Assembly: GCF_004134775.1 (NCBI RefSeq)
Contig: NZ_SDOZ01000002.1
Location: forward strand, 966,005-1,030,004
Source of the DNA: Candidatus Borkfalkia ceftriaxoniphila
GTDB taxonomy: Bacteria; Bacillota; Clostridia; Christensenellales; Borkfalkiaceae
Reading direction: 5' to 3'
DNA length: 64,000 nt
The notes beneath the pieces were generated by a model. It searched no databases. It was not told the origin of the DNA and saw only the letters and a program-made list of their open reading frames with translations. This document shows, in pieces, positions 1 through 64,000 of the stretch (positions are counted from its first letter, which is position 1; each line of letters opens with the position of its first letter). The position numbers and the translations under genes are program-made.

Positions 1-626
<626 letters not shown>

Positions 627-827
627 ATTGTTTAAAGCTGTTCTTTCGAACAACGGCTCTAACGTTATTATTTGCTGACTGTTCTTTTTGGTACTTTTGT
701 GTACTCAAAAGTTAATTGACAGAAACTTTTTAAAAATAGTAATTTTTAATTCATTTCCTTCTATTCAATTTTTAAGCATCGCTTGTCCGAACTTCGTTCG
801 GAGCTCTCTCAACGAGTGAGCTTGACT

Positions 828-856
828 ATCATACCATATTGCAAATCTTTTGTCAA
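828..856 (-). promoter_or_regulatory. rRNA operon promoter P1 (proximal)
   Basis: On the minus strand TTGACA (856-851) is followed by exactly 17 nt and TATGAT (833-828). It is the promoter nearest to the 16S gene, about 200 nt upstream. It is one of three similar, evenly spaced promoters, a common design for strong growth-rate-regulated rRNA transcription. Confidence 0.85.
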
Positions 857-1075
857 CTGATTTTCGCGACTTTTTTCAAAGTTTTTGAAAAACTTTTGTC
901 GAAGTTTTGCGCTTCGTTATGATTTTGTCCGCCTCGTTTGACAGCTTGACTATCATATCACATCTACAAATTTTTGTCAACTGTTTTTTTGAATTTTTTC
1001 AAAAAACTTTTGCAAGCATTTTCGTATGTTTTATGGTGTCTGCCGCTCTCGTTTGACAGCTTGCCTATAATATCA
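850..1075 (-). repeat. Diverged tandem promoter-bearing repeat units upstream of 16S
   Basis: Two units of roughly 115-125 bp each begin after a -10 box with CAAGCTGTCAAACGAG, contain a T/A-rich CAAAAGTTTTT block, and end in CAGTTGACAAAA, the -35 region of the next promoter. They look like an old tandem duplication of a promoter segment. Apart from promoters and the untranslated rRNA leader, the stretch 627-1200 holds no gene I can support. Confidence 0.6.
952..980 (-). promoter_or_regulatory. rRNA operon promoter P2 (middle)
   Basis: On the minus strand TTGACA (980-975), a 17-nt spacer and TATGAT (957-952). The bases after the -10 box (AGTCAAGCT) also follow P1, so the promoters look like copies of one another. 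Confidence 0.85.
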
Positions 1076-1095
1076 TATCCCGCCACGGAAGTCAA
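1067..1095 (-). promoter_or_regulatory. rRNA operon promoter P3 (distal)
   Basis: On the minus strand TTGACT (1095-1090), 17 nt, TATTAT (1072-1067). The early transcribed sequence (CAAGCTGTCAAACGAG) matches that after P2. Confidence 0.75.
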
Positions 1096-1202
1096 CGTTT
1101 TTTTCGCACTTTTTTGCGATTTTTCCGCTTTTTTTTCATTCTTTTTCGACAACGCTATATATAGTATTGTCGGCGATTTTCGTACCACTATACGACGCAA
1201 AC

Positions 1203-1231
1203 TTGCCATTTCCTCGATTGTATGATATAAT
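1203..1231 (+). promoter_or_regulatory. Promoter for small membrane protein gene at 1261
   Basis: TTGCCA (1203-1208), 17-nt spacer, TATAAT (1226-1231). It fires rightward, away from the rRNA promoters, and is followed by an AGAGAGG ribosome binding site and the ATG at 1261. Confidence 0.75.
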
Positions 1232-1260
1232 GAACTTAATAAAAAAAGAGAGGTTTAAAA

Positions 1261-1485
1261 ATGTTCAAAACGCTGCGCATCGTCAGCACAGTGCTCTGCG
1301 CGCTGCTTCTGGCATTCATCATCCCGTCCGTCGTCTGGTTCAAGCCGGTGTACGTGATTATCGAAGCCGTGCTCGCCCTATTGTTTTTCGTGCTGATGAT
1401 GCTTTTTAAAAGTTTGCAGGAAATGCGAGAGCCCAAGCCGCAGTCGCCCGAGGAACCCGAACCCGAAGAGGAAAAAAAGGACTGA
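1261..1485 (+). CDS. Small two-helix membrane protein with acidic Pro-rich tail
   Basis: A 74-residue protein of unknown function. It has two hydrophobic segments (about residues 4-24 and 30-50) joined by a short turn, then a Pro/Glu-rich charged tail ending in EEEKKD that probably lies in the cytoplasm. A good promoter (1203-1231), an AGAGAGG ribosome binding site 6 nt before the ATG and a terminator just after the stop support a real single-gene unit. It is transcribed toward parB, and the two genes share the terminator at 1543-1575. I do not recognise the family. Confidence 0.7.
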   Translation: MFKTLRIVSTVLCALLLAFIIPSVVWFKPVYVIIEAVLALLFFVLMMLFKSLQEMREPKPQSPEEPEPEEEKKD

Positions 1486-1542
1486 CCCCTCCTCTTTTCT
1501 TCCGCGCGCACGCGCGCGACATATATTATATATAAAGAAAAT

Positions 1543-1575
1543 CCCCGCCGCAAGAAAAGCGGCGGGGACCTTTTT
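1543..1575. terminator. Terminator between the 1261 gene and parB
   Basis: A 9-bp GC stem (CCCCGCCGC / GCGGCGGGG, loop of 7) is followed by TTTTT on the plus strand and flanked by an A-rich stretch on the left. It can therefore serve both convergent genes. Confidence 0.85.
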
Positions 1576-2506
1576 ATCTTTTTTCCTGACGCTCGACCAG
1601 GTCGATGATCTCGCTGATGCGGTCCAGGTCGTCTGTGTTGTAATAGTCGATATAGATGCGGCCCTTTCTGTCGTTGCCGATCAGGCTCACTTTGGTTTTG
1701 AAGGTGTGTTTCATCCGCTCGATCATGTCTTTGAGTTCGAGAGAAACCTGCATCTTCTTCTTTTCGCGCTTTTCGTCCAACTCTTCGGCGGAGGAAAAAT
1801 ATTCTCTCACACTGCGTTCGATGTCGCGGACGGACAGGCCGTCCTTGATGGCGTCGATCGCGAGTTTATACTGCGCGTCTTCGGGCAGCGTGATGAGCGC
1901 GCGGGCGTGCCCAGCGCTGAGTTTACCCGAGGCGACGAGTTCGATGACCTCGCGGGAAAGGGATAACAGACGGAGCGTGTTCGTGACCGCGGGGCGGGAT
2001 TTGCCGATACGTTCCGCGAGTTCCTCCTGCGTGAGTTTATATTCGTCCATCAGCTGTTTCATGGCATTCGCCGCTTCGATGGGATTCAGATCCTCCCTCT
2101 GCAGGTTTTCGATCAGGGAAATTTCCTTGATCTCGCGGTCGGTGTAGGAGCGGATGACGACGGGAATCTGCTTTTTGCCCGCGATCTTCGCGGCGCGGTA
2201 ACGGCGTTCGCCGGCGATGATCATGTACTGCCCGCCGATCATGTTATTGACGACGATGGGCATGATCAGCCCGTGTTTTTTGATGGAATCCGCCAGTTCG
2301 TTGAGAGCGTCTTCATCGAAATGCTTTCGCGGCTGGTTGGGATTGGGTTTTACGAGATCGATGTCCACCTCGATGAGCCCCTTGATGTCTTCGGGAAATT
2401 CCTGCGCGTTCTCCCTGGTAAAGGATTTCGCTGCGTTCTCATACGCCTCTTCCGTATCCGAAAAGAGTGCCGAAAGCCCCCTTCCTAATCCTCTGTTCGT
2501 TTTCAT
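1574..2506 (-). CDS. parB: Chromosome partitioning protein ParB (Spo0J)
   Basis: CTP-dependent DNA clamp that loads at parS sites near the origin, spreads, and works with ParA and SMC in chromosome segregation. The 310-residue protein has the N-terminal catalytic box GERRYRAAK (about residues 99-107), then the helix-turn-helix that reads parS (about 155-180, LTQEELAERIGKSRPAV), and a C-terminal dimerisation region. Length is typical (B. subtilis Spo0J is 282). It starts at ATG 2506 behind GAGGT and lies 40 nt downstream of parA, so the two form an operon. Four parS-like sites at 5869-6013 are its expected targets. Confidence 0.97.
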   Translation of the reverse strand: MKTNRGLGRGLSALFSDTEEAYENAAKSFTRENAQEFPEDIKGLIEVDIDLVKPNPNQPRKHFDEDALNELADSIKKHGLIMPIVVNNMIGGQYMIIAGERRYRAAKIAGKKQIPVVIRSYTDREIKEISLIENLQREDLNPIEAANAMKQLMDEYKLTQEELAERIGKSRPAVTNTLRLLSLSREVIELVASGKLSAGHARALITLPEDAQYKLAIDAIKDGLSVRDIERSVREYFSSAEELDEKREKKKMQVSLELKDMIERMKHTFKTKVSLIGNDRKGRIYIDYYNTDDLDRISEIIDLVERQEKR

Positions 2507-2546
2507 AATTACCTCATGCGATTTTTCTGCCTGAACGGACGAAAAC

Positions 2547-3314
2547 TCATTTGCTTTGTCTTGCCAGATATTCCAGCGTCAGCGCTTTATAGGCGCGGGC
2601 GCCCGTACATTTGGGATCGTGCATCATGATAGGCTTGCCGTATGAGGAAGCCTCCACCAACCGCACGTTGCGGGGCACGACGATCTCGAACAGCCGCTTT
2701 GTAAAGAATTTTTTGATCTCTTCGGCGATCTGCTTGGAAATGAGCGAACGGCTGTCGTACATGGTGAGGACGACGCCGTCCACTTCCAGACCGGCGTTGA
2801 GATGCTGTTTCACGAGGCTGATGGAATTCATCAGTTGACTCAGTCCCTCCAAAGCGTAATATTCGCTCTGAATGGGAATGATGACCGAATCCGCACACGC
2901 GAGCGCGTTGATGGTCAGAAGTCCCAGCGAGGGCGGACAGTCTATCAATATGTAATCGTACCGCGAACGGATCTCTTCGAGAGCGTTCTTCAGTACGCGT
3001 TCGCGGTTCTTTTTATAGACCAGTTCGACTTCGGCGCCCGCGAGATCGATGTTGGAAGGCAAAAGGTCGAGATTTTCCACTTCCGTGGGCATGATGTTTT
3101 CCAATGCCTTTTCGTCGTCGATGAGGACGCTGTAAATGGATTGTTCGAGCGAACTTTTGGAAAAGCCCAGCCCGGTGGTGGCGTTGCCCTGCGGGTCCAT
3201 GTCCACGAGGAGCACTTTTTTGCCCTCTGCGGCGATATACGCCGCCATGTTCACGCAAGTCGTCGTCTTACCCACGCCCCCCTTCTGATTTGAAAATGAA
3301 ACTATTTTTCCCAT
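2547..3314 (-). CDS. parA: Chromosome partitioning ATPase ParA (Soj)
   Basis: Deviant-Walker ATPase of 255 residues that binds DNA non-specifically as an ATP dimer and is stimulated by ParB. In B. subtilis Soj it also controls DnaA activity. The deviant Walker A motif KGGVGKTT is at residues 11-18, and the Walker B region (ILIDCPPSLGLL) is near residue 125. It is the first gene of a parA-parB pair and is followed after 40 nt by parB. The 77-nt gap to ftsH contains a GC-rich inverted repeat without a T-run, so read-through from ftsH is possible. Confidence 0.97.
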   Translation of the reverse strand: MGKIVSFSNQKGGVGKTTTCVNMAAYIAAEGKKVLLVDMDPQGNATTGLGFSKSSLEQSIYSVLIDDEKALENIMPTEVENLDLLPSNIDLAGAEVELVYKKNRERVLKNALEEIRSRYDYILIDCPPSLGLLTINALACADSVIIPIQSEYYALEGLSQLMNSISLVKQHLNAGLEVDGVVLTMYDSRSLISKQIAEEIKKFFTKRLFEIVVPRNVRLVEASSYGKPIMMHDPKCTGARAYKALTLEYLARQSK

Positions 3315-3391
3315 TCTTTCACCGCTTTCGTCAATTTATGTTCCGCGGCGGAGCGCATCGGCGCTCCCCGCGGTCGTTTTTGTCACGTGGA

Positions 3392-5335
3392 TCAGTGTTT
3401 CCGTTCGCCGTTTTCGTCCTCAAAGGGATCTTCGTCCTTTTTTTCTTCCGTCGGGGCGTCGTACCTCTTGAAAGGATTTTCCTGTGCGGCTTTTTCCTTG
3501 GTGTCCATATATTCGTTGATCTTTTCCAGCGGCTCGCCGTTCATCAGCATATCCACTTCGTCCGTATAAATGGTTTCGCGTTCGATCAAAAGTCTTGCCA
3601 TGTTGTCGAGCACGGAACGTTTTTCCGTCAGTAATTTGGTCGCGCGGGCGTGTGCCTCTTCTATGATCTTGTGAACTTCCTCGTCGATCATGTTCGCGGT
3701 CTCTTCGCTGTAAGAGTTGTGGGCTTCCATATCCCTGCCGAGGAAGATCGGATTGTCCGAACCGTACGTGACAAGACCGACTCTTTCGCTCATACCCCAT
3801 TCGGTGACCATTTTGCGGGAGATCTCCGTCACTTTCTGCAAATCGCTCGAAGCGCCCGTGCACACGTCCTTGATGACGATTTCTTCCGCCACGCGGCCGC
3901 CCAAGGTCATGCAGACGATGTCTTTGAGTTTATCTTTGCTCATATGGTTGTCGTCGCTGTCGGGCCGCGTCATCGTATACCCTGCCGCCATGCCGCGGGG
4001 AATGATGGAAACTTCCTGTACGGGATCGCAGTTCTTGCAAAGGCGTGCCAGAATCGCGTGCCCCGCCTCATGATAAGCGGTGATGCGTTTATCCGACTCT
4101 GTGACAAGGCGGCTCTTTTTCTGCGGCCCGACGAGCACCTTGTTGATGCCTTCGTACAATTCTTTATTGCCGATGAGTTTTTTATTCGCACGGGCGGCGA
4201 GAATAGCTGCCTCGTTCAAAAGATTTTCCAGATCTGCACCCGAGAACCCGCTCGTCATCCTCGCAAGTATTTTGAAGTTGACGTTGGGAGCCATCGGCTT
4301 ATTTCTGGAATGCACTTTCAAGATCGCCTCTCTGCCGCGCACATCGGGCAGGTTGACGTAGACCTGACGGTCGAAACGGCCCGGGCGAAGGAGAGCGGGA
4401 TCGAGGATATCCGCGCGGTTGGTCGCCGCCATGACGATAATGCCTTCGTTGGTCTCGAAACCGTCCATCTGCACGAGCAGTTGGTTCAAGGTCTGTTCGC
4501 GTTCGTCGTGACCTCCGCCGAGGCCCGTGCCTCTCTGGCGGCCGACGGCATCGATCTCGTCGATGAAGATGATACAGGGTTGGCTCTTTTTCGCCGCGTC
4601 GAACAGATCGCGCACACGCGACGCGCCGACACCGACAAACATTTCCACGAAGTCGGAGCCGCTTATCGAGAAGAAAGGAACGTTCGCTTCGCCCGCGACG
4701 GCTTTGGCAAACAACGTTTTACCCGTTCCGGGAGGGCCTACGAGCAGAATACCCTTCGGAATCCTTGCACCCAGATCGGAAAACTTTTTCGGAGATTTTA
4801 AAAACTCGACGACTTCGGCAAGTTCCGCCTTTTCCTCTTCCGCTCCCGCGACGTCTGCAAAACGCACCTTAATATTGGAATTGACACGCGCCTTGGATTT
4901 TGCGAAGCTCATCGCCTTGCTGCCTCCGCCCTGCGTCTGGCGTATGATGAGATAGAAGACCACGCACACGAGAATGATCCCGAAGAAAGGAATCAGATAC
5001 GACCAGAAACTGCCCGCGTTGGGATCGGTGTAGGTATATTTGAAACCTGGATATTTCCCCGTCCATTCGTCGAGTTTCTGCGCGGTGTAATCGCCGCGGT
5101 CGCCGTACGCAAAGAAAATGTACTTGCCGTTCGCATTATATCCTTTATAAATATAATCGTCCACGACAATCGTTGTAACCCTCTCGCTTGCATCAACATT
5201 GGCAATCTTTTCTTCGTATTCAGAAAATTTGATTTCTGTGGCAGGGCTGTAAAAGCTCGTAAAAAGCGTAATCCCCAATAGGAGGATCACCGCCCCAAGC
5301 ACCACCCAGAGAAGAATTTTCGATGATTTGTTCAT
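3392..5335 (-). CDS. ftsH: ATP-dependent zinc metalloprotease FtsH
   Basis: Membrane-anchored AAA+ protease (647 residues) for quality control of membrane and regulatory proteins; it assembles as a hexamer with its active sites in the cytoplasm. Visible are two membrane segments (residues about 8-28 and 110-132) flanking a small extracytoplasmic domain, Walker A GPPGTGKT (200-207), Walker B FIDEID, the arginine finger region RPGRFDR, and the zinc-protease HEAGH motif near residue 425. The tail is acidic. ATG 5335 follows AAGGAG. It is transcribed leftward from the AT-rich origin-proximal gap. Confidence 0.97.
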
Positions 5336-5727
5336 TCAATTACTCCTTAAAAGTCCGTTTTATAACTTGTTTTTCTATTTGAATTCCCGCCGAAAAATTA
5401 TGAACTGTTTTACCGACGTTTAATCAACTTTCCTTATTATATATATACAGGGGAAGAAAAATGCTTCCCTTACATAAAATAGGGTTGACTTTCGCACTAT
5501 TCAGTATGTGCCAACTTAACAGATAAAATATCAGCCGCCTATCGATTCCCGTTTATTACCAATTTATAATGAAATAGTAAATTAGCGCTATTTTATTTCA
5601 TAAATCATGTTACAGCGCCCGCAAACAATCGGCACATATTCATACGCTATTTATAAAAGCAGGGCAATCAAAGCCGCAAAAACTATTTGCCGTTCCGTAA
5701 CAGCAAGAATATTTTCCTGTGGATTCT

Positions 5728-5756
5728 ATCATACCATATCCTAAAAAAAAACACAA
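5728..5756 (-). promoter_or_regulatory. Leftward promoter, probably for ftsH (long leader)
   Basis: On the minus strand TTGTGT (5756-5751), 17 nt including a T8 tract, and TATGAT (5733-5728). It would give ftsH a leader of about 390 nt. The leader is AT-rich and contains an imperfect inverted repeat around 5560-5605, but I do not recognise a known riboswitch. Confidence 0.5.
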
Positions 5757-5868
5757 GGATTATTTGAAAAATAATTGAATTCTTGCTAATTTTTTACCGA
5801 ATTATCATAAATTTACACACGAAATCATTATGCACCCATCAAAAACGACCCTTTTTTAACCTCTAAAA

Positions 5869-5884
5869 TGTTTCATATGAAACT
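5869..5884. promoter_or_regulatory. parS: parS-like site 1
   Basis: TGTTTCATATGAAACT. It differs from the canonical Firmicutes parS (TGTTTCACGTGAAACA) in the two central bases and the last base. It is the leftmost of four sites in 145 bp. Confidence 0.7.
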
Positions 5885-5889
5885 TCCCC

Positions 5890-5927
5890 GGTCAAAGCAA
5901 TGTTTCACGTGAAACATTGCTTTGACC
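5890..5927. promoter_or_regulatory. parS: parS site 2 (canonical) inside a 38-bp perfect palindrome
   Basis: The core at 5901-5916 is TGTTTCACGTGAAACA, the exact Firmicutes parS consensus. Symmetry continues outward for 11 more bases on each side, so 5890-5927 is a perfect 38-bp palindrome. ParB from the operon at 1574-3314 is the expected ligand. Confidence 0.93.
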
Positions 5928-5951
5928 AACTGTTATGCACGCGCTCGCCCT

Positions 5952-5983
5952 TAAATTAATGTTTCATATGAAACATTAATTTA
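5952..5983. promoter_or_regulatory. parS: parS-like site 3 inside a 32-bp perfect palindrome
   Basis: The core at 5960-5975 reads TGTTTCATATGAAACA, with CATATG in place of the central CACGTG. The flanks extend the symmetry to a perfect 32-bp palindrome rich in A and T. Confidence 0.75.
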
Positions 5984-5997
5984 GACTATCAAGGCCA

Positions 5998-6013
5998 CGT
6001 TTCATGTGAAACA
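5998..6013. promoter_or_regulatory. parS: parS-like site 4
   Basis: CGTTTCATGTGAAACA, two differences from the consensus (first base and one central base). It is the rightmost of the four clustered sites. Confidence 0.7.
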
Positions 6014-6298
6014 GATAAATTTCTCTTTAATAGTAAATAGATTCCAAGCAGTCTCCTTTATTGAAACTATACATATTTTATCATATTTCAGATAAACTAC
6101 CTGGTTTTTATCTGAAAAAACAGAAGATTTTAGGTCGGAAATTTTTCAAAAAAATAAAATTATTCTGTCTCAAATCGTCTGAGAGGCTTTTTTTAAAAGT
6201 CATAAACGCAACTAAAAATTTTCTGTCACAATATAAACGCATAAATATAAAGTTTAAAAAACAAAGTACGCAAATAAATAAACCCCTCTTACGCTAGT

Positions 6299-6373
6299 TA
6301 TCAACACAAAATACATTAGATGCAATATTTGAAAAATGCACTTATCCACACTATGTGCACAATTTGTGGATAA
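6299..6373. other. DnaA-box cluster upstream of yyaC
   Basis: TTATCAACA (about 6299-6307), TTATCCACA (6342-6350), TGTGCACAA (6354-6362) and TGTGGATAA (6365-6373). Two of these are perfect matches to the DnaA consensus, facing each other, directly beside a long AT-rich tract (6015-6340) and the parS cluster. A further perfect box lies at 7068-7076. This is a candidate origin or DnaA-titration site. Confidence 0.6.
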
Positions 6374-6452
6374 ATTAAACCGCGTAGAAGGTATAAATCG
6401 ACGTGAATTTGTCAATAAAGTAGTATCAACGCACACACGGAGAATGACGCAA

Positions 6453-7010
6453 ATGGAATATTCATTCAATATCTACAACAAGATGGCTGGCGCGGGTATA
6501 TTGATGGCACTGAACGCGTATATAGGAACAAACGAAGCACCGCCTGTAATACTTTGCATAGGCAGCGATCTTGCGATCGGAGACAGTCTGGGACCTGTCT
6601 GCGGGACCATGCTGCAAAGCAAAAACTGCTATAAAGGGTGTTTCGTCTACGGGACGCTTAAAAAACCCGTGACCGCAAAAGAAGTAAAATATCTGAACGC
6701 ATTTTTAAAAGAGACGCACCCGAATAGTAAAATCATTGCGGTAGATGCGGCAGTCGGCGCCGCGGGAGACATCGGTTTGATCAAAATCAATAATAAAGGG
6801 TTAAAACCGGGTCTTGGCGCCAATAAAAAACTTCCTGCGGTGGGAGACGTAAGCATTATGGGCATCGTCGCAGAAAAGTCGCTCTTTAATTATTCTTTAC
6901 TGAATCTCACGCGCCTGAATTTAGTTTATAAAATGTCAGATATTATTTCCGATTCTCTGGCTACTTTTTTAATGAACGCGCATAAATCTTCTATGCGCCA
7001 AGTAATATAA
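6453..7010 (+). CDS. yyaC: Putative sporulation protease-like protein YyaC (DUF1256)
   Basis: A 185-residue homologue of B. subtilis YyaC, a forespore-associated protein whose fold resembles the germination protease Gpr family. The family core is visible: CIGSDLAIGDSLGP near the N terminus, then AVDAAVGAAGDIG and PGLGANKKLPAVGDVSIMGIV. The reading frame is open upstream to 6336, but that would run over the DnaA boxes. The ATG at 6453 has GGAG 10 nt upstream (6439-6442) and is preferred; ATG 6444 is too close to it. In B. subtilis yyaC also lies near soj-spo0J, so the context fits. The biochemical activity is not established. Confidence 0.85.
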   Translation: MEYSFNIYNKMAGAGILMALNAYIGTNEAPPVILCIGSDLAIGDSLGPVCGTMLQSKNCYKGCFVYGTLKKPVTAKEVKYLNAFLKETHPNSKIIAVDAAVGAAGDIGLIKINNKGLKPGLGANKKLPAVGDVSIMGIVAEKSLFNYSLLNLTRLNLVYKMSDIISDSLATFLMNAHKSSMRQVI

Positions 7011-7056
7011 CATAAAAACAGCGCCCTAATTCAAATTTGGCGCTGTTTTTATGTTC
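7010..7056 (+). terminator. Terminator after yyaC
   Basis: A 16-bp perfect stem (acataaaaacagcgcc and its complement, 13-nt loop) begins at the yyaC stop codon. The right arm contains TTTTT. The outer A/T part makes it usable in both directions. Confidence 0.8.
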
Positions 7057-7067
7057 AAAAAAAGAAA

Positions 7068-7110
7068 TTATCCACATTATGTTGACAATTCTATAAATCG
7101 ATCTTATAAT
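7068..7110 (+). promoter_or_regulatory. Promoter of the aldehyde dehydrogenase gene with adjacent DnaA box
   Basis: TTGACA (7082-7087), 17 nt, TATAAT (7105-7110). A perfect DnaA box TTATCCACA (7068-7076) sits 5 nt upstream of the -35 element, so DnaA could affect this promoter, or the box may belong to the origin-proximal set. Confidence 0.75.
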
Positions 7111-7156
7111 ATGGACAAGGAATGCCAAATCTTTCTGCATTCATAAGGAAAAAATC

Positions 7157-8527
7157 ATGAATATACAAGAAACGGTACAAAAACAAAAATTGTACTTTCA
7201 AAAAGGAAACACTTTTCCGGTCTCATCGAGAATCAAGGCGTTAAAAGCCCTTCTCGCCGCCGTAAACGCGTGGGAAGATAAAATACTCGCAGCCCTCAGA
7301 TCGGACTTAAATAAGAGCCCTGCAGAGGCTTATATGACGGAGATCGGCATGGTAAAGGAGGAGATCTCCTTTCAGCTGAAACACCTAAAAAAGTTCGCCG
7401 CGAAAAAGCGCGTTAAAACGCCGCTTGCGCAATTCAAAGCAAAAAGTTATACCTATCCCGCTCCTTACGGCGTCGTTCTGATCATGAGTCCCTGGAACTA
7501 TCCCTTTCAACTCACTCTGGCGCCTTTGGCGGATGCGATCGCGGCAGGCAACTGCGCCGTCGTAAAGCCGAGCGCCTATGCGCCGAAGACAGCGCAGGTG
7601 ATCGCGGACTTGCTCAAAGAAACCTTCGATCCCGATCATATCGCCGTGATCCTGGGAGGAAGGGCGGAAAACACCGAACTGATCCAACAAAAATACGACA
7701 TGATCTTCTTTACAGGCGGTTCTTCCACGGGCCGCGTCGTCGCGGAAGCCGCGGCAAAGAATTTGACGCCCGTTGTTCTGGAACTCGGCGGCAAAAGCCC
7801 CTGCATTGTCAACGAAGACGCAAATATACCGCTTGCAGCCAAACGAATCGCGTTCGGAAAGTTCTTAAACGCGGGGCAGACTTGCGTCGCGCCCGACTAC
7901 GTTCTCGTGCACAGGTCGGTACACGCGGCGTTTTTGGAGGCGCTCGAAACGCACATCATCAACATGTACGGCGAAAACGCGCTCACAAATCCCGACTATC
8001 CGAAAATCGTTAACGCAAAGCATTTTGCACGGATCTTGTCGCTCGTCGCGCCCGATAAAATCGTGTTCGGCGGAGATTCAGATGAGAGCGCTTTGAAGAT
8101 CGCGCCGACCGTTCTCGACGGCGTAACGTTTACGGACAGAGTTATGAGCGAGGAGATCTTCGGACCTGTTCTACCCGTCATCGAGTTTGAAAGTTACGGA
8201 CAAATCGCCGCGGCGATCGCACATCATCCGACGCCGCTCGCGCTCTATTATTTCGGAAAAGATAGCGATCTGAAACAAAGAATCCTGCGCGAGATCCAAT
8301 TCGGAGGCGGCTGCGTGAACGATACCATCATACACCTTGCGACCACGCGCATGGGCTTCGGCGGCGTAGGGGAGAGCGGCATGGGCGCCTACCACGGCGA
8401 ACGCGGGTTTTTTGCCTTTTCCCACGTCAAGAGCATCGTGGAAAAAAGCACCGCCATCGATATACAACTTCGCTATGCACCCTATAATGACAAAAAAACA
8501 GCGCAGTTGAAAAAATTCCTGCGCTGA
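7157..8527 (+). CDS. Aldehyde dehydrogenase (class 3-like)
   Basis: NAD(P)-dependent oxidation of an aldehyde to the acid; 456 residues, the length of the short class 3 / YwdH-type enzymes. Motifs in order: PWNYPF (cofactor loop, about residue 113), FTGGSSTGR (about 188), the glutamate motif LELGGKSP (about 210) and the catalytic cysteine in GQTCVAPDY (about 245). The region around residue 330 (EEIFGPVLPV) is also typical. It is transcribed alone from a strong promoter at 7082-7110. The physiological substrate (fatty or aromatic aldehyde) cannot be told from sequence. Its start ATG follows AAGGA. Confidence 0.93.
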   Translation: MNIQETVQKQKLYFQKGNTFPVSSRIKALKALLAAVNAWEDKILAALRSDLNKSPAEAYMTEIGMVKEEISFQLKHLKKFAAKKRVKTPLAQFKAKSYTYPAPYGVVLIMSPWNYPFQLTLAPLADAIAAGNCAVVKPSAYAPKTAQVIADLLKETFDPDHIAVILGGRAENTELIQQKYDMIFFTGGSSTGRVVAEAAAKNLTPVVLELGGKSPCIVNEDANIPLAAKRIAFGKFLNAGQTCVAPDYVLVHRSVHAAFLEALETHIINMYGENALTNPDYPKIVNAKHFARILSLVAPDKIVFGGDSDESALKIAPTVLDGVTFTDRVMSEEIFGPVLPVIEFESYGQIAAAIAHHPTPLALYYFGKDSDLKQRILREIQFGGGCVNDTIIHLATTRMGFGGVGESGMGAYHGERGFFAFSHVKSIVEKSTAIDIQLRYAPYNDKKTAQLKKFLR

Positions 8528-8580
8528 TTTTTAAATAAGTCTGTTATAATTTACATAATTCGTACAATTACCGTAAATAT

Positions 8581-9048
8581 TTACAGTGAAAAAATATCTG
8601 ACGTCTTTTCATGAATGCGTGCAATAAATTTTCCGTCTTCATAGATTGTGCGGGTTATTTTATAGACGCCCTCGAAACGATAGCCTACAACTTTTCCATT
8701 ATAACCTTTGACGCGCTGAAAAGCAATTCTTTCTTCGCCCAACGGATCTTTCTCATGTTTGGTCATATCGGCTTGCAAGCCGCTGTACGCTTCAAAAATG
8801 CAATCTCTTTCGGCAGGGACTTTTAAAAACGGAATAATTTGCGATTTTGCAATGAACTGATTGCTCCAATTATTTTTTACGCTTCCGTCCATAAAAACAA
8901 ACCAGGCATAATAATGATCCCCGTAGCGTTCACGGACTGTTTTCGGTATAAAATACGCTCTCATTGGTAGCGCGTCGCAGCCGAACGCCTGTGAACAGCA
9001 ATCCTGAATCGTGGTTCCTCTGAAAAAATCTCCTTGTTTGATTTGCAT
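8581..9048 (-). CDS. Hypothetical protein, second gene of AT-rich pair
   Basis: A 155-residue soluble protein I do not recognise. It contains a Cys pair (QDCCSQAFGC, residues 15-25) and a mix of basic and aromatic residues (RYGDHYYAWFVFMDGSVKNNW), and has no membrane segment. ATG 9048 is preceded by AAAGGAG. It starts 14 nt after the stop of the membrane protein gene at 9063-9893, so the two are almost surely co-transcribed from the promoter at 10055-10083. Base composition is clearly more AT-rich than the flanking core genes, hinting at transfer. Confidence 0.6.
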   Translation of the reverse strand: MQIKQGDFFRGTTIQDCCSQAFGCDALPMRAYFIPKTVRERYGDHYYAWFVFMDGSVKNNWSNQFIAKSQIIPFLKVPAERDCIFEAYSGLQADMTKHEKDPLGEERIAFQRVKGYNGKVVGYRFEGVYKITRTIYEDGKFIARIHEKTSDIFSL

Positions 9049-9062
9049 AAGTATCTCCTTTT

Positions 9063-9893
9063 TTATTTATTTAACAGTTTTTTTGCCATATCTTTTGTTC
9101 TTTCGTCAACAGAGCCGTTTGTATCCGAAACAATTTGTTGTAAAGCATTTTTATGCAAGCCCAACCGAAAAATTTCCTTACCCGCCCGAATTTTCTGCGT
9201 TTTGATTTCTTCGGAATAGTTTTCTTTTACGATATCCATTAAATCGGATTCCGAATAATTTTGCAAATATATATAATATTTTACAAAAAATAATTTTCCT
9301 GTTTTTAAAATTAAATTCGCGGCTGTCTGACTGTTTTTCTCTTTTTCTTGCAATAATTTTCTTTGCTTTTCCTGAATTACATAATCAGGAGGATTTTTTT
9401 TATTTTCTTGCCTTACATATAAATACGCGCGAAAACAAGAAATAGCGGCAATGAGTTTAGGGAAAAACAGTAAAAAGGCTAACATTAACACTAACGCGAA
9501 TATATAATCAAAAAATAAATAAAAGATTATACCAATCATTCCAAATAGATACCAAAGAATAAAAACGCTTTCTATAATTGACCAAATAAAAAGTTTTTTT
9601 TCCGCATTCCAAAATTTCGTTTCTATATCTCTTTCTTCTATATTTTGCATTTGCTTTTTCGTCAAGTTTTCATTTATTGGCTTAACATTTGAAATCATCC
9701 AACCGATTATAGAAGTGATCAATAAATATATATATAACCACCATGAAATATAAGAAACTGTCTTCCCTATAAGAGTAGAAATAAGTGCTCCTATAAATAT
9801 TAAAAAAATTAAAATCGTAAAAATGGTATACCCACTCTTTGCCCAAGCCAACTGTTTGAAGATACGTTTATCTTCATAGTTTTTCATTTGCAT
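9063..9893 (-). CDS. Hypothetical multi-pass membrane protein, first gene of AT-rich pair
   Basis: A 276-residue protein with four hydrophobic helices (two pairs, about residues 22-45 and 52-70, then 110-130 and 135-160) followed by a long charged cytoplasmic C-terminal region of about 110 residues, rich in Lys and Glu and probably helical. No family recognised. The ATG at 9893 has AAGGAG 8 nt upstream and is preferred over the ATG at 9911, which would overlap the terminator-like T tract. It follows a structured leader RNA (9911-10048) and is followed by the gene at 8581-9048. AT-rich relative to neighbours. Confidence 0.65.
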   Translation of the reverse strand: MQMKNYEDKRIFKQLAWAKSGYTIFTILIFLIFIGALISTLIGKTVSYISWWLYIYLLITSIIGWMISNVKPINENLTKKQMQNIEERDIETKFWNAEKKLFIWSIIESVFILWYLFGMIGIIFYLFFDYIFALVLMLAFLLFFPKLIAAISCFRAYLYVRQENKKNPPDYVIQEKQRKLLQEKEKNSQTAANLILKTGKLFFVKYYIYLQNYSESDLMDIVKENYSEEIKTQKIRAGKEIFRLGLHKNALQQIVSDTNGSVDERTKDMAKKLLNK

Positions 9894-9910
9894 AACAATT
9901 TCTCCTTGCA

Positions 9911-10048
9911 TAAAAAAAAGTGTGCCTCAACAAGTGAGACACACCCCGAAAATGTACCTCGCTTGTTGCGACACAATTCTCCCTAACAGGAAAAGGAAGT
10001 ACAAAATCGCATAGTTGTACTCCTGTCAGGAATATTGAATTGTGTCGC
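9911..10048 (-). ncRNA. Structured leader RNA / attenuator-like element ahead of the AT-rich pair
   Basis: The promoter at 10083-10055 should start RNA near 10048, exactly at a 12-bp perfect stem (GCGACACAATTC 10048-10037 with GAATTGTGTCGC 9979-9968). Inside it a 9-bp stem (CCTGACAGG with CCTGTTAGG) and a 6-bp stem (GTACAA with TTGTAC) continue the rod. Next, CAACAAGCGAG (about 9967-9957) can pair with CTCACTTGTTG, which overlaps the 5' arm of an intrinsic terminator (9944-9920) followed by T8. The ribosome binding site of the membrane protein comes about 10 nt later. It may be a cis-acting switch or a free small RNA; I do not recognise a known class. Confidence 0.6.
9912..9944 (-). terminator. 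Terminator in the leader ahead of the 9063-9893 gene
   Basis: On the minus strand a 10-bp stem (GTGTGTCTCA / TGAGGCACAC, 5-nt loop) is followed by T8. One pair is G-U only when read from the minus strand and would be a C-A mismatch on the plus strand, which indicates selection for minus-strand transcription. Confidence 0.75.
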
Positions 10049-10054
10049 ATTTTC

Positions 10055-10083
10055 ATGATATCATAACCGGGAAAATTTGTCAA
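10055..10083 (-). promoter_or_regulatory. Promoter of the leader RNA and AT-rich gene pair
   Basis: Minus-strand TTGACA (10083-10078), 17 nt, TATCAT (10060-10055). The predicted start lies 7 nt further on, at the foot of the long stem. Confidence 0.8.
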
Positions 10084-10086
10084 TAT

Positions 10087-10125
10087 AAAAACCCCTTTCC
10101 GATAATCACGGAAGGGGGTTTTTAT
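10087..10125 (-). terminator. Terminator after jag
   Basis: A stem of about 15 bp (AAAAACCCCCTTCCG with CGGAAAGGGGTTTTT, 7-nt loop) just after the jag stop codon. It ends the rpmH-rnpA-yidD-yidC-jag unit. Confidence 0.85.
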
Positions 10126-10132
10126 TAAAAAT

Positions 10133-11053
10133 TTATTCTTCGTCTTTTTTTTCGGGGGCCGCGTCGTCGGCGGTTTTGTTGCTGTTGCCGAGGTAGGTGC
10201 CGAAGAAGGGGGCGCGCTTGGCTTGCGGCCTGCCTTCGGGGCGGGGCCCTCTGTCCCGTCTGTCTCCGCCGCGTCTATCGTCTCGACCGCGGAAATCACG
10301 GTTGTCGCGGCCTTCCCCGCGGTTGTCGTCCCTGCCGCGGAAGTCGCGCCTATCGTCTCTCCTGTCACGGTTAAATCTTCTGTCGTCTCTGCCGCGGTTG
10401 TCCCTTCTGTCGCTTCTGAAGGGCCTGTCCGCGCCGGGGCGCAGATTGTTGGGCACGATCACGATAAAGCGGTTGGGTTCTTTTCCTTCGCTCACCGTCT
10501 TGACCTCGGTGGACTCGGACAGCGCCGAATGGATGATTCGGCGCTCGTAGGGGCTCATCGGTTCGATGGAAACCTTTCTGCCCGTGCGCACGGCCTTTTC
10601 AGCCAGTTTCTGCGCGAGGCGCTTTAACGTATCTTCGCGCTTTTCGCGGTAATTTTCGCAATCGACCACCACCCGCTTGTACTCTTCGCGCCCGATATTC
10701 GCGACCGCGCCCGCGAGCACCTGCAGGGAATCGAGGATCTCGCCCCTGTGTCCGATGACCGAATACGTGCTGGTCGTGATCACGTTGATCTTGGTGTTTT
10801 CTTCGTTTTCGACAAGTTCGTTGGTCGCGGGAATATTCAAAAGTTCCATGATGCCGTCGAGAAATTCGACCGCGCGTTCGCCGTCCGTCATCTTTTTACA
10901 GATCTTCACTTTCGCGGGCGTGGATTTGAACAGCCCTTTTTTCCCCTCTTCCAGTACGGTTATTTCCGCCTCTTCTTTGCTCAGATTCAGGGATTTTAAC
11001 CCTTCCTCCACGGCCGCTTCGACCGATTTGCCGATGAATTCGTACTCTTTCAT
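10133..11053 (-). CDS. jag: Jag / KhpB-type RNA-binding protein with long Arg-Asp-rich tail
   Basis: RNA-binding protein (SpoIIIJ-associated, KhpB) encoded with yidC; it partners KhpA in other Firmicutes and affects cell division and elongation. The 306 residues comprise the Jag N-terminal domain (1-50), a KH-like domain (about 70-145) and an R3H domain (about 150-210, ending EPNRFIVIVPN). After these comes a tail of about 95 residues made of RDRRD, RGRDD and RGG-like repeats with a short acidic end. Typical Jag stops after R3H at about 210 residues, so the tail is an unusual low-complexity, probably disordered RNA-binding extension. Its start overlaps the yidC stop by 4 nt. Confidence 0.93.
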   Translation of the reverse strand: MKEYEFIGKSVEAAVEEGLKSLNLSKEEAEITVLEEGKKGLFKSTPAKVKICKKMTDGERAVEFLDGIMELLNIPATNELVENEENTKINVITTSTYSVIGHRGEILDSLQVLAGAVANIGREEYKRVVVDCENYREKREDTLKRLAQKLAEKAVRTGRKVSIEPMSPYERRIIHSALSESTEVKTVSEGKEPNRFIVIVPNNLRPGADRPFRSDRRDNRGRDDRRFNRDRRDDRRDFRGRDDNRGEGRDNRDFRGRDDRRGGDRRDRGPRPEGRPQAKRAPFFGTYLGNSNKTADDAAPEKKDEE

Positions 11054-12435
11054 CTCTTTTTCTTTTCATTCCGCGTGATGACTTCGCTCTTCGCGCTTTG
11101 CGGAATCCTCCTGTTATATTTCTCCTGAAGTTCTTTTTCTTCAAGTTTTTTATACTTTTTGTCGATGATGAAGTTGGTGCCGAGCGAACTTAAAATACCG
11201 AACACCGAACTTACGATCATGTAAATACTGAACGCCGCGCTGTACATGAACGAGAATATACCGAACATGATCGGCATGACGATCATCATGATCTTCTGCG
11301 TCTTTGCGCCCTGTCCGTTTGCCGTCTGCAATTCGTTCTGCGCTTTCTGGCTCTTGGACATAACGAACTGCGAAAGGAACATCGTGCCGATGGATACGAC
11401 GATCAGGATAAAGTATCCGTTGGGCTCTTTCAGTTCGCTCTGCAAATTGGCTGTGATCTCGTTGTAAAAAGTTTCGCTGATAAAGTTACCGTTGTCTTTG
11501 ATTCCCAGAAAACTCTTGAAATCTTTATAATTTTTCATGGGATGATTGAACGCGGTATCGGGATACCAGATATTTTTCACCCACAGGAAACTGACCTGGT
11601 TTTCGTGATAAGATTCTTCCGAAGCGGCGCGTCCGATATTCTGCATATACCGACGGCAGATAAAATCGTCGTCCTCTCCCTCATGTTCGGCTCGCAGCGC
11701 GTCTAAACTTTCCTCGATAGACGGATCGGCGACCATCGTCTCCGTTTCCACATAGTAGACTGTGCTGACGGGATAGGCATCGGTATCGGCAAAATCGCGG
11801 TCGTCTTTATTCGTGGTGATCTTCGTCTGGGTTTCTTCAAAAGAGATATATTTTCCGTCTTCGCGGAAAGTTTTGGTCATCGTAACTTTATACTGCATGA
11901 CTCCTTCCGCATTCTTCCCGTATTCCGAACAGGTATAGACGGGCTCGGGATCCAAATCGCGGGAGGGGGCGTATTCCAGAACGGCGGCAGAATAATCGTT
12001 CGCCATCTGGTTGAAAACTTGCAGGTCTGTATATCTGGAATAACTGTTGAACGCGTTCAAAACGAGCATGAATACGACGAGCGACACGATGAGGGGCAGA
12101 CAGGCTCCGAGCATGGAATAGCCGTTTTTCTTGTACAGTTCCATCATTTTGGCATTGTACATCTGCTGGTCGTTGGCGTACTGTTTCTGCAATTTTTCCA
12201 ACTGCGGCCGCATTTTTTCCATTTTCAGGCTGTTTTTCCGCATCGACGCCTTGGAATAGACGTCGAGCGGCAGCGTGATCAGTTTTAATATCAAAGTGAA
12301 AACGACTACGCCAACGCCAACGATGCCGATCGCGTTGATCAGCCCGTTGATGAGTTTGGCGATCCAATTCATACTCACGCTGTCGCCGTTAAAGAACAGA
12401 GTGATGATATTGCTCTGCAATAAATAATTTAACAT
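11050..12435 (-). CDS. yidC: Membrane protein insertase YidC/OxaA with large loop insertion
   Basis: Inserts and folds proteins in the cytoplasmic membrane, with or without SecYEG. The ATG at 12435, 12 nt after GAAGG, is preferred to a TTG at 12477; this gives 461 residues. Recognisable core: GLINAIGIVGVGVVVFTLILKLITLPL, the coiled KMEKMRPQLEKLQKQYA segment, a Leu/Val-rich helix, then ILIVVSIGTMFLSQF and the last helices. Between the second and third core helices lies an inserted soluble region of roughly 170 residues, presumably extracytoplasmic. Gram-positive YidC is usually about 260 residues, so this insertion is notable. No lipobox is seen at the start. Confidence 0.93.
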   Translation of the reverse strand: MLNYLLQSNIITLFFNGDSVSMNWIAKLINGLINAIGIVGVGVVVFTLILKLITLPLDVYSKASMRKNSLKMEKMRPQLEKLQKQYANDQQMYNAKMMELYKKNGYSMLGACLPLIVSLVVFMLVLNAFNSYSRYTDLQVFNQMANDYSAAVLEYAPSRDLDPEPVYTCSEYGKNAEGVMQYKVTMTKTFREDGKYISFEETQTKITTNKDDRDFADTDAYPVSTVYYVETETMVADPSIEESLDALRAEHEGEDDDFICRRYMQNIGRAASEESYHENQVSFLWVKNIWYPDTAFNHPMKNYKDFKSFLGIKDNGNFISETFYNEITANLQSELKEPNGYFILIVVSIGTMFLSQFVMSKSQKAQNELQTANGQGAKTQKIMMIVMPIMFGIFSFMYSAAFSIYMIVSSVFGILSSLGTNFIIDKKYKKLEEKELQEKYNRRIPQSAKSEVITRNEKKKR

Positions 12436-12502
12436 TCTTTGTGTTGTCCTTCTCTTTTTAAAGGGATTTTTGCGCAAAACGCGCGGATGGCTTGTCCCTG
12501 AT

Positions 12503-12796
12503 TCACAGGACCCATCGTTTCCGGATGAAATTCTCGGGAGCGGGATCGTATCCCCCTTTGGAAAACGGATTGCAGCGCAAAAGCCGCCAGCACCCGAGCA
12601 ATATCCCTAAAATGACGCCCTGGTTATTGATGCATTCCAGCATATACTGCGAACAGGTAGGGCGGTAAAGGCACGTTCCTTTGGAAAAATATCTTTGGTA
12701 AAAGAGAATCGCCCGCATACAGAACATTTTGATATACGGTTTAAACACGTGCCTGCGAAGATATTTGATTGTCTTTCTGAAATTTTGCCGACTCAT
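12503..12796 (-). CDS. yidD: Membrane protein insertion efficiency factor YidD
   Basis: A 97-residue protein of the YidD family, an amphipathic membrane-associated factor thought to aid YidC-dependent insertion. The family signature is clear: YQRYFS, then CLYRPTCSQYMLECI (conserved cysteines) and LLRCNPFSKGGYDP. Its start overlaps the rnpA stop by 4 nt and it lies 67 nt upstream of yidC, in the standard rpmH-rnpA-yidD-yidC-jag order. Confidence 0.96.
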   Translation of the reverse strand: MSRQNFRKTIKYLRRHVFKPYIKMFCMRAILFYQRYFSKGTCLYRPTCSQYMLECINNQGVILGILLGCWRLLRCNPFSKGGYDPAPENFIRKRWVL

Positions 12797-13113
12797 TTAT
12801 ATAAGCCTTCTTTTTTAAACATCGCCCGAAGGCCTTTTCGAAAGTTCTCCAAAGAATACTCGTCGGCTTGTTTGGGTACGAGAACGATCGCACAGGGCGA
12901 TTTGAGATGTCCGCATTCGGCGCGGAACGCTTCTCTCAAAAGCCTTTTTATACGGTTTCGCATAACGCTCTTTCCGTGCTTTTTACTGACGCACAGTCCC
13001 AGCGAAACTTTCGCGGCGGGCATATACATCATAAGCAAATAGGGGGAAAAAGATTTTTTTCCCCGCGCAAACATTCTCTGAAACTCGTTGTTTTTTTTGA
13101 GTCTGGTATACAA
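12793..13113 (-). CDS. rnpA: Ribonuclease P protein component
   Basis: Small basic protein (106 residues) that assists the RNase P RNA in maturing tRNA 5' ends. The family signature RNRIKRLLREAFR, and the preceding SKKHGKSVMRN, are present at about residues 43-65. It lies 6 nt after the rpmH stop and overlaps yidD by 4 nt. The RNase P RNA gene itself is not in this window. Confidence 0.96.
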   Translation of the reverse strand: MYTRLKKNNEFQRMFARGKKSFSPYLLMMYMPAAKVSLGLCVSKKHGKSVMRNRIKRLLREAFRAECGHLKSPCAIVLVPKQADEYSLENFRKGLRAMFKKEGLYK

Positions 13114-13119
13114 AATAAA

Positions 13120-13254
13120 TTAAGCGGAGAGTTTCGCTCTGCCTTTGTCTCTTCTTCTCTTTAAAGTTTTTCTTCCGCCCTGCGTCTTCATTCTTTTGCG
13201 GAAACCGTGTACTTTGCTTCTCTGTCTCTTTTTCGGCTGATATGTTCTTTTCAT
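13120..13254 (-). CDS. rpmH: 50S ribosomal protein L34
   Basis: A 44-residue, strongly basic ribosomal protein read on the minus strand from ATG 13254 to TAA at 13122-13120. It starts [20 protein letters not shown] and ends GRAKLSA, matching L34 over its whole length. The ribosome binding site TTAGGAG lies about 9 nt upstream. First gene of the rpmH-rnpA-yidD-yidC-jag unit, driven by the promoter at 13291-13320. Confidence 0.97.
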
Positions 13255-13290
13255 GATAGATTTCTCCTAATTTTAGTTTTTGCTCAAAAT

Positions 13291-13320
13291 ATTATACCTA
13301 AAAACGCCGCGCTCTGTCAA
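13291..13320 (-). promoter_or_regulatory. Promoter of rpmH operon
   Basis: Minus-strand TTGACA (13320-13315), 18-nt spacer, TATAAT (13296-13291). It lies just beyond the dnaN stop codon, so rpmH can be expressed independently of dnaN. Confidence 0.8.
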
Positions 13321-13326
13321 CCGTTT

Positions 13327-14427
13327 TTACGCGTTTGTGCGCACGGGGAGCAACAAATACAGATACGCGTCCCCGTTTACGGGATAAATCACGCAAGGAG
13401 CCACCGCGCCGTTAAAGCCTATGCGCGTCTTTTCGTCGCTGACGGCGTTGATGCACTCGCTCACGAACTTGGAGTTGAGCGCGATGGTGACGTCCTTGCC
13501 GTCGAGCATGATCTTTACGCTCTCGTTGACTCTTCCTATGGAAGTATTGGAACTGACGTTCGCCGCGCCGTCTTTGATATCGAACACGATGATGCTGTTT
13601 TTATCCGTCCTCGCGAGGATGCTCGCCCGATCGACGCTCGCGGCGAGCGCCGCGCAATCGACGACGATCTCGCTGGAAAACGACTTGGGTATGATATTCG
13701 CGCGGTTGACGAACTCGCCGTCGTAAAGGCGGCTGGTAAGAACGGTATCGTCCACGCTGACGAGCATCATGCCCTTCTGCACGTAGACGACGATTTCCTC
13801 TCCTTCGCCCGCAAGCATGCGCGCGATCTCGTTGAGGGTGCGCGCGGGACAGATGACGGAAATATCCTCGCTCATGGAGATGACGTTGCGCTTGCACACC
13901 GCCATGCGGTAACCGTCGAGGGCGGTGAAAGTCACCATTCCTTCTTTCGCCTCGATGAGGCAGCCTTTGAGCACGGGGCGCGAATCGTCCTGCGCGCAGC
14001 AGAACGTGGTGCGCGCGATCAGTTCTTTCAGATCTTTCTGCAAAAGCGTGAACTGATTCTCGCCGATTTCCATGTCGATGGAGGGAAAATCATCCGCGTT
14101 CAGAAGTTGTATGACGCTCTCCGCGTCCGCATATTGGATGGTCAGTTTGTCCCCGTCGGTGGAAAGGGTAATCTGCACGTTCTCCAATTTCTTGATAAAG
14201 TCGGAAAAATACTTTCCGGGAACGGCGATTTCGCCTTCTTCGAAAACTTCCGCGTTGATTTTTTTCTGTATGGCGATCTCGCCGTCGGTGGATACAAGCG
14301 TCAATCCGTCGTTCTTCGCCGAAATTTTAATACATTCCAGAATGGGGTTGGTGGTCTTGGTGCTGCACGCCTTGACGACTTTCATAACCGCATCGGAAAG
14401 ATCCAGCCCTTCGCATATAACTTTCAT
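13327..14427 (-). CDS. dnaN: DNA polymerase III beta subunit (sliding clamp)
   Basis: Ring-shaped processivity clamp of 366 residues, normal length, made of three similar clamp folds. It starts MKVICEGLDLSDAVMKVVKA and carries the usual DGYRMA motif near residue 170; the C terminus ends YLYLLLPVRTN, matching the family's LP(M/V)R motif. ATG 14427 follows GGAGG. Normally dnaN directly follows dnaA. Here it directly abuts a DnaA-box region (14430-14850) with no dnaA and is on the same strand as rpmH, an unusual order. A 440-codon open frame on the opposite strand is a shadow. Confidence 0.97.
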   Translation of the reverse strand: MKVICEGLDLSDAVMKVVKACSTKTTNPILECIKISAKNDGLTLVSTDGEIAIQKKINAEVFEEGEIAVPGKYFSDFIKKLENVQITLSTDGDKLTIQYADAESVIQLLNADDFPSIDMEIGENQFTLLQKDLKELIARTTFCCAQDDSRPVLKGCLIEAKEGMVTFTALDGYRMAVCKRNVISMSEDISVICPARTLNEIARMLAGEGEEIVVYVQKGMMLVSVDDTVLTSRLYDGEFVNRANIIPKSFSSEIVVDCAALAASVDRASILARTDKNSIIVFDIKDGAANVSSNTSIGRVNESVKIMLDGKDVTIALNSKFVSECINAVSDEKTRIGFNGAVAPCVIYPVNGDAYLYLLLPVRTNA

Positions 14428-14429
14428 AA

Positions 14430-14850
14430 AAACCTCCGTAATGGAAACGAATTCCCTTTCCCGAACGGGAAGAATGATACTTTACTTTTTTTATTTATAG
14501 GTATTATATTTATTAATATGTTCTGTTGAAATGTGGACAAACTCCCCCGAAACGGTGAGAGGTGCTTTTATTATATAGAAAAACGCCCGAAAAAGCAAGC
14601 AACTTTGCGCACAAAAGATGTGGACAAGCAGGCTTTTTTTTGTGGAGATACCTGTGGGCAATTCGTGGATAAGTGGAAATCTTCCCGGCGCCGGAAGGAA
14701 GTGTTTTTTCCCGAAAAGGAGTGTGGAACCACAAAAAAGGGAGTTGTCCCGATTTCCACAGAAAGTTGTCCACTTGTGGAAAAATCGGGGTGGGGACAAT
14801 GTTTCGAAAAAAATGTTGTAAATTCGCAAAGTGTATGATATAATAAATTC
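14430..14850. other. oriC: Candidate replication origin (oriC) between dnaN and rsmG
   Basis: Non-coding 420-bp region where genes diverge: dnaN leftward, rsmG rightward. An AT-rich tract at about 14480-14520 (possible unwinding element) lies beside dnaN. DnaA-box-like nonamers follow: TGTGGACAA at 14532-14540 and 14619-14627, TGTGGGCAA at 14653-14661, CGTGGATAA at 14664-14672, TTGTCCACT at 14766-14774 and TGTGGAAAA at 14775-14783. The favoured form TTGTCCACA is one base from the classical TTATCCACA. Long leftward and rightward gene series start here, as expected for an origin. Overlapping small ORFs in several frames are not credible. Confidence 0.7.
14816..14844 (+). promoter_or_regulatory. 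rsmG promoter giving a leaderless transcript
   Basis: TTGTAA (14816-14821), 17 nt, TATAAT (14839-14844). The rsmG ATG begins 7 nt after the -10 box, where transcription should start. Confidence 0.75.
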
Positions 14851-15546
14851 ATGGATACACAATGGGCGCAAAAATATCTCGATATACTGGAAAGAGATGA
14901 AATCGCGCAAAAAATGCAGGCTTTCTACGATCTTCTCGTATTTTATAACGAAAAGTTCAATCTTACTCGCATTATCGGGCGCGAAGAATGCCGCATCAAG
15001 CATTTTTTGGACAGTATCTGCGCCGAAACGTACTTTCCCGCGGGCGCAAACGTCGCGGAGATCGGATCCGGCGCAGGGTTTCCCTCGCTGCCGCTTAAAA
15101 TCGTGCGGGACGATCTTTCATTCGCATTGGTGGAGTCCGTCGAAAAAAAGTGCGTTTTTTTACGCGAGGCGGTCAAAGAACTCGGCCTGAAAAATATACA
15201 AGTTATCCACATGCGCGCCGAAGACGGCGGAAAAAACCGCGCGTACCGCGAAAAATTCGACGTGTGCTGCGCCCGTGCGGTCGCGCGGCTCAATACCCTT
15301 TCCGAATACTGCGTGCCTTTCGTAAAGATCGGCGGCCGCTTTATCGCGTATAAGGGCAGCGCAGAAGAGGAACTTCGGGAAGCCGAAAACGCGTTCCGCG
15401 TTCTGGGAGTAAAAACGGTCGCCTGCGAGCGGTACGATCTCCCCGAGGAAATGGGTAAGCGTACGCTCATCGTCGCGGAAAAAATTTTTTCCACCCCCGC
15501 GGCTTATCCGCGCGGTAACGGGAAAGAGCGGGGAAAACCGCTGTGA
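14851..15546 (+). CDS. rsmG: 16S rRNA (guanine-N7)-methyltransferase RsmG (GidB)
   Basis: SAM-dependent methyltransferase (231 residues) that modifies G527 (E. coli numbering) of 16S rRNA; loss gives low-level streptomycin resistance in several bacteria. Family motifs: FYNEKFNLTRI, the HFLDS segment, the SAM-binding motif EIGSGAGFPSLPL (about residues 70-82), then VESVEKKCVFLRE and CARAVARL. The N terminus aligns with full-length relatives, so ATG 14851 is right although it has no ribosome binding site and lies at the predicted transcription start. It overlaps the next gene by 4 nt. Confidence 0.95.
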   Translation: MDTQWAQKYLDILERDEIAQKMQAFYDLLVFYNEKFNLTRIIGREECRIKHFLDSICAETYFPAGANVAEIGSGAGFPSLPLKIVRDDLSFALVESVEKKCVFLREAVKELGLKNIQVIHMRAEDGGKNRAYREKFDVCCARAVARLNTLSEYCVPFVKIGGRFIAYKGSAEEELREAENAFRVLGVKTVACERYDLPEEMGKRTLIVAEKIFSTPAAYPRGNGKERGKPL

Positions 15547-16025
15547 CAAAGGAAGAATTGCAAAAACTGGCGGCGGGAGGCAAGATCTGCGCGCTCACGG
15601 GGCACAGGAAACTGGGCTACGATTTCGACGAAACGCAACTTAAAGAAATTTTCGTCCGTCTGATCGGCGAGGGTTTTACGCTGTTTCTTTCGGGTATGGC
15701 CGTGGGTTTCGATACGGCGTGCTGCCGCGTGCTCTATAAACTGCGCGAAACGTACGATATCGCGATCGTCGCCTGTATCCCCTTTGCGGGGCAGGAAGAA
15801 AAGTTTTCGCCGCGGCAGAAAGAAGTGTATAAAAATTACGTGGAAGCGAGCGACGGGAAAGTCGTTCTGTATCCGCGCTATCAGACGGGCTGTTATTTCG
15901 ACAGGAACCGCTACATGGCGGACATGGGCGATCTGCTGATCGCCTACCTGCGCGAAGAGAAAGGCGGCACGTTTTATACCGTAAATTATGCGAAATCGAA
16001 AAATATCCGCATTTTGTACGTATAA
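15543..16025 (+). CDS. SLOG-family protein, YpsA-like (DUF1273)
   Basis: A 160-residue protein of the YpsA-type SLOG group, a Rossmann-like fold predicted to bind nucleotides or their derivatives. B. subtilis YpsA influences cell division and oxidative stress. Visible: an N-terminal strand CALTGHRK, the Gly-rich LSGMAVGFDTACC, and the C-terminal DLLIAYLREEKGGTFYTVNYAK, which matches the family end (GGT-x-T-x2-A). It starts with GTG overlapping the rsmG stop (GTGA), so it is translationally coupled to rsmG. The ligand is unknown. Confidence 0.8.
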   Translation: MTKEELQKLAAGGKICALTGHRKLGYDFDETQLKEIFVRLIGEGFTLFLSGMAVGFDTACCRVLYKLRETYDIAIVACIPFAGQEEKFSPRQKEVYKNYVEASDGKVVLYPRYQTGCYFDRNRYMADMGDLLIAYLREEKGGTFYTVNYAKSKNIRILYV

Positions 16026-16064
16026 TAGAAGAGTATAAGAAATTTTTTCGAAAAGGAGGTTTCT

Positions 16065-16646
16065 ATGGGTTGGTTCAACAGTCTTTCCGCATTGGAAAAG
16101 ACGTATTTCATCATCGCCTGCGTGGCGTCGGTGTTTCTGATCATACAGATATTATTTATGGTGTTCGGGGGCGACGGCGACGCGGACGCCGACGGGGATA
16201 TCGACGGTGACGGCGCATCCGACGGCGGCGGCGATTCGGGCGTTACGCCCTTTTCCGTCAAAGGCATCGTGGCGTTTTTTGCAGTCGGCGGCTGGACGGG
16301 GCTCCTGATGCTCTCTTACGACGTGCACGTGGCGGTATCCGTCATCGTATCGCTCGTCGCGGGAGGCGCGGCGCTCGTCGCGGTTTGGCTCATTCTCCGT
16401 TCCATTCTGAAATTGCAGGATAACGGCACGCTGGTCATGGAAAAGATCGTCGGAAAAACGGCGACCGTTTACGTCAGCATCCCGCCCAAAAGAAGCGGGC
16501 GCGGCAAAGTCACCATGACGGCGCAGGGAAGATTCACCGAACTCGACGCGGTCAGCGACGAGGAAGAGCGCATTCCCGTCGACGAAACGGTGGAAGTCGT
16601 CGAAGTCGTCGGCGACTGCCTCATCGTCAAACGCAAAGAAGCGTAA
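16065..16646 (+). CDS. NfeD-like membrane protein, flotillin partner (YuaF type)
   Basis: A 193-residue membrane protein with an N-terminal helix (about residues 15-33), an Asp/Gly-rich acidic linker (GGDGDADADGDIDGDG), two more helices (about 68-110) and a C-terminal OB-fold-like region of the NfeD type (VGKTATVYVSIPPKRSGRGKV to the end). NfeD proteins are encoded with flotillin/stomatin proteins and are thought to act with them in membrane microdomains. It has a strong AAAGGAGG site and lies 31 nt before the flotillin gene, matching the B. subtilis yuaF-floT arrangement. Confidence 0.85.
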   Translation: MGWFNSLSALEKTYFIIACVASVFLIIQILFMVFGGDGDADADGDIDGDGASDGGGDSGVTPFSVKGIVAFFAVGGWTGLLMLSYDVHVAVSVIVSLVAGGAALVAVWLILRSILKLQDNGTLVMEKIVGKTATVYVSIPPKRSGRGKVTMTAQGRFTELDAVSDEEERIPVDETVEVVEVVGDCLIVKRKEA

Positions 16647-16677
16647 CAAAACTTAAATCAAATATAAGGAGAGAAAT

Positions 16678-18069
16678 ATGCAACCTTTTATCATCGTACT
16701 CATCGTAGTCGTGGTGCTCGTGCTGTTCATGATGTTCTTGATGCTCGTCACGCGCTACAAGAAGTGCCCGCCCGATAAGATCATGGTCATCTTCGGTAAA
16801 GTCGGCTCGGATAAAGAAGGAAACAACCGCAGCGCGAAGTGTATCCACGGCGGCGCGGCGTTTATCTGGCCGCTCGTGCAGTCGTATACCTATCTCGATC
16901 TGACGCCCATTTCCATCGCCGTCGACTTGAAGAGCGCGCTTTCGCGCCAGAATATCCGTATCGACGTGCCCTCCATCTTCACGGTCGGCATTTCCACCGA
17001 ACCCACCATCATGGAAAACGCGGCGGAAAGGCTCAAAGGGCTGAAACTCACCGAGATCCAGGACGTCGCCAAAGATATCATTTTCGGCCAGTTGCGTCTG
17101 GTCATCGCGACGATGAATATCGAAGAGATCAATACCGACCGCGATAAATTTCAGGAAGCGATCTCCCGCAACGTGGAGGGCGAACTGAAAAAGATCGGCC
17201 TTCGTCTGATCAACGTCAACGTGACGGATATTTCCGACGAATCGGGCTATATCGTCGCGCTCGGCAAAGAAGCGGCGGCGAAAGCCATCAACGACGCGAA
17301 GATCTCCGTCGCGGAAGCGGATAAGAACGGTTCCATCGGCGAAGCGAACGCGAAAAGAGAAGAGCGCGTCATGGTCGCGGAAGCGGAGAGCCAGGCGATC
17401 AAGGGCGAATCCAAGGCGAAAGCGGAGATCGCGAGAACGCGCGCGGCGCTCAGAGAACAGGAAGCGGAGGCATTGAAACTCGCCGTCACCGCGGAAAAAG
17501 TACAGGCGGCAAAGGCGCTCGAAGAGAGTTACGTCGCCGAAAAGCAGGCGGAACTTACGCGCGCCGCGAAAGAAAAAGCCACGCAGGAAGCGGACGTCAT
17601 CATCAAGAGCGAGATCGAAAAGCGCAAGAAAGAGATCGAAGCGGATGCCATCGCGGAGCAGAGCCGCCGTATCGCACGCGGCGAAGCGGACGCCATCTTC
17701 GCGAAAATGGAAGCGGAAGCGCGCGGTATGAAAGAAAAACTGTCCAAACAGGGCGAAGGTATTGCCAAACTGGTTTCCGCCGCGGGCGGCAAAGCGGACG
17801 ACGCGGTGCGCCTGATGATCGCCGATAAACTCGAACAGCTCGTTTCCGAACAGGTCGAGGCGATCAAGAATATCAAGATCGACAAAGTGACCGTATGGGA
17901 CGGCGGCAACAACGCGGACGGAAAATCCACAACGGCGAACTTTTTGAGCGGGCTTTTGAAGAGCCTGCCCCCCTTAGAAGAAATGTACAATATGGCGGGG
18001 CTTTCCCTGCCCAAGATCGTCGCGCCGCAAAAAGAGGACGACAAAGAAGAAGAGGAAGGAAAAGAGTAA
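16678..18069 (+). CDS. floT: Flotillin (FloT/YuaG-like)
   Basis: Membrane microdomain scaffold of 463 residues. It has an N-terminal membrane hairpin (residues 3-24), an SPFH/PHB domain (about 30-200, including VDVPSIFTVGIS and the YIVALGKEAAAKAINDAK junction) and a long Ala/Glu/Lys-rich coiled coil (about 200-380) with the EA repeats typical of flotillins. The C terminus ends in an acidic KEDDKEEEEGKE stretch. AAGGAGAG precedes the ATG. It follows an NfeD gene and is followed by a terminator (18077-18116), so the pair is an operon. The family affects fluidity, signalling and secretion; the exact cargo here is unknown. Confidence 0.93.
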   Translation: MQPFIIVLIVVVVLVLFMMFLMLVTRYKKCPPDKIMVIFGKVGSDKEGNNRSAKCIHGGAAFIWPLVQSYTYLDLTPISIAVDLKSALSRQNIRIDVPSIFTVGISTEPTIMENAAERLKGLKLTEIQDVAKDIIFGQLRLVIATMNIEEINTDRDKFQEAISRNVEGELKKIGLRLINVNVTDISDESGYIVALGKEAAAKAINDAKISVAEADKNGSIGEANAKREERVMVAEAESQAIKGESKAKAEIARTRAALREQEAEALKLAVTAEKVQAAKALEESYVAEKQAELTRAAKEKATQEADVIIKSEIEKRKKEIEADAIAEQSRRIARGEADAIFAKMEAEARGMKEKLSKQGEGIAKLVSAAGGKADDAVRLMIADKLEQLVSEQVEAIKNIKIDKVTVWDGGNNADGKSTTANFLSGLLKSLPPLEEMYNMAGLSLPKIVAPQKEDDKEEEEGKE

Positions 18070-18076
18070 TTTTTTC

Positions 18077-18116
18077 GGGCGGAATTTCCCGGCGGGGAGG
18101 ATTCCGCCCTTTTTTC
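18077..18116 (+). terminator. Terminator after flotillin
   Basis: Stem GGGCGGAAT / ATTCCGCCC with a GC-rich 15-nt loop that can also pair internally, followed by TTTTTT. Confidence 0.85.
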
Positions 18117-18129
18117 GGTAGGTGAGAAA

Positions 18130-19323
18130 ATGGAAAAAATCGTATTCAGCGACGGGGACAGCATCCGCGTTCTGGACGAAGGGGAAGAGGGAACGTACGC
18201 GAGCCAATATATCGCGGACTACCGCGAGCGCATGCGCCGCATGGTCAAGAACAAGGAATGGAAACACAGCGGTATGGGCGCGATGTTCCGCGGGGATACC
18301 ATGTCCGAAGTCGGCATGGATTCGGAAACGCGCGTGGACGCGTACATAAATTCCGTACATGCCGCGGGCGAGGATAAGGTGCTCTATACGTTTACCGTGA
18401 ATCAGACGTCGGGCGTCATCGAAAAAACGCTTTCCGCAAAAAAAGACGGCGAACGCTTTATTTTGCATACCAACGACGGGGAACTCCTCTCTTCCGATTA
18501 CAACGTGACGGACGGCAAATTCGTCGCCGAACTCAAACGGGGAGAGATCTCTTCCGACCTCGTGTTGTTAGATACCGAGCGCGGCGATTACGTCAGCATC
18601 ACCGACGGCGATTCGCGCGACGAAAACCCGTCGTTTTCCAAAAAGCGCCCGGGCGTCATTCTGTACGATTCTCTGGCGGCGGGCAGGAACGCGCGCGGCG
18701 AATTCGTTGAATACGCGCCCGCGGCCGTTTACGAGTACGACCTCAATACCCTCGACTTGAAAGAGATCCGCGCGAGCGAAAAATATTCTTATATCAAGCC
18801 CGTGGAGGACGAAAACGGCGATATTTACTGTATCCGCAAGCCCGCCAAAGAGCGGGACCGGCACAATCCCGTCGTGGAGATCCTGCTCATTCCGTATAGA
18901 TTGCTGATGGCGATCGTCAACTTCATACAGATCTTCGTGGTGTTTTTTACGGGAAAAACGATGACGGGCGGCGGCAATAACCCCGCCAAAGGCAGGGATA
19001 CCGATTCCCGTCAAATGATCATCCGCGGCAACGTGATCGAAGTGGACAAGGAGATCGCGCGCAACAAAAAGTTCAAGGATAAAGACCTCGCTTTTATTCC
19101 CGCGAGTTGGAAACTCGTGCGGATCCGCGGCGGAGAGGAAGAGGAGATGAAAAGCGGGATCTGCGATTTCAGCCTTGCGGAAGGCGGCGTCGTCTGCACC
19201 AACGGCCGCAAAGTTTTTTTTCTGAAAGAAGGCAAGAGCGAGAAGATCGCCGAGGGCGAACTCGTTTTGAACGTGGCGACCGTCACCCGCGCGCCCGAAA
19301 GCGGGGATCTGTTCGATCTGTAA
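18130..19323 (+). CDS. Hypothetical protein with one membrane segment
   Basis: A 397-residue protein of unknown function. The first 250 residues are rich in short strands and Asp/Gly turns (possibly propeller- or sandwich-like). One hydrophobic segment (about residues 258-282, LLIPYRLLMAIVNFIQIFVVFF) is followed by a charged region and more strands. There is no signal peptide. AGGTGAG precedes ATG 18130, which lies between the flotillin terminator and a terminator at 19328-19362, so it is a separate unit or is expressed by read-through from floT. Its closeness to the NfeD-flotillin pair suggests, but does not prove, a membrane role. Confidence 0.65.
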   Translation: MEKIVFSDGDSIRVLDEGEEGTYASQYIADYRERMRRMVKNKEWKHSGMGAMFRGDTMSEVGMDSETRVDAYINSVHAAGEDKVLYTFTVNQTSGVIEKTLSAKKDGERFILHTNDGELLSSDYNVTDGKFVAELKRGEISSDLVLLDTERGDYVSITDGDSRDENPSFSKKRPGVILYDSLAAGRNARGEFVEYAPAAVYEYDLNTLDLKEIRASEKYSYIKPVEDENGDIYCIRKPAKERDRHNPVVEILLIPYRLLMAIVNFIQIFVVFFTGKTMTGGGNNPAKGRDTDSRQMIIRGNVIEVDKEIARNKKFKDKDLAFIPASWKLVRIRGGEEEEMKSGICDFSLAEGGVVCTNGRKVFFLKEGKSEKIAEGELVLNVATVTRAPESGDLFDL

Positions 19324-19327
19324 GAAA

Positions 19328-19362
19328 AAAGATGTTTTCTTGTCAAAAGAAAGCATCTTTTT
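19328..19362 (+). terminator. Terminator after the 18130 gene
   Basis: A stem of about 14 bp (aaagatg/ttttctt with aaagaaa/gcatcttt) with a 4-nt loop and terminal T-run. Confidence 0.8.
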
Positions 19363-19426
19363 ATCATGAAAAAACAAGAACGGCTTTTCCTTTTCCGCTA
19401 TAATAAAAGAAAAAACCGAGGAGATC

Positions 19427-21685
19427 ATGAAACCGAACGTTCTGTATTCTTATTATCCCGCGCAATGGCATAGAAATTTATGGCGAGAAGGATTCGTCGC
19501 GGGCAACGGCCGGACGGGCATCAACGTGCTCGGCGCCGTACAGCATGAAACTGTGCTCTTGAACCGCGGCGACCTTTGGACCGGGCTGAAAAAGACGTCC
19601 CTCCCCGACGTGTCGGATGCTTTGAAACAGATGCGGGAACTGCGCAAAAAGGGTCAGTTTTTACAGGCCGACCGCGCGATTTGCGACGCGCTCGTCCAAA
19701 AAGGCTATAAAGCGTCGTGTTCCGTTCCTCTTCCTTTGGGACAACTGGACATCGTTCGGGAAAAGGGCGGCATCTTTGAAAATTACCTTCGTTCTCTCGA
19801 TATGGACAGCGGCGAGATATGCGTGCGCTGGAAAAGCGAAGGAAACGCTTTCGAGCGAAGATATTTTGTCGACGCAGCGGACGACCGCGCATATATCGGT
19901 ATCCGCAGTTCGATAGAAGATTCCTTTATTCTGCGTTTGCGCACGCGCGACGAGCGCGACAGTCAGTTTCCCTGCCCTCCGTACGTCGCGGAAAGCGCGG
20001 CCGTAAGCGCCGAAAACGGGCGCGTCGAATATTCCGCCCGAAACGACGACGGACTGTATTTCGGCGCGAATCTGTGTTTAAAGACGGACGGAAAAATCAG
20101 CGTTTCAAACGCCGAAATCCGCGTGAGCGGCGCTACGGATACGCTGCTTTGCGTCGGATTATACGCAAACCGCGAACGTCCCGTTCAGGAAACGATCAAA
20201 TTGACTAAGGGATACGAAACGCTCTTTGCAAGGCATAAAAAGGCTTTTAAAAGGCAGTATCGCGGAACGGAGATCAACTTATACCGGGGAAAAAGCCACG
20301 CAAACGAAGAGTTGCTGCTGCAAGCGCAAAAAGACGGACTTTCGACGGAACTCATCGAAAAAATGTTTCGGTACGGGCGATATCTGTTCGTCAGCGGCAC
20401 GAGTGCGGGCGCGCTCCCGTTCGCGCAGTACGGGCTGTGGTTCGGCGATTACAATGCGCAGTGGAGCCAAAACGTACTCAACGAAAATCTGGAAATGATT
20501 TACGAGCAGTCTTTTTGCGGTAATTTGATCGACCGCCTGCTGCCCGTGTTCGATTATTTCGAGAGCAATCTCGAAGAATACCGCGAAGCGGCGAAAAAAC
20601 TTTTCGGCTGCCGCGGCATTTGTATACACGCATATAGTTGCCCGAATATGGGGGGCGTGGCGGTAAATGTGCCCGTCATCACCAACTGGACGGGTGCAGC
20701 GGCATGGATCGCGCATTTTTACGTGAAGTATTTCGAGTTTACCCAAGACGAAACCTTTCTCGTTTCGCGCGCGCTTCCGTTTTTAAAAGAAGTCTGCCTG
20801 TTCTATCTCGATTTTCTTTATCTGAACGAACGCGGGGAAATCGAGATCTATCCTTCCGTATCTCCCGAAAATTCACCGAAGAATTTTGTCGGGGAAAATG
20901 CGGAAACGCTCTCGCATCCCATGCCCTCGGCAATCAACGCGGCGATGGATGTCGCACTCGTCAGAGAAGTTTTTACGCAATATCTTTCTCTTTCGGCAAG
21001 AGCGGGGCAAACCGATGAAAACGAAAAAAAAATGCGGCAAATTCTGAATCGCCTGCCCGCGTATCGGACGGAGGACGGCGCGTTCAAGGAATGGTGCTTC
21101 GACGGGTTTTCGGAAAATCATAATCACCGCCACTTTGCGCACCTGTATCCTCTTTGGCCAGGGGACGAGATCAAAGAGGAAAGCGAGTGGTTTGAAGCCT
21201 GCCGCCGCGCTTTAGAGCGCCGCACGGAAAACGGGCTGCATCACCAGAGCGGCTGGTCGCTCACGCACCTTTGCAATCTGTACTGCCGCCTGCACGACGG
21301 CGAAAGGGCGTACGAATGCCTGAAATTTCTCGTGAAGAGCGACGTATTGCAAAATCTGATGACCGTGCACAACGATTGGAGAGGGATGGGGATGAGCCTG
21401 CACTCGGACGATATCGTGCCCGTCCAGTTGGACGCAAATCTCGGTTTCGTCTGCGCCGTGCAGGAAATGCTTCTTCACTGCGAAGCAAACAGAGTGGAAA
21501 TACTGCCCGCTCTGCCCGCCGCGTTACGAAAGGGAAGGGCAAAAAATCTGCGGCTGTTTCAATATACCGTCAGCCTCGAATGGGATACGGAACAAAAAAC
21601 GCTGAAAATTTCTACCGACTGTCCCGATCTCGGCGCGTACGATCTACGCCTTCCGAAACAGTTTTCCAATGTAAAAATCAACTGA
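19427..21685 (+). CDS. Glycoside hydrolase family 95-like (alpha-L-fucosidase type)
   Basis: Inverting glycosidase of 752 residues; GH95 members release alpha-1,2-L-fucose or alpha-L-galactose. N-terminal beta domain with the family's opening (NGRTGINVLGAVQHETVLLN), then a catalytic (alpha/alpha)6 barrel. The AQYGLWFGDYNAQWSQNV region (about residue 340) corresponds to the catalytic Asn segment, PSVSPEN (about 477) to the glutamate region, and HNHRHFAHLYPLWPGDE (about 565) to the H-R-H-x-S-H-L signature. It lacks a signal peptide, so it acts in the cytoplasm on imported oligosaccharides. GAGGAG precedes ATG 19427. The divergence from the family leaves the sugar uncertain. Confidence 0.8.
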   Translation: MKPNVLYSYYPAQWHRNLWREGFVAGNGRTGINVLGAVQHETVLLNRGDLWTGLKKTSLPDVSDALKQMRELRKKGQFLQADRAICDALVQKGYKASCSVPLPLGQLDIVREKGGIFENYLRSLDMDSGEICVRWKSEGNAFERRYFVDAADDRAYIGIRSSIEDSFILRLRTRDERDSQFPCPPYVAESAAVSAENGRVEYSARNDDGLYFGANLCLKTDGKISVSNAEIRVSGATDTLLCVGLYANRERPVQETIKLTKGYETLFARHKKAFKRQYRGTEINLYRGKSHANEELLLQAQKDGLSTELIEKMFRYGRYLFVSGTSAGALPFAQYGLWFGDYNAQWSQNVLNENLEMIYEQSFCGNLIDRLLPVFDYFESNLEEYREAAKKLFGCRGICIHAYSCPNMGGVAVNVPVITNWTGAAAWIAHFYVKYFEFTQDETFLVSRALPFLKEVCLFYLDFLYLNERGEIEIYPSVSPENSPKNFVGENAETLSHPMPSAINAAMDVALVREVFTQYLSLSARAGQTDENEKKMRQILNRLPAYRTEDGAFKEWCFDGFSENHNHRHFAHLYPLWPGDEIKEESEWFEACRRALERRTENGLHHQSGWSLTHLCNLYCRLHDGERAYECLKFLVKSDVLQNLMTVHNDWRGMGMSLHSDDIVPVQLDANLGFVCAVQEMLLHCEANRVEILPALPAALRKGRAKNLRLFQYTVSLEWDTEQKTLKISTDCPDLGAYDLRLPKQFSNVKIN

Positions 21686-21689
21686 AAAT

Positions 21690-21725
21690 AAAAGAGCCCC
21701 GCCTTTAAAAAGGCGGGGTTTTTTT
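21690..21725. terminator. Bidirectional terminator between GH95 and AraC genes
   Basis: Stem CCCCGCCTTT / AAAGGCGGGG at 21697-21718 with A-rich left and T-rich right flanks; it serves the two convergent genes. Confidence 0.85.
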
Positions 21726-22539
21726 AGTTTTTTCCCTTTTTACGATATTGTCCGGGCGACGCACCGAAGCGTTTTTTAAATTGCGAAATAAAATAACTGA
21801 GCGAATCGTACCCGATCTGCGAGGATATCTGTAAAACCGATTTATCCGTCTGCCGCAAAAGTAGGGCGGCATAATTCATTTTTTGGCGGATGAGATATTC
21901 GATGGGGGAAACTCCCACGTATTTTTTGAATTCGCGCGTGAGGTGTTCGTGCGAATAGTCGGTCAGCGTCACCACGTTTTCCAGCGGGCCGCAGATGATG
22001 CGGTAACTGTTCATTTCCGTCAGTACGTTGGTCAGCCAGGGCGGATATTTGGAATTTTTTTCGTTTTCGAAGAGGATGCCCAGCATAAACGCCGCCAGAG
22101 ATTTTTGCACGATCCTGTCGTTTTCCGTGATGTCGTCGGGATTGGCGAGTTGCAAGAGCCGCAGTTTTCTGTCTAAAATCGTCAACAGTTCTTCGCCCAA
22201 CTGCACGACGGGGCATTCGCGGCTGCCGACGGTCAGTCTTTCGTACAGATCGGGCGAGAGCGCGCCGCAGACCTTTTTCATTTCGTCGTCGCCTAAATAC
22301 AGGTCGCGGTGTTCGTAATTCTTTTTGTCCGTCACGCGAAAATAATGCCAGTCGCCGGGTTTTGAAAGGAAAAAACTGCCGCGCTGCACGAAATAAGCCT
22401 TTTCATTGATAAAACTTTTCGCGCTGCCGCGCAAAATGATCGTGAACTCCCACGACGTGTGGCAGTGCTTTTCATTGACTTCGAAGGAGACCGCATAGGT
22501 GAGCGGATGGTACAGATCTCCGGGATTGTGTTGATTCAT
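21724..22539 (-). CDS. AraC-family transcriptional regulator
   Basis: Sugar-type regulator of 271 residues. An N-terminal cupin-like sensor domain (about 1-150, with the metal/ligand-type H-CHTSWEF segment and RGSFFLSKPGDWHYF) is followed by a C-terminal double helix-turn-helix (about 165-268: LTDYSHEHLTREFKKYVGVSPIEYL, then ISSQIGYDSLSYFISQFKKRFGASPGQYR). It is divergent from the GH78 gene with a 117-bp gap containing two direct repeats 21 bp apart. It probably activates the rightward glycan cluster in response to a sugar. It is convergent with the GH95 gene. Confidence 0.92.
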   Translation of the reverse strand: MNQHNPGDLYHPLTYAVSFEVNEKHCHTSWEFTIILRGSAKSFINEKAYFVQRGSFFLSKPGDWHYFRVTDKKNYEHRDLYLGDDEMKKVCGALSPDLYERLTVGSRECPVVQLGEELLTILDRKLRLLQLANPDDITENDRIVQKSLAAFMLGILFENEKNSKYPPWLTNVLTEMNSYRIICGPLENVVTLTDYSHEHLTREFKKYVGVSPIEYLIRQKMNYAALLLRQTDKSVLQISSQIGYDSLSYFISQFKKRFGASPGQYRKKGKN

Positions 22540-22601
22540 GAAACTTTCCTCCGTTCAAAATTCTAACACAAATAGCCATGTTTTTCAAGAGAAATATCAA
22601 A

Positions 22602-22653
22602 AAAAAGCAATTTTATATTAAGAAAAAGCAAGAAAACGGCGCATGAATAATGT
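22602..22653 (+). promoter_or_regulatory. Probable AraC-type activator sites and promoter of the GH78 gene
   Basis: Direct repeats AAAAAGCAA at 22602-22610 and 22623-22631 are spaced 21 bp (two helical turns), the usual layout for AraC-family dimers. The right copy sits where a -35 box would be, 16-17 nt before a weak -10 (TAATGT, 22648-22653), and no good -35 exists. This fits an activator-dependent promoter. Confidence 0.5.
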
Positions 22654-22656
22654 AAA

Positions 22657-25281
22657 ATGGCCGTAACGATGGATACTGCATGGATCATTGACAATTTAAA
22701 AACAAACGGGGAGATCTGCCCAATCACCGACGCAAAGACGGTGCGGCTGACGTTTGAAATAAAAAAGAGACGCGATCATAACGACGCCATACGGTTTTTC
22801 GCGGAAGGAAGAACCGAACGGGAAAAAATGGCTTTTCGCGTTCCCATAGAGGCGGGGAGGCAAGAGGCATACGTGAGTGCGGGCGAAGCGCGCGAGAAAG
22901 TATTCTGGCGCGTTCGGGGTTACGAGAACGGGAAACTTGTCGCAGAGTCCGAAGAGAGTTATTTCGAGCGCGGACTCTTGGGCAAGTTTTGCAGCGGCCG
23001 ATGGATCGAACTTTCTTCTTACCGCGGAAAATTGCCCCTGTTCCAAAAAACATTTTGCGTGCGGGGCGCGCTTGAACGGGCGCGGCTCTACGTGACGGGA
23101 CTGGGATACTATGTATCCTATCTCAACGGCGCGCGTACCGACGAACTATATCTGAAACCGCTCGTCAGCGAATACGACGAACGCGCTCTCGAAAATATCC
23201 TCTGCTATGCGGTGCAGCAGCCGAAACGGCGCATTTATTATAACGCGTTCGACGTTTTACCTCTTTTGAAAGAGGGGGAAAACGTACTATCCGTACTTCT
23301 CGGCAACGGGTGGTATCACCATAAGGAAAAGAGCGTCGAGGGAGACTATTCTTACGGGATTCCCAAAACGCTTTTCGAACTGCATCTGGAGTATGCCGAC
23401 GGAACCTCTGCGATCGTCGCGAGCGACGAAACGTGTTTTGTCTATGAAACCGAACGCGAAGCCACGCTGTTTCGCGGCGAGCGCGTGGATTTTCGGGAAA
23501 AATCAGATCTGACGAAACTGATCGCAAAAGACAGGGCGGACATCTGTAAAAAGATCCCTACGGGAAAATTGTGCGCGGCGCCCGCTTGCGGCGATTACGC
23601 GGCAAATTGTATTTTGCCCGTTGCCAGTTATTATTTCGAAAACAGCGTCACGCTGGATTTCGGTAAAAATCATGCGGGAAATCTATCAATAAAAATTTCG
23701 GGAATCCGCGGTGCGCACGTGCGCGTCGTTTACGGTGAAAAGATGACGCCCGACCGTCACGTCGACCACTATTCGTCCAGTTGGGGCGTTCTTATTCAGA
23801 ACGACCGCTTGATTTTGAGCGGCGAAGAGGATCGATTCGCCGCGGAATTTACCGTGCACGCCTACCGATATGCGGAGATCGTATGGGATTCACCCTGTAA
23901 AATTCTGAGCGTAGTTTCACAGGAAACCCACAGTTATGTGGGGGAGCCGTCAAAATTTACCTGTTCCGACCGACAGTTGGAACGGCTGACGGACGTCTGT
24001 ACGCAGACGTTCGTTTCCAATATGCACGGAGGAATTCCGAGCGATTGCCCGCACAGGGAGCGGCGCGGCTATACGGGCGACGGACAGATCACCTGCGAAG
24101 CGGTGTTCTACGCCGTGGAGGCGGAAGTCTTTTACCGCAAATGGCTTATAGATATCGAGGATGCGCAGGACGGCGTCACGGGATTCGTCCCGCACACCGC
24201 GCCCTTTTCGGGCGGGGGCGGCGGTCCTTCCTGGGGCTATGCGATCTGCGCCGTGCCCGAAATATTGTACAGGCACACGGGCGATAAAAAGATCGTGAAG
24301 GAAGCCCTTCCGCACGTTCGCCGCTGGACGAAATACTTAAAGACGCGCATGAACGCAGAGGGACTTATCGACCGCGAGGAACGCGACTGGTGTCTCGGTG
24401 AATGGTTCTGTCCCGAGAGAGTACTCATTCCGCCCGAATTCGTCAATACGCTCGTGTACATAAAATCTCTTCGCCGTCAGCAGAAATTTTCACGACTTTC
24501 GGGCGAACGGGAAAACGTTACCCAAGAGATCGAGGCGGCGGCGGATGCGGTCAACCGCGCATTTTTGGCTGCGGACGGCAATTATTGCGGCAACGTACAG
24601 GGCGCAAACCTTTTCGCGTTGGACGCGGGCGTCGTGCCTTTGTCTTTGCGTGAAACGTGCTGGCAAAATTGTGTAGAGCATTACTCCGAAGATACGCTTT
24701 TTCACGTCGATACGGGTATTTTCGGCACGGAAATACTGTTCCGTATGCTGTTTGAACGGCATCGTGCGGATATCGCGCTGAAAATTTTGCAAAAGACAGA
24801 CTATCCGTCTTACGGCTATATGCTGAAACAGGGCGCCACGACGCTTTGGGAATGCTGGTCCGAGGACGTTTCCCCCGATTACGCGGACGCGGCGGGCACG
24901 CTCAACAAGGGCTATCCCGTATCGCATAATCATCCCATGTTCGGTTCCGTGCTCGCCGTAATGTACCGTTTCGTGGCGGGTCTGGATATCGGTGAGATCG
25001 GCAGCGCGAAAAAAATCCGCGTCAGTCCTCTGTGCTGCAAACTTTTGGACAATGCCTCCGCGTCGGTCCGCACCGTGTACGGCGAAGCGGCGATCGCATG
25101 GGAACGCAAGGAAGAAAATTTAAACTTATTTCTCCGTATTCCGACGGGCTGTTATGCCGAATTCGACGAAGGATTCCGCGGGCAATGGCTTTACGAGGGC
25201 GGAAATCTTCCAAAACGGCTGCAAGGCGGCGAATATACGATAAAATTTCTAAAGAAGGAGAGAGCGGCGAATGGGATTTAA
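22657..25281 (+). CDS. Glycoside hydrolase family 78-like alpha-L-rhamnosidase
   Basis: Large inverting glycosidase (874 residues) predicted to release L-rhamnose. N-terminal fibronectin-like and beta-sandwich domains (to about residue 400; FQKTFCVRGALERARLYVTGLGYY, then VLLGNGWY) precede an (alpha/alpha)6 barrel with the signature DCPHRERRGYTGD (about 463; classical form DCPQRDERLGWTGD) and ATTLWECW (about 728). It has no signal peptide, so it is intracellular. Neither ATG 22657 nor ATG 22669 has a ribosome binding site; given the predicted promoter, 22669 is equally possible. It overlaps the next gene by 11 nt and heads the long rightward operon. Confidence 0.87.
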   Translation: MAVTMDTAWIIDNLKTNGEICPITDAKTVRLTFEIKKRRDHNDAIRFFAEGRTEREKMAFRVPIEAGRQEAYVSAGEAREKVFWRVRGYENGKLVAESEESYFERGLLGKFCSGRWIELSSYRGKLPLFQKTFCVRGALERARLYVTGLGYYVSYLNGARTDELYLKPLVSEYDERALENILCYAVQQPKRRIYYNAFDVLPLLKEGENVLSVLLGNGWYHHKEKSVEGDYSYGIPKTLFELHLEYADGTSAIVASDETCFVYETEREATLFRGERVDFREKSDLTKLIAKDRADICKKIPTGKLCAAPACGDYAANCILPVASYYFENSVTLDFGKNHAGNLSIKISGIRGAHVRVVYGEKMTPDRHVDHYSSSWGVLIQNDRLILSGEEDRFAAEFTVHAYRYAEIVWDSPCKILSVVSQETHSYVGEPSKFTCSDRQLERLTDVCTQTFVSNMHGGIPSDCPHRERRGYTGDGQITCEAVFYAVEAEVFYRKWLIDIEDAQDGVTGFVPHTAPFSGGGGGPSWGYAICAVPEILYRHTGDKKIVKEALPHVRRWTKYLKTRMNAEGLIDREERDWCLGEWFCPERVLIPPEFVNTLVYIKSLRRQQKFSRLSGERENVTQEIEAAADAVNRAFLAADGNYCGNVQGANLFALDAGVVPLSLRETCWQNCVEHYSEDTLFHVDTGIFGTEILFRMLFERHRADIALKILQKTDYPSYGYMLKQGATTLWECWSEDVSPDYADAAGTLNKGYPVSHNHPMFGSVLAVMYRFVAGLDIGEIGSAKKIRVSPLCCKLLDNASASVRTVYGEAAIAWERKEENLNLFLRIPTGCYAEFDEGFRGQWLYEGGNLPKRLQGGEYTIKFLKKERAANGI

Positions 25282-26329
25282 AGAGGGCTGGCAGGCGATC
25301 AATATGCAGATGCCGGACGCAGTGCCCCGCACCGAATACAGCGCGCACGTGCATTGGGAACTCGTCGAAAAAGTGACGGGCATCGATACGAAAAAAATCG
25401 AAAACCGCGACCGCGCGAGCGCCGCGTTTATCAAAAACTGGGATTTTTCCCTTCTGTGGTACGCGAACATCCATAAAAACTATCTCGAACGGTTCGGAAA
25501 AATTTCCAATATGGGACACGCGGTATATGCGGAATCATCTGCGGGCGGCTCGGATAAGGACGAAAACACGTCAGTACTGTTCAAAGACGTGGACGAAGCG
25601 CTCGCGCTCGATTGCACGAAATTTTACGGCGAATTCGATCAATCGGAACTCATCGCGACCTACGAGCGGGAATACGAGGCGATGTGCCGCGATTATCCGG
25701 ATACGGTGAATATGGGCGGGGTGTACATCACTCTGGTATCGGGTCTGACGTACGTGTACGGCTGGGAAATGTTTTTGGAATGCATGGCGTATGAAGAATT
25801 CGACAGAGTCATGCAGAGTTATTACGAGTGGGTGAAACAATTTTACGAGGCTTTCGCCAAAAGTAACGTTCCCGTTCTGATGATGCACGACGATATCACC
25901 TGGACGAGCGGCAAGTTCGCCTCGCGCGCATGGTACGATCAAAACGTGTTGCCGTATCTGAAAAAACTTCTGGAACCCTGCAAACGCGCAGGGAAAAAGA
26001 TCCTTTTCACCTCGGACGGAAATTACGGTGAGTTTACCGACGCAATCGTGGACTGCGGCGCGGATATGCTCTTTTTCGAACCGCATTCCGACATGGAAGG
26101 GTTCGCAAAGAAACACGGAAAGACGCACGGGTTCGTCGGCGACGTCGATACGCGCGTACTGCTTTCGGGAAGCAAAGAGGACATCGAAAGAGAGGTCAAG
26201 CGGGTCATGGAGTTCGGAAAACGCTATCCTGGATTCGTAATGGCGGTGGGAAATCACATACCGCCCAACACGCCCGTGGATAACGCGCTGTGGTACGACG
26301 AGTTTTACCGCAAGTACCGCGCAAGATAA
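25271..26329 (+). CDS. Uroporphyrinogen decarboxylase-fold protein (first of two)
   Basis: A 352-residue member of the UroD / methylcobamide-methyltransferase superfamily (TIM barrel). Recognisable parts are the MHDDITWTSGKF segment, KKILFTSDGNYGEF, DCGADMLFFEPHSDM and GFVGDVDTRVLL, which follow the superfamily order. The H-x-C-G zinc motif of methyltransferases (MtaA/MtbA) is replaced by TSDGN, so a classical corrinoid methyltransferase activity is doubtful. True heme UroD is also unlikely in this context. AAGGAG lies 10 nt before ATG 25271; translation is coupled to the GH78 gene. Its role in glycan use is unknown. Confidence 0.8.
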   Translation: MGFKEGWQAINMQMPDAVPRTEYSAHVHWELVEKVTGIDTKKIENRDRASAAFIKNWDFSLLWYANIHKNYLERFGKISNMGHAVYAESSAGGSDKDENTSVLFKDVDEALALDCTKFYGEFDQSELIATYEREYEAMCRDYPDTVNMGGVYITLVSGLTYVYGWEMFLECMAYEEFDRVMQSYYEWVKQFYEAFAKSNVPVLMMHDDITWTSGKFASRAWYDQNVLPYLKKLLEPCKRAGKKILFTSDGNYGEFTDAIVDCGADMLFFEPHSDMEGFAKKHGKTHGFVGDVDTRVLLSGSKEDIEREVKRVMEFGKRYPGFVMAVGNHIPPNTPVDNALWYDEFYRKYRAR

Positions 26330-26345
26330 AAAAGGGAGGAAAACG

Positions 26346-27608
26346 ATGAATAAAAAGGGGCTTGCATTGATTTTAGGAGGTTTATTGGCTATGACGAGTC
26401 TGGCAGGCTGCGCATCTTCAGGCAAGGAGAACGAAAAGGATCCGCCCGACTGGTCGCAGAGCGGCGACGGCTGGATACAGTTGTTCGAGGATAGAAAGTT
26501 CGATCGCGGCTTCGGCGCGGGCTGGATCTACGGCACCAGTTTTACGGGCGACAACGCGCTGAAAAAGGGCGTTCCCCTCACCTACCGCGATATCGGGCAG
26601 GATATTTATATTCAGCCCGTAGGCAAAGCGACCAAAGAAGACGGCGTGACGTCGAGCGGCGCGGAAAACGATACCTTCTGGGAATTGGAAGAGGGCGCCA
26701 AAAAGAATATCGTGGACGAACTCGGTTCCCCCGTGGACGAACTGCACGATTTCCGACTTTGCGTCAAGAGCGAAGTCAAGGAAAATTCTTCCGCGAAAAT
26801 GCTGATCGAACAGTACAACGACTATCTGCACGACCATTATCCGTCTTTGTACGAATCGAATCCCAAATTCGTAAAGTCATTGGAAAGCGACAAGCAGGGG
26901 AAACTGACCGTCCGCTACAATTCTTATAACGATATCAGTAATTCCGCGTACGCGTATAGCGGAGATTTTGCCAACAATACCTGGCCGCACCTCTACGTGC
27001 ACCAGAATTTCCGACAGGAAATAGACATGGCGCAGTTCGATAAACTCGAATACAAGGTAACGATGAAAGTGTCGGAAGCGAAACAGATCAACGGCTGGCC
27101 CAACGGCGAGTCCGACCGTTACGATCAACCCGCGTTACCGTCTGATGCAGCCAAGTCCAATTCCGAAGCGAGTCTGCAAGGCACGTTTTTCTTTCGCAGC
27201 AAAAAGTCGAGCGGGGGATTCTTCGTCGGCATGAACTACTTTTCGACCACGCCTTCCAATCAGACTGAAATTTTCAACATGGACCAGCACGGGCAGGCGT
27301 TTTACCGCATCGGACCCGCGGAGGAGCAGGGAAGTTATTTCGATCTCGAAGGGGAGAAGATGGAGATCGGCAAAGAAGTTACGGTCAAATACGATCTCTA
27401 TAAAATGGTCAACTACGTACTGATTAGAAAGTTGCAAAACAAGAGCGAAACGATCCAGGTCGGCGGACAAAGCGTTGCCAACCCCTGGTACAACGTATCC
27501 GTGGACGATCTCACGCTGAGTTTTTACCAGGTCGGCTGGGAAAACATGGGAAACTGGGATTGTACGTTTTCGATGAGCGACTTATCTTTGAAGGCATATA
27601 CAAAATAA
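26346..27608 (+). CDS. Secreted lipoprotein of the glycan locus
   Basis: A 420-residue lipoprotein with signal MNKKGLALILGGLLAMTSLAGC; the lipobox Cys is about residue 22 (LAGC). The mature part is rich in aromatic and polar strands (for example WDCTFSMSDLSLKAY at the end), suggesting a beta-sandwich, possibly a carbohydrate-binding surface protein. It is 16 nt after the UroD-fold gene with GGGAGG before its ATG, in the same operon, and is followed after 12 nt by an anchored surface protein. No enzyme motif recognised. Confidence 0.75.
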   Translation: MNKKGLALILGGLLAMTSLAGCASSGKENEKDPPDWSQSGDGWIQLFEDRKFDRGFGAGWIYGTSFTGDNALKKGVPLTYRDIGQDIYIQPVGKATKEDGVTSSGAENDTFWELEEGAKKNIVDELGSPVDELHDFRLCVKSEVKENSSAKMLIEQYNDYLHDHYPSLYESNPKFVKSLESDKQGKLTVRYNSYNDISNSAYAYSGDFANNTWPHLYVHQNFRQEIDMAQFDKLEYKVTMKVSEAKQINGWPNGESDRYDQPALPSDAAKSNSEASLQGTFFFRSKKSSGGFFVGMNYFSTTPSNQTEIFNMDQHGQAFYRIGPAEEQGSYFDLEGEKMEIGKEVTVKYDLYKMVNYVLIRKLQNKSETIQVGGQSVANPWYNVSVDDLTLSFYQVGWENMGNWDCTFSMSDLSLKAYTK

Positions 27609-27620
27609 AAGGAGGAAATC

Positions 27621-28835
27621 ATGAAAAAATTTGTCAGTATGCTTGCAGTTCTCGCGCTATGCTTAGGCTGCATGCTGTCGGGTATCAGCGCCCTTGCCGC
27701 CGAGGAGGAGCCCGCGTATTTCAACGCGGCAAAAAAGGAATACTTTGCCGAAAAGGCCGGGCCCAACGTGACCATTTCCATGGAAGACGTCACCGATTAC
27801 AACGGCGTCGAGGGGGATACGGGACTGCTCGTGAAAATGACGCCCGTTGCGAAAGACGACACGTTCACCAACGGCTACGTGTATATGAAACTGCCGCTGA
27901 ACGTCACGAACGCGTCCGTCACGCTGAAAGTGCTCGGCCCCACGGACGGGAGCGACGCGCCGCAGGCGCACTTCAACAAAAAAGTGCAATGGTGGTCGGT
28001 CGGTTTCCATCAGAAAGCCAATACAGACTTGTTTTCCGAAAGCGCCAAGGGCGTGACCTACATGATGTGGGGCATGAAGACCAAACTGATGGAAAACGGT
28101 TATTGGCAGGGCGAGGAAAATTTGTCCTGCAACACCGACTGGGGCGCGTTTCCCACGATCGGAGAACATACTTACGCGGTGAAAGCCAACGCGGAAAATC
28201 CGGATAATTTCGATTTCCAGGCGGACGCGATCTTCCCCGCGCAGTGCGACCCCTATGCGGGAACGCAGAACGACCCTTCCGCAACGTTGAAGCCCTATCA
28301 GATGCACGTTTCGGATTTTGAAAACAACGAAGCGTATCTGCATATCGGCATGGCGCAGCCCGCCGTCGCGGGCGAAAACGTCGAAGAGTTCGTCTTTCTC
28401 GTCAAGACGGTCAACGTGCAGAAAGTGTATCCCGAATCCGTACAGATCGGAAACGGCAGCATTACGGAAATGCAGAAAAAACCCGGCGAAAAATTCGTTT
28501 TGCCTCATACGTTCAAACCTGCGACGGGCATCACCGAAACGGACGTGACGTGGAGTTCGGACAACGAAACCGTTGCCAAAGTAGACGCGAAGAGCGGAGA
28601 GATCGAAACGCTGAAAGAGGGCGAAGCGACGATCACGGTCACGACCGTTAACCAAAAGACGGCGAGCATCAAGATCGTCGTCAAGGAAGAAACGATCGCG
28701 CCCCCTCCCGACGATACGGACAAGGAAGGGGATAAAGGCTGCGGATCCGCCGTATTTGCGGGCGCGGGGATCGGCATCGCGGGCTTGCTTGCGCTCGGCG
28801 CTGCCGCCGCGATGATCCGCAGAAAGAGAGGTTGA
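27621..28835 (+). CDS. Cell-surface protein with Ig-like (Big_2) domain and C-terminal anchor
   Basis: A 404-residue exported protein. Signal peptide residues 1-26 (ends ALAAEEE), a large strand-rich region (about 30-270), a bacterial Ig-like group 2 domain (about 275-355: VTWSSDNETVAKVDAKSG and TITVTTVNQKTASIKIV), a Pro/Asp/Lys linker, then KGCGSAV followed by a hydrophobic helix (about 376-398) and RRKRG. The C-terminal arrangement (GCGS, helix, basic end) resembles a surface-anchoring tail but has no LPxTG. GGAGG precedes the ATG. It probably displays a glycan-binding domain beside the lipoproteins and importer. Confidence 0.78.
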   Translation: MKKFVSMLAVLALCLGCMLSGISALAAEEEPAYFNAAKKEYFAEKAGPNVTISMEDVTDYNGVEGDTGLLVKMTPVAKDDTFTNGYVYMKLPLNVTNASVTLKVLGPTDGSDAPQAHFNKKVQWWSVGFHQKANTDLFSESAKGVTYMMWGMKTKLMENGYWQGEENLSCNTDWGAFPTIGEHTYAVKANAENPDNFDFQADAIFPAQCDPYAGTQNDPSATLKPYQMHVSDFENNEAYLHIGMAQPAVAGENVEEFVFLVKTVNVQKVYPESVQIGNGSITEMQKKPGEKFVLPHTFKPATGITETDVTWSSDNETVAKVDAKSGEIETLKEGEATITVTTVNQKTASIKIVVKEETIAPPPDDTDKEGDKGCGSAVFAGAGIGIAGLLALGAAAAMIRRKRG

Positions 28836-28849
28836 TCGAACGGCGTCGG

Positions 28850-28876
28850 CCCTCCCGCCGTGCGGCGGGAGGGCGA
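28850..28876 (+). other. Strong intercistronic hairpin without T-run
   Basis: GCCCTCCCGCCG and its complement form a 12-bp GC stem between the surface protein and substrate-binding protein genes. It is followed by an AT-rich sequence with no T-tract. It may stabilise the upstream message or weakly attenuate the transporter genes. Confidence 0.55.
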
Positions 28877-28899
28877 ATATTTATAAATCAGGAGGAATC

Positions 28900-30480
28900 A
28901 TGAAGAGGCGACTCGCACGAATTTTGAAAACGCTTTCCGTGGCGCTTGCCGTGTGTTTCCTGTTTTCGTTGATCGGCTGTACCTATCAGAGCGGCGCAAG
29001 CAAGAGCACGCTGGTGCTCGCCTGGGATTTCGGCGTGGAAAAGCCCGTCTGGGAACATATCGCGGAGGAATACTGCAAACAGCGCGAAAACGTGGAGATC
29101 AAACTTGATCAGAAAGAGGGCAGCACTTACAACACCTGGCTGTCCAACCAACTCACGGTAGGAACGCCCACTGCGGATATTGTCATCAACAACGGCGCGG
29201 CGTCCTTTTTCAATAAGGGCAAATTCGTCGATTTTTCGCAGTATCTGAACCGCCCCAATCCCTACGCGGAGAACGCGGTCTGGAAAACGCTGATGGAAAA
29301 GGTAGCGTACCCCGAATCGACGACGGAGGGGCAGATATACAGCCTGAACACCGAACAGGTCGTTACCGCATGGTTTTACAATCAGGAGATCTTCGAGGAA
29401 CTGGGCGTGGAACAAGCCGTGGGCAAGAGCGTTTCCGAATGGAACTGGGACGATCTGATCGCCGCGTGCGAAATTTTGCAGCAGGGCGGCGTGATCCCTC
29501 TGGCGATCGGCGGCGATTACGCGAGTTTCTGGTCTTGGCAGTTCGGTTGGCTGTACCGCGTCTATACCGACCAGTATTTCCGCGACATGGAAGAGTTGGT
29601 CGTCGCGCAGCCCGGGGATTATCTGTACGACGAGGAGTTGCAGACTTCCTGGTTTTTCGATAAAGAGGACAAATTTAACGATACCGAAGACGGCTACATC
29701 GTCAATAAAATACGCCTTGCGAAACTGGTGGAGGACGGTGAGATCGGCCCCGCGCATCCCAAATTTCAGGACATGATCAAAAATCTGTCCCGTTTGGTGC
29801 CCGCATTTGTGCCGCCCAACTTCACGTCGCTCAAGCCCGACGACGCGGTCAAATACTTTTTGCGCGGCGAGGCGGCGATCTATATCGATCTGATGAGTTT
29901 CTACGCGGGCATCGAACGTACGTTCGAAGATACGGGCGTGGAAAAGTTCGAGGTGGGCGTATTCCAGTATCCGCCGATGGTGTCGCATACGCAGGGAGTT
30001 GACGTAGGCGTGGATTATACCCGCGATACGGGCGGCGCCAGCGGTAACTACGGCGTTATTTACAAAAACAAAAAACAATCGGATCTGGCGATGGATTTTC
30101 TCATGTTCTTGATCTCGCCGCGCGGGCAGACGCTCTACCTCGAAACCATGGCGCGCGAAAATATCGCGCCGCAGGGCATTTCCCTCGTCAAGGACGTCAC
30201 CATGCCCGAACAGTGGGTGGGAAAGTACGACATCGAATTTTCGGGCAGTGCGGACAGCAACCCGCTCGCCGCGTTTTCCCGCGGCTTTATGGACGAACCC
30301 GAAGGCGTGCGCGAATACGTGGAACTTTCTCAGGCTTATTACGGTTCGGGCGGCGACCTTGTAAAATATTGCAATGATTTACAGGAGCGCGCCTGTAAAA
30401 ACAGCATTCCTTACTGGCTTCGCAGTATGCAGTACCGTACGGACGCAACGCAAAATCCCGCGCTGGATCCCGCGAGGTAA
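28900..30480 (+). CDS. ABC sugar transporter substrate-binding lipoprotein
   Basis: Extracellular solute-binding protein (family 1 type, 526 residues) that captures oligosaccharide for the permeases downstream. The signal peptide ends with lipobox LIGC (about residue 27). Two-lobe features include STLVLAWDFGVEKPVWEHIAEEY near the start, the GTPTADIVINNGAA hinge region, and FWSWQFGW, a Trp-rich segment suited to sugar stacking. ATG 28900 follows GGAGG. The stop is 6 nt before the first permease start. The cognate ATPase gene is absent and is probably a shared MsmX-like protein elsewhere. Confidence 0.88.
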   Translation: MKRRLARILKTLSVALAVCFLFSLIGCTYQSGASKSTLVLAWDFGVEKPVWEHIAEEYCKQRENVEIKLDQKEGSTYNTWLSNQLTVGTPTADIVINNGAASFFNKGKFVDFSQYLNRPNPYAENAVWKTLMEKVAYPESTTEGQIYSLNTEQVVTAWFYNQEIFEELGVEQAVGKSVSEWNWDDLIAACEILQQGGVIPLAIGGDYASFWSWQFGWLYRVYTDQYFRDMEELVVAQPGDYLYDEELQTSWFFDKEDKFNDTEDGYIVNKIRLAKLVEDGEIGPAHPKFQDMIKNLSRLVPAFVPPNFTSLKPDDAVKYFLRGEAAIYIDLMSFYAGIERTFEDTGVEKFEVGVFQYPPMVSHTQGVDVGVDYTRDTGGASGNYGVIYKNKKQSDLAMDFLMFLISPRGQTLYLETMARENIAPQGISLVKDVTMPEQWVGKYDIEFSGSADSNPLAAFSRGFMDEPEGVREYVELSQAYYGSGGDLVKYCNDLQERACKNSIPYWLRSMQYRTDATQNPALDPAR

Positions 30481-30485
30481 TGAAA

Positions 30486-32504
30486 ATGAACAATTTTTGG
30501 AAAGCCGCATCGCGTAAAAGAAAGATGTTTTTTCTCTTTTCCGCACTGATCCTGGCGGCGGTTATCGCCTTACTGAGCGTACTGTTTTCCTCGCTCTTGA
30601 TCCGTCCCGAAAAAATCCGCCTCAAAAGCGACGTGAGCGCCGTCTTTGCCGACGAACGTTACGAGTACTACGGCGAGACCGACGGAAAAATAGAGCGCGC
30701 AGACGAAAGCGGCGTGAAAACGTTCGCCGATCTGGGAAGTAAAATTTTACTCCTTGAAAAACTCGGCGAAAATCTCGCCGTCGCCACGGAAGACAGAAAG
30801 ATCACTCTTTTTAATGAAAACGGCGGGATCGAGGCGCAGACGGCGATCAACTATAATCCCGTCGCATTCAGCGTATCTGCGGGCGATCTGTTCGTCGCGG
30901 GCAGTACGAAAGTCAACCGCAACAAGGTGTACCGTTTCGACGAAAATCTGAATCTTTTGGATCTCACGCCCGACACGGTGCACGAGCCGCAGGGCGCGAA
31001 CGAGAGCGATCTCATCTACCGCGAGCGCATCAACGCGCTGTTTCTCGAAATCCCCGTCGTCACGGTCGGCTACGATCGGGAAAGCGATCTTCTGACCGTC
31101 CTTTCCTCGTACGGCGTCATCAACCAATACGACGGCAGGGGCGAACTGCACGCCGCGCTGGGACTGGATTATAACCCGATCGCGGGTAAATTTCTGGATG
31201 ACGGCAGACTGCTCGTTTTAGACGATGCGGGCGGCATAGGCGCGTTCGACGGGCAACTTGAAAAAAGTTTTTATCTGGAAAATCTCAATTCCGCGAATCG
31301 GGCGATGGCTGTCGGTACGGATAAGATCATCGTCAGCGATCAGAACGGACGCTGTACCGAACTCGACATGCAGGGCAACGTCGTATTGCGGCAGACGCTC
31401 AAAGGCAAGATCGAAGGCGTGTATCTCGGCGCGGACGACGGGTTTTCCATCTGGACGCAGGGCTCGGCGACGGTCGACCGCTATGATTGGTCCGAGATGC
31501 GCTTTTATACTCTGTACGTCGTTCTCGCGTACGTCGGCATCGTATTGCTGCTCGCCGCGCTCGCGTGCACCGTCATTGCCGCGCTGGGGCTTTTCAGCGA
31601 ACGCCGTTATCGGCGCGTCACGGTTTCTTTGAGATCGACGGGCAAACGACTGTATGCGGGCAAGATCGCCTATTGCCTGCTGTTGCCGACTTTGCTTTTG
31701 TGCGCGATATTCGCCTATTATCCCTCGTTCCGCGGGCTGGTACTCGCCTTTTACGAGGTGGATATCGGCGGCGTGAACACCTTTGTCGGCTGGCAGAATT
31801 TCATAGATCTGTTTTCCAAGACCTATTTCTGGTCGGGCATGGGGAATATGGTCATCTTTCTCGTCACGGATATCGTCAAGGGACTGATCCCCGCCTTTTT
31901 GTTCGCGCAGCTCATCATCGCCATGCGCTCGTCGCGCGCCCAGTACGTCACGCGCGTGCTTCTTTATCTCCCGGGCATCATACCGGGCGTCGCGGCGCTT
32001 TTAATGTGGCAGAACGGCATTTTCGGCAACGAGGGACTTTTAAACGGCATCATCACGGCGCTTGGCGGCCAATCGGTCAACTTTTTGGGGAAAGAGGGCG
32101 TGGCGCTCCCGTCGCTTATCTTTTTCGGATTCCCCTGGATCGGCAGTTATATCATTTTATACGGCGCGCTGATGGGCGTTCCGAAATCCTTTTACGAGGC
32201 GGCGAAACTGGACGGCTGTACCTGGTTCAAGCGTATGGTCATGATCGATCTTCCTCTCGTATCGCCCCAACTCAAATATATTTTCGTCATCACGTTCATC
32301 GGTTCGGTGCAGGATTTCCAGCGCATCTATCTGACCACGGAAGGCGCCGCGGGCACATACGTGCCCATGCTGGAAATGTACTATAACCTGACGAAATTCA
32401 ATAACCTCGGTATGGCGGCCGCGATGGGGCTGATCTTATTTTTGGTGCTGATGGTGGCTACGCTCATCAATCTGAAATTAAAGACGGTGGACAGTTATGA
32501 GTGA
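30486..32504 (+). CDS. ABC sugar permease with N-terminal extracytoplasmic propeller-like domain
   Basis: A 672-residue protein combining two parts. Residues about 1-35 give a membrane anchor, and about 40-340 form a strand-rich, repetitive domain (VAVATEDRKITLF, LFVAGSTK, LTVLSSYGVINQYDG, IIVSDQNGRCTELD) that looks like a WD40/NHL/quinoprotein-like beta-propeller. From about 345 onward there is a membrane helix and then a complete MalF/LacF-type permease with the ATPase-docking EAAKLDGCTWFKRMVMIDLPL motif (about 575). ATG 30486 with GAGG 8 nt upstream is preferred to ATG 30480. It overlaps the second permease by 8 nt. Ordinary permeases are about 300 residues and lack the front domain. Confidence 0.88.
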   Translation: MNNFWKAASRKRKMFFLFSALILAAVIALLSVLFSSLLIRPEKIRLKSDVSAVFADERYEYYGETDGKIERADESGVKTFADLGSKILLLEKLGENLAVATEDRKITLFNENGGIEAQTAINYNPVAFSVSAGDLFVAGSTKVNRNKVYRFDENLNLLDLTPDTVHEPQGANESDLIYRERINALFLEIPVVTVGYDRESDLLTVLSSYGVINQYDGRGELHAALGLDYNPIAGKFLDDGRLLVLDDAGGIGAFDGQLEKSFYLENLNSANRAMAVGTDKIIVSDQNGRCTELDMQGNVVLRQTLKGKIEGVYLGADDGFSIWTQGSATVDRYDWSEMRFYTLYVVLAYVGIVLLLAALACTVIAALGLFSERRYRRVTVSLRSTGKRLYAGKIAYCLLLPTLLLCAIFAYYPSFRGLVLAFYEVDIGGVNTFVGWQNFIDLFSKTYFWSGMGNMVIFLVTDIVKGLIPAFLFAQLIIAMRSSRAQYVTRVLLYLPGIIPGVAALLMWQNGIFGNEGLLNGIITALGGQSVNFLGKEGVALPSLIFFGFPWIGSYIILYGALMGVPKSFYEAAKLDGCTWFKRMVMIDLPLVSPQLKYIFVITFIGSVQDFQRIYLTTEGAAGTYVPMLEMYYNLTKFNNLGMAAAMGLILFLVLMVATLINLKLKTVDSYE

Positions 32505-33366
32505 TAAAACGAACAAAAGATCTCTCAACCGCGGCAAGGGGATCGACGGGCCGATCTCGCAGGCCGCCGTATATACCATCATGGCGATCGTGGTGTTTCT
32601 CGTGCTTCTCCCCGTGCTTTTGACAATCATGCTTTCCCTGAAAAGCAATTACGATCTGTTGCAGGGCATCTGGTCGATCCCGACAAAGATCATGTGGAGC
32701 AACTGGAAATTCGGATTTACGGAAATTTTGCCGAATATGCTCAACAGTATCCTCATCGCGCTGGTTTCCACCTTTTTTACCGTGTTTATCGGCGCGATCT
32801 CCGCGTACGTGTTCGTGCGAATGGATTTTCTCGGCAAAAACGTGCTTTTCAAACTCGTCATTTTGCTGATGCTCATTCCCTCCATCATCACGCTCACGCC
32901 GCTGTATATCCTCTGCGCCGCGCTGCATATCGAAAACACCTGGTTCGCGATCTGGTTCCCCACGGTCGCGGGCGGGCAGGTATCCGCCATTTTCCTGTTT
33001 TCCACGTTTTTCCGCCAACAGCCCAAGGAACTCTTCGAGGCGGCGAAGATCGACGGCGCGGGCGAACTGAAAATGTTTGTTTCCATCTGTCTGCCGCTCG
33101 CCATACCAGTGCTCTGTATTCAGGCGGTCAACTCTTTCGCCTCCGCGTATAACGATTTTCTATGGCCTACGATCATCATACAGGAAACGTCCAAACAGCC
33201 CCTCATGCCCGTTTTGAAAAATCTGGCGCAGGTCGCCCAGAGCAGCGGCAAACAGGGGGTGTCCTACGCGATGTATCTTTTAAGCGGTATTCCGCTCGTG
33301 TTCACCACCCTGTTCGGGCTGAAATATTTCGTCAACGGCGATTTCGCCTCGGGGCTGAAACTATGA
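32497..33366 (+). CDS. ABC sugar permease, second subunit (MalG type)
   Basis: A 289-residue inner-membrane protein with six helices and the EAA loop (ELFEAAKIDGAGELKMFVSICLPL, about residues 178-201) that docks the ATPase. It pairs with the unusual permease encoded just upstream; their genes overlap by 8 nt. It ends in GLKL, as many MalG-type permeases end in a short G-rich tail. It is predicted to import an oligosaccharide freed outside the cell. The following gene starts within its stop codon (ATGA). Confidence 0.93.
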   Translation: MSDKTNKRSLNRGKGIDGPISQAAVYTIMAIVVFLVLLPVLLTIMLSLKSNYDLLQGIWSIPTKIMWSNWKFGFTEILPNMLNSILIALVSTFFTVFIGAISAYVFVRMDFLGKNVLFKLVILLMLIPSIITLTPLYILCAALHIENTWFAIWFPTVAGGQVSAIFLFSTFFRQQPKELFEAAKIDGAGELKMFVSICLPLAIPVLCIQAVNSFASAYNDFLWPTIIIQETSKQPLMPVLKNLAQVAQSSGKQGVSYAMYLLSGIPLVFTTLFGLKYFVNGDFASGLKL

Positions 33367-34016
33367 GAAAGGACGCCATGACGCTGTACCTTTCCCCGCG
33401 CTATATCGGCGAAGGGTTTATGAATTTTTTTATCAATTTGCATAAAGTTCTGCTCTTTACGCTGTTTTTAATGCTGTGCACGTTGCCGATCGTCACGTTC
33501 GGCGGCGCGCTGATCGCCTACAATGCGGCGCTGCGCGCGCTGGCGCAGGACGATAAATTCACCGTGAGCGAATTTTTTCGCGTCTTTCGCAAAAAGATCG
33601 TCTGCGGGATCCCGTATACGCTTGTATTCGCGGCGGTCGTGTTTCTCTTGTCGCTTCCAGTCTCGCAAAGCGCCGTGTATTACGTCTCGCAGTTTTGCGC
33701 CGTGCTCGCGTTTTGCCTGACGATGCACTATCCCGTCGCGGCGTATTCGCAATCGAACGTGCCGCGGCTGTTCGCAAATTCCGCGCTGTACGCGTTCGGG
33801 CACCTGTTGCAGACTCTCACGGAGGTCTGCGTCGCGCTGATCGTTTTGCTCGTTGCCGTTTATACGAGCGAATTTCTCGCGATCCTCATGTTTCCGATAT
33901 TCTATTTTGTCGTCAACCGCATCGTGCTCGCCAACAATGCCCAGATCGAGCAAAGACAGGAAGAGCGGGAAAATGCGGAACTTGAAAATAAACTGAAAGG
34001 AGATCAAATATCATGA
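33363..34016 (+). CDS. YesL-like membrane protein (DUF624)
   Basis: A 217-residue membrane protein with four to five helices, beginning with the DUF624 pattern YIGEGFMNFFINLHKVLLFTLF and followed by LPIVTFGGALIAYNAALR. B. subtilis YesL, of the same family, is encoded with the rhamnogalacturonan importer YesOPQ, so its presence beside a GH78 enzyme and importer agrees with pectin-type glycan use. The family's molecular role is unknown. ATG 33363 overlaps the permease stop (ATGA). The reading frame stays open upstream, but that part is the permease in another frame. An alternative start is ATG 33378. Confidence 0.82.
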   Translation: MRKDAMTLYLSPRYIGEGFMNFFINLHKVLLFTLFLMLCTLPIVTFGGALIAYNAALRALAQDDKFTVSEFFRVFRKKIVCGIPYTLVFAAVVFLLSLPVSQSAVYYVSQFCAVLAFCLTMHYPVAAYSQSNVPRLFANSALYAFGHLLQTLTEVCVALIVLLVAVYTSEFLAILMFPIFYFVVNRIVLANNAQIEQRQEERENAELENKLKGDQIS

Positions 34017-34870
34017 AAAAGAAATGTCTTGTCATACTGTTGGCCGCGCTGTTCGGCCTTGCGCTCGTCGGATGCGGAGGCGGCGGCTCGCACGTAGCCG
34101 TGCTCGAGGATTGGAAGATCACGACGGGCGGCAAAAAATACGAGGAAAGCGTGACGGGCGCGGGTAAAGAATACTATACCGACGGAAAGATCGAAGATAC
34201 CGATGCGGGCGTCACTTTTTCGGGAACCGGCGGTTTCTGGCAGAAAGACGACGGCAGCGAGAGCGGCGCGGCGTGCGGCGGGGTATACACGAAAAAGTTT
34301 AACATAAAGGAAAACGGGTTCAAAGTCACTTTTATCATCGACGAGATCGGCCATAAGAACGATACGAACAGCGGCGGGGTGTGGGACAGTTGGTTCGCCT
34401 TCGCGTTCACCGACAAGGCGACTATGTTCAATACCGTGACCGACACGTCGGGCACGTTCGCGCAGGGCTTCGTCATGCTCTTAAAACCCTTCGCGCAGGT
34501 GAGCGCGGGCGCGGAAATGTCCATTCTAGTCAACGAAAAGGGCAACAATTTCGTGCAGAAGGGCGATAATCCGCAGGAAGAGAACGCCGTCGTCGGCAAA
34601 AAACATACGTTCGAGTTGAAAAAAGAATCGGACGAGTTGGGCGTATTTTACACTCTGTATTTCGACGGCCGTGCTTTAAGTCAGGGCGGAAATATCACCG
34701 AATCGCGTTTCAACGCGCTCTTTCCCAGCGGCGAGGCTTACTTCCAGTTTTATTTGCAGAACTGGAATTCCGGGCCTAAGGCGAGCGATACCGACGAGAT
34801 GAAAAACTATCAAAAAAATCAGTTCACCGTCTGTTCGATCGAGAGCGGCGCGGAAAAGGTACAGTTCTGA
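34013..34870 (+). CDS. Second secreted lipoprotein of the glycan locus
   Basis: A 285-residue lipoprotein. Signal MKKKCLVILLAALFGLALVGC with lipobox LVGC (Cys about residue 21) is followed by a Gly/Ser linker. The mature domain is beta-rich (GVTFSGTGGFWQ, WFAFAFTDK, GEAYFQFYLQNW), compatible with a jelly-roll/lectin-like fold that could bind sugars. AAAGGAG precedes the ATG, which overlaps the stop of the YesL-like gene (ATGA). The stop overlaps the next start by one base (TGATG), showing tight translational coupling across the end of the operon. Confidence 0.75.
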   Translation: MKKKCLVILLAALFGLALVGCGGGGSHVAVLEDWKITTGGKKYEESVTGAGKEYYTDGKIEDTDAGVTFSGTGGFWQKDDGSESGAACGGVYTKKFNIKENGFKVTFIIDEIGHKNDTNSGGVWDSWFAFAFTDKATMFNTVTDTSGTFAQGFVMLLKPFAQVSAGAEMSILVNEKGNNFVQKGDNPQEENAVVGKKHTFELKKESDELGVFYTLYFDGRALSQGGNITESRFNALFPSGEAYFQFYLQNWNSGPKASDTDEMKNYQKNQFTVCSIESGAEKVQF

Positions 34871-35919
34871 TGACGTCAAAAGAACGGGTAAGGCGCGCGA
34901 TCTCGCATCGCGCGCCCGACCGCGTTCCCGTCGGATTCGAGGCGACGCCCGCGGTCGTGAACAGGCTTTTGCGCGAGAAAAATTGTCGGAACTTCGACGG
35001 GCTCGCCGCGTATTATCAGATCGATATTTGCGACTGTCATCCCGACTATATCGGCGGCCGCACCAAAGTGTGGAAAGAGGGGGATATCGCGCTGGCGCAG
35101 TCTATTTACGGCGGCGAGGTGCGGCTCAAAGATAACGGCGGCGAAACGCATTCCGTCATGCACCGCTATCCGTTTTCCGAGCAAACGACTGTAAAAGACA
35201 TTTTATCTTTCGACTGGATCACGCCCGACGATTTCGATTACGAGAGCGTGAAGAGAAAGTGCGGCGCGCATGAGGACAAGGCGCTGATTTTCGGGCATGA
35301 AGGCCCCTTTCAGATCGCCACGTTTATGATGGAAATGTCGGATCTGTTTTCCAAGATGATGTTGGAACCCGAAACGGCAAAGGCGCTTTTTGACCGTTTC
35401 GTGCAGTTCGAGTTGGAATTTTACGAGCGCATTTTGATTGCGGGCGACGGGCAGATTGATATCATGCGCCCGCACGACGATTACGGCACACAGCAGAGCC
35501 TGCTTTTTTCTCCCGCGCTGTTCGAAGAATTTTTTTCGGAAAACACCAAAAAGTTGGCGGATCTCGCCCATCGCTACCACTGTTTTTATCAACAGCACAG
35601 TTGCGGTGCGGTGCGTGCGCTCATTCCCGCGTTGATCGGGTGCGGCGCGGACGTTTTGGAACCGCTGCAAAAGGTCGACGGGCTGGACCCCGAAAGTTTG
35701 CAGCAAGAATTCGGCGGAAAGATCGCCTTTCACGGCGGCATTGACACGCAGTCGCTTCTGCCCTTCGGCTCGCCGGAAGAGGTGCGCGCGGAGTGCCGCC
35801 GCTACGTTCGCGCGCTCGGCGCAAACGGGGGCTATATCCTCATGGCGAGCCAGGCGCTCGAACGCGACGTGCCTACCGAAAATATCGACGCGCTGTTTGA
35901 TATGCGCAACCGCGAATGA
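34870..35919 (+). CDS. UroD/MtaA-type protein with HxCG zinc motif (second of two)
   Basis: A 349-residue member of the uroporphyrinogen decarboxylase / corrinoid methyltransferase superfamily. Unlike the first copy at 25271 it keeps the HSCG motif (about residue 242) used by MtaA-type enzymes to bind zinc, followed by GCGADVLEPLQ, FHGGIDTQSLLPFG and a final ILMASQALERDVPTENI. This suggests a methyl-transfer type reaction, but no corrinoid protein gene is nearby. Last gene of the operon, coupled to the lipoprotein by TGATG. It is followed by a hairpin/promoter element at 35938-35978. It could process a methylated sugar or act in an unknown step. Confidence 0.83.
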   Translation: MTSKERVRRAISHRAPDRVPVGFEATPAVVNRLLREKNCRNFDGLAAYYQIDICDCHPDYIGGRTKVWKEGDIALAQSIYGGEVRLKDNGGETHSVMHRYPFSEQTTVKDILSFDWITPDDFDYESVKRKCGAHEDKALIFGHEGPFQIATFMMEMSDLFSKMMLEPETAKALFDRFVQFELEFYERILIAGDGQIDIMRPHDDYGTQQSLLFSPALFEEFFSENTKKLADLAHRYHCFYQQHSCGAVRALIPALIGCGADVLEPLQKVDGLDPESLQQEFGGKIAFHGGIDTQSLLPFGSPEEVRAECRRYVRALGANGGYILMASQALERDVPTENIDALFDMRNRE

Positions 35920-35937
35920 GAAGTATAAGTAAATCAA

Positions 35938-35978
35938 AACGCCGTCCGTTTGACAAACGGGCGGCGTTCGGCTATAAT
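35938..35978 (+). promoter_or_regulatory. Promoter of the Sel1-repeat gene lying inside an inverted repeat
   Basis: TTGACA (35950-35955), 17 nt, TATAAT (35973-35978): an ideal promoter. The -35 box lies in the loop and the spacer in the right arm of an inverted repeat (AACGCCGTCCGTTTG with its near complement, 35938-35967) that may end the upstream operon. Confidence 0.8.
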
Positions 35979-36012
35979 TCTGCATAAAATGAAAATGATA
36001 CGGGAGGCGCGG

Positions 36013-37079
36013 ATGCAGACGGAAGAACTGAAAAAGCGGCGGAAAACGGCGACGCCGTCGCACAGTACAATCTGGCGGTGCGGCTCGGCGAAGGAACGGA
36101 CGCCGAAAAAGATGCGGCAGCCGCGGCCTTCTGGCTGGAACAGGCGGCGCGGAAAGGGCACATTTCGGCGCAGTATAACCTCGCGCTCTGCTACGAAACG
36201 GGCGAAGGCGTGAAAAAGGACGCAAAAAAAGCCGCGTACTGGTACGAACAGGCGGCGCGGCAGGGCGATGCGGACGCGCAGTACAATCTCGCGCTCTCCT
36301 TCGAAAACGGCGAAGGCGTCAGAAAAGACGCAAAGAAAGCGGTGCAATGGTATAAAAAAGCGGCGGAGCGCGGGCTAAAAGAGGCGCAGTACAATCTGGC
36401 AATCTGCTACGAAACGGGCGAAGGCGTGAAAAAGGACGCAAAAAAATCCTTATTCTGGTACAAAAAGACCGCCGCGCAGGGCGACGGCGATCTGTGCTAC
36501 AAGATAGGCCTGCGCTACGAGCGGGGAGATAACGTGCGGCGGGACATGAAACGCGCGGCAAAGTGGTACGAGCGCGCCGCGCAATTCGGCTGCCGCGAGG
36601 CGTTTTTCGCCATTGCGGAATGTTACGATACGGGCCGCGGCGTGGAAAAGAACAGCCGCGCCGCCTTTTCCTGGTATCTGTTTGCCGCAGAGCGCGGCGA
36701 CGCGGACGCGCAGTTCATCGTGGGCGCCTGTTACAGCGCGGGCCGCGGCTGCGAAAAGGACGTGTTCGAAGGCGCCCGCTGGTACAAAAAGGCGGCGGAA
36801 AAGGGCAGTGCGGAAGCAATGCTCTCGCTCGGCTACTGTTACCACGGCGGCGACGGCGTGCCCAGAATCGCGGAAAAGGAAGCCTACTGGTATAAACGCG
36901 CGGCGGAGAGCGGAAACGCCGAGGCGCAGTATCTGTACGCGCTCTGTCTGGAAGCGGGCGAACTTGTGCCGCAGGATTTCGTACAGGCGATAAAGTGGTA
37001 CGAAAAGGCGGCGGCGCAGGGCAACGGCGAGGCGAAAGAGGCGCTCGCAAAGCGGAAAATTTATAAGATATTAAAATAA
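36013..37079 (+). CDS. Sel1-repeat protein with apparent -1 frameshift near the start
   Basis: About nine Sel1/TPR-like repeats of 36 residues (AQYNLAL-CYETGEGVKKDAKKA-WYEQAARQG pattern) build an all-helical superhelix for protein-protein contacts. There is no signal peptide. The long frame (read from GTG 36078) has no start codon before its first repeat. ATG 36013, with GGGAGG 5 nt upstream, opens a different frame (MQTEELKK) that joins the repeat frame only if one base is added in the A5 run at 36031-36035 or the ribosome slips -1 on GAAAAAG. The gene is therefore either mutated, misassembled or frameshifted by design. An excellent promoter precedes it and a terminator follows. Confidence 0.75.
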
Positions 37080-37117
37080 GAAAGGAGCGCGAAGTCACCG
37101 CGCTCCTTTCTTATTTT
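37078..37117 (+). terminator. Terminator after the Sel1-repeat gene
   Basis: A 14-bp stem (AAGAAAGGAGCGCG / CGCGCTCCTTTCTT, 7-nt loop) followed by ATTTT. Confidence 0.85.
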
Positions 37118-37204
37118 AACGCAGATCTCGCGCGTTTAATATCCGCCTTGATTTCGTCGAAATTTGTGATAAAAAATATTTTTTCAAAAAATTCCCGCGA
37201 ATGC

Positions 37205-37233
37205 TTGACATAAAAAGTTAATTATGGTAAACT
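37205..37233 (+). promoter_or_regulatory. Promoter of the feo operon
   Basis: TTGACA (37205-37210), 17 nt, TAAACT (37228-37233). I do not see a classical Fur box over it, so iron regulation is not obvious from sequence. Confidence 0.7.
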
Positions 37234-37276
37234 CTCATCGAAAACAGAGAACAGGGACAGGGAGGACGAGCGAATT

Positions 37277-37486
37277 ATGCCGTTGCCGATAGCTCCCGCG
37301 GGCGAAGAACTCACGGTGAAAAAAGTATTGCTGGACGATAAGAACAAGAGGCATTTCGAAAACCTGGGCATTACCATCGGATCGAAGATCACGGTGGTAT
37401 CGCAGGTGGGCGGAAACGTGATATTAAAGGTGCGCGAAGGCAGACTCGCGCTCGACAGAACGCAGGCAATGAAAATTCTGGTATAA
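37277..37486 (+). CDS. feoA: FeoA-type ferrous iron transport protein (first copy)
   Basis: A 69-residue SH3-like FeoA domain protein (MPLPIAPAGEEL, then LGITIGSKITVVSQVGGNVILKV), thought to modulate FeoB activity in the cytoplasm. It is the first of two adjacent feoA genes; GGGAGG lies about 13 nt before the ATG. A 26-nt gap separates it from the second copy. The two proteins are clearly different in sequence. Confidence 0.9.
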   Translation: MPLPIAPAGEELTVKKVLLDDKNKRHFENLGITIGSKITVVSQVGGNVILKVREGRLALDRTQAMKILV

Positions 37487-37512
37487 AGAATATATATAGA
37501 GGATAGAAAGAA

Positions 37513-37749
37513 ATGCAAAAAAAACTCAACGAATTCTCGGTGGGAGAAAAGGGAGTCGTTCTGAAGATCGAGGGCGAAGGCAAGATACGCCGAAGATTAT
37601 TCGATATGGGCGTGACCCCCGGCGCGGAAATTTATCTGCGCAAACTCGCGCCGCTCGGCGACCCTTTGGAGATCACCGTGCGCGGTTACGAACTCACTTT
37701 GCGAAAGGCAGAAGCCTCCTGCGTTTGTATGGAGGTGAAAAATGCTTAA
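37513..37749 (+). CDS. feoA: FeoA-type ferrous iron transport protein (second copy)
   Basis: A 78-residue FeoA domain protein with the usual GVVLKIEGEGKIRRRLFDMGVTPGAEIYLRKLAPLGDPLEI core and a C-terminal strand ending EVKNA. Its last codons overlap the feoB start by 8 nt, so production is coupled to FeoB. Two separate FeoA proteins with one FeoB is a known clostridial arrangement and may let the two domains act as a heteromer. Confidence 0.92.
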   Translation: MQKKLNEFSVGEKGVVLKIEGEGKIRRRLFDMGVTPGAEIYLRKLAPLGDPLEITVRGYELTLRKAEASCVCMEVKNA

Positions 37750-40015
37750 ATTTGCGCTCGCGGGCAACCCCAACTGCGGCAAAACGACGCTCTTCAACAC
37801 CTTGACGGGTTCCACGGCGCACGTGGGCAACTGGCCCGGCGTCACGGTGGATAAGCGCGAAGGCGTATATAAAAAACTTTCCGAGCATATCAATATCGTA
37901 GATTTGCCGGGCATTTATTCCCTCTCTCCCTACACCCCCGAAGAAGTCGTGTCGAGAAACTTTATCCTGGAAGAAAAGCCCGACTGCGTCATCAACATCG
38001 TGGACGCGACCAACCTCGAACGCAATCTGTATCTGACGACGCAGATCATGGAGATCGACGTGCCCGTCGTGGTCGCGCTCAACATGATCGACGTCGTGAA
38101 AAAGAGCGGCGACAAACTGGACGCGAAAAAACTGGAAAGAGAGATCGGCGTGCCCGTCGTGGAAATTTCCGCGCTCAAAGAAGAGGGCGTGAAAGAACTC
38201 ATGGAGCGCGCGCTCGAAGCGGCAAAACAGAAACGCGACGGCAAAACCGTGCTCGCGGGCACGCCGCTCGACCACGTGATCTCGGACGTGCGCATCGCGC
38301 TCAAAGGCAAAGGCGTGGATAATCCTCTGTTCCACGCGGTCAAACTCACCGAGGGCGACGAGTTGGAAGTCGCCTCCCACCCCGAAGAGATGCGCATGGT
38401 AGAGGAATTCAAGGCGCAGTTCAAGGACGACGTGTTCGAGGGCGATTTCGAAGCCATGGTGGCGGACGAGCGCTACAAATACATATCCACCCATTTTTCG
38501 GGCGCGCTCACCCGCGTTCCGAAAAAGGAAAATTTATCGAAATCGGACAAAGCGGATAAGGTGCTCACGCACCGCATCTGGGGCATTCCCATCTTTCTGG
38601 TCATTCTGTTCGCCGTCTTTCACTTGACGTTCGGCACCGATCTTTTGTATCTCAACGCCATTTTCGGATTCGCGAACGACGTAAATACGGGCAACGGAGT
38701 ACTCGATGCCTTTGTGACGGTCTTTTACTCGTCGGAAGGGATCTCCACGCCGGGCGCCATCGTCTTTAATTTAATGGGCTTTATCACCGACCAGATCGGC
38801 GGCGGCATCGCGCTGGGAATGGAAAACGCAGGTGCGGCGGAATGGGCGCAGGGGCTGGTCAACGACGGTATCTGGGGCGGTCTTTCGGGCATATTGTCCT
38901 TTATTCCGCAGATCCTCGTGCTGTTTCTGTTCATCTCTATTCTGGAAGACAGCGGCTATATGGCGCGCGTGGCGTTCATTCTCGACAGAGCGTTCCGCAA
39001 ATTCGGGCTTTCGGGCCGCGCGTTCATCCCCATGATCATGGGCTTTGGCTGTTCCGTTCCCGCGGCGATCAACACCAGAACGCTGGCGGACGAAAAGGAA
39101 CGCATCATGACCAACCGCGTGATCCCCTTCTTCACGTGCGGCGCAAAGGCGCCCATCCTCGCGGCTGTGTGCGGCGCGCTCGCGGCGCATTACACCAATC
39201 TGGACGGCGGTCTTCTGACTTTCGCGCTCTACGTGTTCGGCATGGTAATGGCGGTCGTCACGGTCGCGTTCATGCGGCAGACTTCCATGCGCGGCGAAGT
39301 GCCGCCCTTCATCATGGAACTTCCCGCGTATCACGCGCCGCAGTTCCGCAATTTGATGCTACACCTTTGGGATAAACTGAAGCATTATATCAAAAAGGCG
39401 TTTACCATTATTCTGGCTTCGTCCATCGTCATCTGGTTTTTATCCAATTTTTCGTGGAGTTGGCAACTCGTCGGCATCGAAGACAGCATATTATATAATA
39501 TAGGCACGTTCGTGCAGTGGATCTGCACCCCCATGGGCTTCGGCCTGCAACTCGGCAAATTCGGCTGGGTGTTCGTCGTCGCGGCGGTCACGGGGCTGAT
39601 CGCGAAAGAAAACGTCATCACCACTTTCTACGTGCTCGTACCCGCCATCGGCGCGGTGCTTCCCGATTGGGACGACGGCGAAAGCGGCATCGGCGCGGTG
39701 ATGGCTCTGATGGAGTCCACGGGCGTCACCTGGCAGGGGCTGATCGCTTTCTGTGTGTTCAATATGCTTACCATACCCTGTTTCGCGGCGGCGGCGGCAG
39801 TGCGCGGCGAAACGCCTAAGGGCAAATTCAAAAATACGGTCGCATTCTGGATGATTACGTCCTATCTCACGGCAACCATCGTCTATACGGTGCTATCCTG
39901 GTGGTGGACGGCATTTATCCTCGTTGCGCTCATTGCCCTCGTCGTGATCTTCTTCGTTTTTCGGAACAAAGGTATGATCCGTTGGGGCAAAAAATCCAAA
40001 CAGCGCAACGAATAA
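37742..40015 (+). CDS. feoB: Ferrous iron transporter FeoB
   Basis: GTP-dependent Fe(II) importer of 757 residues. A cytoplasmic G domain starts at the N terminus (G1 GNPNCGKTT at residues 8-16; G3 DLPGIYSL; G4 NMID), then a helical GDI-type domain, and then a membrane domain with the two Gate motifs and the typical IPFFTCGAKAPI segment (about 461). GGAGG precedes the ATG. The operon order feoA-feoA-feoB followed by a Cys-rich small protein is normal for Clostridia; it serves anaerobic iron uptake. Confidence 0.97.
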   Translation: MLKFALAGNPNCGKTTLFNTLTGSTAHVGNWPGVTVDKREGVYKKLSEHINIVDLPGIYSLSPYTPEEVVSRNFILEEKPDCVINIVDATNLERNLYLTTQIMEIDVPVVVALNMIDVVKKSGDKLDAKKLEREIGVPVVEISALKEEGVKELMERALEAAKQKRDGKTVLAGTPLDHVISDVRIALKGKGVDNPLFHAVKLTEGDELEVASHPEEMRMVEEFKAQFKDDVFEGDFEAMVADERYKYISTHFSGALTRVPKKENLSKSDKADKVLTHRIWGIPIFLVILFAVFHLTFGTDLLYLNAIFGFANDVNTGNGVLDAFVTVFYSSEGISTPGAIVFNLMGFITDQIGGGIALGMENAGAAEWAQGLVNDGIWGGLSGILSFIPQILVLFLFISILEDSGYMARVAFILDRAFRKFGLSGRAFIPMIMGFGCSVPAAINTRTLADEKERIMTNRVIPFFTCGAKAPILAAVCGALAAHYTNLDGGLLTFALYVFGMVMAVVTVAFMRQTSMRGEVPPFIMELPAYHAPQFRNLMLHLWDKLKHYIKKAFTIILASSIVIWFLSNFSWSWQLVGIEDSILYNIGTFVQWICTPMGFGLQLGKFGWVFVVAAVTGLIAKENVITTFYVLVPAIGAVLPDWDDGESGIGAVMALMESTGVTWQGLIAFCVFNMLTIPCFAAAAAVRGETPKGKFKNTVAFWMITSYLTATIVYTVLSWWWTAFILVALIALVVIFFVFRNKGMIRWGKKSKQRNE

Positions 40016-40025
40016 CGGAGTTTTT

Positions 40026-40235
40026 ATGATACTCTCCCTTTCAGCCGCGGTCGGAACCATCGTTTCCGTCGCCGTCGGCGTATTGGCGGTCGGCATCGTC
40101 GTGTTCACGCTGATATACGGTTACGTGCGCAAAAAGCAGGGCAAGAGCGGCTGCGATTGCGGCTGCGACTGCTGTTCGTGCAAATCGGCGTGTCACTCGA
40201 ACGAGAAAAAGCCGGACGACAAACCTAAACCCTGA
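40026..40235 (+). CDS. FeoB-associated Cys-rich membrane protein
   Basis: A 69-residue protein with one N-terminal membrane helix (about residues 8-30) and a short cytoplasmic tail with six cysteines (GCDCGCDCCSCKSAC) followed by a Lys/Asp/Pro end. It matches the small Cys-rich proteins found next to feoB in many Firmicutes and may handle iron or stabilise FeoB. It starts 10 nt after feoB and is followed by a terminator. Confidence 0.85.
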   Translation: MILSLSAAVGTIVSVAVGVLAVGIVVFTLIYGYVRKKQGKSGCDCGCDCCSCKSACHSNEKKPDDKPKP

Positions 40236-40272
40236 TTATCCATAACGTAATCTCTTATAACATAACCTCAGG

Positions 40273-40306
40273 AAAAGCCCCGACGGTGACCGTCGGGGCT
40301 TTTCTT
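40273..40306 (+). terminator. Terminator of the feo operon
   Basis: A stem of 14 bp (AAAAGCCCCGACGG / CCGTCGGGGCTTTT, 3-nt loop) ending in T-rich sequence. Confidence 0.88.
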
Positions 40307-40395
40307 TGTGTAAGGAAAAAAAAGCGCAAAGCATACTTTATTTTTAACAATTATGTTTTTTTATAAAGTATAATAAGTATATAAAGGAGGCAAAT

Positions 40396-40809
40396 ATGCG
40401 AAAAATCATACAACAAATGCTGAAAGGCGAGCAAGTCGCATTCTGTGAAAGCGTGCAAACGGAGTTGAAAGCGCTTGCGGCGGAAAAAGAAAAAGCCCTT
40501 GCGTCGCTGCAAGAACTGTTCGCCGAGAGCGAAAAAAAGAAATTCGACGAGATCGTCGAGGGATGGGACAAGGCGAGCGCCGTCGCCTTCGAAGATTATT
40601 ACGGCGCAGGTTTTGTCTTCGGTGTTCTTGCGGGGCTTGAAACGTCGGGCGTGTTCGATAAAAAATATTCCGTGCTCTATCGGGTATTGAGCGGCAGACT
40701 GACGCGTGAGAGCGTGGGCGTCAGTTCGGACCGCGAGCGGGTTGCGCAAAATATCCGCGAAAACGAAAAGATGATCGAACGTTTCCGCGGCGAAAAAGAG
40801 GAGCGTTAA
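40396..40809 (+). CDS. Hypothetical small helical protein
   Basis: A 137-residue, mostly helical, highly charged protein. The centre carries AFEDYYGAGFVFGVLAGLE (about residues 60-78), which resembles the G-F-x-x-G-x-x-L-G/A core of small Firmicutes proteins such as the one at 58570. GGAGG precedes the ATG and a TATAAT -10 box lies at 40369-40374. Function unknown. Just after the stop, another reading frame (40805-40940) encodes a similar G-I-R-x-G-L-L-V-G-V peptide without a start codon, so the locus may have lost a second member. Confidence 0.6.
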   Translation: MRKIIQQMLKGEQVAFCESVQTELKALAAEKEKALASLQELFAESEKKKFDEIVEGWDKASAVAFEDYYGAGFVFGVLAGLETSGVFDKKYSVLYRVLSGRLTRESVGVSSDRERVAQNIRENEKMIERFRGEKEER

Positions 40810-41210
40810 CGACTTTTACGAATTTATCGGCGATATCGCCGCGCTGAAAGAAGACGAATATTTGATAAACGGAATCCGCAAAGGTCTTTTGGTCGGCGTC
40901 TGCTGCGCCGACTTTTTAACGGAAAAAGCGAGCCCCGTATAACGGGGCTCGCCGAATCGTGTCTATTAAAAAAATTTCGTGAATAAAAATCTAACTTTTG
41001 CAAGCAAAACCGCGTTTTTGCGCAGCGAAACTCAATTTGCGCGTCAAGCGCTCGGGGAAAAGAGTGAATTCGAAAATTGTGACAATAGGAGAGCCGTAAC
41101 AAATTTTCGAAGAGAGAAAAACGCCGCAGAGCGTACAAAGTTGCGCGAACGGCGGTTGTCTTTCAAAACTAACGGAAATTTGTTCGTCCCTTTCGAACAA
41201 ATTTCGTGAA
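40810..41210. other. Gap between the 40396 and 41211 genes
   Basis: The first part (40805-40940) encodes, without a start codon, a short peptide (NDFYEFIGDIAALKEDEY, then INGIRKGLLVGVCCADFL) resembling the end of the upstream gene's family; it is probably a remnant. A perfect 10-bp hairpin GCGAGCCCCG / CGGGGCTCGC at 40928-40952 follows without a clear T-run. From 40960 to 41210 I find only weak ORFs on both strands lacking ribosome binding sites. Confidence 0.5.
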
Positions 41211-42236
41211 CTAAGTTGCCGAAATTTCCACGCAGCGGCCCGTGTCCGCGTCCTGGTACATCATCCAGTAGCCCTTGCCGCGCAGATCGAACAGCGAAAG
41301 GGGAAGATACGAGCAAAAACCCTTCAAAGCGGCGGGCGGCTCGCTCTTATTCGCCGCGGGTACGCCGTAGCAGATATAGCGCGGCTTGCCCTTTTCGAAC
41401 ATCAAACCCACCGTGTAATACTTTTGCGGCGCGAATTCGATCTTCACCCAGCGCGAATCTTCCACCGCGCGCTGCAAATTGTCTTCGGAAGGGTACTTTT
41501 CGAACAGTTCGTCGAGTTCACCCTTTACCGAATCGTAATAACGGGCGCTTCCGTTTTCGTTTCCCGGACTTTCGACTTTGAATAGGCGCACAGCATCTTC
41601 ATCCGCATCAGCGTCCGCTCCGCAAGCCGTTTCTTCTGCGCGTTCTTCGCCCGTATCGACTGCATCGGCAACTGCATCAACAGCGCTAAGGCCTGGTTGT
41701 TCTTCATGTGATTTCTCCTTTATCGTCAAATTTTCCACGTTCGCGTCGGGATATTCGTAATAATTCTCCGTCGCCACGATCTCATCGTCGTAGGGAGCGT
41801 TCTCGGGCGGCGTCTCCTCCCGTTCCTCTTTGGCGGCAGGCGCCGCCTTGCCCCGCTCCTTTTCCTCAACGGCGGCGCACAGTTTTTTTACGTCGTACAC
41901 GTCCTCGCCGCTCTTGCCGAACGCCGCTGGCGCCGCGCGGAACGCAACGTGGCAGATAAGACAGCAGAATCCGTCCTCCAAAGAAAGCGTACTTTCCCGT
42001 TTGAGAGTGCCGCCCGTTGCGGAAAGTTCGAAAAATTCCAGCCCGCCGCGCGTGTCGGAAATCGCCGCCACGTACCGCCCCTCGGAAAGGGGCGCGAAGT
42101 TGATGAGCGAAAAACACGCCGTCAGCCGCGTCCCGTATTTTTCCGCGGTCAAAAGCCCCGAAACTTTTTTTCCGTCGGAGGCGAATCCCGTAGAAAGTTG
42201 TTTCAGGACGCACATTTTTTTACAGTAATTACTCAT
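41211..42236 (-). CDS. Hypothetical two-domain protein with acidic linker
   Basis: A 341-residue soluble protein of unknown function. The N-terminal domain (about 1-110) is strand-rich with Cys-Lys-Lys-Met-Cys near the start; a long low-complexity linker rich in Glu, Ala and Asp (about 115-230) follows; a C-terminal domain (about 235-341, RYYDSVKGELDELFEKYPSE then KYYTVGLMFEKGKPRYICYG and DADTGRCVEI) ends the protein. The two folded ends look conserved-type, but I cannot name them. It is transcribed leftward alone, against its neighbours. Confidence 0.65.
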   Translation of the reverse strand: MSNYCKKMCVLKQLSTGFASDGKKVSGLLTAEKYGTRLTACFSLINFAPLSEGRYVAAISDTRGGLEFFELSATGGTLKRESTLSLEDGFCCLICHVAFRAAPAAFGKSGEDVYDVKKLCAAVEEKERGKAAPAAKEEREETPPENAPYDDEIVATENYYEYPDANVENLTIKEKSHEEQPGLSAVDAVADAVDTGEERAEETACGADADADEDAVRLFKVESPGNENGSARYYDSVKGELDELFEKYPSEDNLQRAVEDSRWVKIEFAPQKYYTVGLMFEKGKPRYICYGVPAANKSEPPAALKGFCSYLPLSLFDLRGKGYWMMYQDADTGRCVEISAT

Positions 42237-42392
42237 AAATCCATTCCGTACAAGGGCGCGAATCCCCGCCCGTATTTCTTATTATGATAGTAATATATTC
42301 TTTCCCCGCATAAAACATACTTTTTTGTCGCGAAACGCCGAAAAGCGTCTAAAAGCCTGCGCAACGGGTTTTTTGTAACCTCATCAATTCGT

Positions 42393-42421
42393 TTTACTTT
42401 TTATAAAATTTGGTATATAAT
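42393..42421 (+). promoter_or_regulatory. PEP carboxykinase promoter
   Basis: TTTACT (42393-42398), 17 nt, TATAAT (42416-42421). Confidence 0.6.
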
Positions 42422-42468
42422 AATAGAGATTAAATACGTTAAATTCTTTGAAAAAAGGAGATATAACA

Positions 42469-44241
42469 ATGGGAATGACCAACAACAAGAAGGTTTTGCA
42501 GTTTATCGACGAGAGCGCGGCGCTTTGTCAGCCCGACAAGATCGTCTGGATAGACGGCAGCAAAGAGCAGATCGAAAATTTGCGCGCGGAGGCTTGCTCC
42601 ACGGGCGAAATGATCAGGCTCAACGAGGATCTTCTCCCCGAATGCTTTCTCCACAGAACCGCCGTCAACGACGTTGCGCGCGTAGAGGACAGAACGTTTA
42701 TCTGCTGCAAAAACAAGGAAGACGCCGGCCCCATCAACAACTGGATGGATCCTGCGGCCGCCTATAAAATGGCGGGCGAGATCTTCAAAGGCGCCATGAA
42801 GGGCAGAACCATGTACGTTATACCCTATTCCATGGGCATCGTGGGCAGCGAATTCGCCAAATGCGGCATCGAACTCACGGACAGCATCTACGTCGTACTG
42901 AACATGACCATCATGACCAGAGTGGGCAAAAACGTTCTGGAAGCCATGGGCGAGAACGGCGATTTCGTCAAAGGCCTGCACGCGAGAGCGGATATCGACG
43001 AAAGCAAACGCTACATTCTGCATTTCCCCGAGGATAACACCATCTGGTCGGTCAATTCCGGCTACGGCGGCAACGTGCTTTTGGGCAAAAAGTGCTTTGC
43101 GCTGCGCATCGCGTCCTATTTGGGCAAGAACGAGGGCTGGATGGCGGAACATATGCTTATTTTAGGGTTCGAAAAACCCGACGGCGAAGTGAAATACATC
43201 GCGGCGGCGTTCCCTTCCGCCTGCGGCAAGACCAACCTCGCCATGCTCATTCCCCCCGAAAGTTATCGCAAGAAAGGCTATAAGATCTGGTGCGTGGGCG
43301 ACGATATCGCGTGGATCCGCGTGGGCGCGGACGGCAGACTGTGGGCGATGAACCCCGAAAACGGTTTCTTCGGCGTGGCGCCCGGCACCAACGCGAAGTC
43401 CAATCCCAACGCTCTGGAATCCACCAAAAAGGGCACGATCTTCACCAACGTCGTGCACAACCTCGAAAACAATACCGTGTGGTGGGAAGGGCTGGATAAA
43501 AATCCTCCCAAGGACGCCATCGACTGGAAGGGCAATCCCTGGACGGAGAAAGAGCAGGCGGAAGGCGTCAAGGGCGCGCATCCCAACTCCCGTTTCACCG
43601 CTCCCGCGCGCAACTGCCCCTGCATCAGCAAGGAATTCGATAATCCCAAGGGCGTGCCCCTGTCCGCCATCGTGTTCGGCGGCAGACGCGCCAAGACCGC
43701 TCCGCTGGTGTATCAGTCCAAGGATTGGAACAACGGCGTGTTCGTAGGCTCCATCATGGCGTCGGAAACGACCGCCGCGGCTACGGGCGCGGTCGGCGTC
43801 GTGCGCCGCGACCCTATGGCGATGCGTCCGTTCGCGGGCTATCACATGGGTGACTACTTCAAACATTGGATCGAGATGGGCAAAAAGGTCAAAAACCAGC
43901 CTAAGATCTTTAACGTCAACTGGTTCCGCCTCGACGACGACGGCAAATTCCTGTGGCCCGGATTCGGTGAGAATATGCGCGTGCTCGAATGGATCATCAA
44001 GCGCTGCGAGGGCGAAGTGGACGCGGTGGAAACGCCCATCGGCTACGTGCCCAAGGCCGAGGACATCAACCTCGATGGCACCGACGTGACCAAAGAAACG
44101 CTCGAAGAGATCCTCACGGTCGACAAAGAGACCTGGGCGAAGGAAGCGGAAGGCATCGAAGAGTTCTACAAGCAGTTCGGCGACCGCCTGCCTGCGGAAC
44201 TTTCCAAGGAGCTTTCCGATCTGAAAGCGAGATTGAAATAA
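42469..44241 (+). CDS. pckG: Phosphoenolpyruvate carboxykinase (GTP type)
   Basis: Interconverts oxaloacetate plus GTP and phosphoenolpyruvate plus CO2 plus GDP; in gut anaerobes it often runs in the carboxylating direction. The 590 residues (from ATG 42469, AAAAGGAG 8 nt upstream; the TTG at 42448 is rejected) match the GTP family length. Motifs: the substrate-binding YGGN-VLLGKKC segment, P-loop FPSACGKTN (about residue 250), the metal/kinase-2 GDDIAW (about 280) and the guanine-site region FNVNWFR. It has its own promoter and a strong terminator, so it is a single-gene unit. Confidence 0.96.
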   Translation: MGMTNNKKVLQFIDESAALCQPDKIVWIDGSKEQIENLRAEACSTGEMIRLNEDLLPECFLHRTAVNDVARVEDRTFICCKNKEDAGPINNWMDPAAAYKMAGEIFKGAMKGRTMYVIPYSMGIVGSEFAKCGIELTDSIYVVLNMTIMTRVGKNVLEAMGENGDFVKGLHARADIDESKRYILHFPEDNTIWSVNSGYGGNVLLGKKCFALRIASYLGKNEGWMAEHMLILGFEKPDGEVKYIAAAFPSACGKTNLAMLIPPESYRKKGYKIWCVGDDIAWIRVGADGRLWAMNPENGFFGVAPGTNAKSNPNALESTKKGTIFTNVVHNLENNTVWWEGLDKNPPKDAIDWKGNPWTEKEQAEGVKGAHPNSRFTAPARNCPCISKEFDNPKGVPLSAIVFGGRRAKTAPLVYQSKDWNNGVFVGSIMASETTAAATGAVGVVRRDPMAMRPFAGYHMGDYFKHWIEMGKKVKNQPKIFNVNWFRLDDDGKFLWPGFGENMRVLEWIIKRCEGEVDAVETPIGYVPKAEDINLDGTDVTKETLEEILTVDKETWAKEAEGIEEFYKQFGDRLPAELSKELSDLKARLK

Positions 44242-44251
44242 TTTATAATAC

Positions 44252-44285
44252 AGCCGCGCGGCGATCGCCGCGCGGCTCTTTTTAT
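44252..44285 (+). terminator. Terminator after pckG
   Basis: A self-complementary 26-bp GC stretch (AGCCGCGCGGCG and its complement) followed by CTTTTT. Confidence 0.85.
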
Positions 44286-44293
44286 AAAAACGC

Positions 44294-44322
44294 TCGACAA
44301 ACGGGGCGGGGTAGGATATAAT
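44294..44322 (+). promoter_or_regulatory. Promoter of the 44364 gene
   Basis: TCGACA (44294-44299), 17 nt, TATAAT (44317-44322). Confidence 0.65.
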
Positions 44323-44363
44323 AGAGAAAATACGAAAAAAACCGTTGGTATCAGGAGAGAGAT

Positions 44364-45839
44364 ATGATTGAAAAGAAAGGGCTGTTTTACGAATTCGAAT
44401 ATTATCTGCTGCCCGACGACGTTTCGAGCGTTGCCGAACTGGAAGAAAAATACGGTCACCGCGCGTTCGAAACGGTGCGTTACGAGCAGAAAACGTGCAT
44501 GGCGCCCTACGTCACGGGCGAGAGCGAAAGGATAGAAACCATCTCGGTGAGCGATTATTCGCTCGCCTTCGACGCGACGCTCTTCGTGCTTCCGCAAAAG
44601 GAATACGATGCGAAACTGCGCGAAAATATCGCCAAAACGTGCCCGTCCTGCCATTATTATACGGACGACGGCGACGAGGATATTTCCACGCATTACGACG
44701 AGATCTCCTACGACAACGTATGCTACCGCCATTCCATCGACGGGGAGTTTCCCTATTTCGCCCGCGCGGCGTTTTTTTGGGAAAAGTTCGCGGCGGCGCG
44801 CGGGAAACTTGAAAAACTGCTCGATAAGGGAAAGGTCAAGGCGGCGAAAAAACTGTTCGAAACGATCAAGGCGGGCGCGGTCATCAGCGATTCGTTTCTA
44901 TTTAAAAAGGGGGACGTGTACACGGTGTGCTTTGTGGGCGCGCGCGAGGACGTGTACAGCGTGATGGTGGACGCGGTGCTGCAATGCAGAACCGACGACA
45001 TCCCCGATACGTGGGAATTCTATCCCTATCTCAAAAAGGGCGTCTTTACATACAATAAAAAAGAAACGGGGTTCGACATGAAAAAAACGCCGCCTCTCTT
45101 TTCCGTCAAGGAAGAGGACGGCTGGTTCCGCCTGCATTTCGCCGCGCCCGAACGGTATTCGAAAAAGCGCGCCTGGATGTATAAGGAAGCGGCGTACCTG
45201 TACCTGTGCGAGCAGATGGGCGAGGATCTGATGCTGTTCTTTACCAACGAGCGCGGCGACGCGGAAAAGGGCGAGCCGCTCATCAGTGCGGAAGCGGTCT
45301 GCCGTATGTTCGAAAGCCGCGTGACGGATGAAATCAAAGAACAGTACCCCGAATCGCTCTATCGCCCGATCGCGCGCATGGACGGGCAGAACGCGCCGGG
45401 GAAGGATCTTCCTTTCCGCGGCGATACGCAGTATTTCACGACCGCGGCGCCCTCGATCTCCATACCCTCGCTGAGCGGCGAACAGTCGCTTTTGCACGAG
45501 GAATACGGCTTTACGTTCGGCTATCTGTACGTCGGCGGGCTGGACTTCGACAACGATACGGAAAACGCGGAAAAAGTCATGGCTACGCTCGCGCATTATA
45601 TGTCGGGAGGCAAAAAGAAAAACTCCGTTTCGGCGGCTTCTACGGGCGCGACCTATTACACGTCCGGGTTCAGTCTGGAATTTTTGATGCTGGACGGGCA
45701 CAGCCTGTACGAAAAATTCCGTCTGCTCGCGCCCGTTCTCAAAAAGTTCGGGGCAAGACTCGTGGTGCTCAAAGGCGGGCGGCCGCTCGTCTACGATTGC
45801 GAGAACGGGCCCAGGATCGCGAGCGAAACGCTCTCGTGA
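44364..45839 (+). CDS. Hypothetical cytoplasmic protein
   Basis: A 491-residue protein without signal peptide or membrane segment. It contains a CPSCHYY motif (about residue 94), alternating strands and helices rich in Tyr, Glu and Asp, and a C-terminal half with GYLYVGGLDFDNDTENAEKVMATLAHYMS and LRLLAPVLKKFGARLVVLKGG-like segments. I do not recognise the family. It has its own promoter and GGAGAG ribosome binding site and is followed by the rplM promoter 60 nt later. Confidence 0.65.
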   Translation: MIEKKGLFYEFEYYLLPDDVSSVAELEEKYGHRAFETVRYEQKTCMAPYVTGESERIETISVSDYSLAFDATLFVLPQKEYDAKLRENIAKTCPSCHYYTDDGDEDISTHYDEISYDNVCYRHSIDGEFPYFARAAFFWEKFAAARGKLEKLLDKGKVKAAKKLFETIKAGAVISDSFLFKKGDVYTVCFVGAREDVYSVMVDAVLQCRTDDIPDTWEFYPYLKKGVFTYNKKETGFDMKKTPPLFSVKEEDGWFRLHFAAPERYSKKRAWMYKEAAYLYLCEQMGEDLMLFFTNERGDAEKGEPLISAEAVCRMFESRVTDEIKEQYPESLYRPIARMDGQNAPGKDLPFRGDTQYFTTAAPSISIPSLSGEQSLLHEEYGFTFGYLYVGGLDFDNDTENAEKVMATLAHYMSGGKKKNSVSAASTGATYYTSGFSLEFLMLDGHSLYEKFRLLAPVLKKFGARLVVLKGGRPLVYDCENGPRIASETLS

Positions 45840-45896
45840 CGGAAAAAATATTTATAATTTTTTTAAAAAAAAAGAGGTTTTCCCGATCAAAACCGC

Positions 45897-45925
45897 TTGA
45901 CAGTATTTTGTATATAGGCTAAAAT
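45897..45925 (+). promoter_or_regulatory. rplM-rpsI promoter
   Basis: TTGACA (45897-45902), 17 nt, TAAAAT (45920-45925). Confidence 0.85.
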
Positions 45926-45931
45926 TTATGG

Positions 45932-46050
45932 GTAGCAAACGGCGAACGGGATTCGCACCGCAGTTTTTTGAGCCGGAACCGCGGGGCGCTTTCAAAGCGC
46001 CGGAACCTTTCGGGTATGTAAAGATTTATAACGCAAAATATACACAAATT
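45932..46050 (+). promoter_or_regulatory. Structured 5' leader of rplM (probable L13 leader)
   Basis: The 130-nt leader contains GC-rich inverted repeats, including GGCGCTT / AAGCGCC with a 3-nt loop (about 45986-46002). Firmicutes rplM-rpsI messages often carry an autoregulatory L13 leader in this position. I infer the assignment from position and structure, not from a confirmed consensus match. The reading frame open through it has no start signal. Confidence 0.5.
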
Positions 46051-46065
46051 AAGGAGAACAACATA

Positions 46066-46497
46066 ATGAAAACCTACATGGCCAATGCCCAAACGGTAGA
46101 GAGAAAATGGTATGTTGTGGACGCGGCGGGCGTGCCTTTGGGCCGTCTTGCTTCCAAAGTCGCGGCAATTCTTCGCGGCAAAAACAAACCTACTTTTACT
46201 CCCCACGTGGATTGCGGCGATTTCGTCATCGTCATCAACAGCGACAAGGCTGTTCTCACAGGTAAAAAACTGGACGACAAATTTTACAGATATCATACGG
46301 GCTACATCGGCGGCTTGAAAGAGATCCCTTACCGCAAAATGATGGCGGAAAAGAGCGATTTAGCCGTGTACGAAGCGGTCAAGGGTATGCTTCCCAAAAA
46401 CTCTCTGGGCAGAAAAATGCTCAAAAAACTGCGGGTGTACAAAAATGCGGAACACAACCACGAAGCGCAGAAACCCGAAGAACTTAAATTATTTTAG
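46066..46497 (+). CDS. rplM: 50S ribosomal protein L13
   Basis: A 143-residue ribosomal protein (normal length). Family sequence is clear: [20 protein letters not shown] near the start, [18 protein letters not shown], then [10 protein letters not shown] and the [18 protein letters not shown] region. The ATG at 46066 with AAGGAG upstream is used; upstream open frame is leader RNA. It is 15 nt before rpsI in the universal rplM-rpsI pair. Confidence 0.98.
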
Positions 46498-46512
46498 TGA
46501 GGTAAAGGTAGC

Positions 46513-46926
46513 ATGGCAAAAGCGAATTTAAAAAAGAAATTGCAGTTCTGGGGAACGGGCAGAAGAAAAAAAGCTATCGCACGCGTCCGCCTCATTCCCG
46601 CAGGCAGCGGTAATATCGTCATCAACGACAGAAGTTTGGAAGATTATTTCCCGCAGGGCACCTTGCAGTATATCGTCAAGCAGCCCATCGTTCTGACCTC
46701 CACCGAGAGCGCGTACGACATCGTCGTCAACGTGTGCGGCGGCGGCTTTACGGGACAGGCGGGCGCCATCCGCCACGGCATTTCCCGCGCGCTCATCCAG
46801 GCGCAGCCCGAACTTCGCCCCGCGCTGAAAAAAGAGGGCTTCCTTACCAGAGACCCCCGCGCAAAAGAAAGAAAGAAGTACGGCTTGAAAAAGGCGAGAA
46901 GAGCGCCTCAGTTCTCCAAGAGATAA
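46513..46926 (+). CDS. rpsI: 30S ribosomal protein S9
   Basis: A 137-residue ribosomal protein. Family marks: [22 protein letters not shown] at the start, [19 protein letters not shown] in the middle and the basic C-terminal end [11 protein letters not shown] that reaches the P-site tRNA. GAGGTAAAGG precedes the ATG. It is followed by a terminator at 46953-46985. Confidence 0.98.
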
Positions 46927-46952
46927 CAGCCGAAATTCATATCGCAGTATCC

Positions 46953-46985
46953 GAATACCGATTGTTTGCGCAATCGGTATTCTTT
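46953..46985 (+). terminator. Terminator after rpsI
   Basis: A 12-bp stem GAATACCGATTG / CAATCGGTATTC with a 6-nt loop followed by a short T-rich tract. Confidence 0.7.
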
Positions 46986-47214
46986 ATCTCGGCGGCTTGC
47001 GGCTGTCGATGCGCCGCGAGATCATATCGTGGCGTTCCAGCACGCTGAGCATCTTGTTCATGCGTTCCTCGCCGGTAAAAATGCCCGCGCGTTCGGCGGG
47101 CGCTGGTGCGGGCGGGGCGGGCGCGCTTTCCTCTTCTTTTTTCGCCGTTTCGCCTTTTTCTTCCGCAAGATTGCCCAACGCGGATAAAATATTGAAGATT
47201 CCGAATTTTTCCAC
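46984..47214 (-). CDS. Small hypothetical protein with Pro/Ala-rich linker
   Basis: Read leftward from GTG 47214, chosen because GGAGGAG lies 9 nt upstream; an upstream GTG at 47244 has no such site. The 76-residue product starts with a short amphipathic helix (EKFGIFNILSALGNLAEE), then a Glu/Ala/Pro-rich linker, then a C-terminal helix (RMNKMLSVLERHDMISRRI). No family recognised. It is convergent with rpsI and divergent from the lipoprotein gene at 47352. It could be a small regulatory or scaffold peptide. Confidence 0.5.
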   Translation of the reverse strand: MEKFGIFNILSALGNLAEEKGETAKKEEESAPAPPAPAPAERAGIFTGEERMNKMLSVLERHDMISRRIDSRKPPR

Positions 47215-47264
47215 CTTTTTTTGCTCCTCCGTGAAATTTTTCACGCAAATTTAATATTTTTTAA

Positions 47265-47293
47265 TTGATTAAAACACCGTTTTGGTATATAAT
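47265..47293 (+). promoter_or_regulatory. Promoter of the 47352 lipoprotein gene
   Basis: TTGATT (47265-47270), 17 nt, TATAAT (47288-47293). Confidence 0.75.
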
Positions 47294-47351
47294 AGAAAAG
47301 TATATTGTTCGGATAAACGAAAATACTCATCATCAAAGGAGTCAGACTTTT

Positions 47352-49370
47352 ATGCGTAAAAGCGTCAAAAAGTTCGCGATCGTATTTCTCGCCCTCGTCA
47401 TGGTTCTCGCCGTGTTCGCGGGTTGCGGCGGCGACTTTTCTTCTAAACCGCTCGACGGCTATTCCTCTTCGGGAGAAGTCACGTCCAACGGCGGATTTGT
47501 CGTCCAGAAGGGCGAATGGATCTACTTTATCAACGGCAGCGAAGAATACACCGCCGATAATACTTTCAATAAGGTGCAGAAGGGCTCTTTGATGCGCATC
47601 AAGGAAAGCGACCTCGCCGCAGGTAATTACGACAAGACCGACGTGGTCGTGCCGCTTTTGATGGTTTCGCAGGATTACACCTCGGGCCTGTATATTTACG
47701 GCGACTACGTGTATTACGCCACGCCTACGTCCACCAAGAATAAGGACGGCAAGGTGGAAAATTCCTATCTCGATTTCAAACGCTCCAAACTCGACGGCTC
47801 CTCGACCATGCGCGACTACTATTTCCGTATCAGCGACAACACCACCGTATACCGCTATGTGGAAGTGGAAGGCACCGTCTACTGTCTGTACGTGGATTCG
47901 GGCGAAAAGGAAATTCATTCCTATAACACCGCCACGAACGAAAATACCGTACTGGCGGCTGGTTACGAATCCTACGTATTCGATGCGAGCGACGTGACCA
48001 ATCCCAACGTGTATTACACCATGCCCGTCGAAAAGAAAGTCGGCTACAAAAAGGGAAGCACCAATCAGGAAAAGTACAAGCAGGTCTACACCGTCAACGC
48101 GGCGACGACGAAAAGCCCTTACGAGATCGACCTTGCGGCGGATTACACCGATAAGGACAGCGGCGAAGTGATGGAGTACGTCAATCTCGGCACGCTCGTG
48201 TTCGACGGCATCGGCAAACTCGATACGCCCACCGTGTTCAACGTCGATGGGAATGACGGCGCGTCCGACAAGGGCTATACCTATTCGCTTATAAAGTATG
48301 AAAACGGGGGCTTGTATTATACCAGAACGGACGCGACCGCGTCGGGAAGTTCCGTCGGCGACGGCGGCGCCCTGTATTACATCGCGGACGGCGACGTCAA
48401 GGCTGCCGACTGGAATGCCGTAAAAGGCAACGACAGCGACAAAAACGTGCAACTTGCCGCCAACACGACGACCGCGGGCGCGAGTTCCATGTTCTATATC
48501 GAAGAGGGCGCTCATTATTATATGTATGTCAAAGACAATGCAATCGTGCGTGTCAAAGTGGGCGATTCTTCCAACGCTTTTGCCGAGGAGACCGTCTACG
48601 TCGCCTATAACGCGACGGGCGCGACGCTCTTGTACCGCGACGGCAACTACGTGTATTATTCCACGTCGGGCACGAACGGCAACGCGCTCAACCGCGTGAT
48701 ATACAACGGCGATCCCGAAGACTACAACGCCATGCTTGCAGGCGAAGACGTCATCAAACCCGCAAAGTATCTCGACGTCGATTACAATTCTTCCTGGTAT
48801 AAGCCCGAGATCGTGAGCGGTTTCGTGTTCTTCGCCAACGCGTCTACCTACGGCTACAACTATGTGTACGTGTTCAAGAACCCCGAAACCAACGCGGCTC
48901 TGGAAGAGATCAACGATAAACTCGAAAAGGTGAACGACGTATTCGAGGATATCGCCGTCAAATTCAGCGATATCTCCAACGCGGCGAAATACTATTATTA
49001 TACGGGCGACAACGCGACTATCTACACTGAAGACTATAAAGACGAGTACAAGGAAGACGCGCTCGTCATATACGAACAATTCGTAAAGTGCGAGAAAGGC
49101 GTGTACGCGACCGACGAACTCAAGGACGGCGACAAAGCGTTCAACGTGGAAACGTACTTCTATAACCGTATCGGCGTTATGAAAGAGGACGACGTGGACG
49201 CGCGTGACGAAGCGCTCAAATCCGCGCTGCTCGTCAAGGAAGCGGACGAAGACGAGAGCACGGGCTGGAAAACGTGGCAGTACGTTGCGCTTTGGGTGCC
49301 CGTCGGAGTAGTCGTATTGGCGGCGGCGATCGTAGTGCCCATCGTGATCGTGCGCAAAAAGAGAAGATAA
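47352..49370 (+). CDS. Large surface lipoprotein with a C-terminal membrane helix
   Basis: A 672-residue exported protein. Signal MRKSVKKFAIVFLALVMVLAVFAGC gives a lipobox VFAGC with Cys about residue 25. The long ectodomain is rich in Tyr, Asp and short strands with repeated YVYYxT- and GDYVYYA-like segments (DGNYVYYST, YIYGDYVYYATPT), suggesting a propeller of the DUF5050 kind. A helix near 515-545 follows, and the end (about 640-665) is a membrane helix followed by RKKRR. Both an N-terminal lipid and a C-terminal anchor is unusual. ATG 47352 has AAAGGAG upstream. Function unknown. Confidence 0.75.
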   Translation: MRKSVKKFAIVFLALVMVLAVFAGCGGDFSSKPLDGYSSSGEVTSNGGFVVQKGEWIYFINGSEEYTADNTFNKVQKGSLMRIKESDLAAGNYDKTDVVVPLLMVSQDYTSGLYIYGDYVYYATPTSTKNKDGKVENSYLDFKRSKLDGSSTMRDYYFRISDNTTVYRYVEVEGTVYCLYVDSGEKEIHSYNTATNENTVLAAGYESYVFDASDVTNPNVYYTMPVEKKVGYKKGSTNQEKYKQVYTVNAATTKSPYEIDLAADYTDKDSGEVMEYVNLGTLVFDGIGKLDTPTVFNVDGNDGASDKGYTYSLIKYENGGLYYTRTDATASGSSVGDGGALYYIADGDVKAADWNAVKGNDSDKNVQLAANTTTAGASSMFYIEEGAHYYMYVKDNAIVRVKVGDSSNAFAEETVYVAYNATGATLLYRDGNYVYYSTSGTNGNALNRVIYNGDPEDYNAMLAGEDVIKPAKYLDVDYNSSWYKPEIVSGFVFFANASTYGYNYVYVFKNPETNAALEEINDKLEKVNDVFEDIAVKFSDISNAAKYYYYTGDNATIYTEDYKDEYKEDALVIYEQFVKCEKGVYATDELKDGDKAFNVETYFYNRIGVMKEDDVDARDEALKSALLVKEADEDESTGWKTWQYVALWVPVGVVVLAAAIVVPIVIVRKKRR

Positions 49371-49380
49371 AAAACCGAAA

Positions 49381-49404
49381 AAGACGGCGAAAGCCGTCTT
49401 TTTT
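49381..49404 (+). terminator. Terminator after the 47352 gene
   Basis: Stem AAGACGGC / GCCGTCTT with a GAAA tetraloop and a T6 tract. Confidence 0.85.
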
Positions 49405-49597
49405 CATGCAAAAAAAATTTCCGCGAATAAATTTCAGAAAAACCGAAAAAATATTAAAAAAACAGTTTACAAATTCATTTTTTATTGCTAAAATACAGCG
49501 TAGTTAATCCGCGGCGGAATTTACTGTAACGAACCGCAGAAAAATACATACAATGTAACTGTAACCGAATTCACTTTCAGCAAGGGGGTTAAAACAA

Positions 49598-50092
49598 ATG
49601 GTAAAATATATTAAATGTCCGAGATGCGAACTCAACTATATCGACTCGGAAAAACAGGAATACTGCGACGTCTGCCTCGCGGAATTGCAGGGCAGTAAAT
49701 TGAAATTCGCCGACCTCGACGAGGACGACGATCTCGAAAAGACGGAACTCTGCCCCGTCTGCGGCGTGAATTATATGCGCTTGAGCGATAAGATGTGCGA
49801 CGAATGCAGGAAAAATAGCGAGTATGAGGAAGACGAGATCTTAGAGCCCGACGAGGACGATGAGTGGCGCAATTACCTCGACGACGATGCGGAGGATCTC
49901 GTGCTCGAAGAAGAGCCTTTGGGTCTGCCGGTCGAACTTGCCGCCGAATTCGAGGACGATTTCGACGACGAGGAGATAGAAACGGAACCCGAAGAGATCG
50001 CCGACGATTTCGACGATCTGGATTTTTCCGACGACGATCTGGACGATTTCGACGACGATGACGATGAGTCCGACGAAGAGGACGATTTTTAA
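49598..50092 (+). CDS. Double zinc-ribbon protein with very acidic tail
   Basis: A 164-residue protein. Two CxxC pairs form a first zinc site (CPRC residues 8-11 and CDVC 23-26); a second site uses CPVC (about 52-55) and CDEC (about 67-70). From about residue 75 on the chain is nearly all Asp/Glu, ending DDDDDESDEEDDF. Zinc ribbons plus an acidic tail suggest binding to a basic or nucleic-acid-linked partner such as RNA polymerase or ribosome components, but no function is known to me. AAGGGGGT precedes the ATG. Its terminator is shared with veg. Confidence 0.7.
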   Translation: MVKYIKCPRCELNYIDSEKQEYCDVCLAELQGSKLKFADLDEDDDLEKTELCPVCGVNYMRLSDKMCDECRKNSEYEEDEILEPDEDDEWRNYLDDDAEDLVLEEEPLGLPVELAAEFEDDFDDEEIETEPEEIADDFDDLDFSDDDLDDFDDDDDESDEEDDF

Positions 50093-50100
50093 ATAAATAA

Positions 50101-50137
50101 AACACCGCCGTGCGAGAAGCACGGCGGTGTTTTTTCT
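50101..50137. terminator. Bidirectional terminator between the zinc-ribbon gene and veg
   Basis: A 13-bp stem AACACCGCCGTGC / GCACGGCGGTGTT with a 5-nt loop, flanked by A-rich and T-rich tracts. Confidence 0.85.
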
Positions 50138-50380
50138 TTAATGGTGCGGTTTGATCCGTACGCTGCCGCAGAGGATCTCCGAATAGGAATAGGCTGTCTT
50201 GCCTCTGTAATTTTTATCGTGGGGCGCCACGGTGAACAGCGCGGGATACACGCCCGAGAGCCTGCCCGTAAATTGTACGATCTTATTGCGCCCGAGGTTG
50301 ACGCGCACGTCCACGTCCGTATCGTAAAAGGAGCGGATGTTGTCTTTAATCGCTTGTAAGTTCTGTGTCGGCTTAATCAT
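50138..50380 (-). CDS. veg: Veg protein (DUF1021)
   Basis: An 80-residue SH3-like protein of the Veg family; B. subtilis Veg stimulates biofilm formation and is produced abundantly. The family pattern is visible: IRSFYDTDVDVRVNLGRNKI, then GRLSGVYPALFTV and the closing YSYSEILCGSVRI. The start MIKPTQNL at 50380 fits homologue length; the longer frame to 50542 would overlap the divergent promoter region. Its place near ispE (veg ... ispE) is conserved in Firmicutes. Confidence 0.85.
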   Translation of the reverse strand: MIKPTQNLQAIKDNIRSFYDTDVDVRVNLGRNKIVQFTGRLSGVYPALFTVAPHDKNYRGKTAYSYSEILCGSVRIKPHH

Positions 50381-50515
50381 GACCGAATTATTTCCCTTTG
50401 CCGCGCTTTTTATGCGCATCGGACAAAAGCCGACAAAATTTTTCTTTTGCGCGGCGCATAACCCGTGTTTTTGCCTCATAGAATAGCAATGACATAAAAT
50501 TGAGGAGTGAAGAAA

Positions 50516-52024
50516 ATGGCTATTTCGGCACGTTACGAACAATACGATATCAATTCCGCGGGGAAAAGGCTGACGACGCAGTCGATCGTGGAATGCAGAT
50601 TAAACGACTGGTCGGAAAACAAGATCCTCGCCGTCAACGCCTCTGTCGCCCTCACGGGCGCGGAAGTCGTGTCGGGCGAGATCCGCTACGGCGGCAAAAT
50701 ATATTTTTCCGTACTCGCGGCAACGCCGGAGGGCGCGATCGCGGGCGCGGAGCGCGCGGCGGAGTTTTCCCATAAGTGCGTAGCGGAAGAGGCCGCCCCC
50801 GCCCTCAGTGCGGAAGTGCGGCTCAAAGTGGAAAAGGTGGAAGTGCGCCTGGACGGAAAGGCGGTCATTCTCTCCGCGATCGTGTCCGCTTCGGCGCAGT
50901 TGGTCTTATCCACGCGCATCAACTGCCTGTCGGGCGGCGACGGCATCGTCGTCAAGACGGCGGATACGCCCGTGCGCCGCATCGCCGTGTTTTCCGAAAA
51001 CGCCGAAGTGGAGGAGGAATTCGAAACCGATTACGTGGGCGACATACTCTCCCATTCGGAGAGCGCCTACGTGACGCGCGCCGTGTGCGGGAACGGTACG
51101 ATCGACGTGGCGGGCGAGATCGAACTGGGCATTCTGGCAAAGCGCGCGGGGGAAAAGGAACTCGTTTCCTACGAGCGGCTCATTCCGTTCCGAACGGAGA
51201 TCTCCTGCGACGAGGCGGAATCGCACGACGGCTGCGACGCCTCCGTATGCGTGCGCTCGGTCAATATTTCCGCCAACTGCGACGAGGACAAAAACAAATG
51301 CGCCATCGTCGCCGAGATCGCGTTGGAGATCGGCGGCAAAGTATATCTTACCCAGCAACTTCCGCTGTGCGAGGACGCGTTCAGCCCTTCCTGCGAATGC
51401 GCCGTCGAACGCGCGAGCATGAGTTACGACGAACAGACCGCGGCGTTTCTCGCCACCGAACGGGTGTCGGGCACTGCGGCGCTCATGGGCAAGATCGATT
51501 TCACCTGTAATATGCAGGCGGTGACCGCGCAGAATCTGGAAATCACGGGCGTGACCGCGGAAGACGGGCAGATCACCGCCGAGGGCGTTTTGTCCGCCAC
51601 GGTGCTCTTTACCGACGGCGAGGGGCTGCCTGCAAGCGTACAGATCAGCCTTCCCTTCGCATTCCCCGTCTCCTGCGACAAGGCGAAACGCGGCGACCGC
51701 GTGCGCATCGACGGCATCGTGTGCGGCGTGTACGCGCGGCAGAAAAAGGAAGGGGAACTGGAAGCCGAGGGCACTCTGAAAATGTTTGTGCGCGTCTATT
51801 CGCCCCGTTCTTACTCTTACGTGTGCGGCATCGAGGGCGGCGCGGACATTCCCGAGAACGAATGCGCCATCAGCGTGTACATTCCCGAAAGCGGCGACGG
51901 GCTTTGGGAAGTATCAAAAAAACTGAAAAAACCGCCTGAAGAGGTGAGCCGCTGCAACGCGGAACTTGAATACCCGCTCTGCGGCGACGAGCGCATCGTC
52001 ATCTACCGCCGCAAATCTTCGTAA
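50516..52024 (+). CDS. DUF3794 and LysM domain protein (SipL-like)
   Basis: A 502-residue protein of the clostridial spore-coat type: repeats of the beta-rich DUF3794 domain (about 1-440, recurring LxxGxIxF/Y and SYERLIPF motifs) and a C-terminal LysM-like domain (about 445-495, DGLWEVSKKLKKPPEEVSRCNAEL). C. difficile SipL has this layout and works with SpoIVA in coat assembly. ATG 50516 with GAGGAG 8 nt upstream is preferred to GTG 50507. It is divergent from veg and is followed by a terminator and ispE, an arrangement known in Clostridia. Confidence 0.85.
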   Translation: MAISARYEQYDINSAGKRLTTQSIVECRLNDWSENKILAVNASVALTGAEVVSGEIRYGGKIYFSVLAATPEGAIAGAERAAEFSHKCVAEEAAPALSAEVRLKVEKVEVRLDGKAVILSAIVSASAQLVLSTRINCLSGGDGIVVKTADTPVRRIAVFSENAEVEEEFETDYVGDILSHSESAYVTRAVCGNGTIDVAGEIELGILAKRAGEKELVSYERLIPFRTEISCDEAESHDGCDASVCVRSVNISANCDEDKNKCAIVAEIALEIGGKVYLTQQLPLCEDAFSPSCECAVERASMSYDEQTAAFLATERVSGTAALMGKIDFTCNMQAVTAQNLEITGVTAEDGQITAEGVLSATVLFTDGEGLPASVQISLPFAFPVSCDKAKRGDRVRIDGIVCGVYARQKKEGELEAEGTLKMFVRVYSPRSYSYVCGIEGGADIPENECAISVYIPESGDGLWEVSKKLKKPPEEVSRCNAELEYPLCGDERIVIYRRKSS

Positions 52025-52037
52025 AAGTGAATATCGT

Positions 52038-52076
52038 GCCGCCCCGCGTAAAAAGTTGCGCGGGGCGGCTTTTTTA
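52038..52076 (+). terminator. Terminator after the DUF3794-LysM gene
   Basis: An 11-bp stem GCCGCCCCGCG / CGCGGGGCGGC with a 10-nt loop followed by T6. Confidence 0.88.
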
Positions 52077-52107
52077 TGGAATTTTTGCGAAATTTCACCA
52101 TACGTTG

Positions 52108-52136
52108 TTTACAGCGTGTGTAAAAAATGCTATAAT
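52108..52136 (+). promoter_or_regulatory. ispE promoter
   Basis: TTTACA (52108-52113), 17 nt, TATAAT (52131-52136). Confidence 0.75.
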
Positions 52137-52165
52137 GAGATGAAAAAACGGAGGCGCCTCCCATC

Positions 52166-53083
52166 GTGTTTGCGAAAAAAGTGAAAAGTTACGCGAAAGT
52201 CAACCTGTCGCTCAACGTCACGGGCGCGGCGGGCGGCTATCACCTCATAGACAGCGTGCTGGCGAGTATCGATATTTACGATACGGTGTGCGTCAAGCCG
52301 CGCGGCGACAGACTCGTCAACGTGTATATGCACGGGCTGGGCAGCGAAAATATCCTGCCCGAACGCAACAACGCGGTCAGGGCGGGCGAAGCGTTCGTTT
52401 CCGCTTTTTCCACAAAGGGCGCGGATATCGAGATATACAAGGATATTCCCATGGGCGCGGGGCTCGGGGGCTCTTCTGCGGACGCCGCTGGCGTTTTAAA
52501 CGCCATGGCGGCGCTGTATAAGGTGACCGACCGGGCGGCGCTCAAAGGCCTTGCGGACGCGCTGGGCAGCGATACGGGCTATATGCTCGGCGGCGGCTTT
52601 GCGCGCGTTGCGGGACGGGGCGAGCGCGTCTTTCCCATTCCCGCCAAAGAGCGCTATCATCTGCTGCTCCTGCTGCCGAAAAGCGGCGTGGACACCGCCG
52701 CGTGTTATAAAAAATACGACGAGGCGCCCGACGAAAAGCGAAACGACGCCGAAACGTGCGCGAGCGGGCTGGTGAGCGGCGATTTTCAGATGCTGTGCCG
52801 CGGCGTGTACAACGCTCTGGGCGCGCCCGCCGCAAAACTCAACGGCGACGTGCAGACGGCGCTTGACGAACTTGCAAAATTTTCGCCCGCCGCATACGCG
52901 GTCACGGGATCGGGCAGCGCGGCGTTCGCCCTGTTCGAGAGCGAAGAGTTGTGCCGTTGGGCGAAAAAAGAATACCGCGGCAAATTCCGCGCGCGCGTCG
53001 CGCATACGGTGACGCCCCGCGCAAAGCGGACGCCGCAGAACCCCTTTTCCCTTTCGGAAGAGGAAAAGAAACTTCTCGAATAA
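52166..53083 (+). CDS. ispE: 4-diphosphocytidyl-2-C-methyl-D-erythritol kinase
   Basis: GHMP kinase of the non-mevalonate isoprenoid (MEP) pathway; 305 residues, normal length. Motifs: SYAKVNLSLNV at the N terminus, the ATP-binding PMGAGLGGSSADAAG (about residues 94-108), and the C-terminal AVTGSGSAAFALF (about 252-264). It starts with GTG 52166 behind GGAGG, which lies in a 12-bp palindrome. It is followed 13 nt later by a gene of unknown function, likely in the same transcript. Confidence 0.96.
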   Translation: MFAKKVKSYAKVNLSLNVTGAAGGYHLIDSVLASIDIYDTVCVKPRGDRLVNVYMHGLGSENILPERNNAVRAGEAFVSAFSTKGADIEIYKDIPMGAGLGGSSADAAGVLNAMAALYKVTDRAALKGLADALGSDTGYMLGGGFARVAGRGERVFPIPAKERYHLLLLLPKSGVDTAACYKKYDEAPDEKRNDAETCASGLVSGDFQMLCRGVYNALGAPAAKLNGDVQTALDELAKFSPAAYAVTGSGSAAFALFESEELCRWAKKEYRGKFRARVAHTVTPRAKRTPQNPFSLSEEEKKLLE

Positions 53084-53096
53084 AAAGGAGGGTATC

Positions 53097-53987
53097 ATGG
53101 AAGAAAGAAACATGCAGTTGGACGACGACGGCAAGATCAAAATGCGTAAAAACCGCGAAGATTTTCTCGATCATCCCGAAAAAGAGGACGACGAAGAGAT
53201 CGTCATCGACGTTCCCGATTTTGCGGGGTTCCGCGAGGAAGACGACAACGTGGGGCTTTCAGGCGACGAACTTTCCGCAAAAAATCAATTGTACGAACAG
53301 TACGTGGCGGAAAAAAAGGCGCAGGCAGAAAAGATTTTCGAGCAGGCGGAGGCGTTGTTCGCGGCGGGCGAGTTGGAAAGCGCGGGCGAAAAATACCTTG
53401 ACAGCGTGGCGGTGCACGGCGGCAACTGGAAAGCCTGGTTCGGCGTGGTGCGCGTGCAGACCAAGGATATGACGGATTTTTCGGGCATATACGACTGCCA
53501 GAACGCCTACAACCGCGCCTTGAAACGTGCGGGCAAAGCGGGCAAGGAAGAACTTGCGGCTACCTATGACGCGCGCCTAAAGCAAAAGATAGCGGAAAAC
53601 GCCGAGGAAGCGGAAACGCTCGAAGAGGCGGACGCGGCATACCGCGCATCCAAACGCGACGGCCTATCGGCGGCGCTGGAAGCGAGCAAAAAGCCCTTCT
53701 ACCTTTCCCTCGTCTGTTTCGCTGTCGCGCTCGTCGCGGGCATCGTTCTGACCTGCCTCATCAATACCGTTTCGGGCGTGCAAATACTTATTCCCGCCAT
53801 GATACTGGACGCGGCGGCGGCTGTCGCGCTCGTCGTGTCGCTCGTGTTCTTCCGCAATTTCCATTTCGCGCGGCTCGCTTATAAAAAGAACGAGAGCAGC
53901 CTCTCCACCGAAGAGGGGCGTGCGGCGGCGGAACTCCGTTCGGAAAACGAACTCATCCAATCCATTATCGACGATTTTCACGCATAA
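53097..53987 (+). CDS. Hypothetical membrane protein with TPR-like region
   Basis: A 296-residue protein. The acidic N terminus (about 1-60) is followed by helices resembling a tetratricopeptide segment (KIFEQAEALFAAGELESAGEKYLDSVAVHG, about 75-105), more charged helices, two adjacent membrane helices (about 200-250) and a cytoplasmic tail. GGAGGG precedes the ATG; it is probably co-transcribed with ispE. No function known. It ends at a terminator. Confidence 0.65.
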   Translation: MEERNMQLDDDGKIKMRKNREDFLDHPEKEDDEEIVIDVPDFAGFREEDDNVGLSGDELSAKNQLYEQYVAEKKAQAEKIFEQAEALFAAGELESAGEKYLDSVAVHGGNWKAWFGVVRVQTKDMTDFSGIYDCQNAYNRALKRAGKAGKEELAATYDARLKQKIAENAEEAETLEEADAAYRASKRDGLSAALEASKKPFYLSLVCFAVALVAGIVLTCLINTVSGVQILIPAMILDAAAAVALVVSLVFFRNFHFARLAYKKNESSLSTEEGRAAAELRSENELIQSIIDDFHA

Positions 53988-53992
53988 TCGAA

Positions 53993-54021
53993 AGGCGGGA
54001 CCGAAAGGCCCGCCTTTTTTT
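53993..54021 (+). terminator. Terminator after the 53097 gene
   Basis: Stem AGGCGGG / CCCGCCT with a 9-nt loop and T7. Confidence 0.88.
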
Positions 54022-54098
54022 CGTCCGCTGATTATTTTATGTAAAAAATGATAATAATTCACAAAACCGAAAAGATCGAAATTTTCACTTTTACTGTT

Positions 54099-54152
54099 TT
54101 GACAAATCGCCGATAATTTGATATTATTTTATCGATAAAAAAATATCGATAA
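54099..54152 (+). promoter_or_regulatory. rex promoter with downstream inverted-repeat operator
   Basis: TTGACA (54099-54104), 17 nt, TATTAT (54122-54127). Immediately after the -10 box lies an inverted repeat TTATCGATA-N6-TATCGATAA (54129-54152), well placed to block transcription. It differs from the classical Rex site (TTGTTAA-N4-TTAACAA), so it may be a variant Rex operator or bind another regulator. Confidence 0.6.
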
Positions 54153-54176
54153 TCTGCAAGGGGAAGGAAAGGGGCA

Positions 54177-54833
54177 ATGGAAGTCAAAAAGGATAATATA
54201 GGCATATCCAAAGCGACCATCGCGCGGCTGCCCGCGTATCTTCGTTATCTCAAAGAAAAGCAGGCGAAAGGGGAAAAGAAGGCGTCTTCCACGGCGATCG
54301 CCGAGGAAATGCATTTGAACGCGGTGCAGGTGCGAAAGGATCTGGCGCTCGTATCGTCGGTCGCGGGAAAGCCCAAACTGGGTTTCGAGATCACCGATCT
54401 TATCGAGGACATCAACCGATTTTTGGGATACGACAACACGACGGACGCGGTCATCGTGGGCGTCGGCGGGCTGGGCAAAGCGCTCTTGGGTTACGGCGGA
54501 TTCCGCAATTACGGGCTGAATATCGTCGCCGCGTTCGACACCGCGCCGAAACTCATCGGAAAGAAAATCAGTTCGGTCACCGTGCAGAGCGCGGACAAAA
54601 TACAGGAATTCGTGCGGCGGCAGAACGTAAAAATCGGCATCATCTGCGTGCCCAAAGAATTTGCGCAGTCAGTTGCCGACGAATTGGTGGAGGGCGGCGT
54701 GCGCGCGATCTGGAACTTTGCGCCCGCGCACCTGCAACTTTCCGAAAAAATAGCCGTTAAAAACGAGGATATGGCGGGCTCGCTCGCGATCTTGTCCAAA
54801 CGCCTCGAACAAATTTTATACAACGAAAAATAA
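54177..54833 (+). CDS. rex: Redox-sensing transcriptional repressor Rex
   Basis: NADH/NAD+-sensing repressor of fermentation and reoxidation genes; 218 residues, normal length. An N-terminal winged helix (about 8-80: ISKATIARLPAYLRYL, then ISTAIAEEM-like helix and VRKDLALVS) is followed by a Rossmann NAD(H) domain with GVGGLGKALL (about 95-104) and a swapped C-terminal helix. It lies 21 nt upstream of adhE, one of the best-known Rex targets, so Rex probably controls its own operon through the inverted repeat at 54129-54152. Confidence 0.96.
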   Translation: MEVKKDNIGISKATIARLPAYLRYLKEKQAKGEKKASSTAIAEEMHLNAVQVRKDLALVSSVAGKPKLGFEITDLIEDINRFLGYDNTTDAVIVGVGGLGKALLGYGGFRNYGLNIVAAFDTAPKLIGKKISSVTVQSADKIQEFVRRQNVKIGIICVPKEFAQSVADELVEGGVRAIWNFAPAHLQLSEKIAVKNEDMAGSLAILSKRLEQILYNEK

Positions 54834-54854
54834 AATCAGGAAAGGAGGGTTTTC

Positions 54855-57452
54855 ATGGAAAACCAAATCGTCGATTCGGTCGAAGCCTTGATGGCGAAGA
54901 TCGACGAGGTCAGGAAGGCACAGGAAATTTTTGCAACGTATTCGCAGGAGCAGGTCGACAAAATTTTTACGGCGGCGGCGCTCGCGGCGAACAACGCGCG
55001 GCTCCCGCTCGCCAAAATGGCGGTCGCGGAAACGGGCATGGGCATCGTGGAAGACAAAGTCATCAAAAACCACTACGCGGCGGAGTATATCTACAACGCG
55101 TATAAGGACGTCAAGACGTGCGGCGTCGTCGAAGAGGACGCGGCGTACGGCGTGAAAAAGATCGCCGAGCCCATCGGCGTCGTGGCGGCGGTCATTCCGA
55201 CCACAAACCCCACGTCTACCGCGATCTTCAAGACGCTTATCTGCTTGAAAACGCGCAACGGCATCATCATCAGCCCCCATCCGCGCGCGAAGAACTGCAC
55301 CATTGCGGCAGCGAAAGTCGTGCTGGACGCCGCCGTCAAGGCGGGCGCGCCCGCGGGCATCGTGGGATGGATCGATATCCCCTCGCTGGAAATGACCAAC
55401 ACGCTGATGAAGACGGCGGATATCATTCTGGCGACGGGCGGCCCCGGCATGGTCAGAAGCGCCTATTCTTCGGGCAAACCCGCCCTCGGCGTGGGCGCGG
55501 GCAATACCCCCGCCATCATCGACGACACGGCGGACGTGACTGTGGCGGTCAACTCTATCATCCATTCCAAGACCTTCGATAACGGGCTGATCTGCGCGTC
55601 CGAACAGTCGTGCATCGCCGTAGACGGCGTGTACGAGCAGGTCAAGGCGGAATTCGCGGCGCGCGGCTGTCATATTTTAAAGGGCGACGAACCGGATAAA
55701 GTGCGCAATACCATCATCATCAACGGCGCGCTCAACGCCAAGATCGTGGGACAGAGCGCGGCAAAGATCGCCGAGATCTGCGGCTTTACCGTGCCTGCGG
55801 CGACCAAGATCCTCATCGGAGAAGTGGAGAGCGTGGAACTCGAAGAGGCGTTCGCGCACGAAAAACTTTCCCCCGTGCTCGCTCTGTACCGCGCGAAAGA
55901 TTTCGACGACGCCGTGCAGAAAGCGGAACGCCTGATCGCGGACGGCGGTTACGGCCACACTTCCTCCCTCTATATCGATACGATCACCGAAAAGGCGAAG
56001 ATCGAAAAGTGGCAGGAGGCGATGAAGACCTGCCGTATGCTCATCAATACGCCGTCCTCGCAGGGCGCCATCGGCGACTTGTACAACTTCAAAACGACGC
56101 CTTCGCTCACGCTCGGCTGCGGCACATGGGGCGGCAACTCGGTTTCCGAAAACGTCGGCATCAAGCATCTTTTGAATATCAAAACACTCGCGGAGAGGAG
56201 GGAAAACATGCTCTGGCTCAGACTGCCCGAAAAGGTCTATCACAAAAAGGGCTGTTTGCCCGTCGCTCTGGAAGAACTCAAAACCGTACTCGGCAAGAAA
56301 AAGGCGTTCATCGTCACCGATTCTTTCCTGTACGAAAACAACTATATCAAACCAATTACCGATAAACTGGACGAAATGGGCATCCGCCACACTTGTTTCT
56401 ATAACGTGGCGCCCGATCCCAACATTGCCTGTGCGAAAGAGGGCGCGAAACTGATGCGCGAATTCCAGCCCGACGTCATCATCGCGCTGGGCGGCGGTTC
56501 CGCCATGGACGCGGGCAAGATCATGTGGGTGCTCTACGAACACCCCGAAGTGGATTTCATGGACATGGCGATGCGTTTTATGGATATCCGCAAGCGCGTC
56601 TATACCTTCCCGAAAATGGGTGAAAAGGCGTATTTCATCGCCGTCCCCACATCCGCGGGCACAGGCTCGGAAGTCACGCCCTTCGCCGTCATCACGGACG
56701 AAGCGACCAATATCAAATATCCGCTCGCCGATTACGAACTTTTGCCGAAAATGGCGATCATCGACGCCGATTTCATGATGAATATGCCCAAAGGACTGAC
56801 CAGCGCGAGCGGTATCGACGCGCTGACGCACGCGCTGGAAGCGTACGCGTCGGTCATGGCGACGCCTTATACCGACGGGCAGGCGCTCGTGGCGATGAAA
56901 CTGATCTTCCAATACCTGCCGCGCGCCTACGAGAACGGCGCCAACGATCCCGAGGCGAGGGAGCAGATGGCGAACGCCTCCACCATGGCGGGCATCGCAT
57001 TCGCAAACGCTTTCCTCGGCGTGTGCCATTCCATGGCGCATAAACTGGGCGCGTTCCATCATCTGCCGCACGGCGTGGCGAACGCGCTGATGATCTCCGA
57101 AGTCATCCGCTTCAACAGTGCCGAAGTTCCCACGAAAATGGGCACGTTCCCGCAGTACGCTTACCCGCATACCATGCAGAGATACGCCGAAGTCGCGGAC
57201 TATCTGGGGCTGGGTGGCAAGACGGATGCGGACAAGGTCAAAAATCTGATCAAAGCGATCGAACAACTCAAAGAGCGCGTCGGCATCAAAAAGACCATCA
57301 AAGATTACGGCGTGGACGAGGAGAAATTCCTTGCGACGCTCGACGAAATGTGCGACCAGGCGTTCGACGACCAGTGCACGGGCGCGAACCCGAGATATCC
57401 TCTGATCTCCGAGATCAAAGAAATGTATCTCAAATGCTATTACGGGAAATGA
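54855..57452 (+). CDS. adhE: Bifunctional acetaldehyde-CoA/alcohol dehydrogenase AdhE
   Basis: Converts acetyl-CoA to acetaldehyde and ethanol with two NADH, keeping redox balance during fermentation. The 865 residues contain an N-terminal aldehyde dehydrogenase half (about 1-440, catalytic Cys in CASEQSC about 252) and a C-terminal iron-type alcohol dehydrogenase half (about 455-865, ALGGGSAMDAGK and the metal-binding His region HKLGAFHHLPHG). AdhE typically builds helical spirosomes. AAAGGAGG precedes the ATG, 21 nt after rex. A kinase-fold gene follows after 14 nt. Confidence 0.97.
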   Translation: MENQIVDSVEALMAKIDEVRKAQEIFATYSQEQVDKIFTAAALAANNARLPLAKMAVAETGMGIVEDKVIKNHYAAEYIYNAYKDVKTCGVVEEDAAYGVKKIAEPIGVVAAVIPTTNPTSTAIFKTLICLKTRNGIIISPHPRAKNCTIAAAKVVLDAAVKAGAPAGIVGWIDIPSLEMTNTLMKTADIILATGGPGMVRSAYSSGKPALGVGAGNTPAIIDDTADVTVAVNSIIHSKTFDNGLICASEQSCIAVDGVYEQVKAEFAARGCHILKGDEPDKVRNTIIINGALNAKIVGQSAAKIAEICGFTVPAATKILIGEVESVELEEAFAHEKLSPVLALYRAKDFDDAVQKAERLIADGGYGHTSSLYIDTITEKAKIEKWQEAMKTCRMLINTPSSQGAIGDLYNFKTTPSLTLGCGTWGGNSVSENVGIKHLLNIKTLAERRENMLWLRLPEKVYHKKGCLPVALEELKTVLGKKKAFIVTDSFLYENNYIKPITDKLDEMGIRHTCFYNVAPDPNIACAKEGAKLMREFQPDVIIALGGGSAMDAGKIMWVLYEHPEVDFMDMAMRFMDIRKRVYTFPKMGEKAYFIAVPTSAGTGSEVTPFAVITDEATNIKYPLADYELLPKMAIIDADFMMNMPKGLTSASGIDALTHALEAYASVMATPYTDGQALVAMKLIFQYLPRAYENGANDPEAREQMANASTMAGIAFANAFLGVCHSMAHKLGAFHHLPHGVANALMISEVIRFNSAEVPTKMGTFPQYAYPHTMQRYAEVADYLGLGGKTDADKVKNLIKAIEQLKERVGIKKTIKDYGVDEEKFLATLDEMCDQAFDDQCTGANPRYPLISEIKEMYLKCYYGK

Positions 57453-57466
57453 GGGAGGAAAAAATC

Positions 57467-58213
57467 ATGGCGGAAATCATTCAGAAAACGCAGAAAAAGA
57501 CCATTTACAGAGAGGGCAAAACGCTCGTCAAACTGTTCAACAACGAATACCCCAAGTCGGACGTTTTGAACGAGGCACTCAATACGGCGCGCGTGGAGGA
57601 GAGCACCACGCTCAATGTGCCCGCGGTGCACGAAGTGACCAAAGTCAACGGCGAATGGGCGATCATTCAGGACTTTGTCGAAGGCAAGACCATGCAGCAA
57701 CTGATGGAAGAAAATCCCGATAAGACGGGCGAACTTTTAAACGAGTTTGTCGATCTGCAAGTGGAAGTGCTCTCGCAGAAAGTGCCGCTTCTCTCGCCCC
57801 TGAAAGATAAAATGCACCGCAAAATTTCGGCGACGAAGTTCGATAAAACGACGCGTTACGATCTGCACATTCTTCTCGACTCTTTGCCCAAGCACGATAA
57901 ACTTCTGCACGGCGATTTCAACCCCGCGAACGTGATCGTATCGCCCGACGGCAGAAAATTCATCATCGACTGGGCGCACGCTACGCAGGGCAATGCCCGC
58001 TGCGACGCGGCGAGAACGTACCTTTTGTTCAAACTGGAAGGCAAGGACGACCTTGCGGAAGAATATCTGAAACTCTTTTCGGAAAAGACGGGCATTGCCA
58101 AAGTGCTCGTACAAAAAGCGCTTCCCATCGTGGCGGCGAGCCAGACGATGAAAGCGATCCCCGAAGAACAGGCGTTCCTCGAAAAATGGGTGAACGTGGT
58201 CGATTACGAATAA
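57467..58213 (+). CDS. Aminoglycoside-phosphotransferase-fold kinase
   Basis: A 248-residue protein of the APH/choline-kinase-like family. The catalytic loop HGDFNPANVIV (about 145) and the metal-binding IIDWAHA (about 168) are present; the N-terminal lobe (TIYREGKTLVKLF and VNGEWAIIQDFVEGK) is consistent. Such enzymes phosphorylate small metabolites, and resistance to antibiotics should not be assumed. ATG 57467 has GGGAGG upstream; the longer frame overlaps adhE. It is downstream of adhE in the same operon and is followed by a terminator. The substrate is unknown. Confidence 0.8.
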   Translation: MAEIIQKTQKKTIYREGKTLVKLFNNEYPKSDVLNEALNTARVEESTTLNVPAVHEVTKVNGEWAIIQDFVEGKTMQQLMEENPDKTGELLNEFVDLQVEVLSQKVPLLSPLKDKMHRKISATKFDKTTRYDLHILLDSLPKHDKLLHGDFNPANVIVSPDGRKFIIDWAHATQGNARCDAARTYLLFKLEGKDDLAEEYLKLFSEKTGIAKVLVQKALPIVAASQTMKAIPEEQAFLEKWVNVVDYE

Positions 58214-58225
58214 TTCGGAACGATG

Positions 58226-58267
58226 AAAAGCCCCGAGTGCGGCATTGCCGCACTCGGGGCTTTTTTA
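58226..58267 (+). terminator. Terminator of the rex-adhE-kinase operon
   Basis: A long stem of about 18 bp (AAAAGCCCCGAGTGCGGC and complement, 4-nt loop) followed by T-run. Confidence 0.9.
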
Positions 58268-58275
58268 TATAGGCG

Positions 58276-58473
58276 TTATCTTCCTAAAAAATAATCGGCA
58301 GAAACGTCGAAAAAATCACAAAGCGCTTTTAACGCGGAAATACTCGGTTCCCTTTCGTCGCTTTCCCAATAAAATATTACGGATTTCGAGTAATTGATTT
58401 TTTTTGATAATTCAATGACCGAAATTCCTTTTTCTTTGCGTAATTCTTTCAATCTTTTTCCGAAGCCTTCCAT
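58276..58473 (-). CDS. XRE/Cro-type transcriptional repressor
   Basis: A 65-residue single-domain helix-turn-helix protein: RLKELRKEKGISVIELSKKINYSKSVIFYWESDEREPSISALKALCDFFDVSADYFLGR. It is divergent from the small gene at 58570, and the gap holds two partly symmetric boxes (CCACTATTGTGG and CCACTATATTGG) over the rightward promoter, probably its operators. Its own ATG lies 6 nt after a TATAAT box (58485-58480 on the minus strand) and has no ribosome binding site, so the message may be leaderless. Confidence 0.88.
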   Translation of the reverse strand: MEGFGKRLKELRKEKGISVIELSKKINYSKSVIFYWESDEREPSISALKALCDFFDVSADYFLGR

Positions 58474-58506
58474 AAGATGATTATACTATAAATAATTCAT
58501 TTTTGC

Positions 58507-58556
58507 TTGACAATTCCACTATTGTGGCATATAATATAAAAAATCCACTATATTGG
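58507..58556 (+). promoter_or_regulatory. Promoter of the 58570 gene with two operator-like boxes
   Basis: TTGACA (58507-58512), 17 nt, TATAAT (58530-58535). CCACTATTGTGG (58516-58527) sits in the spacer and CCACTATATTGG (58545-58556) just after the start point, 29 bp apart. The divergent XRE protein is the obvious candidate ligand. Confidence 0.7.
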
Positions 58557-58569
58557 AAAAGGAGTAAAT

Positions 58570-58863
58570 ATGCAAAAAAAATATTCGGTCATGCGGCAGA
58601 TTTATTTAGGCAGAAGAGGAGATTTTCAGATCTACAAACTTACAAAAAACTGTAAAACTTTACAAAAGTTATTCTGTAAAAAAGCCGACGATTTTGAGTT
58701 GAAATTGAATGAAGATTTAAAAAATGAGTTCGGACAAGTGATGGATACGTACGGTGACCTTTATTCCGAACTCATGTTGGAGCGTTATGAAGAAGGATTT
58801 AAAATGGGGCTGCGCCTGGCGTTTGAGGCGTTCGACGACCCCGAAACGGATTTCGACGAATAA
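58570..58863 (+). CDS. Small helical protein (DUF6809-like)
   Basis: A 97-residue helical protein; the C-terminal part has ELMLERYEEGFKMGLRLAFEAF, the G-F-x-x-G-x-x-L-x core of a family of short Firmicutes proteins I tentatively equate with DUF6809. Function unknown. Its promoter carries two operator-like boxes for the divergent XRE repressor, so the two genes likely form a small regulated module. GGAG precedes the ATG. It is convergent with trxB and shares a hairpin at 58867-58896. Confidence 0.65.
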   Translation: MQKKYSVMRQIYLGRRGDFQIYKLTKNCKTLQKLFCKKADDFELKLNEDLKNEFGQVMDTYGDLYSELMLERYEEGFKMGLRLAFEAFDDPETDFDE

Positions 58864-58866
58864 AAT

Positions 58867-58896
58867 CCCGCCGCTCTCAGAATTGAGAGCGGCGGG
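58867..58896. terminator. Hairpin between the 58570 gene and trxB
   Basis: A 13-bp stem CCCGCCGCTCTCA / TGAGAGCGGCGGG with a 4-nt loop. The T-runs on either side are short, so it may terminate both genes only partly. Confidence 0.6.
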
Positions 58897-58911
58897 AACG
58901 CAAAAAAAATC

Positions 58912-59823
58912 TTATAAACTTTCTAAATAGATCGAGGCGTTGGTCGCGGCGATCGCGCCGTCCGCGACCGCGGTCGCTACCTGCCGCACGGGTTTCGTCC
59001 TGCAATCGCCCGCAACGAACAGACCTTCCGTTTTGGTTTTGCAATTTTCGTCCGCGACGATATACCCGTCTTTGTCCAGGTCGGCGAGGTCCGCAAACGC
59101 CGCGTTGTCGGGTACCTGCCCGATCGCGACGAATACGGCGGGAATTTCGTGTCGGCATACGTTGCCGTCTTTATCCGTGTATTCGATGGCTTTCAGTTCC
59201 GTGTCCCCGATAAAATCCGTCACGGCGGTATTCGGGCGCACTTCGATGTTTTCTTTGGCGCGCAGCGCTTTTACGAGTTGTGCGTCTCCGAAAAATTTAT
59301 CGAACAGCGTGTAAACGTACACTTTTTTGCAATAACTCGCGAGCAGCAGCGAATATTGCAGGGCGGTGTTCGCGTCGCCTATAACGGCGACCTCTTTCCC
59401 CTTATAAAACGCGCCGTCGCAAATGGCGCAGTAATATACGCCTTTGCCCACCAAATCGTCCCTGTTGCTCTTGGTCTTTAAGTGCTTATGCTTTACGCCC
59501 GAGGCAATGATCACGCTTTTTGCCTCGTATTCGTTGTATTCGGTCTTGACGGAAAAAATTTTATCGGCGCGCTTTTCGATGCGTTCCGCTTTTTCGATCT
59601 CCACCTCCGCGCCGAGCGCCGAGATCTGTTCGAATAAATTGTCCGCGAACGCCTCGCCGCTGATCTCCTTGATGGAAGGGTAATTTTCCAGCCGCGGGGA
59701 AGTCGCGATCTGCCCTCCAAGGCTCTCGCTTTCCAACAGTAATACGCTCTTGCCGTTTCTCAAAGCGTAGAGCGCGGAGGTCATGCCCGCCGCGCCCGCG
59801 CCGATGATAATTACGTCGTACAT
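58912..59823 (-). CDS. trxB: Thioredoxin reductase-like flavoprotein
   Basis: FAD and NAD(P)H dependent disulfide reductase, 303 residues. FAD motif IIGAGAAGMTSALYAL (residues 6-21), redox-active CAIC (about 132-135), NAD(P)H motif VIGDANTALQYSLLLA and the C-terminal GLFVAGDCR FAD motif. The NAD(P)H motif GDANTA deviates from the usual GGGDSA, so the electron donor could be unusual (ferredoxin-type relatives exist). Its ATG is one base after the nrdD stop (TGATATG), so it is coupled to an RNR with a fused glutaredoxin-like domain that it may reduce. Confidence 0.92.
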   Translation of the reverse strand: MYDVIIIGAGAAGMTSALYALRNGKSVLLLESESLGGQIATSPRLENYPSIKEISGEAFADNLFEQISALGAEVEIEKAERIEKRADKIFSVKTEYNEYEAKSVIIASGVKHKHLKTKSNRDDLVGKGVYYCAICDGAFYKGKEVAVIGDANTALQYSLLLASYCKKVYVYTLFDKFFGDAQLVKALRAKENIEVRPNTAVTDFIGDTELKAIEYTDKDGNVCRHEIPAVFVAIGQVPDNAAFADLADLDKDGYIVADENCKTKTEGLFVAGDCRTKPVRQVATAVADGAIAATNASIYLESL

Positions 59824-59824
59824 A

Positions 59825-62188
59825 TCAGCCGATGCTCTCGATATATTTTCTGATCTCGCTGGCGTTGTCGTAGGTCTTGAACCCGTCGCCTTCGGGAACG
59901 AGCAGCGAGGGAGCCTTTTTCACGCCGAACTTCGCGGTCGCCGCCGCGTCTTCTTCGGCGTTGACGATCGCATATTTCACGCCCGCCTTGTCCAGCATCA
60001 TTTTGCTGGTCTTGCAGTTCGGGCAGCCGTTTCTGGTAAAGAGCACGGGGCCGTCCAGTTTGGGCGCCGCCGCGTTGACCTTTTCGCACACTTTCGCCGC
60101 GCTCTTCGCGTGCAGTTTCGAGTTCGCGATATCGTACACCTTGCGGTCCTTGAATTCCTGCGCCTTGCCGTCGTTCCAGTTCTGCACGGGACGGTAGTAG
60201 CCCGTGATGCGGCTGTAAACTTCCGTCTTGCCGCCGCAGACAGGGCACTTGAACTGTTCGCCCGCAAGATAGCCGTGGTCCTGGCAGATGGAATACGTGG
60301 GGGAAAGGGTATAATAGGGCAGTTTATAGTTCTCCGCGATCTTCCTGACCAGCGTCGCCGCGGCTTTCCAATCGGGGAGTTTTTCGCCGAGGAATGCGTG
60401 GAATACCGTGCCCGAAGTGTACAGCGTCTGCAATTCGTCCTGAATGTCCAGCGCGTCGAAAATATCTTCCGTGTATCCCACGGGCAGATGCGAACTGTTG
60501 GTGTAATAGGGCGTGCCGTTCATGTTCGCGGTCTTGATATCGGGATAGCGCTGTACGTCGTGCTTGGCAAAGCGATAGGTCGTCGATTCGGCGGGCGTCG
60601 CTTCCAAATTGTACAGATCGCCGTATTCCTCCTGATAGTCGGAAAGACGCTCGCGCATATGATTGAGCACTTTTTTGGTGAATTCCTGCGTTTTGGGATC
60701 GGTCATATCCTTGCCTAGCCATTTGGCGTTGAGACCGACTTCGTTCATGCCCAAAAGCCCGATGGTCGAGAAGTGATTTGCGAAGGTGCCCAGATAACGC
60801 TTGGTGTAGGGATACAGCCCCTCGTCCAAAAGGCGGGAAATGACGGTGCGCTTGGTTTTTAAGGAGCGCGCCGCAATGTCCATCAGACGGTCGAGCCGCT
60901 TGAAAAATTCATTTTCGTCGGCAGCCAGATAGGCGATGCGCGGCATATTGATGGTCACGACGCCGACGGAGCCCGTCGATTCGCCGCTGCCGAAGAACCC
61001 GCCCGATTTTTTGCGCAATTCGCGGAGGTCCAGGCGCAGGCGGCAGCACATGCTGCGGATATCGCTGGGTTCCATGTCCGAATTGAGGTAATTGGAGAAA
61101 TAAGGCGTGCCGTATTTCGCGGTCATTTCGAAGAGCAGTTTGTTGTTTTCCGTATCCGACCAGTCGAAATCCTTGGTAATGGAATAGGTAGGGATGGGGT
61201 ACTGGAATCCGCGTCCGTTGGCGTCGCCCTCGATCATTACCTCGATGAACGCCTTGTTCACGATATCCATTTCTTTTTGGCAGTCCTTATACTTGAAGTC
61301 CTGCTCCTTGCCGCCCACGATCGCGGGAAGTTCCGCCAGATCGTTGGGAACGACCCAGTCGAGGGTGATATTGGAAAAAGGCGCCTGCGTGCCCCAGCGG
61401 CTGGGGGTGTTCACGCCGTAAATGAAACTTTCGATGCACTTTTTCACCGCGTCGTAGGAGAGGTTGTCCGCCTTGACGAAGGGTGCGAGATAAGTGTCGA
61501 ACGAAGAGAATGCCTGCGCGCCCGCCCACTCGTTCTGCATGATGCCCAAAAAGTTGACCATCTGGTTGCAGAGGGTGGCGAGGTGCTTTGCGGGGGCGGA
61601 CGTGATCTTGCCCGAAATGCCGCCCAGACCTTCCTGAATGAGCTGTTTTAAAGACCAACCCGCGCAATAGCCCGTCAGCATACTCAGATCGTGAATATGC
61701 AGGTCGGCGTTGCGGTGCGCGTTGGCGATCTCGTCGTCGTAAATTTCCGAAAGCCAGTAATTGGCGGTAATGGCGCCGCTGTTGGAAAGGATCAGCCCGC
61801 CGACCGAATAAGTCACGGTCGAGTTTTCCTTCACGCGCCAGTCGGTCGCCTTCACATAACTGTCCACGAGTTCTTTATAGTCGAGAATGGTGGACTTCAT
61901 GTTGCGGATCTTTTCTCTCTGTCTGCGGTACAGTATGTATGCTTTGGCGATGTCCGCGTAACCCGCCTGAATGAGCACCTGCTCCACGCTGTCCTGAATA
62001 TCTTCGACGGCAACGAGCCCGTCCTTGATCTTATTTTCAAAGTCGGACGTGACTTTGAGGGCGAGCATATCGATCACGCTGGGGTGATACTGTTTTTCCT
62101 GCGCTTCGAACGCTTTCGTGATGGCGACAACGATCTTATGAATGTCGAACTCTGCTTTTGCACCGTCTCTTTTGATTACGCGATACAT
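59825..62188 (-). CDS. nrdD: Anaerobic ribonucleoside-triphosphate reductase with fused glutaredoxin-like domain
   Basis: Oxygen-sensitive class III enzyme making dNTPs, 787 residues. Domains: ATP-cone (1-90), the ten-stranded barrel, the zinc site with CPVCGG (about 643), the glycyl-radical region SRITGYYRPVQNWNDGK (about 653-669), and then an extra C-terminal thioredoxin/glutaredoxin-fold domain (about 705-787) with NGCPNC (about 720). The fusion suggests reduction by disulfide exchange, with the adjoining trxB as electron source, rather than formate alone. The activase gene nrdG is not seen nearby. GGGAGG precedes ATG 62188; two NrdR-type boxes lie upstream. Confidence 0.95.
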   Translation of the reverse strand: MYRVIKRDGAKAEFDIHKIVVAITKAFEAQEKQYHPSVIDMLALKVTSDFENKIKDGLVAVEDIQDSVEQVLIQAGYADIAKAYILYRRQREKIRNMKSTILDYKELVDSYVKATDWRVKENSTVTYSVGGLILSNSGAITANYWLSEIYDDEIANAHRNADLHIHDLSMLTGYCAGWSLKQLIQEGLGGISGKITSAPAKHLATLCNQMVNFLGIMQNEWAGAQAFSSFDTYLAPFVKADNLSYDAVKKCIESFIYGVNTPSRWGTQAPFSNITLDWVVPNDLAELPAIVGGKEQDFKYKDCQKEMDIVNKAFIEVMIEGDANGRGFQYPIPTYSITKDFDWSDTENNKLLFEMTAKYGTPYFSNYLNSDMEPSDIRSMCCRLRLDLRELRKKSGGFFGSGESTGSVGVVTINMPRIAYLAADENEFFKRLDRLMDIAARSLKTKRTVISRLLDEGLYPYTKRYLGTFANHFSTIGLLGMNEVGLNAKWLGKDMTDPKTQEFTKKVLNHMRERLSDYQEEYGDLYNLEATPAESTTYRFAKHDVQRYPDIKTANMNGTPYYTNSSHLPVGYTEDIFDALDIQDELQTLYTSGTVFHAFLGEKLPDWKAAATLVRKIAENYKLPYYTLSPTYSICQDHGYLAGEQFKCPVCGGKTEVYSRITGYYRPVQNWNDGKAQEFKDRKVYDIANSKLHAKSAAKVCEKVNAAAPKLDGPVLFTRNGCPNCKTSKMMLDKAGVKYAIVNAEEDAAATAKFGVKKAPSLLVPEGDGFKTYDNASEIRKYIESIG

Positions 62189-62223
62189 CGATTCAATCCT
62201 CCCAAAACTTTCGGTAGGGCTCT

Positions 62224-62252
62224 ATTATAGCACCGCCCCTTGCGATTGTCAA
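62224..62252 (-). promoter_or_regulatory. nrdD-trxB promoter
   Basis: Minus-strand TTGACA (62252-62247), 17 nt, TATAAT (62229-62224). Confidence 0.85.
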
Positions 62253-62260
62253 TACTCTTG

Positions 62261-62308
62261 CGTCAATATTTAGTGTAAAAAATTTTTTATAAACACAAGA
62301 TATGGTGT
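62261..62308 (-). promoter_or_regulatory. Paired NrdR-type boxes upstream of nrdD
   Basis: ACACAAGATATGGTGT at 62293-62308 is a good match to the 16-bp NrdR box (ACAC-W-ATAT-N-W-GTGT type). CGTCAATATTTAGTGT at 62261-62276 matches in its right half. The two are offset by 32 bp (three helical turns), as in known NrdR operators, just upstream of the -35 box. Confidence 0.65.
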
Positions 62309-62405
62309 TTGCAACACTTTATCGAAATTTGTTCAGGAATTTAAAAAAAGGATTGTAAGCACTGCACGGATATGTTATAATGATTAAAAATAGTTGGAGG
62401 GATTC

Positions 62406-62888
62406 ATGAAACTAACAGGTCGTTCGGCAGCGGGCTCGGAAATTACGTATGAGGAAAATTTTTGGACGGGCAAACGTAAGTTGTACGTAGATGGCACCGA
62501 GATCGCGAAAGCAGATCGGAAAACCTTTGTAAAAGAAGAAGAGGATGCAAAGCATTATTATTGTATAAGGGGAAATTTTATTTCGGGAGTAACGGTCATG
62601 GCAGATGCGGAAGAGATCGTCCTTTGCAAAAATCTTTGGTACGAATGGATATTGATCTTCTTCCCGTTGGTGGGAATCGTTTTCGGCGTAGGCTTCGGCG
62701 GCGCGATAGGCGGCGGACTGAGCGCTTTGTTCTGTATGATCGGCGCGGTTTGCAACGCGATCTTGCTCCGTTCCAACCTTTCCAAACCTTTGTCGGTGAT
62801 TCTCTGTATCGTCGTGGGCGTTGTTGTCAACGCCGCATGGATCGGCATTTGGTTGCCGATTATGTTAGCGATTTCGCAACACATTTAA
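62406..62888 (+). CDS. Hypothetical membrane protein
   Basis: A 160-residue protein: an N-terminal soluble, strand-like part (about 1-75, with YEENFWTGKRKLYVDG resembling a PH-like sheet) and four hydrophobic segments in the C-terminal half (about 80-155), one of which is Gly-rich (GVGFGGAIGGGLSAL). GGAGGG precedes the ATG at 62406; an upstream TTG at 62394 is rejected. Divergent from nrdD. Function unknown. Confidence 0.6.
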   Translation: MKLTGRSAAGSEITYEENFWTGKRKLYVDGTEIAKADRKTFVKEEEDAKHYYCIRGNFISGVTVMADAEEIVLCKNLWYEWILIFFPLVGIVFGVGFGGAIGGGLSALFCMIGAVCNAILLRSNLSKPLSVILCIVVGVVVNAAWIGIWLPIMLAISQHI

Positions 62889-62913
62889 AAAAGGGCTATA
62901 CAGCCCTTTTTTT
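62886..62913. terminator. Bidirectional terminator at 62.9 kb
   Basis: Stem AAAGGGCT / AGCCCTTT with a short loop, A-rich on the left and T7 on the right, between two convergent genes. Confidence 0.8.
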
Positions 62914-63328
62914 ATGCCTTTTTCTTTTTTTTAAAGGAGGGAAACAGGACGATGACCAGTCCGACGCCCGCAAAAATGCCCCAGTGCGGTACTTTTACGG
63001 CAACTTCGTCCAGCCTGTCCAGCGCCTTATCCAGCCCGTAATGCACGAACGCCTCGCGGGGAAGTTCGTCCGGGCGGATGCTTTCCAGCAAAAGACCGTT
63101 ATATCTGGTTTCGAAAATATAAAACTGCCTGCCGAACGCGCGATAGGTGTAGATCTTTTCGACGTCGGAGATCACCTCGTTCTTTTTCGCCGCGTCGTAT
63201 TCGTTGAAATGCAGATTGGAATAACTGAGCGCCGTCTTGACCCCGTCGCTCACGATGACGAATTTATAACTGAATATCATCACCGAAGCGGTCGCGACGA
63301 TCAGAAAAAATTTGATAAAAATGCGCAT
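62912..63328 (-). CDS. Hypothetical membrane protein
   Basis: A 138-residue protein with an N-terminal hydrophobic helix (residues 3-23), a soluble middle part exposed outside (about 25-108) and a second helix near the C terminus (about 114-132) ending in FKKKKKA. This two-helix topology with an external domain has no family I recognise. It is convergent with the gene at 62406 and divergent from the methyltransferase gene at 63457. Confidence 0.6.
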   Translation of the reverse strand: MRIFIKFFLIVATASVMIFSYKFVIVSDGVKTALSYSNLHFNEYDAAKKNEVISDVEKIYTYRAFGRQFYIFETRYNGLLLESIRPDELPREAFVHYGLDKALDRLDEVAVKVPHWGIFAGVGLVIVLFPSFKKKKKA

Positions 63329-63420
63329 AAGAAACCCTTTCTAACCCTAAAACGTACTTGTGTTTCGTTAGTATTATATAGCGGATCCGCGGTTTTGTCA
63401 ATGTAAAAGGCGAATCGTAT

Positions 63421-63449
63421 TTGCAAAAAACGGCGATCTGTGATATGAT
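63421..63449 (+). promoter_or_regulatory. Promoter of the methyltransferase gene at 63457 (leaderless)
   Basis: TTGCAA (63421-63426), 17 nt, TATGAT (63444-63449). The ATG at 63457 is 7 nt after the -10 box, so the transcript should begin at or just before it. Confidence 0.7.
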
Positions 63450-63456
63450 AGTTGCA

Positions 63457-64000
63457 ATGGAAACACAATTTACGGGCAAACTCGGCGAGGGAGAAGTCGT
63501 CGAAGAATTGTTGGAAGGCGGGCTGAAAATCATTCAGAACGTCAAACTGTACCGATTTACCAGCGACAGCGTGCTTTTGACGCGGTTCGTCAAAGCGAAA
63601 GCGCACGAGAAGGCGGCGGATTTCTGTGCGGGCAGCGGCATCGTGGGACTGCATTTTTACGCGCTCAATCCCGAAAAAGTCGAGAGCGTCGCCCTTTTCG
63701 AAATGCAGAAAGATCTTTCCGATATGAGCCGACGCTCCGTGGCGCTGAACGGTTTGAAAAATTTTACCGCCGTGAACTGCCGCGTGCAGGATATCGGCAA
63801 GGAATACGACGAGTATTTTTCGCTCGTGCTCGCCAATCCGCCCTACGAGCGCGGCGGTTTTTCCAACGACGATTACAAAAAAGCGATCTGCCGCAAGGAG
63901 ATCACGGTCACGCTCGCGGAGATCGTGGACGCGGCGTTCGCGAAACTGAAATTCGGCGGGCGGCTCGCGCTCGTCAACCGCGCCGACCGCGTGGCGGAAG
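63457..64000 (+). CDS. TrmN6/YfiC-like tRNA1(Val) adenine-N6 methyltransferase (cut by window end)
   Basis: The first 181 residues of a SAM-dependent N6-adenine methyltransferase that acts on A37 of a valine tRNA in its E. coli relative. Seen: the family start (YRFTSDSVLLTRFV), the SAM motif ADFCAGSGIVGLHF (about residues 54-67) and the catalytic NPPYERGGF (about 126-134). The gene runs off the right edge of the window. No ribosome binding site precedes the ATG, which lies at the predicted transcription start. Confidence 0.85.
   Translation, partial: METQFTGKLGEGEVVEELLEGGLKIIQNVKLYRFTSDSVLLTRFVKAKAHEKAADFCAGSGIVGLHFYALNPEKVESVALFEMQKDLSDMSRRSVALNGLKNFTAVNCRVQDIGKEYDEYFSLVLANPPYERGGFSNDDYKKAICRKEITVTLAEIVDAAFAKLKFGGRLALVNRADRVAE

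Follow-up and report, generated by a model that had tools for sequence, protein, structure and literature searches.

In Candidatus Borkfalkia ceftriaxoniphila, a leader RNA composed of a long rod, an apical hairpin and an intrinsic terminator precedes the gene of a predicted membrane protein, and its sequence and relatives point to a cis-acting transcription attenuator, probably riboswitch-like (probability about 0.8), in which a linker would choose as its partner either a strand of the apical hairpin P3 or the terminator. Comparison across the family found what generally marks an attenuator, namely conserved, mutually exclusive terminator and antiterminator helices. The DNA analyzed, referred to here as the window, is the whole stretch of 64,000 nucleotides. 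An earlier reading of the window by sequence alone (the original prediction) had drawn attention to this leader; it did not extend to a pseudoknot partner, to a regulon of many copies or to surface genes as a theme, all of which are described below.

Architecture of the leader RNA and its surroundings

The features of the leader and its neighbors are collected in Table 1. After the −10 element of the promoter come five nucleotides (10054-10050), then T10049, then P1, a spacing that would place the start of the RNA at the foot of the rod. Positions 9905-10055 were predicted to fold at −59.4 kcal/mol, as compared to a mean of −32.4 kcal/mol for shuffled sequences (z −7.49), and 0 of 200 shuffles were as good. 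Sequence and fold thus bear out the original prediction of a promoter followed by a 12-bp perfect stem with further stems inside it. Its proposal that a segment after this stem could pair with the 5′ arm of a T8 terminator likewise held: an antiterminator pairing between 9966-9950 and 9946-9930, with one internal mismatch, is possible in the window and covers the terminator 5′ arm and loop. The ribosome binding site of the membrane protein follows the terminator directly, as had been stated. Since linker bases are common to the antiterminator and to the pseudoknot with P3, these two pairings are mutually exclusive.

Table 1 Features of the leader RNA and adjacent elements in the window
Feature	Positions	Strand	Basis and remarks
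Hairpin resembling a terminator, between jag/khpB and the leader promoter	10113-10097	−	Sequence
Promoter TTGACA-17-TATCAT, TG before −10	10083-10055	−	11/12 consensus matches; sigma-A-type
Rod P1, 12-bp perfect closing stem	10048-10037/9979-9968	−	Predicted fold; rod overall 10048-9968
Rod 5′ bulge AAUA, 4 nt	10036-10033	−	Predicted fold
Rod P2, 12 bp	10032-10021/9991-9980	−	Predicted fold
Apical hairpin P3, 6 bp, 10-nt loop	10020-10015/10004-9999	−	Predicted fold
Rod 3′ bulge	9998-9992	−	Predicted fold
P3 3′ strand and bulge, UGUACUUC	10003-9996	−	Pseudoknot partner of linker 9960-9953, GAGGUACA
Small pseudoknot extension, CGA with UCG	10009-10007 with 9949-9947	−	Sequence
Linker AACAAGCGAGGUACAUUUUCGGG, 23 nt	9967-9945	−	Partners: P3 3′ strand (pseudoknot) or 9946-9930 (antiterminator)
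Intrinsic terminator, 10-bp stem	9944-9935/9929-9920; loop 9934-9930; T8 9919-9912	−	Fold and sequence
Downstream gene, 276-aa predicted membrane protein	9893-9063	−	ORF; ATG 9893, AAGGAG upstream
Second gene, 155 aa, start 14 nt past previous stop	9048-8581	−	PF18491 (SRA) 32.5 bits, cut-off 30.2

The 276-aa membrane protein matched no Pfam family above cut-off, and a protein search returned one other homolog (P0002). The two proteins are identical at both ends, over 18 N-terminal and roughly 110 C-terminal residues, and diverge in the intervening membrane part, in a mosaic pattern. A weak C-terminal relative (39% identity over 79 residues) is encoded at locus L059, where an RNA copy also lies ahead of the gene. 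Relatives that keep the gene thus offer little by which to judge conservation of the stems: the protein search gave one close homolog, the one locus with a distant relative carries the RNA, and elsewhere the stems precede other genes. The 155-aa gene is probably the second gene of the membrane protein's operon; a PF18491 (SRA) match beside a membrane protein gene is unusual. Part of a 16S rRNA gene occupies the window edge (1-625, minus strand).

Homologs, distribution and copy number

Relatives of the jag protein share up to 71% identity, and two from Candidatus Borkfalkia records share 69% and 68%. BLAST of the leader against 55 jag loci gave nothing better than E 0.025. When the genomes of 23 jag relatives were searched by BLAST, before any RNA model, three yielded clear homologs of the leader (85%, 80% and 73% identity), and a fourth contained a copy of the same anatomy with an identical core of 20 bases; none of the four lies on the jag contig. 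Covariance model R1 was built from the window copy and these four homologs, and R2 from 100 copies, the window copy being in the training set of both. With the family model, the window copy, which contributed to training, scores 117.8 bits on the minus strand, as compared to 26.8 bits on the plus strand.

At the loose threshold of E ≤ 0.1, R1 had matches in 282 of the 398 genomes drawn from the family of genome G003. With R2 at E ≤ 0.001, matches were obtained in 101 of 396 genomes from the order and in 80 of 391 from the class, the order and class draws including members of the narrower groups, such as G003 itself. We take these ranks to be Borkfalkiaceae, Christensenellales and Clostridia, with names from GTDB. 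In a phylum draw of 249 genomes, the query genome alone matched, with 0 of the 248 others at E ≤ 1e-5. At most 7, 7 and 8 candidates were scored per genome in the family, order and class draws, and copy numbers from these draws are therefore lower bounds. The named relatives are mostly metagenome assemblies, judging by record titles.

Seventeen chosen carriers exhibited 6 to 13 matches each under lax filters, a range that includes opposite-strand echoes of the palindromic rod (one in G004 and two in G040, each of which has 6 without echoes), and 20 chosen genomes without an R1 match still had none. These 37 genomes were hand-picked from the extremes of the family draw, in which many have 1 to 5 matches, and therefore give no estimate of frequencies. 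Tandem copies, on one strand and less than 300 nt apart, occur at L105, L117, L118, L129, L134 and L164; the second copy at L105 shows decay of P1 and a promoter-like sequence of its own.

Alignments A3 and A4 hold 127 rows, of which 124 are distinct and 123 can be split into linker and terminator. A further alignment (A7) contains 27 copies from the class draw that lie outside the model and outside the gene census, among them near-identical pairs (e.g., L214/L216 and L215/L221). The combined length of P1 and P2 is mostly 23-26 bp in A3, and in A7 peaks at 24-25 and 31-34 bp with few copies between, the two peaks differing by about one helical turn. In 93 of 124 copies, the model start lies 5 nt past the end of the −10 element, and in 101 copies TG stands in front of this element; for these counts, the promoter script chose another hexamer pair in the window copy.

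Covariation and fit of the alternative helices

A covariance search of homologous leaders had been suggested with the original prediction, and it found the stems conserved and covarying across many of them. Among 100 distinct copies, P1, P2, P3 and the terminator were paired in 96.0% of cells, with changes on both sides in 39 of 43 pairs, and the rod and terminator together gave 905 compensatory cells as compared to a shuffled mean of 232.6; these counts lean to the model, the alignment having been fitted to that structure. In the same copies, each modeled pair of P1, P2 and P3 exhibited at least one both-side change, and the terminator stem was 97.6% paired.

The linker is single-stranded in the model, and its pairings therefore provide a fairer covariation test from the same alignment. 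Across the 100 copies, the antiterminator was paired in 92.9% of cells, with both-side changes in 8 of 10 pairs and 107 compensatory cells (31.7 in shuffles). The pseudoknot was paired in 87.3% of cells, again with both-side changes in 8 of 10 pairs, and gave 67 compensatory cells (28.2 in shuffles), while 133 of 500 shuffles reached the observed number of varying pairs and 121 of 500 the number of pair types. The small pseudoknot extension was paired in only 74.9% of cells.

Fit between partners was assessed by swapping them among the 123 divisible copies. The duplex of linker and terminator averaged −15.8 kcal/mol in native combination and −10.7 kcal/mol when swapped, the native pair beating the median swap in 118 copies; for linker and P3, the values were −15.2 and −12.4 kcal/mol, with the native pair ahead in only 98 of 123. 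Both native means fell below all 10,000 permutations. The 27 copies outside the model, some of them near-identical, gave −15.7 kcal/mol versus −10.3 kcal/mol swapped for the antiterminator (native better in 25) and −16.4 versus −11.9 kcal/mol for the pseudoknot (native better in 24), and pseudoknots of about 14 bp or longer are possible in these copies.

When linker and terminator were folded alone, the terminator state was favored over the antiterminator state by a mean of 2.0 kcal/mol, and the two lay within 4 kcal/mol of each other in 88 of 123 copies. Shuffled linkers reached only −7.3 kcal/mol in the antiterminator state, as compared to −14.8 kcal/mol for native ones. In the window copy, the antiterminator is predicted at −14.4 kcal/mol, the terminator with a linker hairpin at −16.3 and the pseudoknot duplex at −15.4. 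Because the terminator state is slightly more stable on average, energy alone is no sign of switching; near-equal alternative states would nonetheless be what a switch needs, short of proof.

Two further readings of the leader are addressed by these comparisons. The long inverted repeat, present in several and sometimes tandem copies per genome, might be an invertible or mobile DNA element with P1 as its arms, and DNA inversion often affects surface genes. P1, however, varies by paired changes (both-side in 13 of 13 modeled pairs) and is not one fixed site. The repeat does not include the promoter, the conserved unit also takes in linker and terminator, and the window copy found no match in phage or plasmid collections. 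Such an element is thus very improbable, and it was rejected. Leader-peptide attenuation, with ribosomes on a short apical ORF controlling the stems, could draw on the AGGAG and the 9-codon ORF from AUG 10012 seen by eye in the apical part of the window copy. An ATG after a Shine-Dalgarno-like stretch is found in the rod in only 17 of 124 copies, whereas 80 of 124 have a GGCA loop instead, and this mechanism, the least probable of those considered, was rejected.

Some positions keep their sequence itself, beyond pairing: those of P1 (G..ACAYAA), the RCAA start of the linker and, by eye, the A-rich 5′ bulge. Because these parts conserve more than pairing, our guess would place a sensing core in them. 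Sequence kept at P1 and RCAA is also what a protein binding site might show. A protein-operated attenuator, with an RNA-binding protein holding the linker or P3, would have the same anatomy and constitute a special case of the attenuator favored here; the presence of 6 to 13 copies in the 17 carriers and none in the 20 other genomes, hand-picked extremes as these are, looks as if a trans factor were shared. No co-distributed factor emerged among those tried, however (CAT_RBD in 0/37 genomes, a second NusG in 0/37, and ANTAR in 5/17 carriers versus 9/20 non-carriers), and we regard a protein sensor as possible though doubtful.

Downstream genes are biased toward lipoproteins

Downstream of 118 of the 124 copies, an ORF of 50 aa or more was called, its start codon at a median of 30 nt past the model end. 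Of the rest, five yielded no ORF call, at least one of them at a contig edge, and one yielded only a 46-codon ORF cut off by the contig end. A census of the 90 genes that encode 80 aa or more and start no farther than 100 nt away, made with simple patterns of our own, detected a lipobox signal in 59. Among the other genes of these loci the signal occurred in 7 of 128, and among genes around jag in 15 of 195. The remaining downstream genes comprised 16 with other membrane segments, 10 with an N-terminal zinc ribbon and 5 with none of these. Downstream proteins that begin with a zinc ribbon recur (L095, L097, L108, L113, L115, L119, L122, L180, L184, L188 and L192). At L136, L203 and L204, the copies stand ahead of small-protein genes that by eye resemble DNA-binding regulators.

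For Pfam analysis, 110 genes passed filters of length, distance and duplication, and 105 were scanned, the doubtful ORFs L088, L110, L127, L178 and L203 being omitted. BspA-type repeats (LRR_5) were present in 43 of the 105 proteins; the window gene is not of that kind. LRR_5 genes occur in 36 of the 37 genomes and do not separate carriers from non-carriers. They are found in 19 of 20 close copy-free genomes, where such genes therefore manage without the RNA.

The original prediction had left the choice between an attenuating switch and a stand-alone small RNA, the latter a terminated transcript of about 137 nt acting in trans while the downstream gene uses its own promoter. The switch has gained, with an antiterminator that covaries in 100 copies without being modeled and 27 further copies that agree, and the small RNA has become unlikely. 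A promoter and a terminator are present, the rod is stable, and in 29 of the 118 cases the called gene starts more than 60 nt away, all as a small RNA would allow. Against it stand the 89 called genes that start within 60 nt, the strong downstream bias to lipoprotein genes, and a linker covarying with the terminator arm, which has no evident use in a plain small RNA.

Comparison with known regulatory RNAs

A known Rfam 15 class was rejected, no model having recognized the RNA in 45 sources (at least two copies are contained twice, as L057/L086 and L059/L093), and the statement that no known class has this shape is thus borne out for Rfam 15. At gathering thresholds, the window and 40 loci gave no match at the RNA and only an rRNA fragment and tRNAs elsewhere, and relaxed scans of L056-L059 and of window positions 9890-10100 returned only matches far below gathering scores. 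No paper joining Borkfalkia and riboswitches was found, and none on an antitermination leader RNA with a pseudoknot before leucine-rich repeat surface proteins; among papers on BspA and riboswitches, titles and opening lines disclosed none on this RNA. On the strength of these literature searches and Rfam 15, the family is apparently undescribed. Fremin and Bhatt 2021 describe 3161 candidate RNAs of human microbiomes, some with terminators (PMC8040213), whose unnamed members may include a fragment of the present RNA.

Transcription-attenuating riboswitches resemble this leader in having one strand with two exclusive partners and a terminator opposed to an antiterminator. In contrast to attenuating riboswitches in general, a second alternative helix, the pseudoknot with the apical hairpin, covaries here, the unit is conserved from promoter spacing to terminator, and a ligand is only hypothetical.

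In T-box leaders, a long 5′ stem lies ahead of a terminator and an antiterminator that compete with each other, and amino-acid genes lie downstream. The present RNA shares the long 5′ stem ahead of the competing helices. It differs in that no T-box match was found in the window or 40 loci with Rfam, which we take to hold a T-box model, and in that the classified downstream genes mostly encode envelope proteins.

In RAT leaders (LicT/BglG), a short hairpin is bound by a CAT-domain protein, and an RNA helix overlapping the terminator prevents termination. A helix overlapping the terminator is common to both, whereas the Rfam bglG-cis-reg model scores 17.3 bits here against a gathering score of 80. 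LicT-type control is unlikely, as no CAT_RBD was detected in the 37 genomes (17 carriers among them), with the control matched in 4 of 14 named genomes. Likewise, a LoaP-type NusG paralog is unlikely, with 34 genomes having one NusG, none found in 3, and a second in 0 of 37. Antitermination by ANTAR proteins employs an RNA of two short hexaloop hairpins; for the ANTAR distribution given above, the control matched in 0 of 14 genomes.

c-di-GMP riboswitches occur in several copies per genome and in tandems. The present RNA is reminiscent of them as a multi-copy leader before surface-protein genes with tandem arrangements, and is unlike them in being a long two-stem rod. Rfam, which presumably holds models of both classes, gave no match to c-di-GMP class I or II in the window or 40 loci. 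Control by c-di-GMP is unlikely, GGDEF having exceeded the cut-off in only 1 of 17 carriers, a set outside which the window's genome lies. All 17 carriers had a c-di-AMP cyclase, as did 17 of the 20 non-carriers, a distribution too even to judge c-di-AMP by; it is a possible signal. In Bacillus thuringiensis, according to one report, a c-di-GMP riboswitch leader can precede a surface-protein gene (PMC7423583). Because 16 of the 17 tested carriers are without a GGDEF match over the cut-off, the RNA described here, if indeed a new riboswitch class, may stand in for c-di-GMP riboswitches as the carriers' surface-gene control.

Proposed mechanism and implications

In the attenuator that we favor, RNA polymerase would start at the foot of the rod, and the linker, once made, would have two possible partners. 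Were it to pair with the P3 3′ strand, the pseudoknot would leave the terminator hairpin to form and the transcript would end at about 137 nt. Were P3 to keep its own 3′ strand, the free linker would pair with the terminator 5′ arm, and the polymerase would enter the gene. We infer the default state and the direction of control. A signal, whether metabolite, ion or protein, would presumably shift the balance, and its likeliest point of action would be the positions that keep their sequence. With a rod of about 25 bp and a connection of only about 6-8 nt between P1 and the pseudoknot pairing, the pseudoknot may require a bend.

Tentatively, and at somewhat less than even odds, the family could represent a new riboswitch class of much of Clostridia, with up to about a dozen copies per genome, through which one intracellular signal would set the surface lipoproteins expressed, many with BspA-type repeats, by a contest among apical hairpin, pseudoknot and terminator. 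Since the expression platform, and not only the possible sensing part, covaries in 100 copies, paired changes can test each alternative pairing. A multi-copy regulatory RNA with heavy covariation and no Rfam match would, in our judgement, interest any RNA biologist. The RNA would define a surface-protein regulon in Clostridia known largely from metagenome assemblies, so that little-known surface genes gain a common control point, and what the RNA senses becomes a question that can be tested in vitro.
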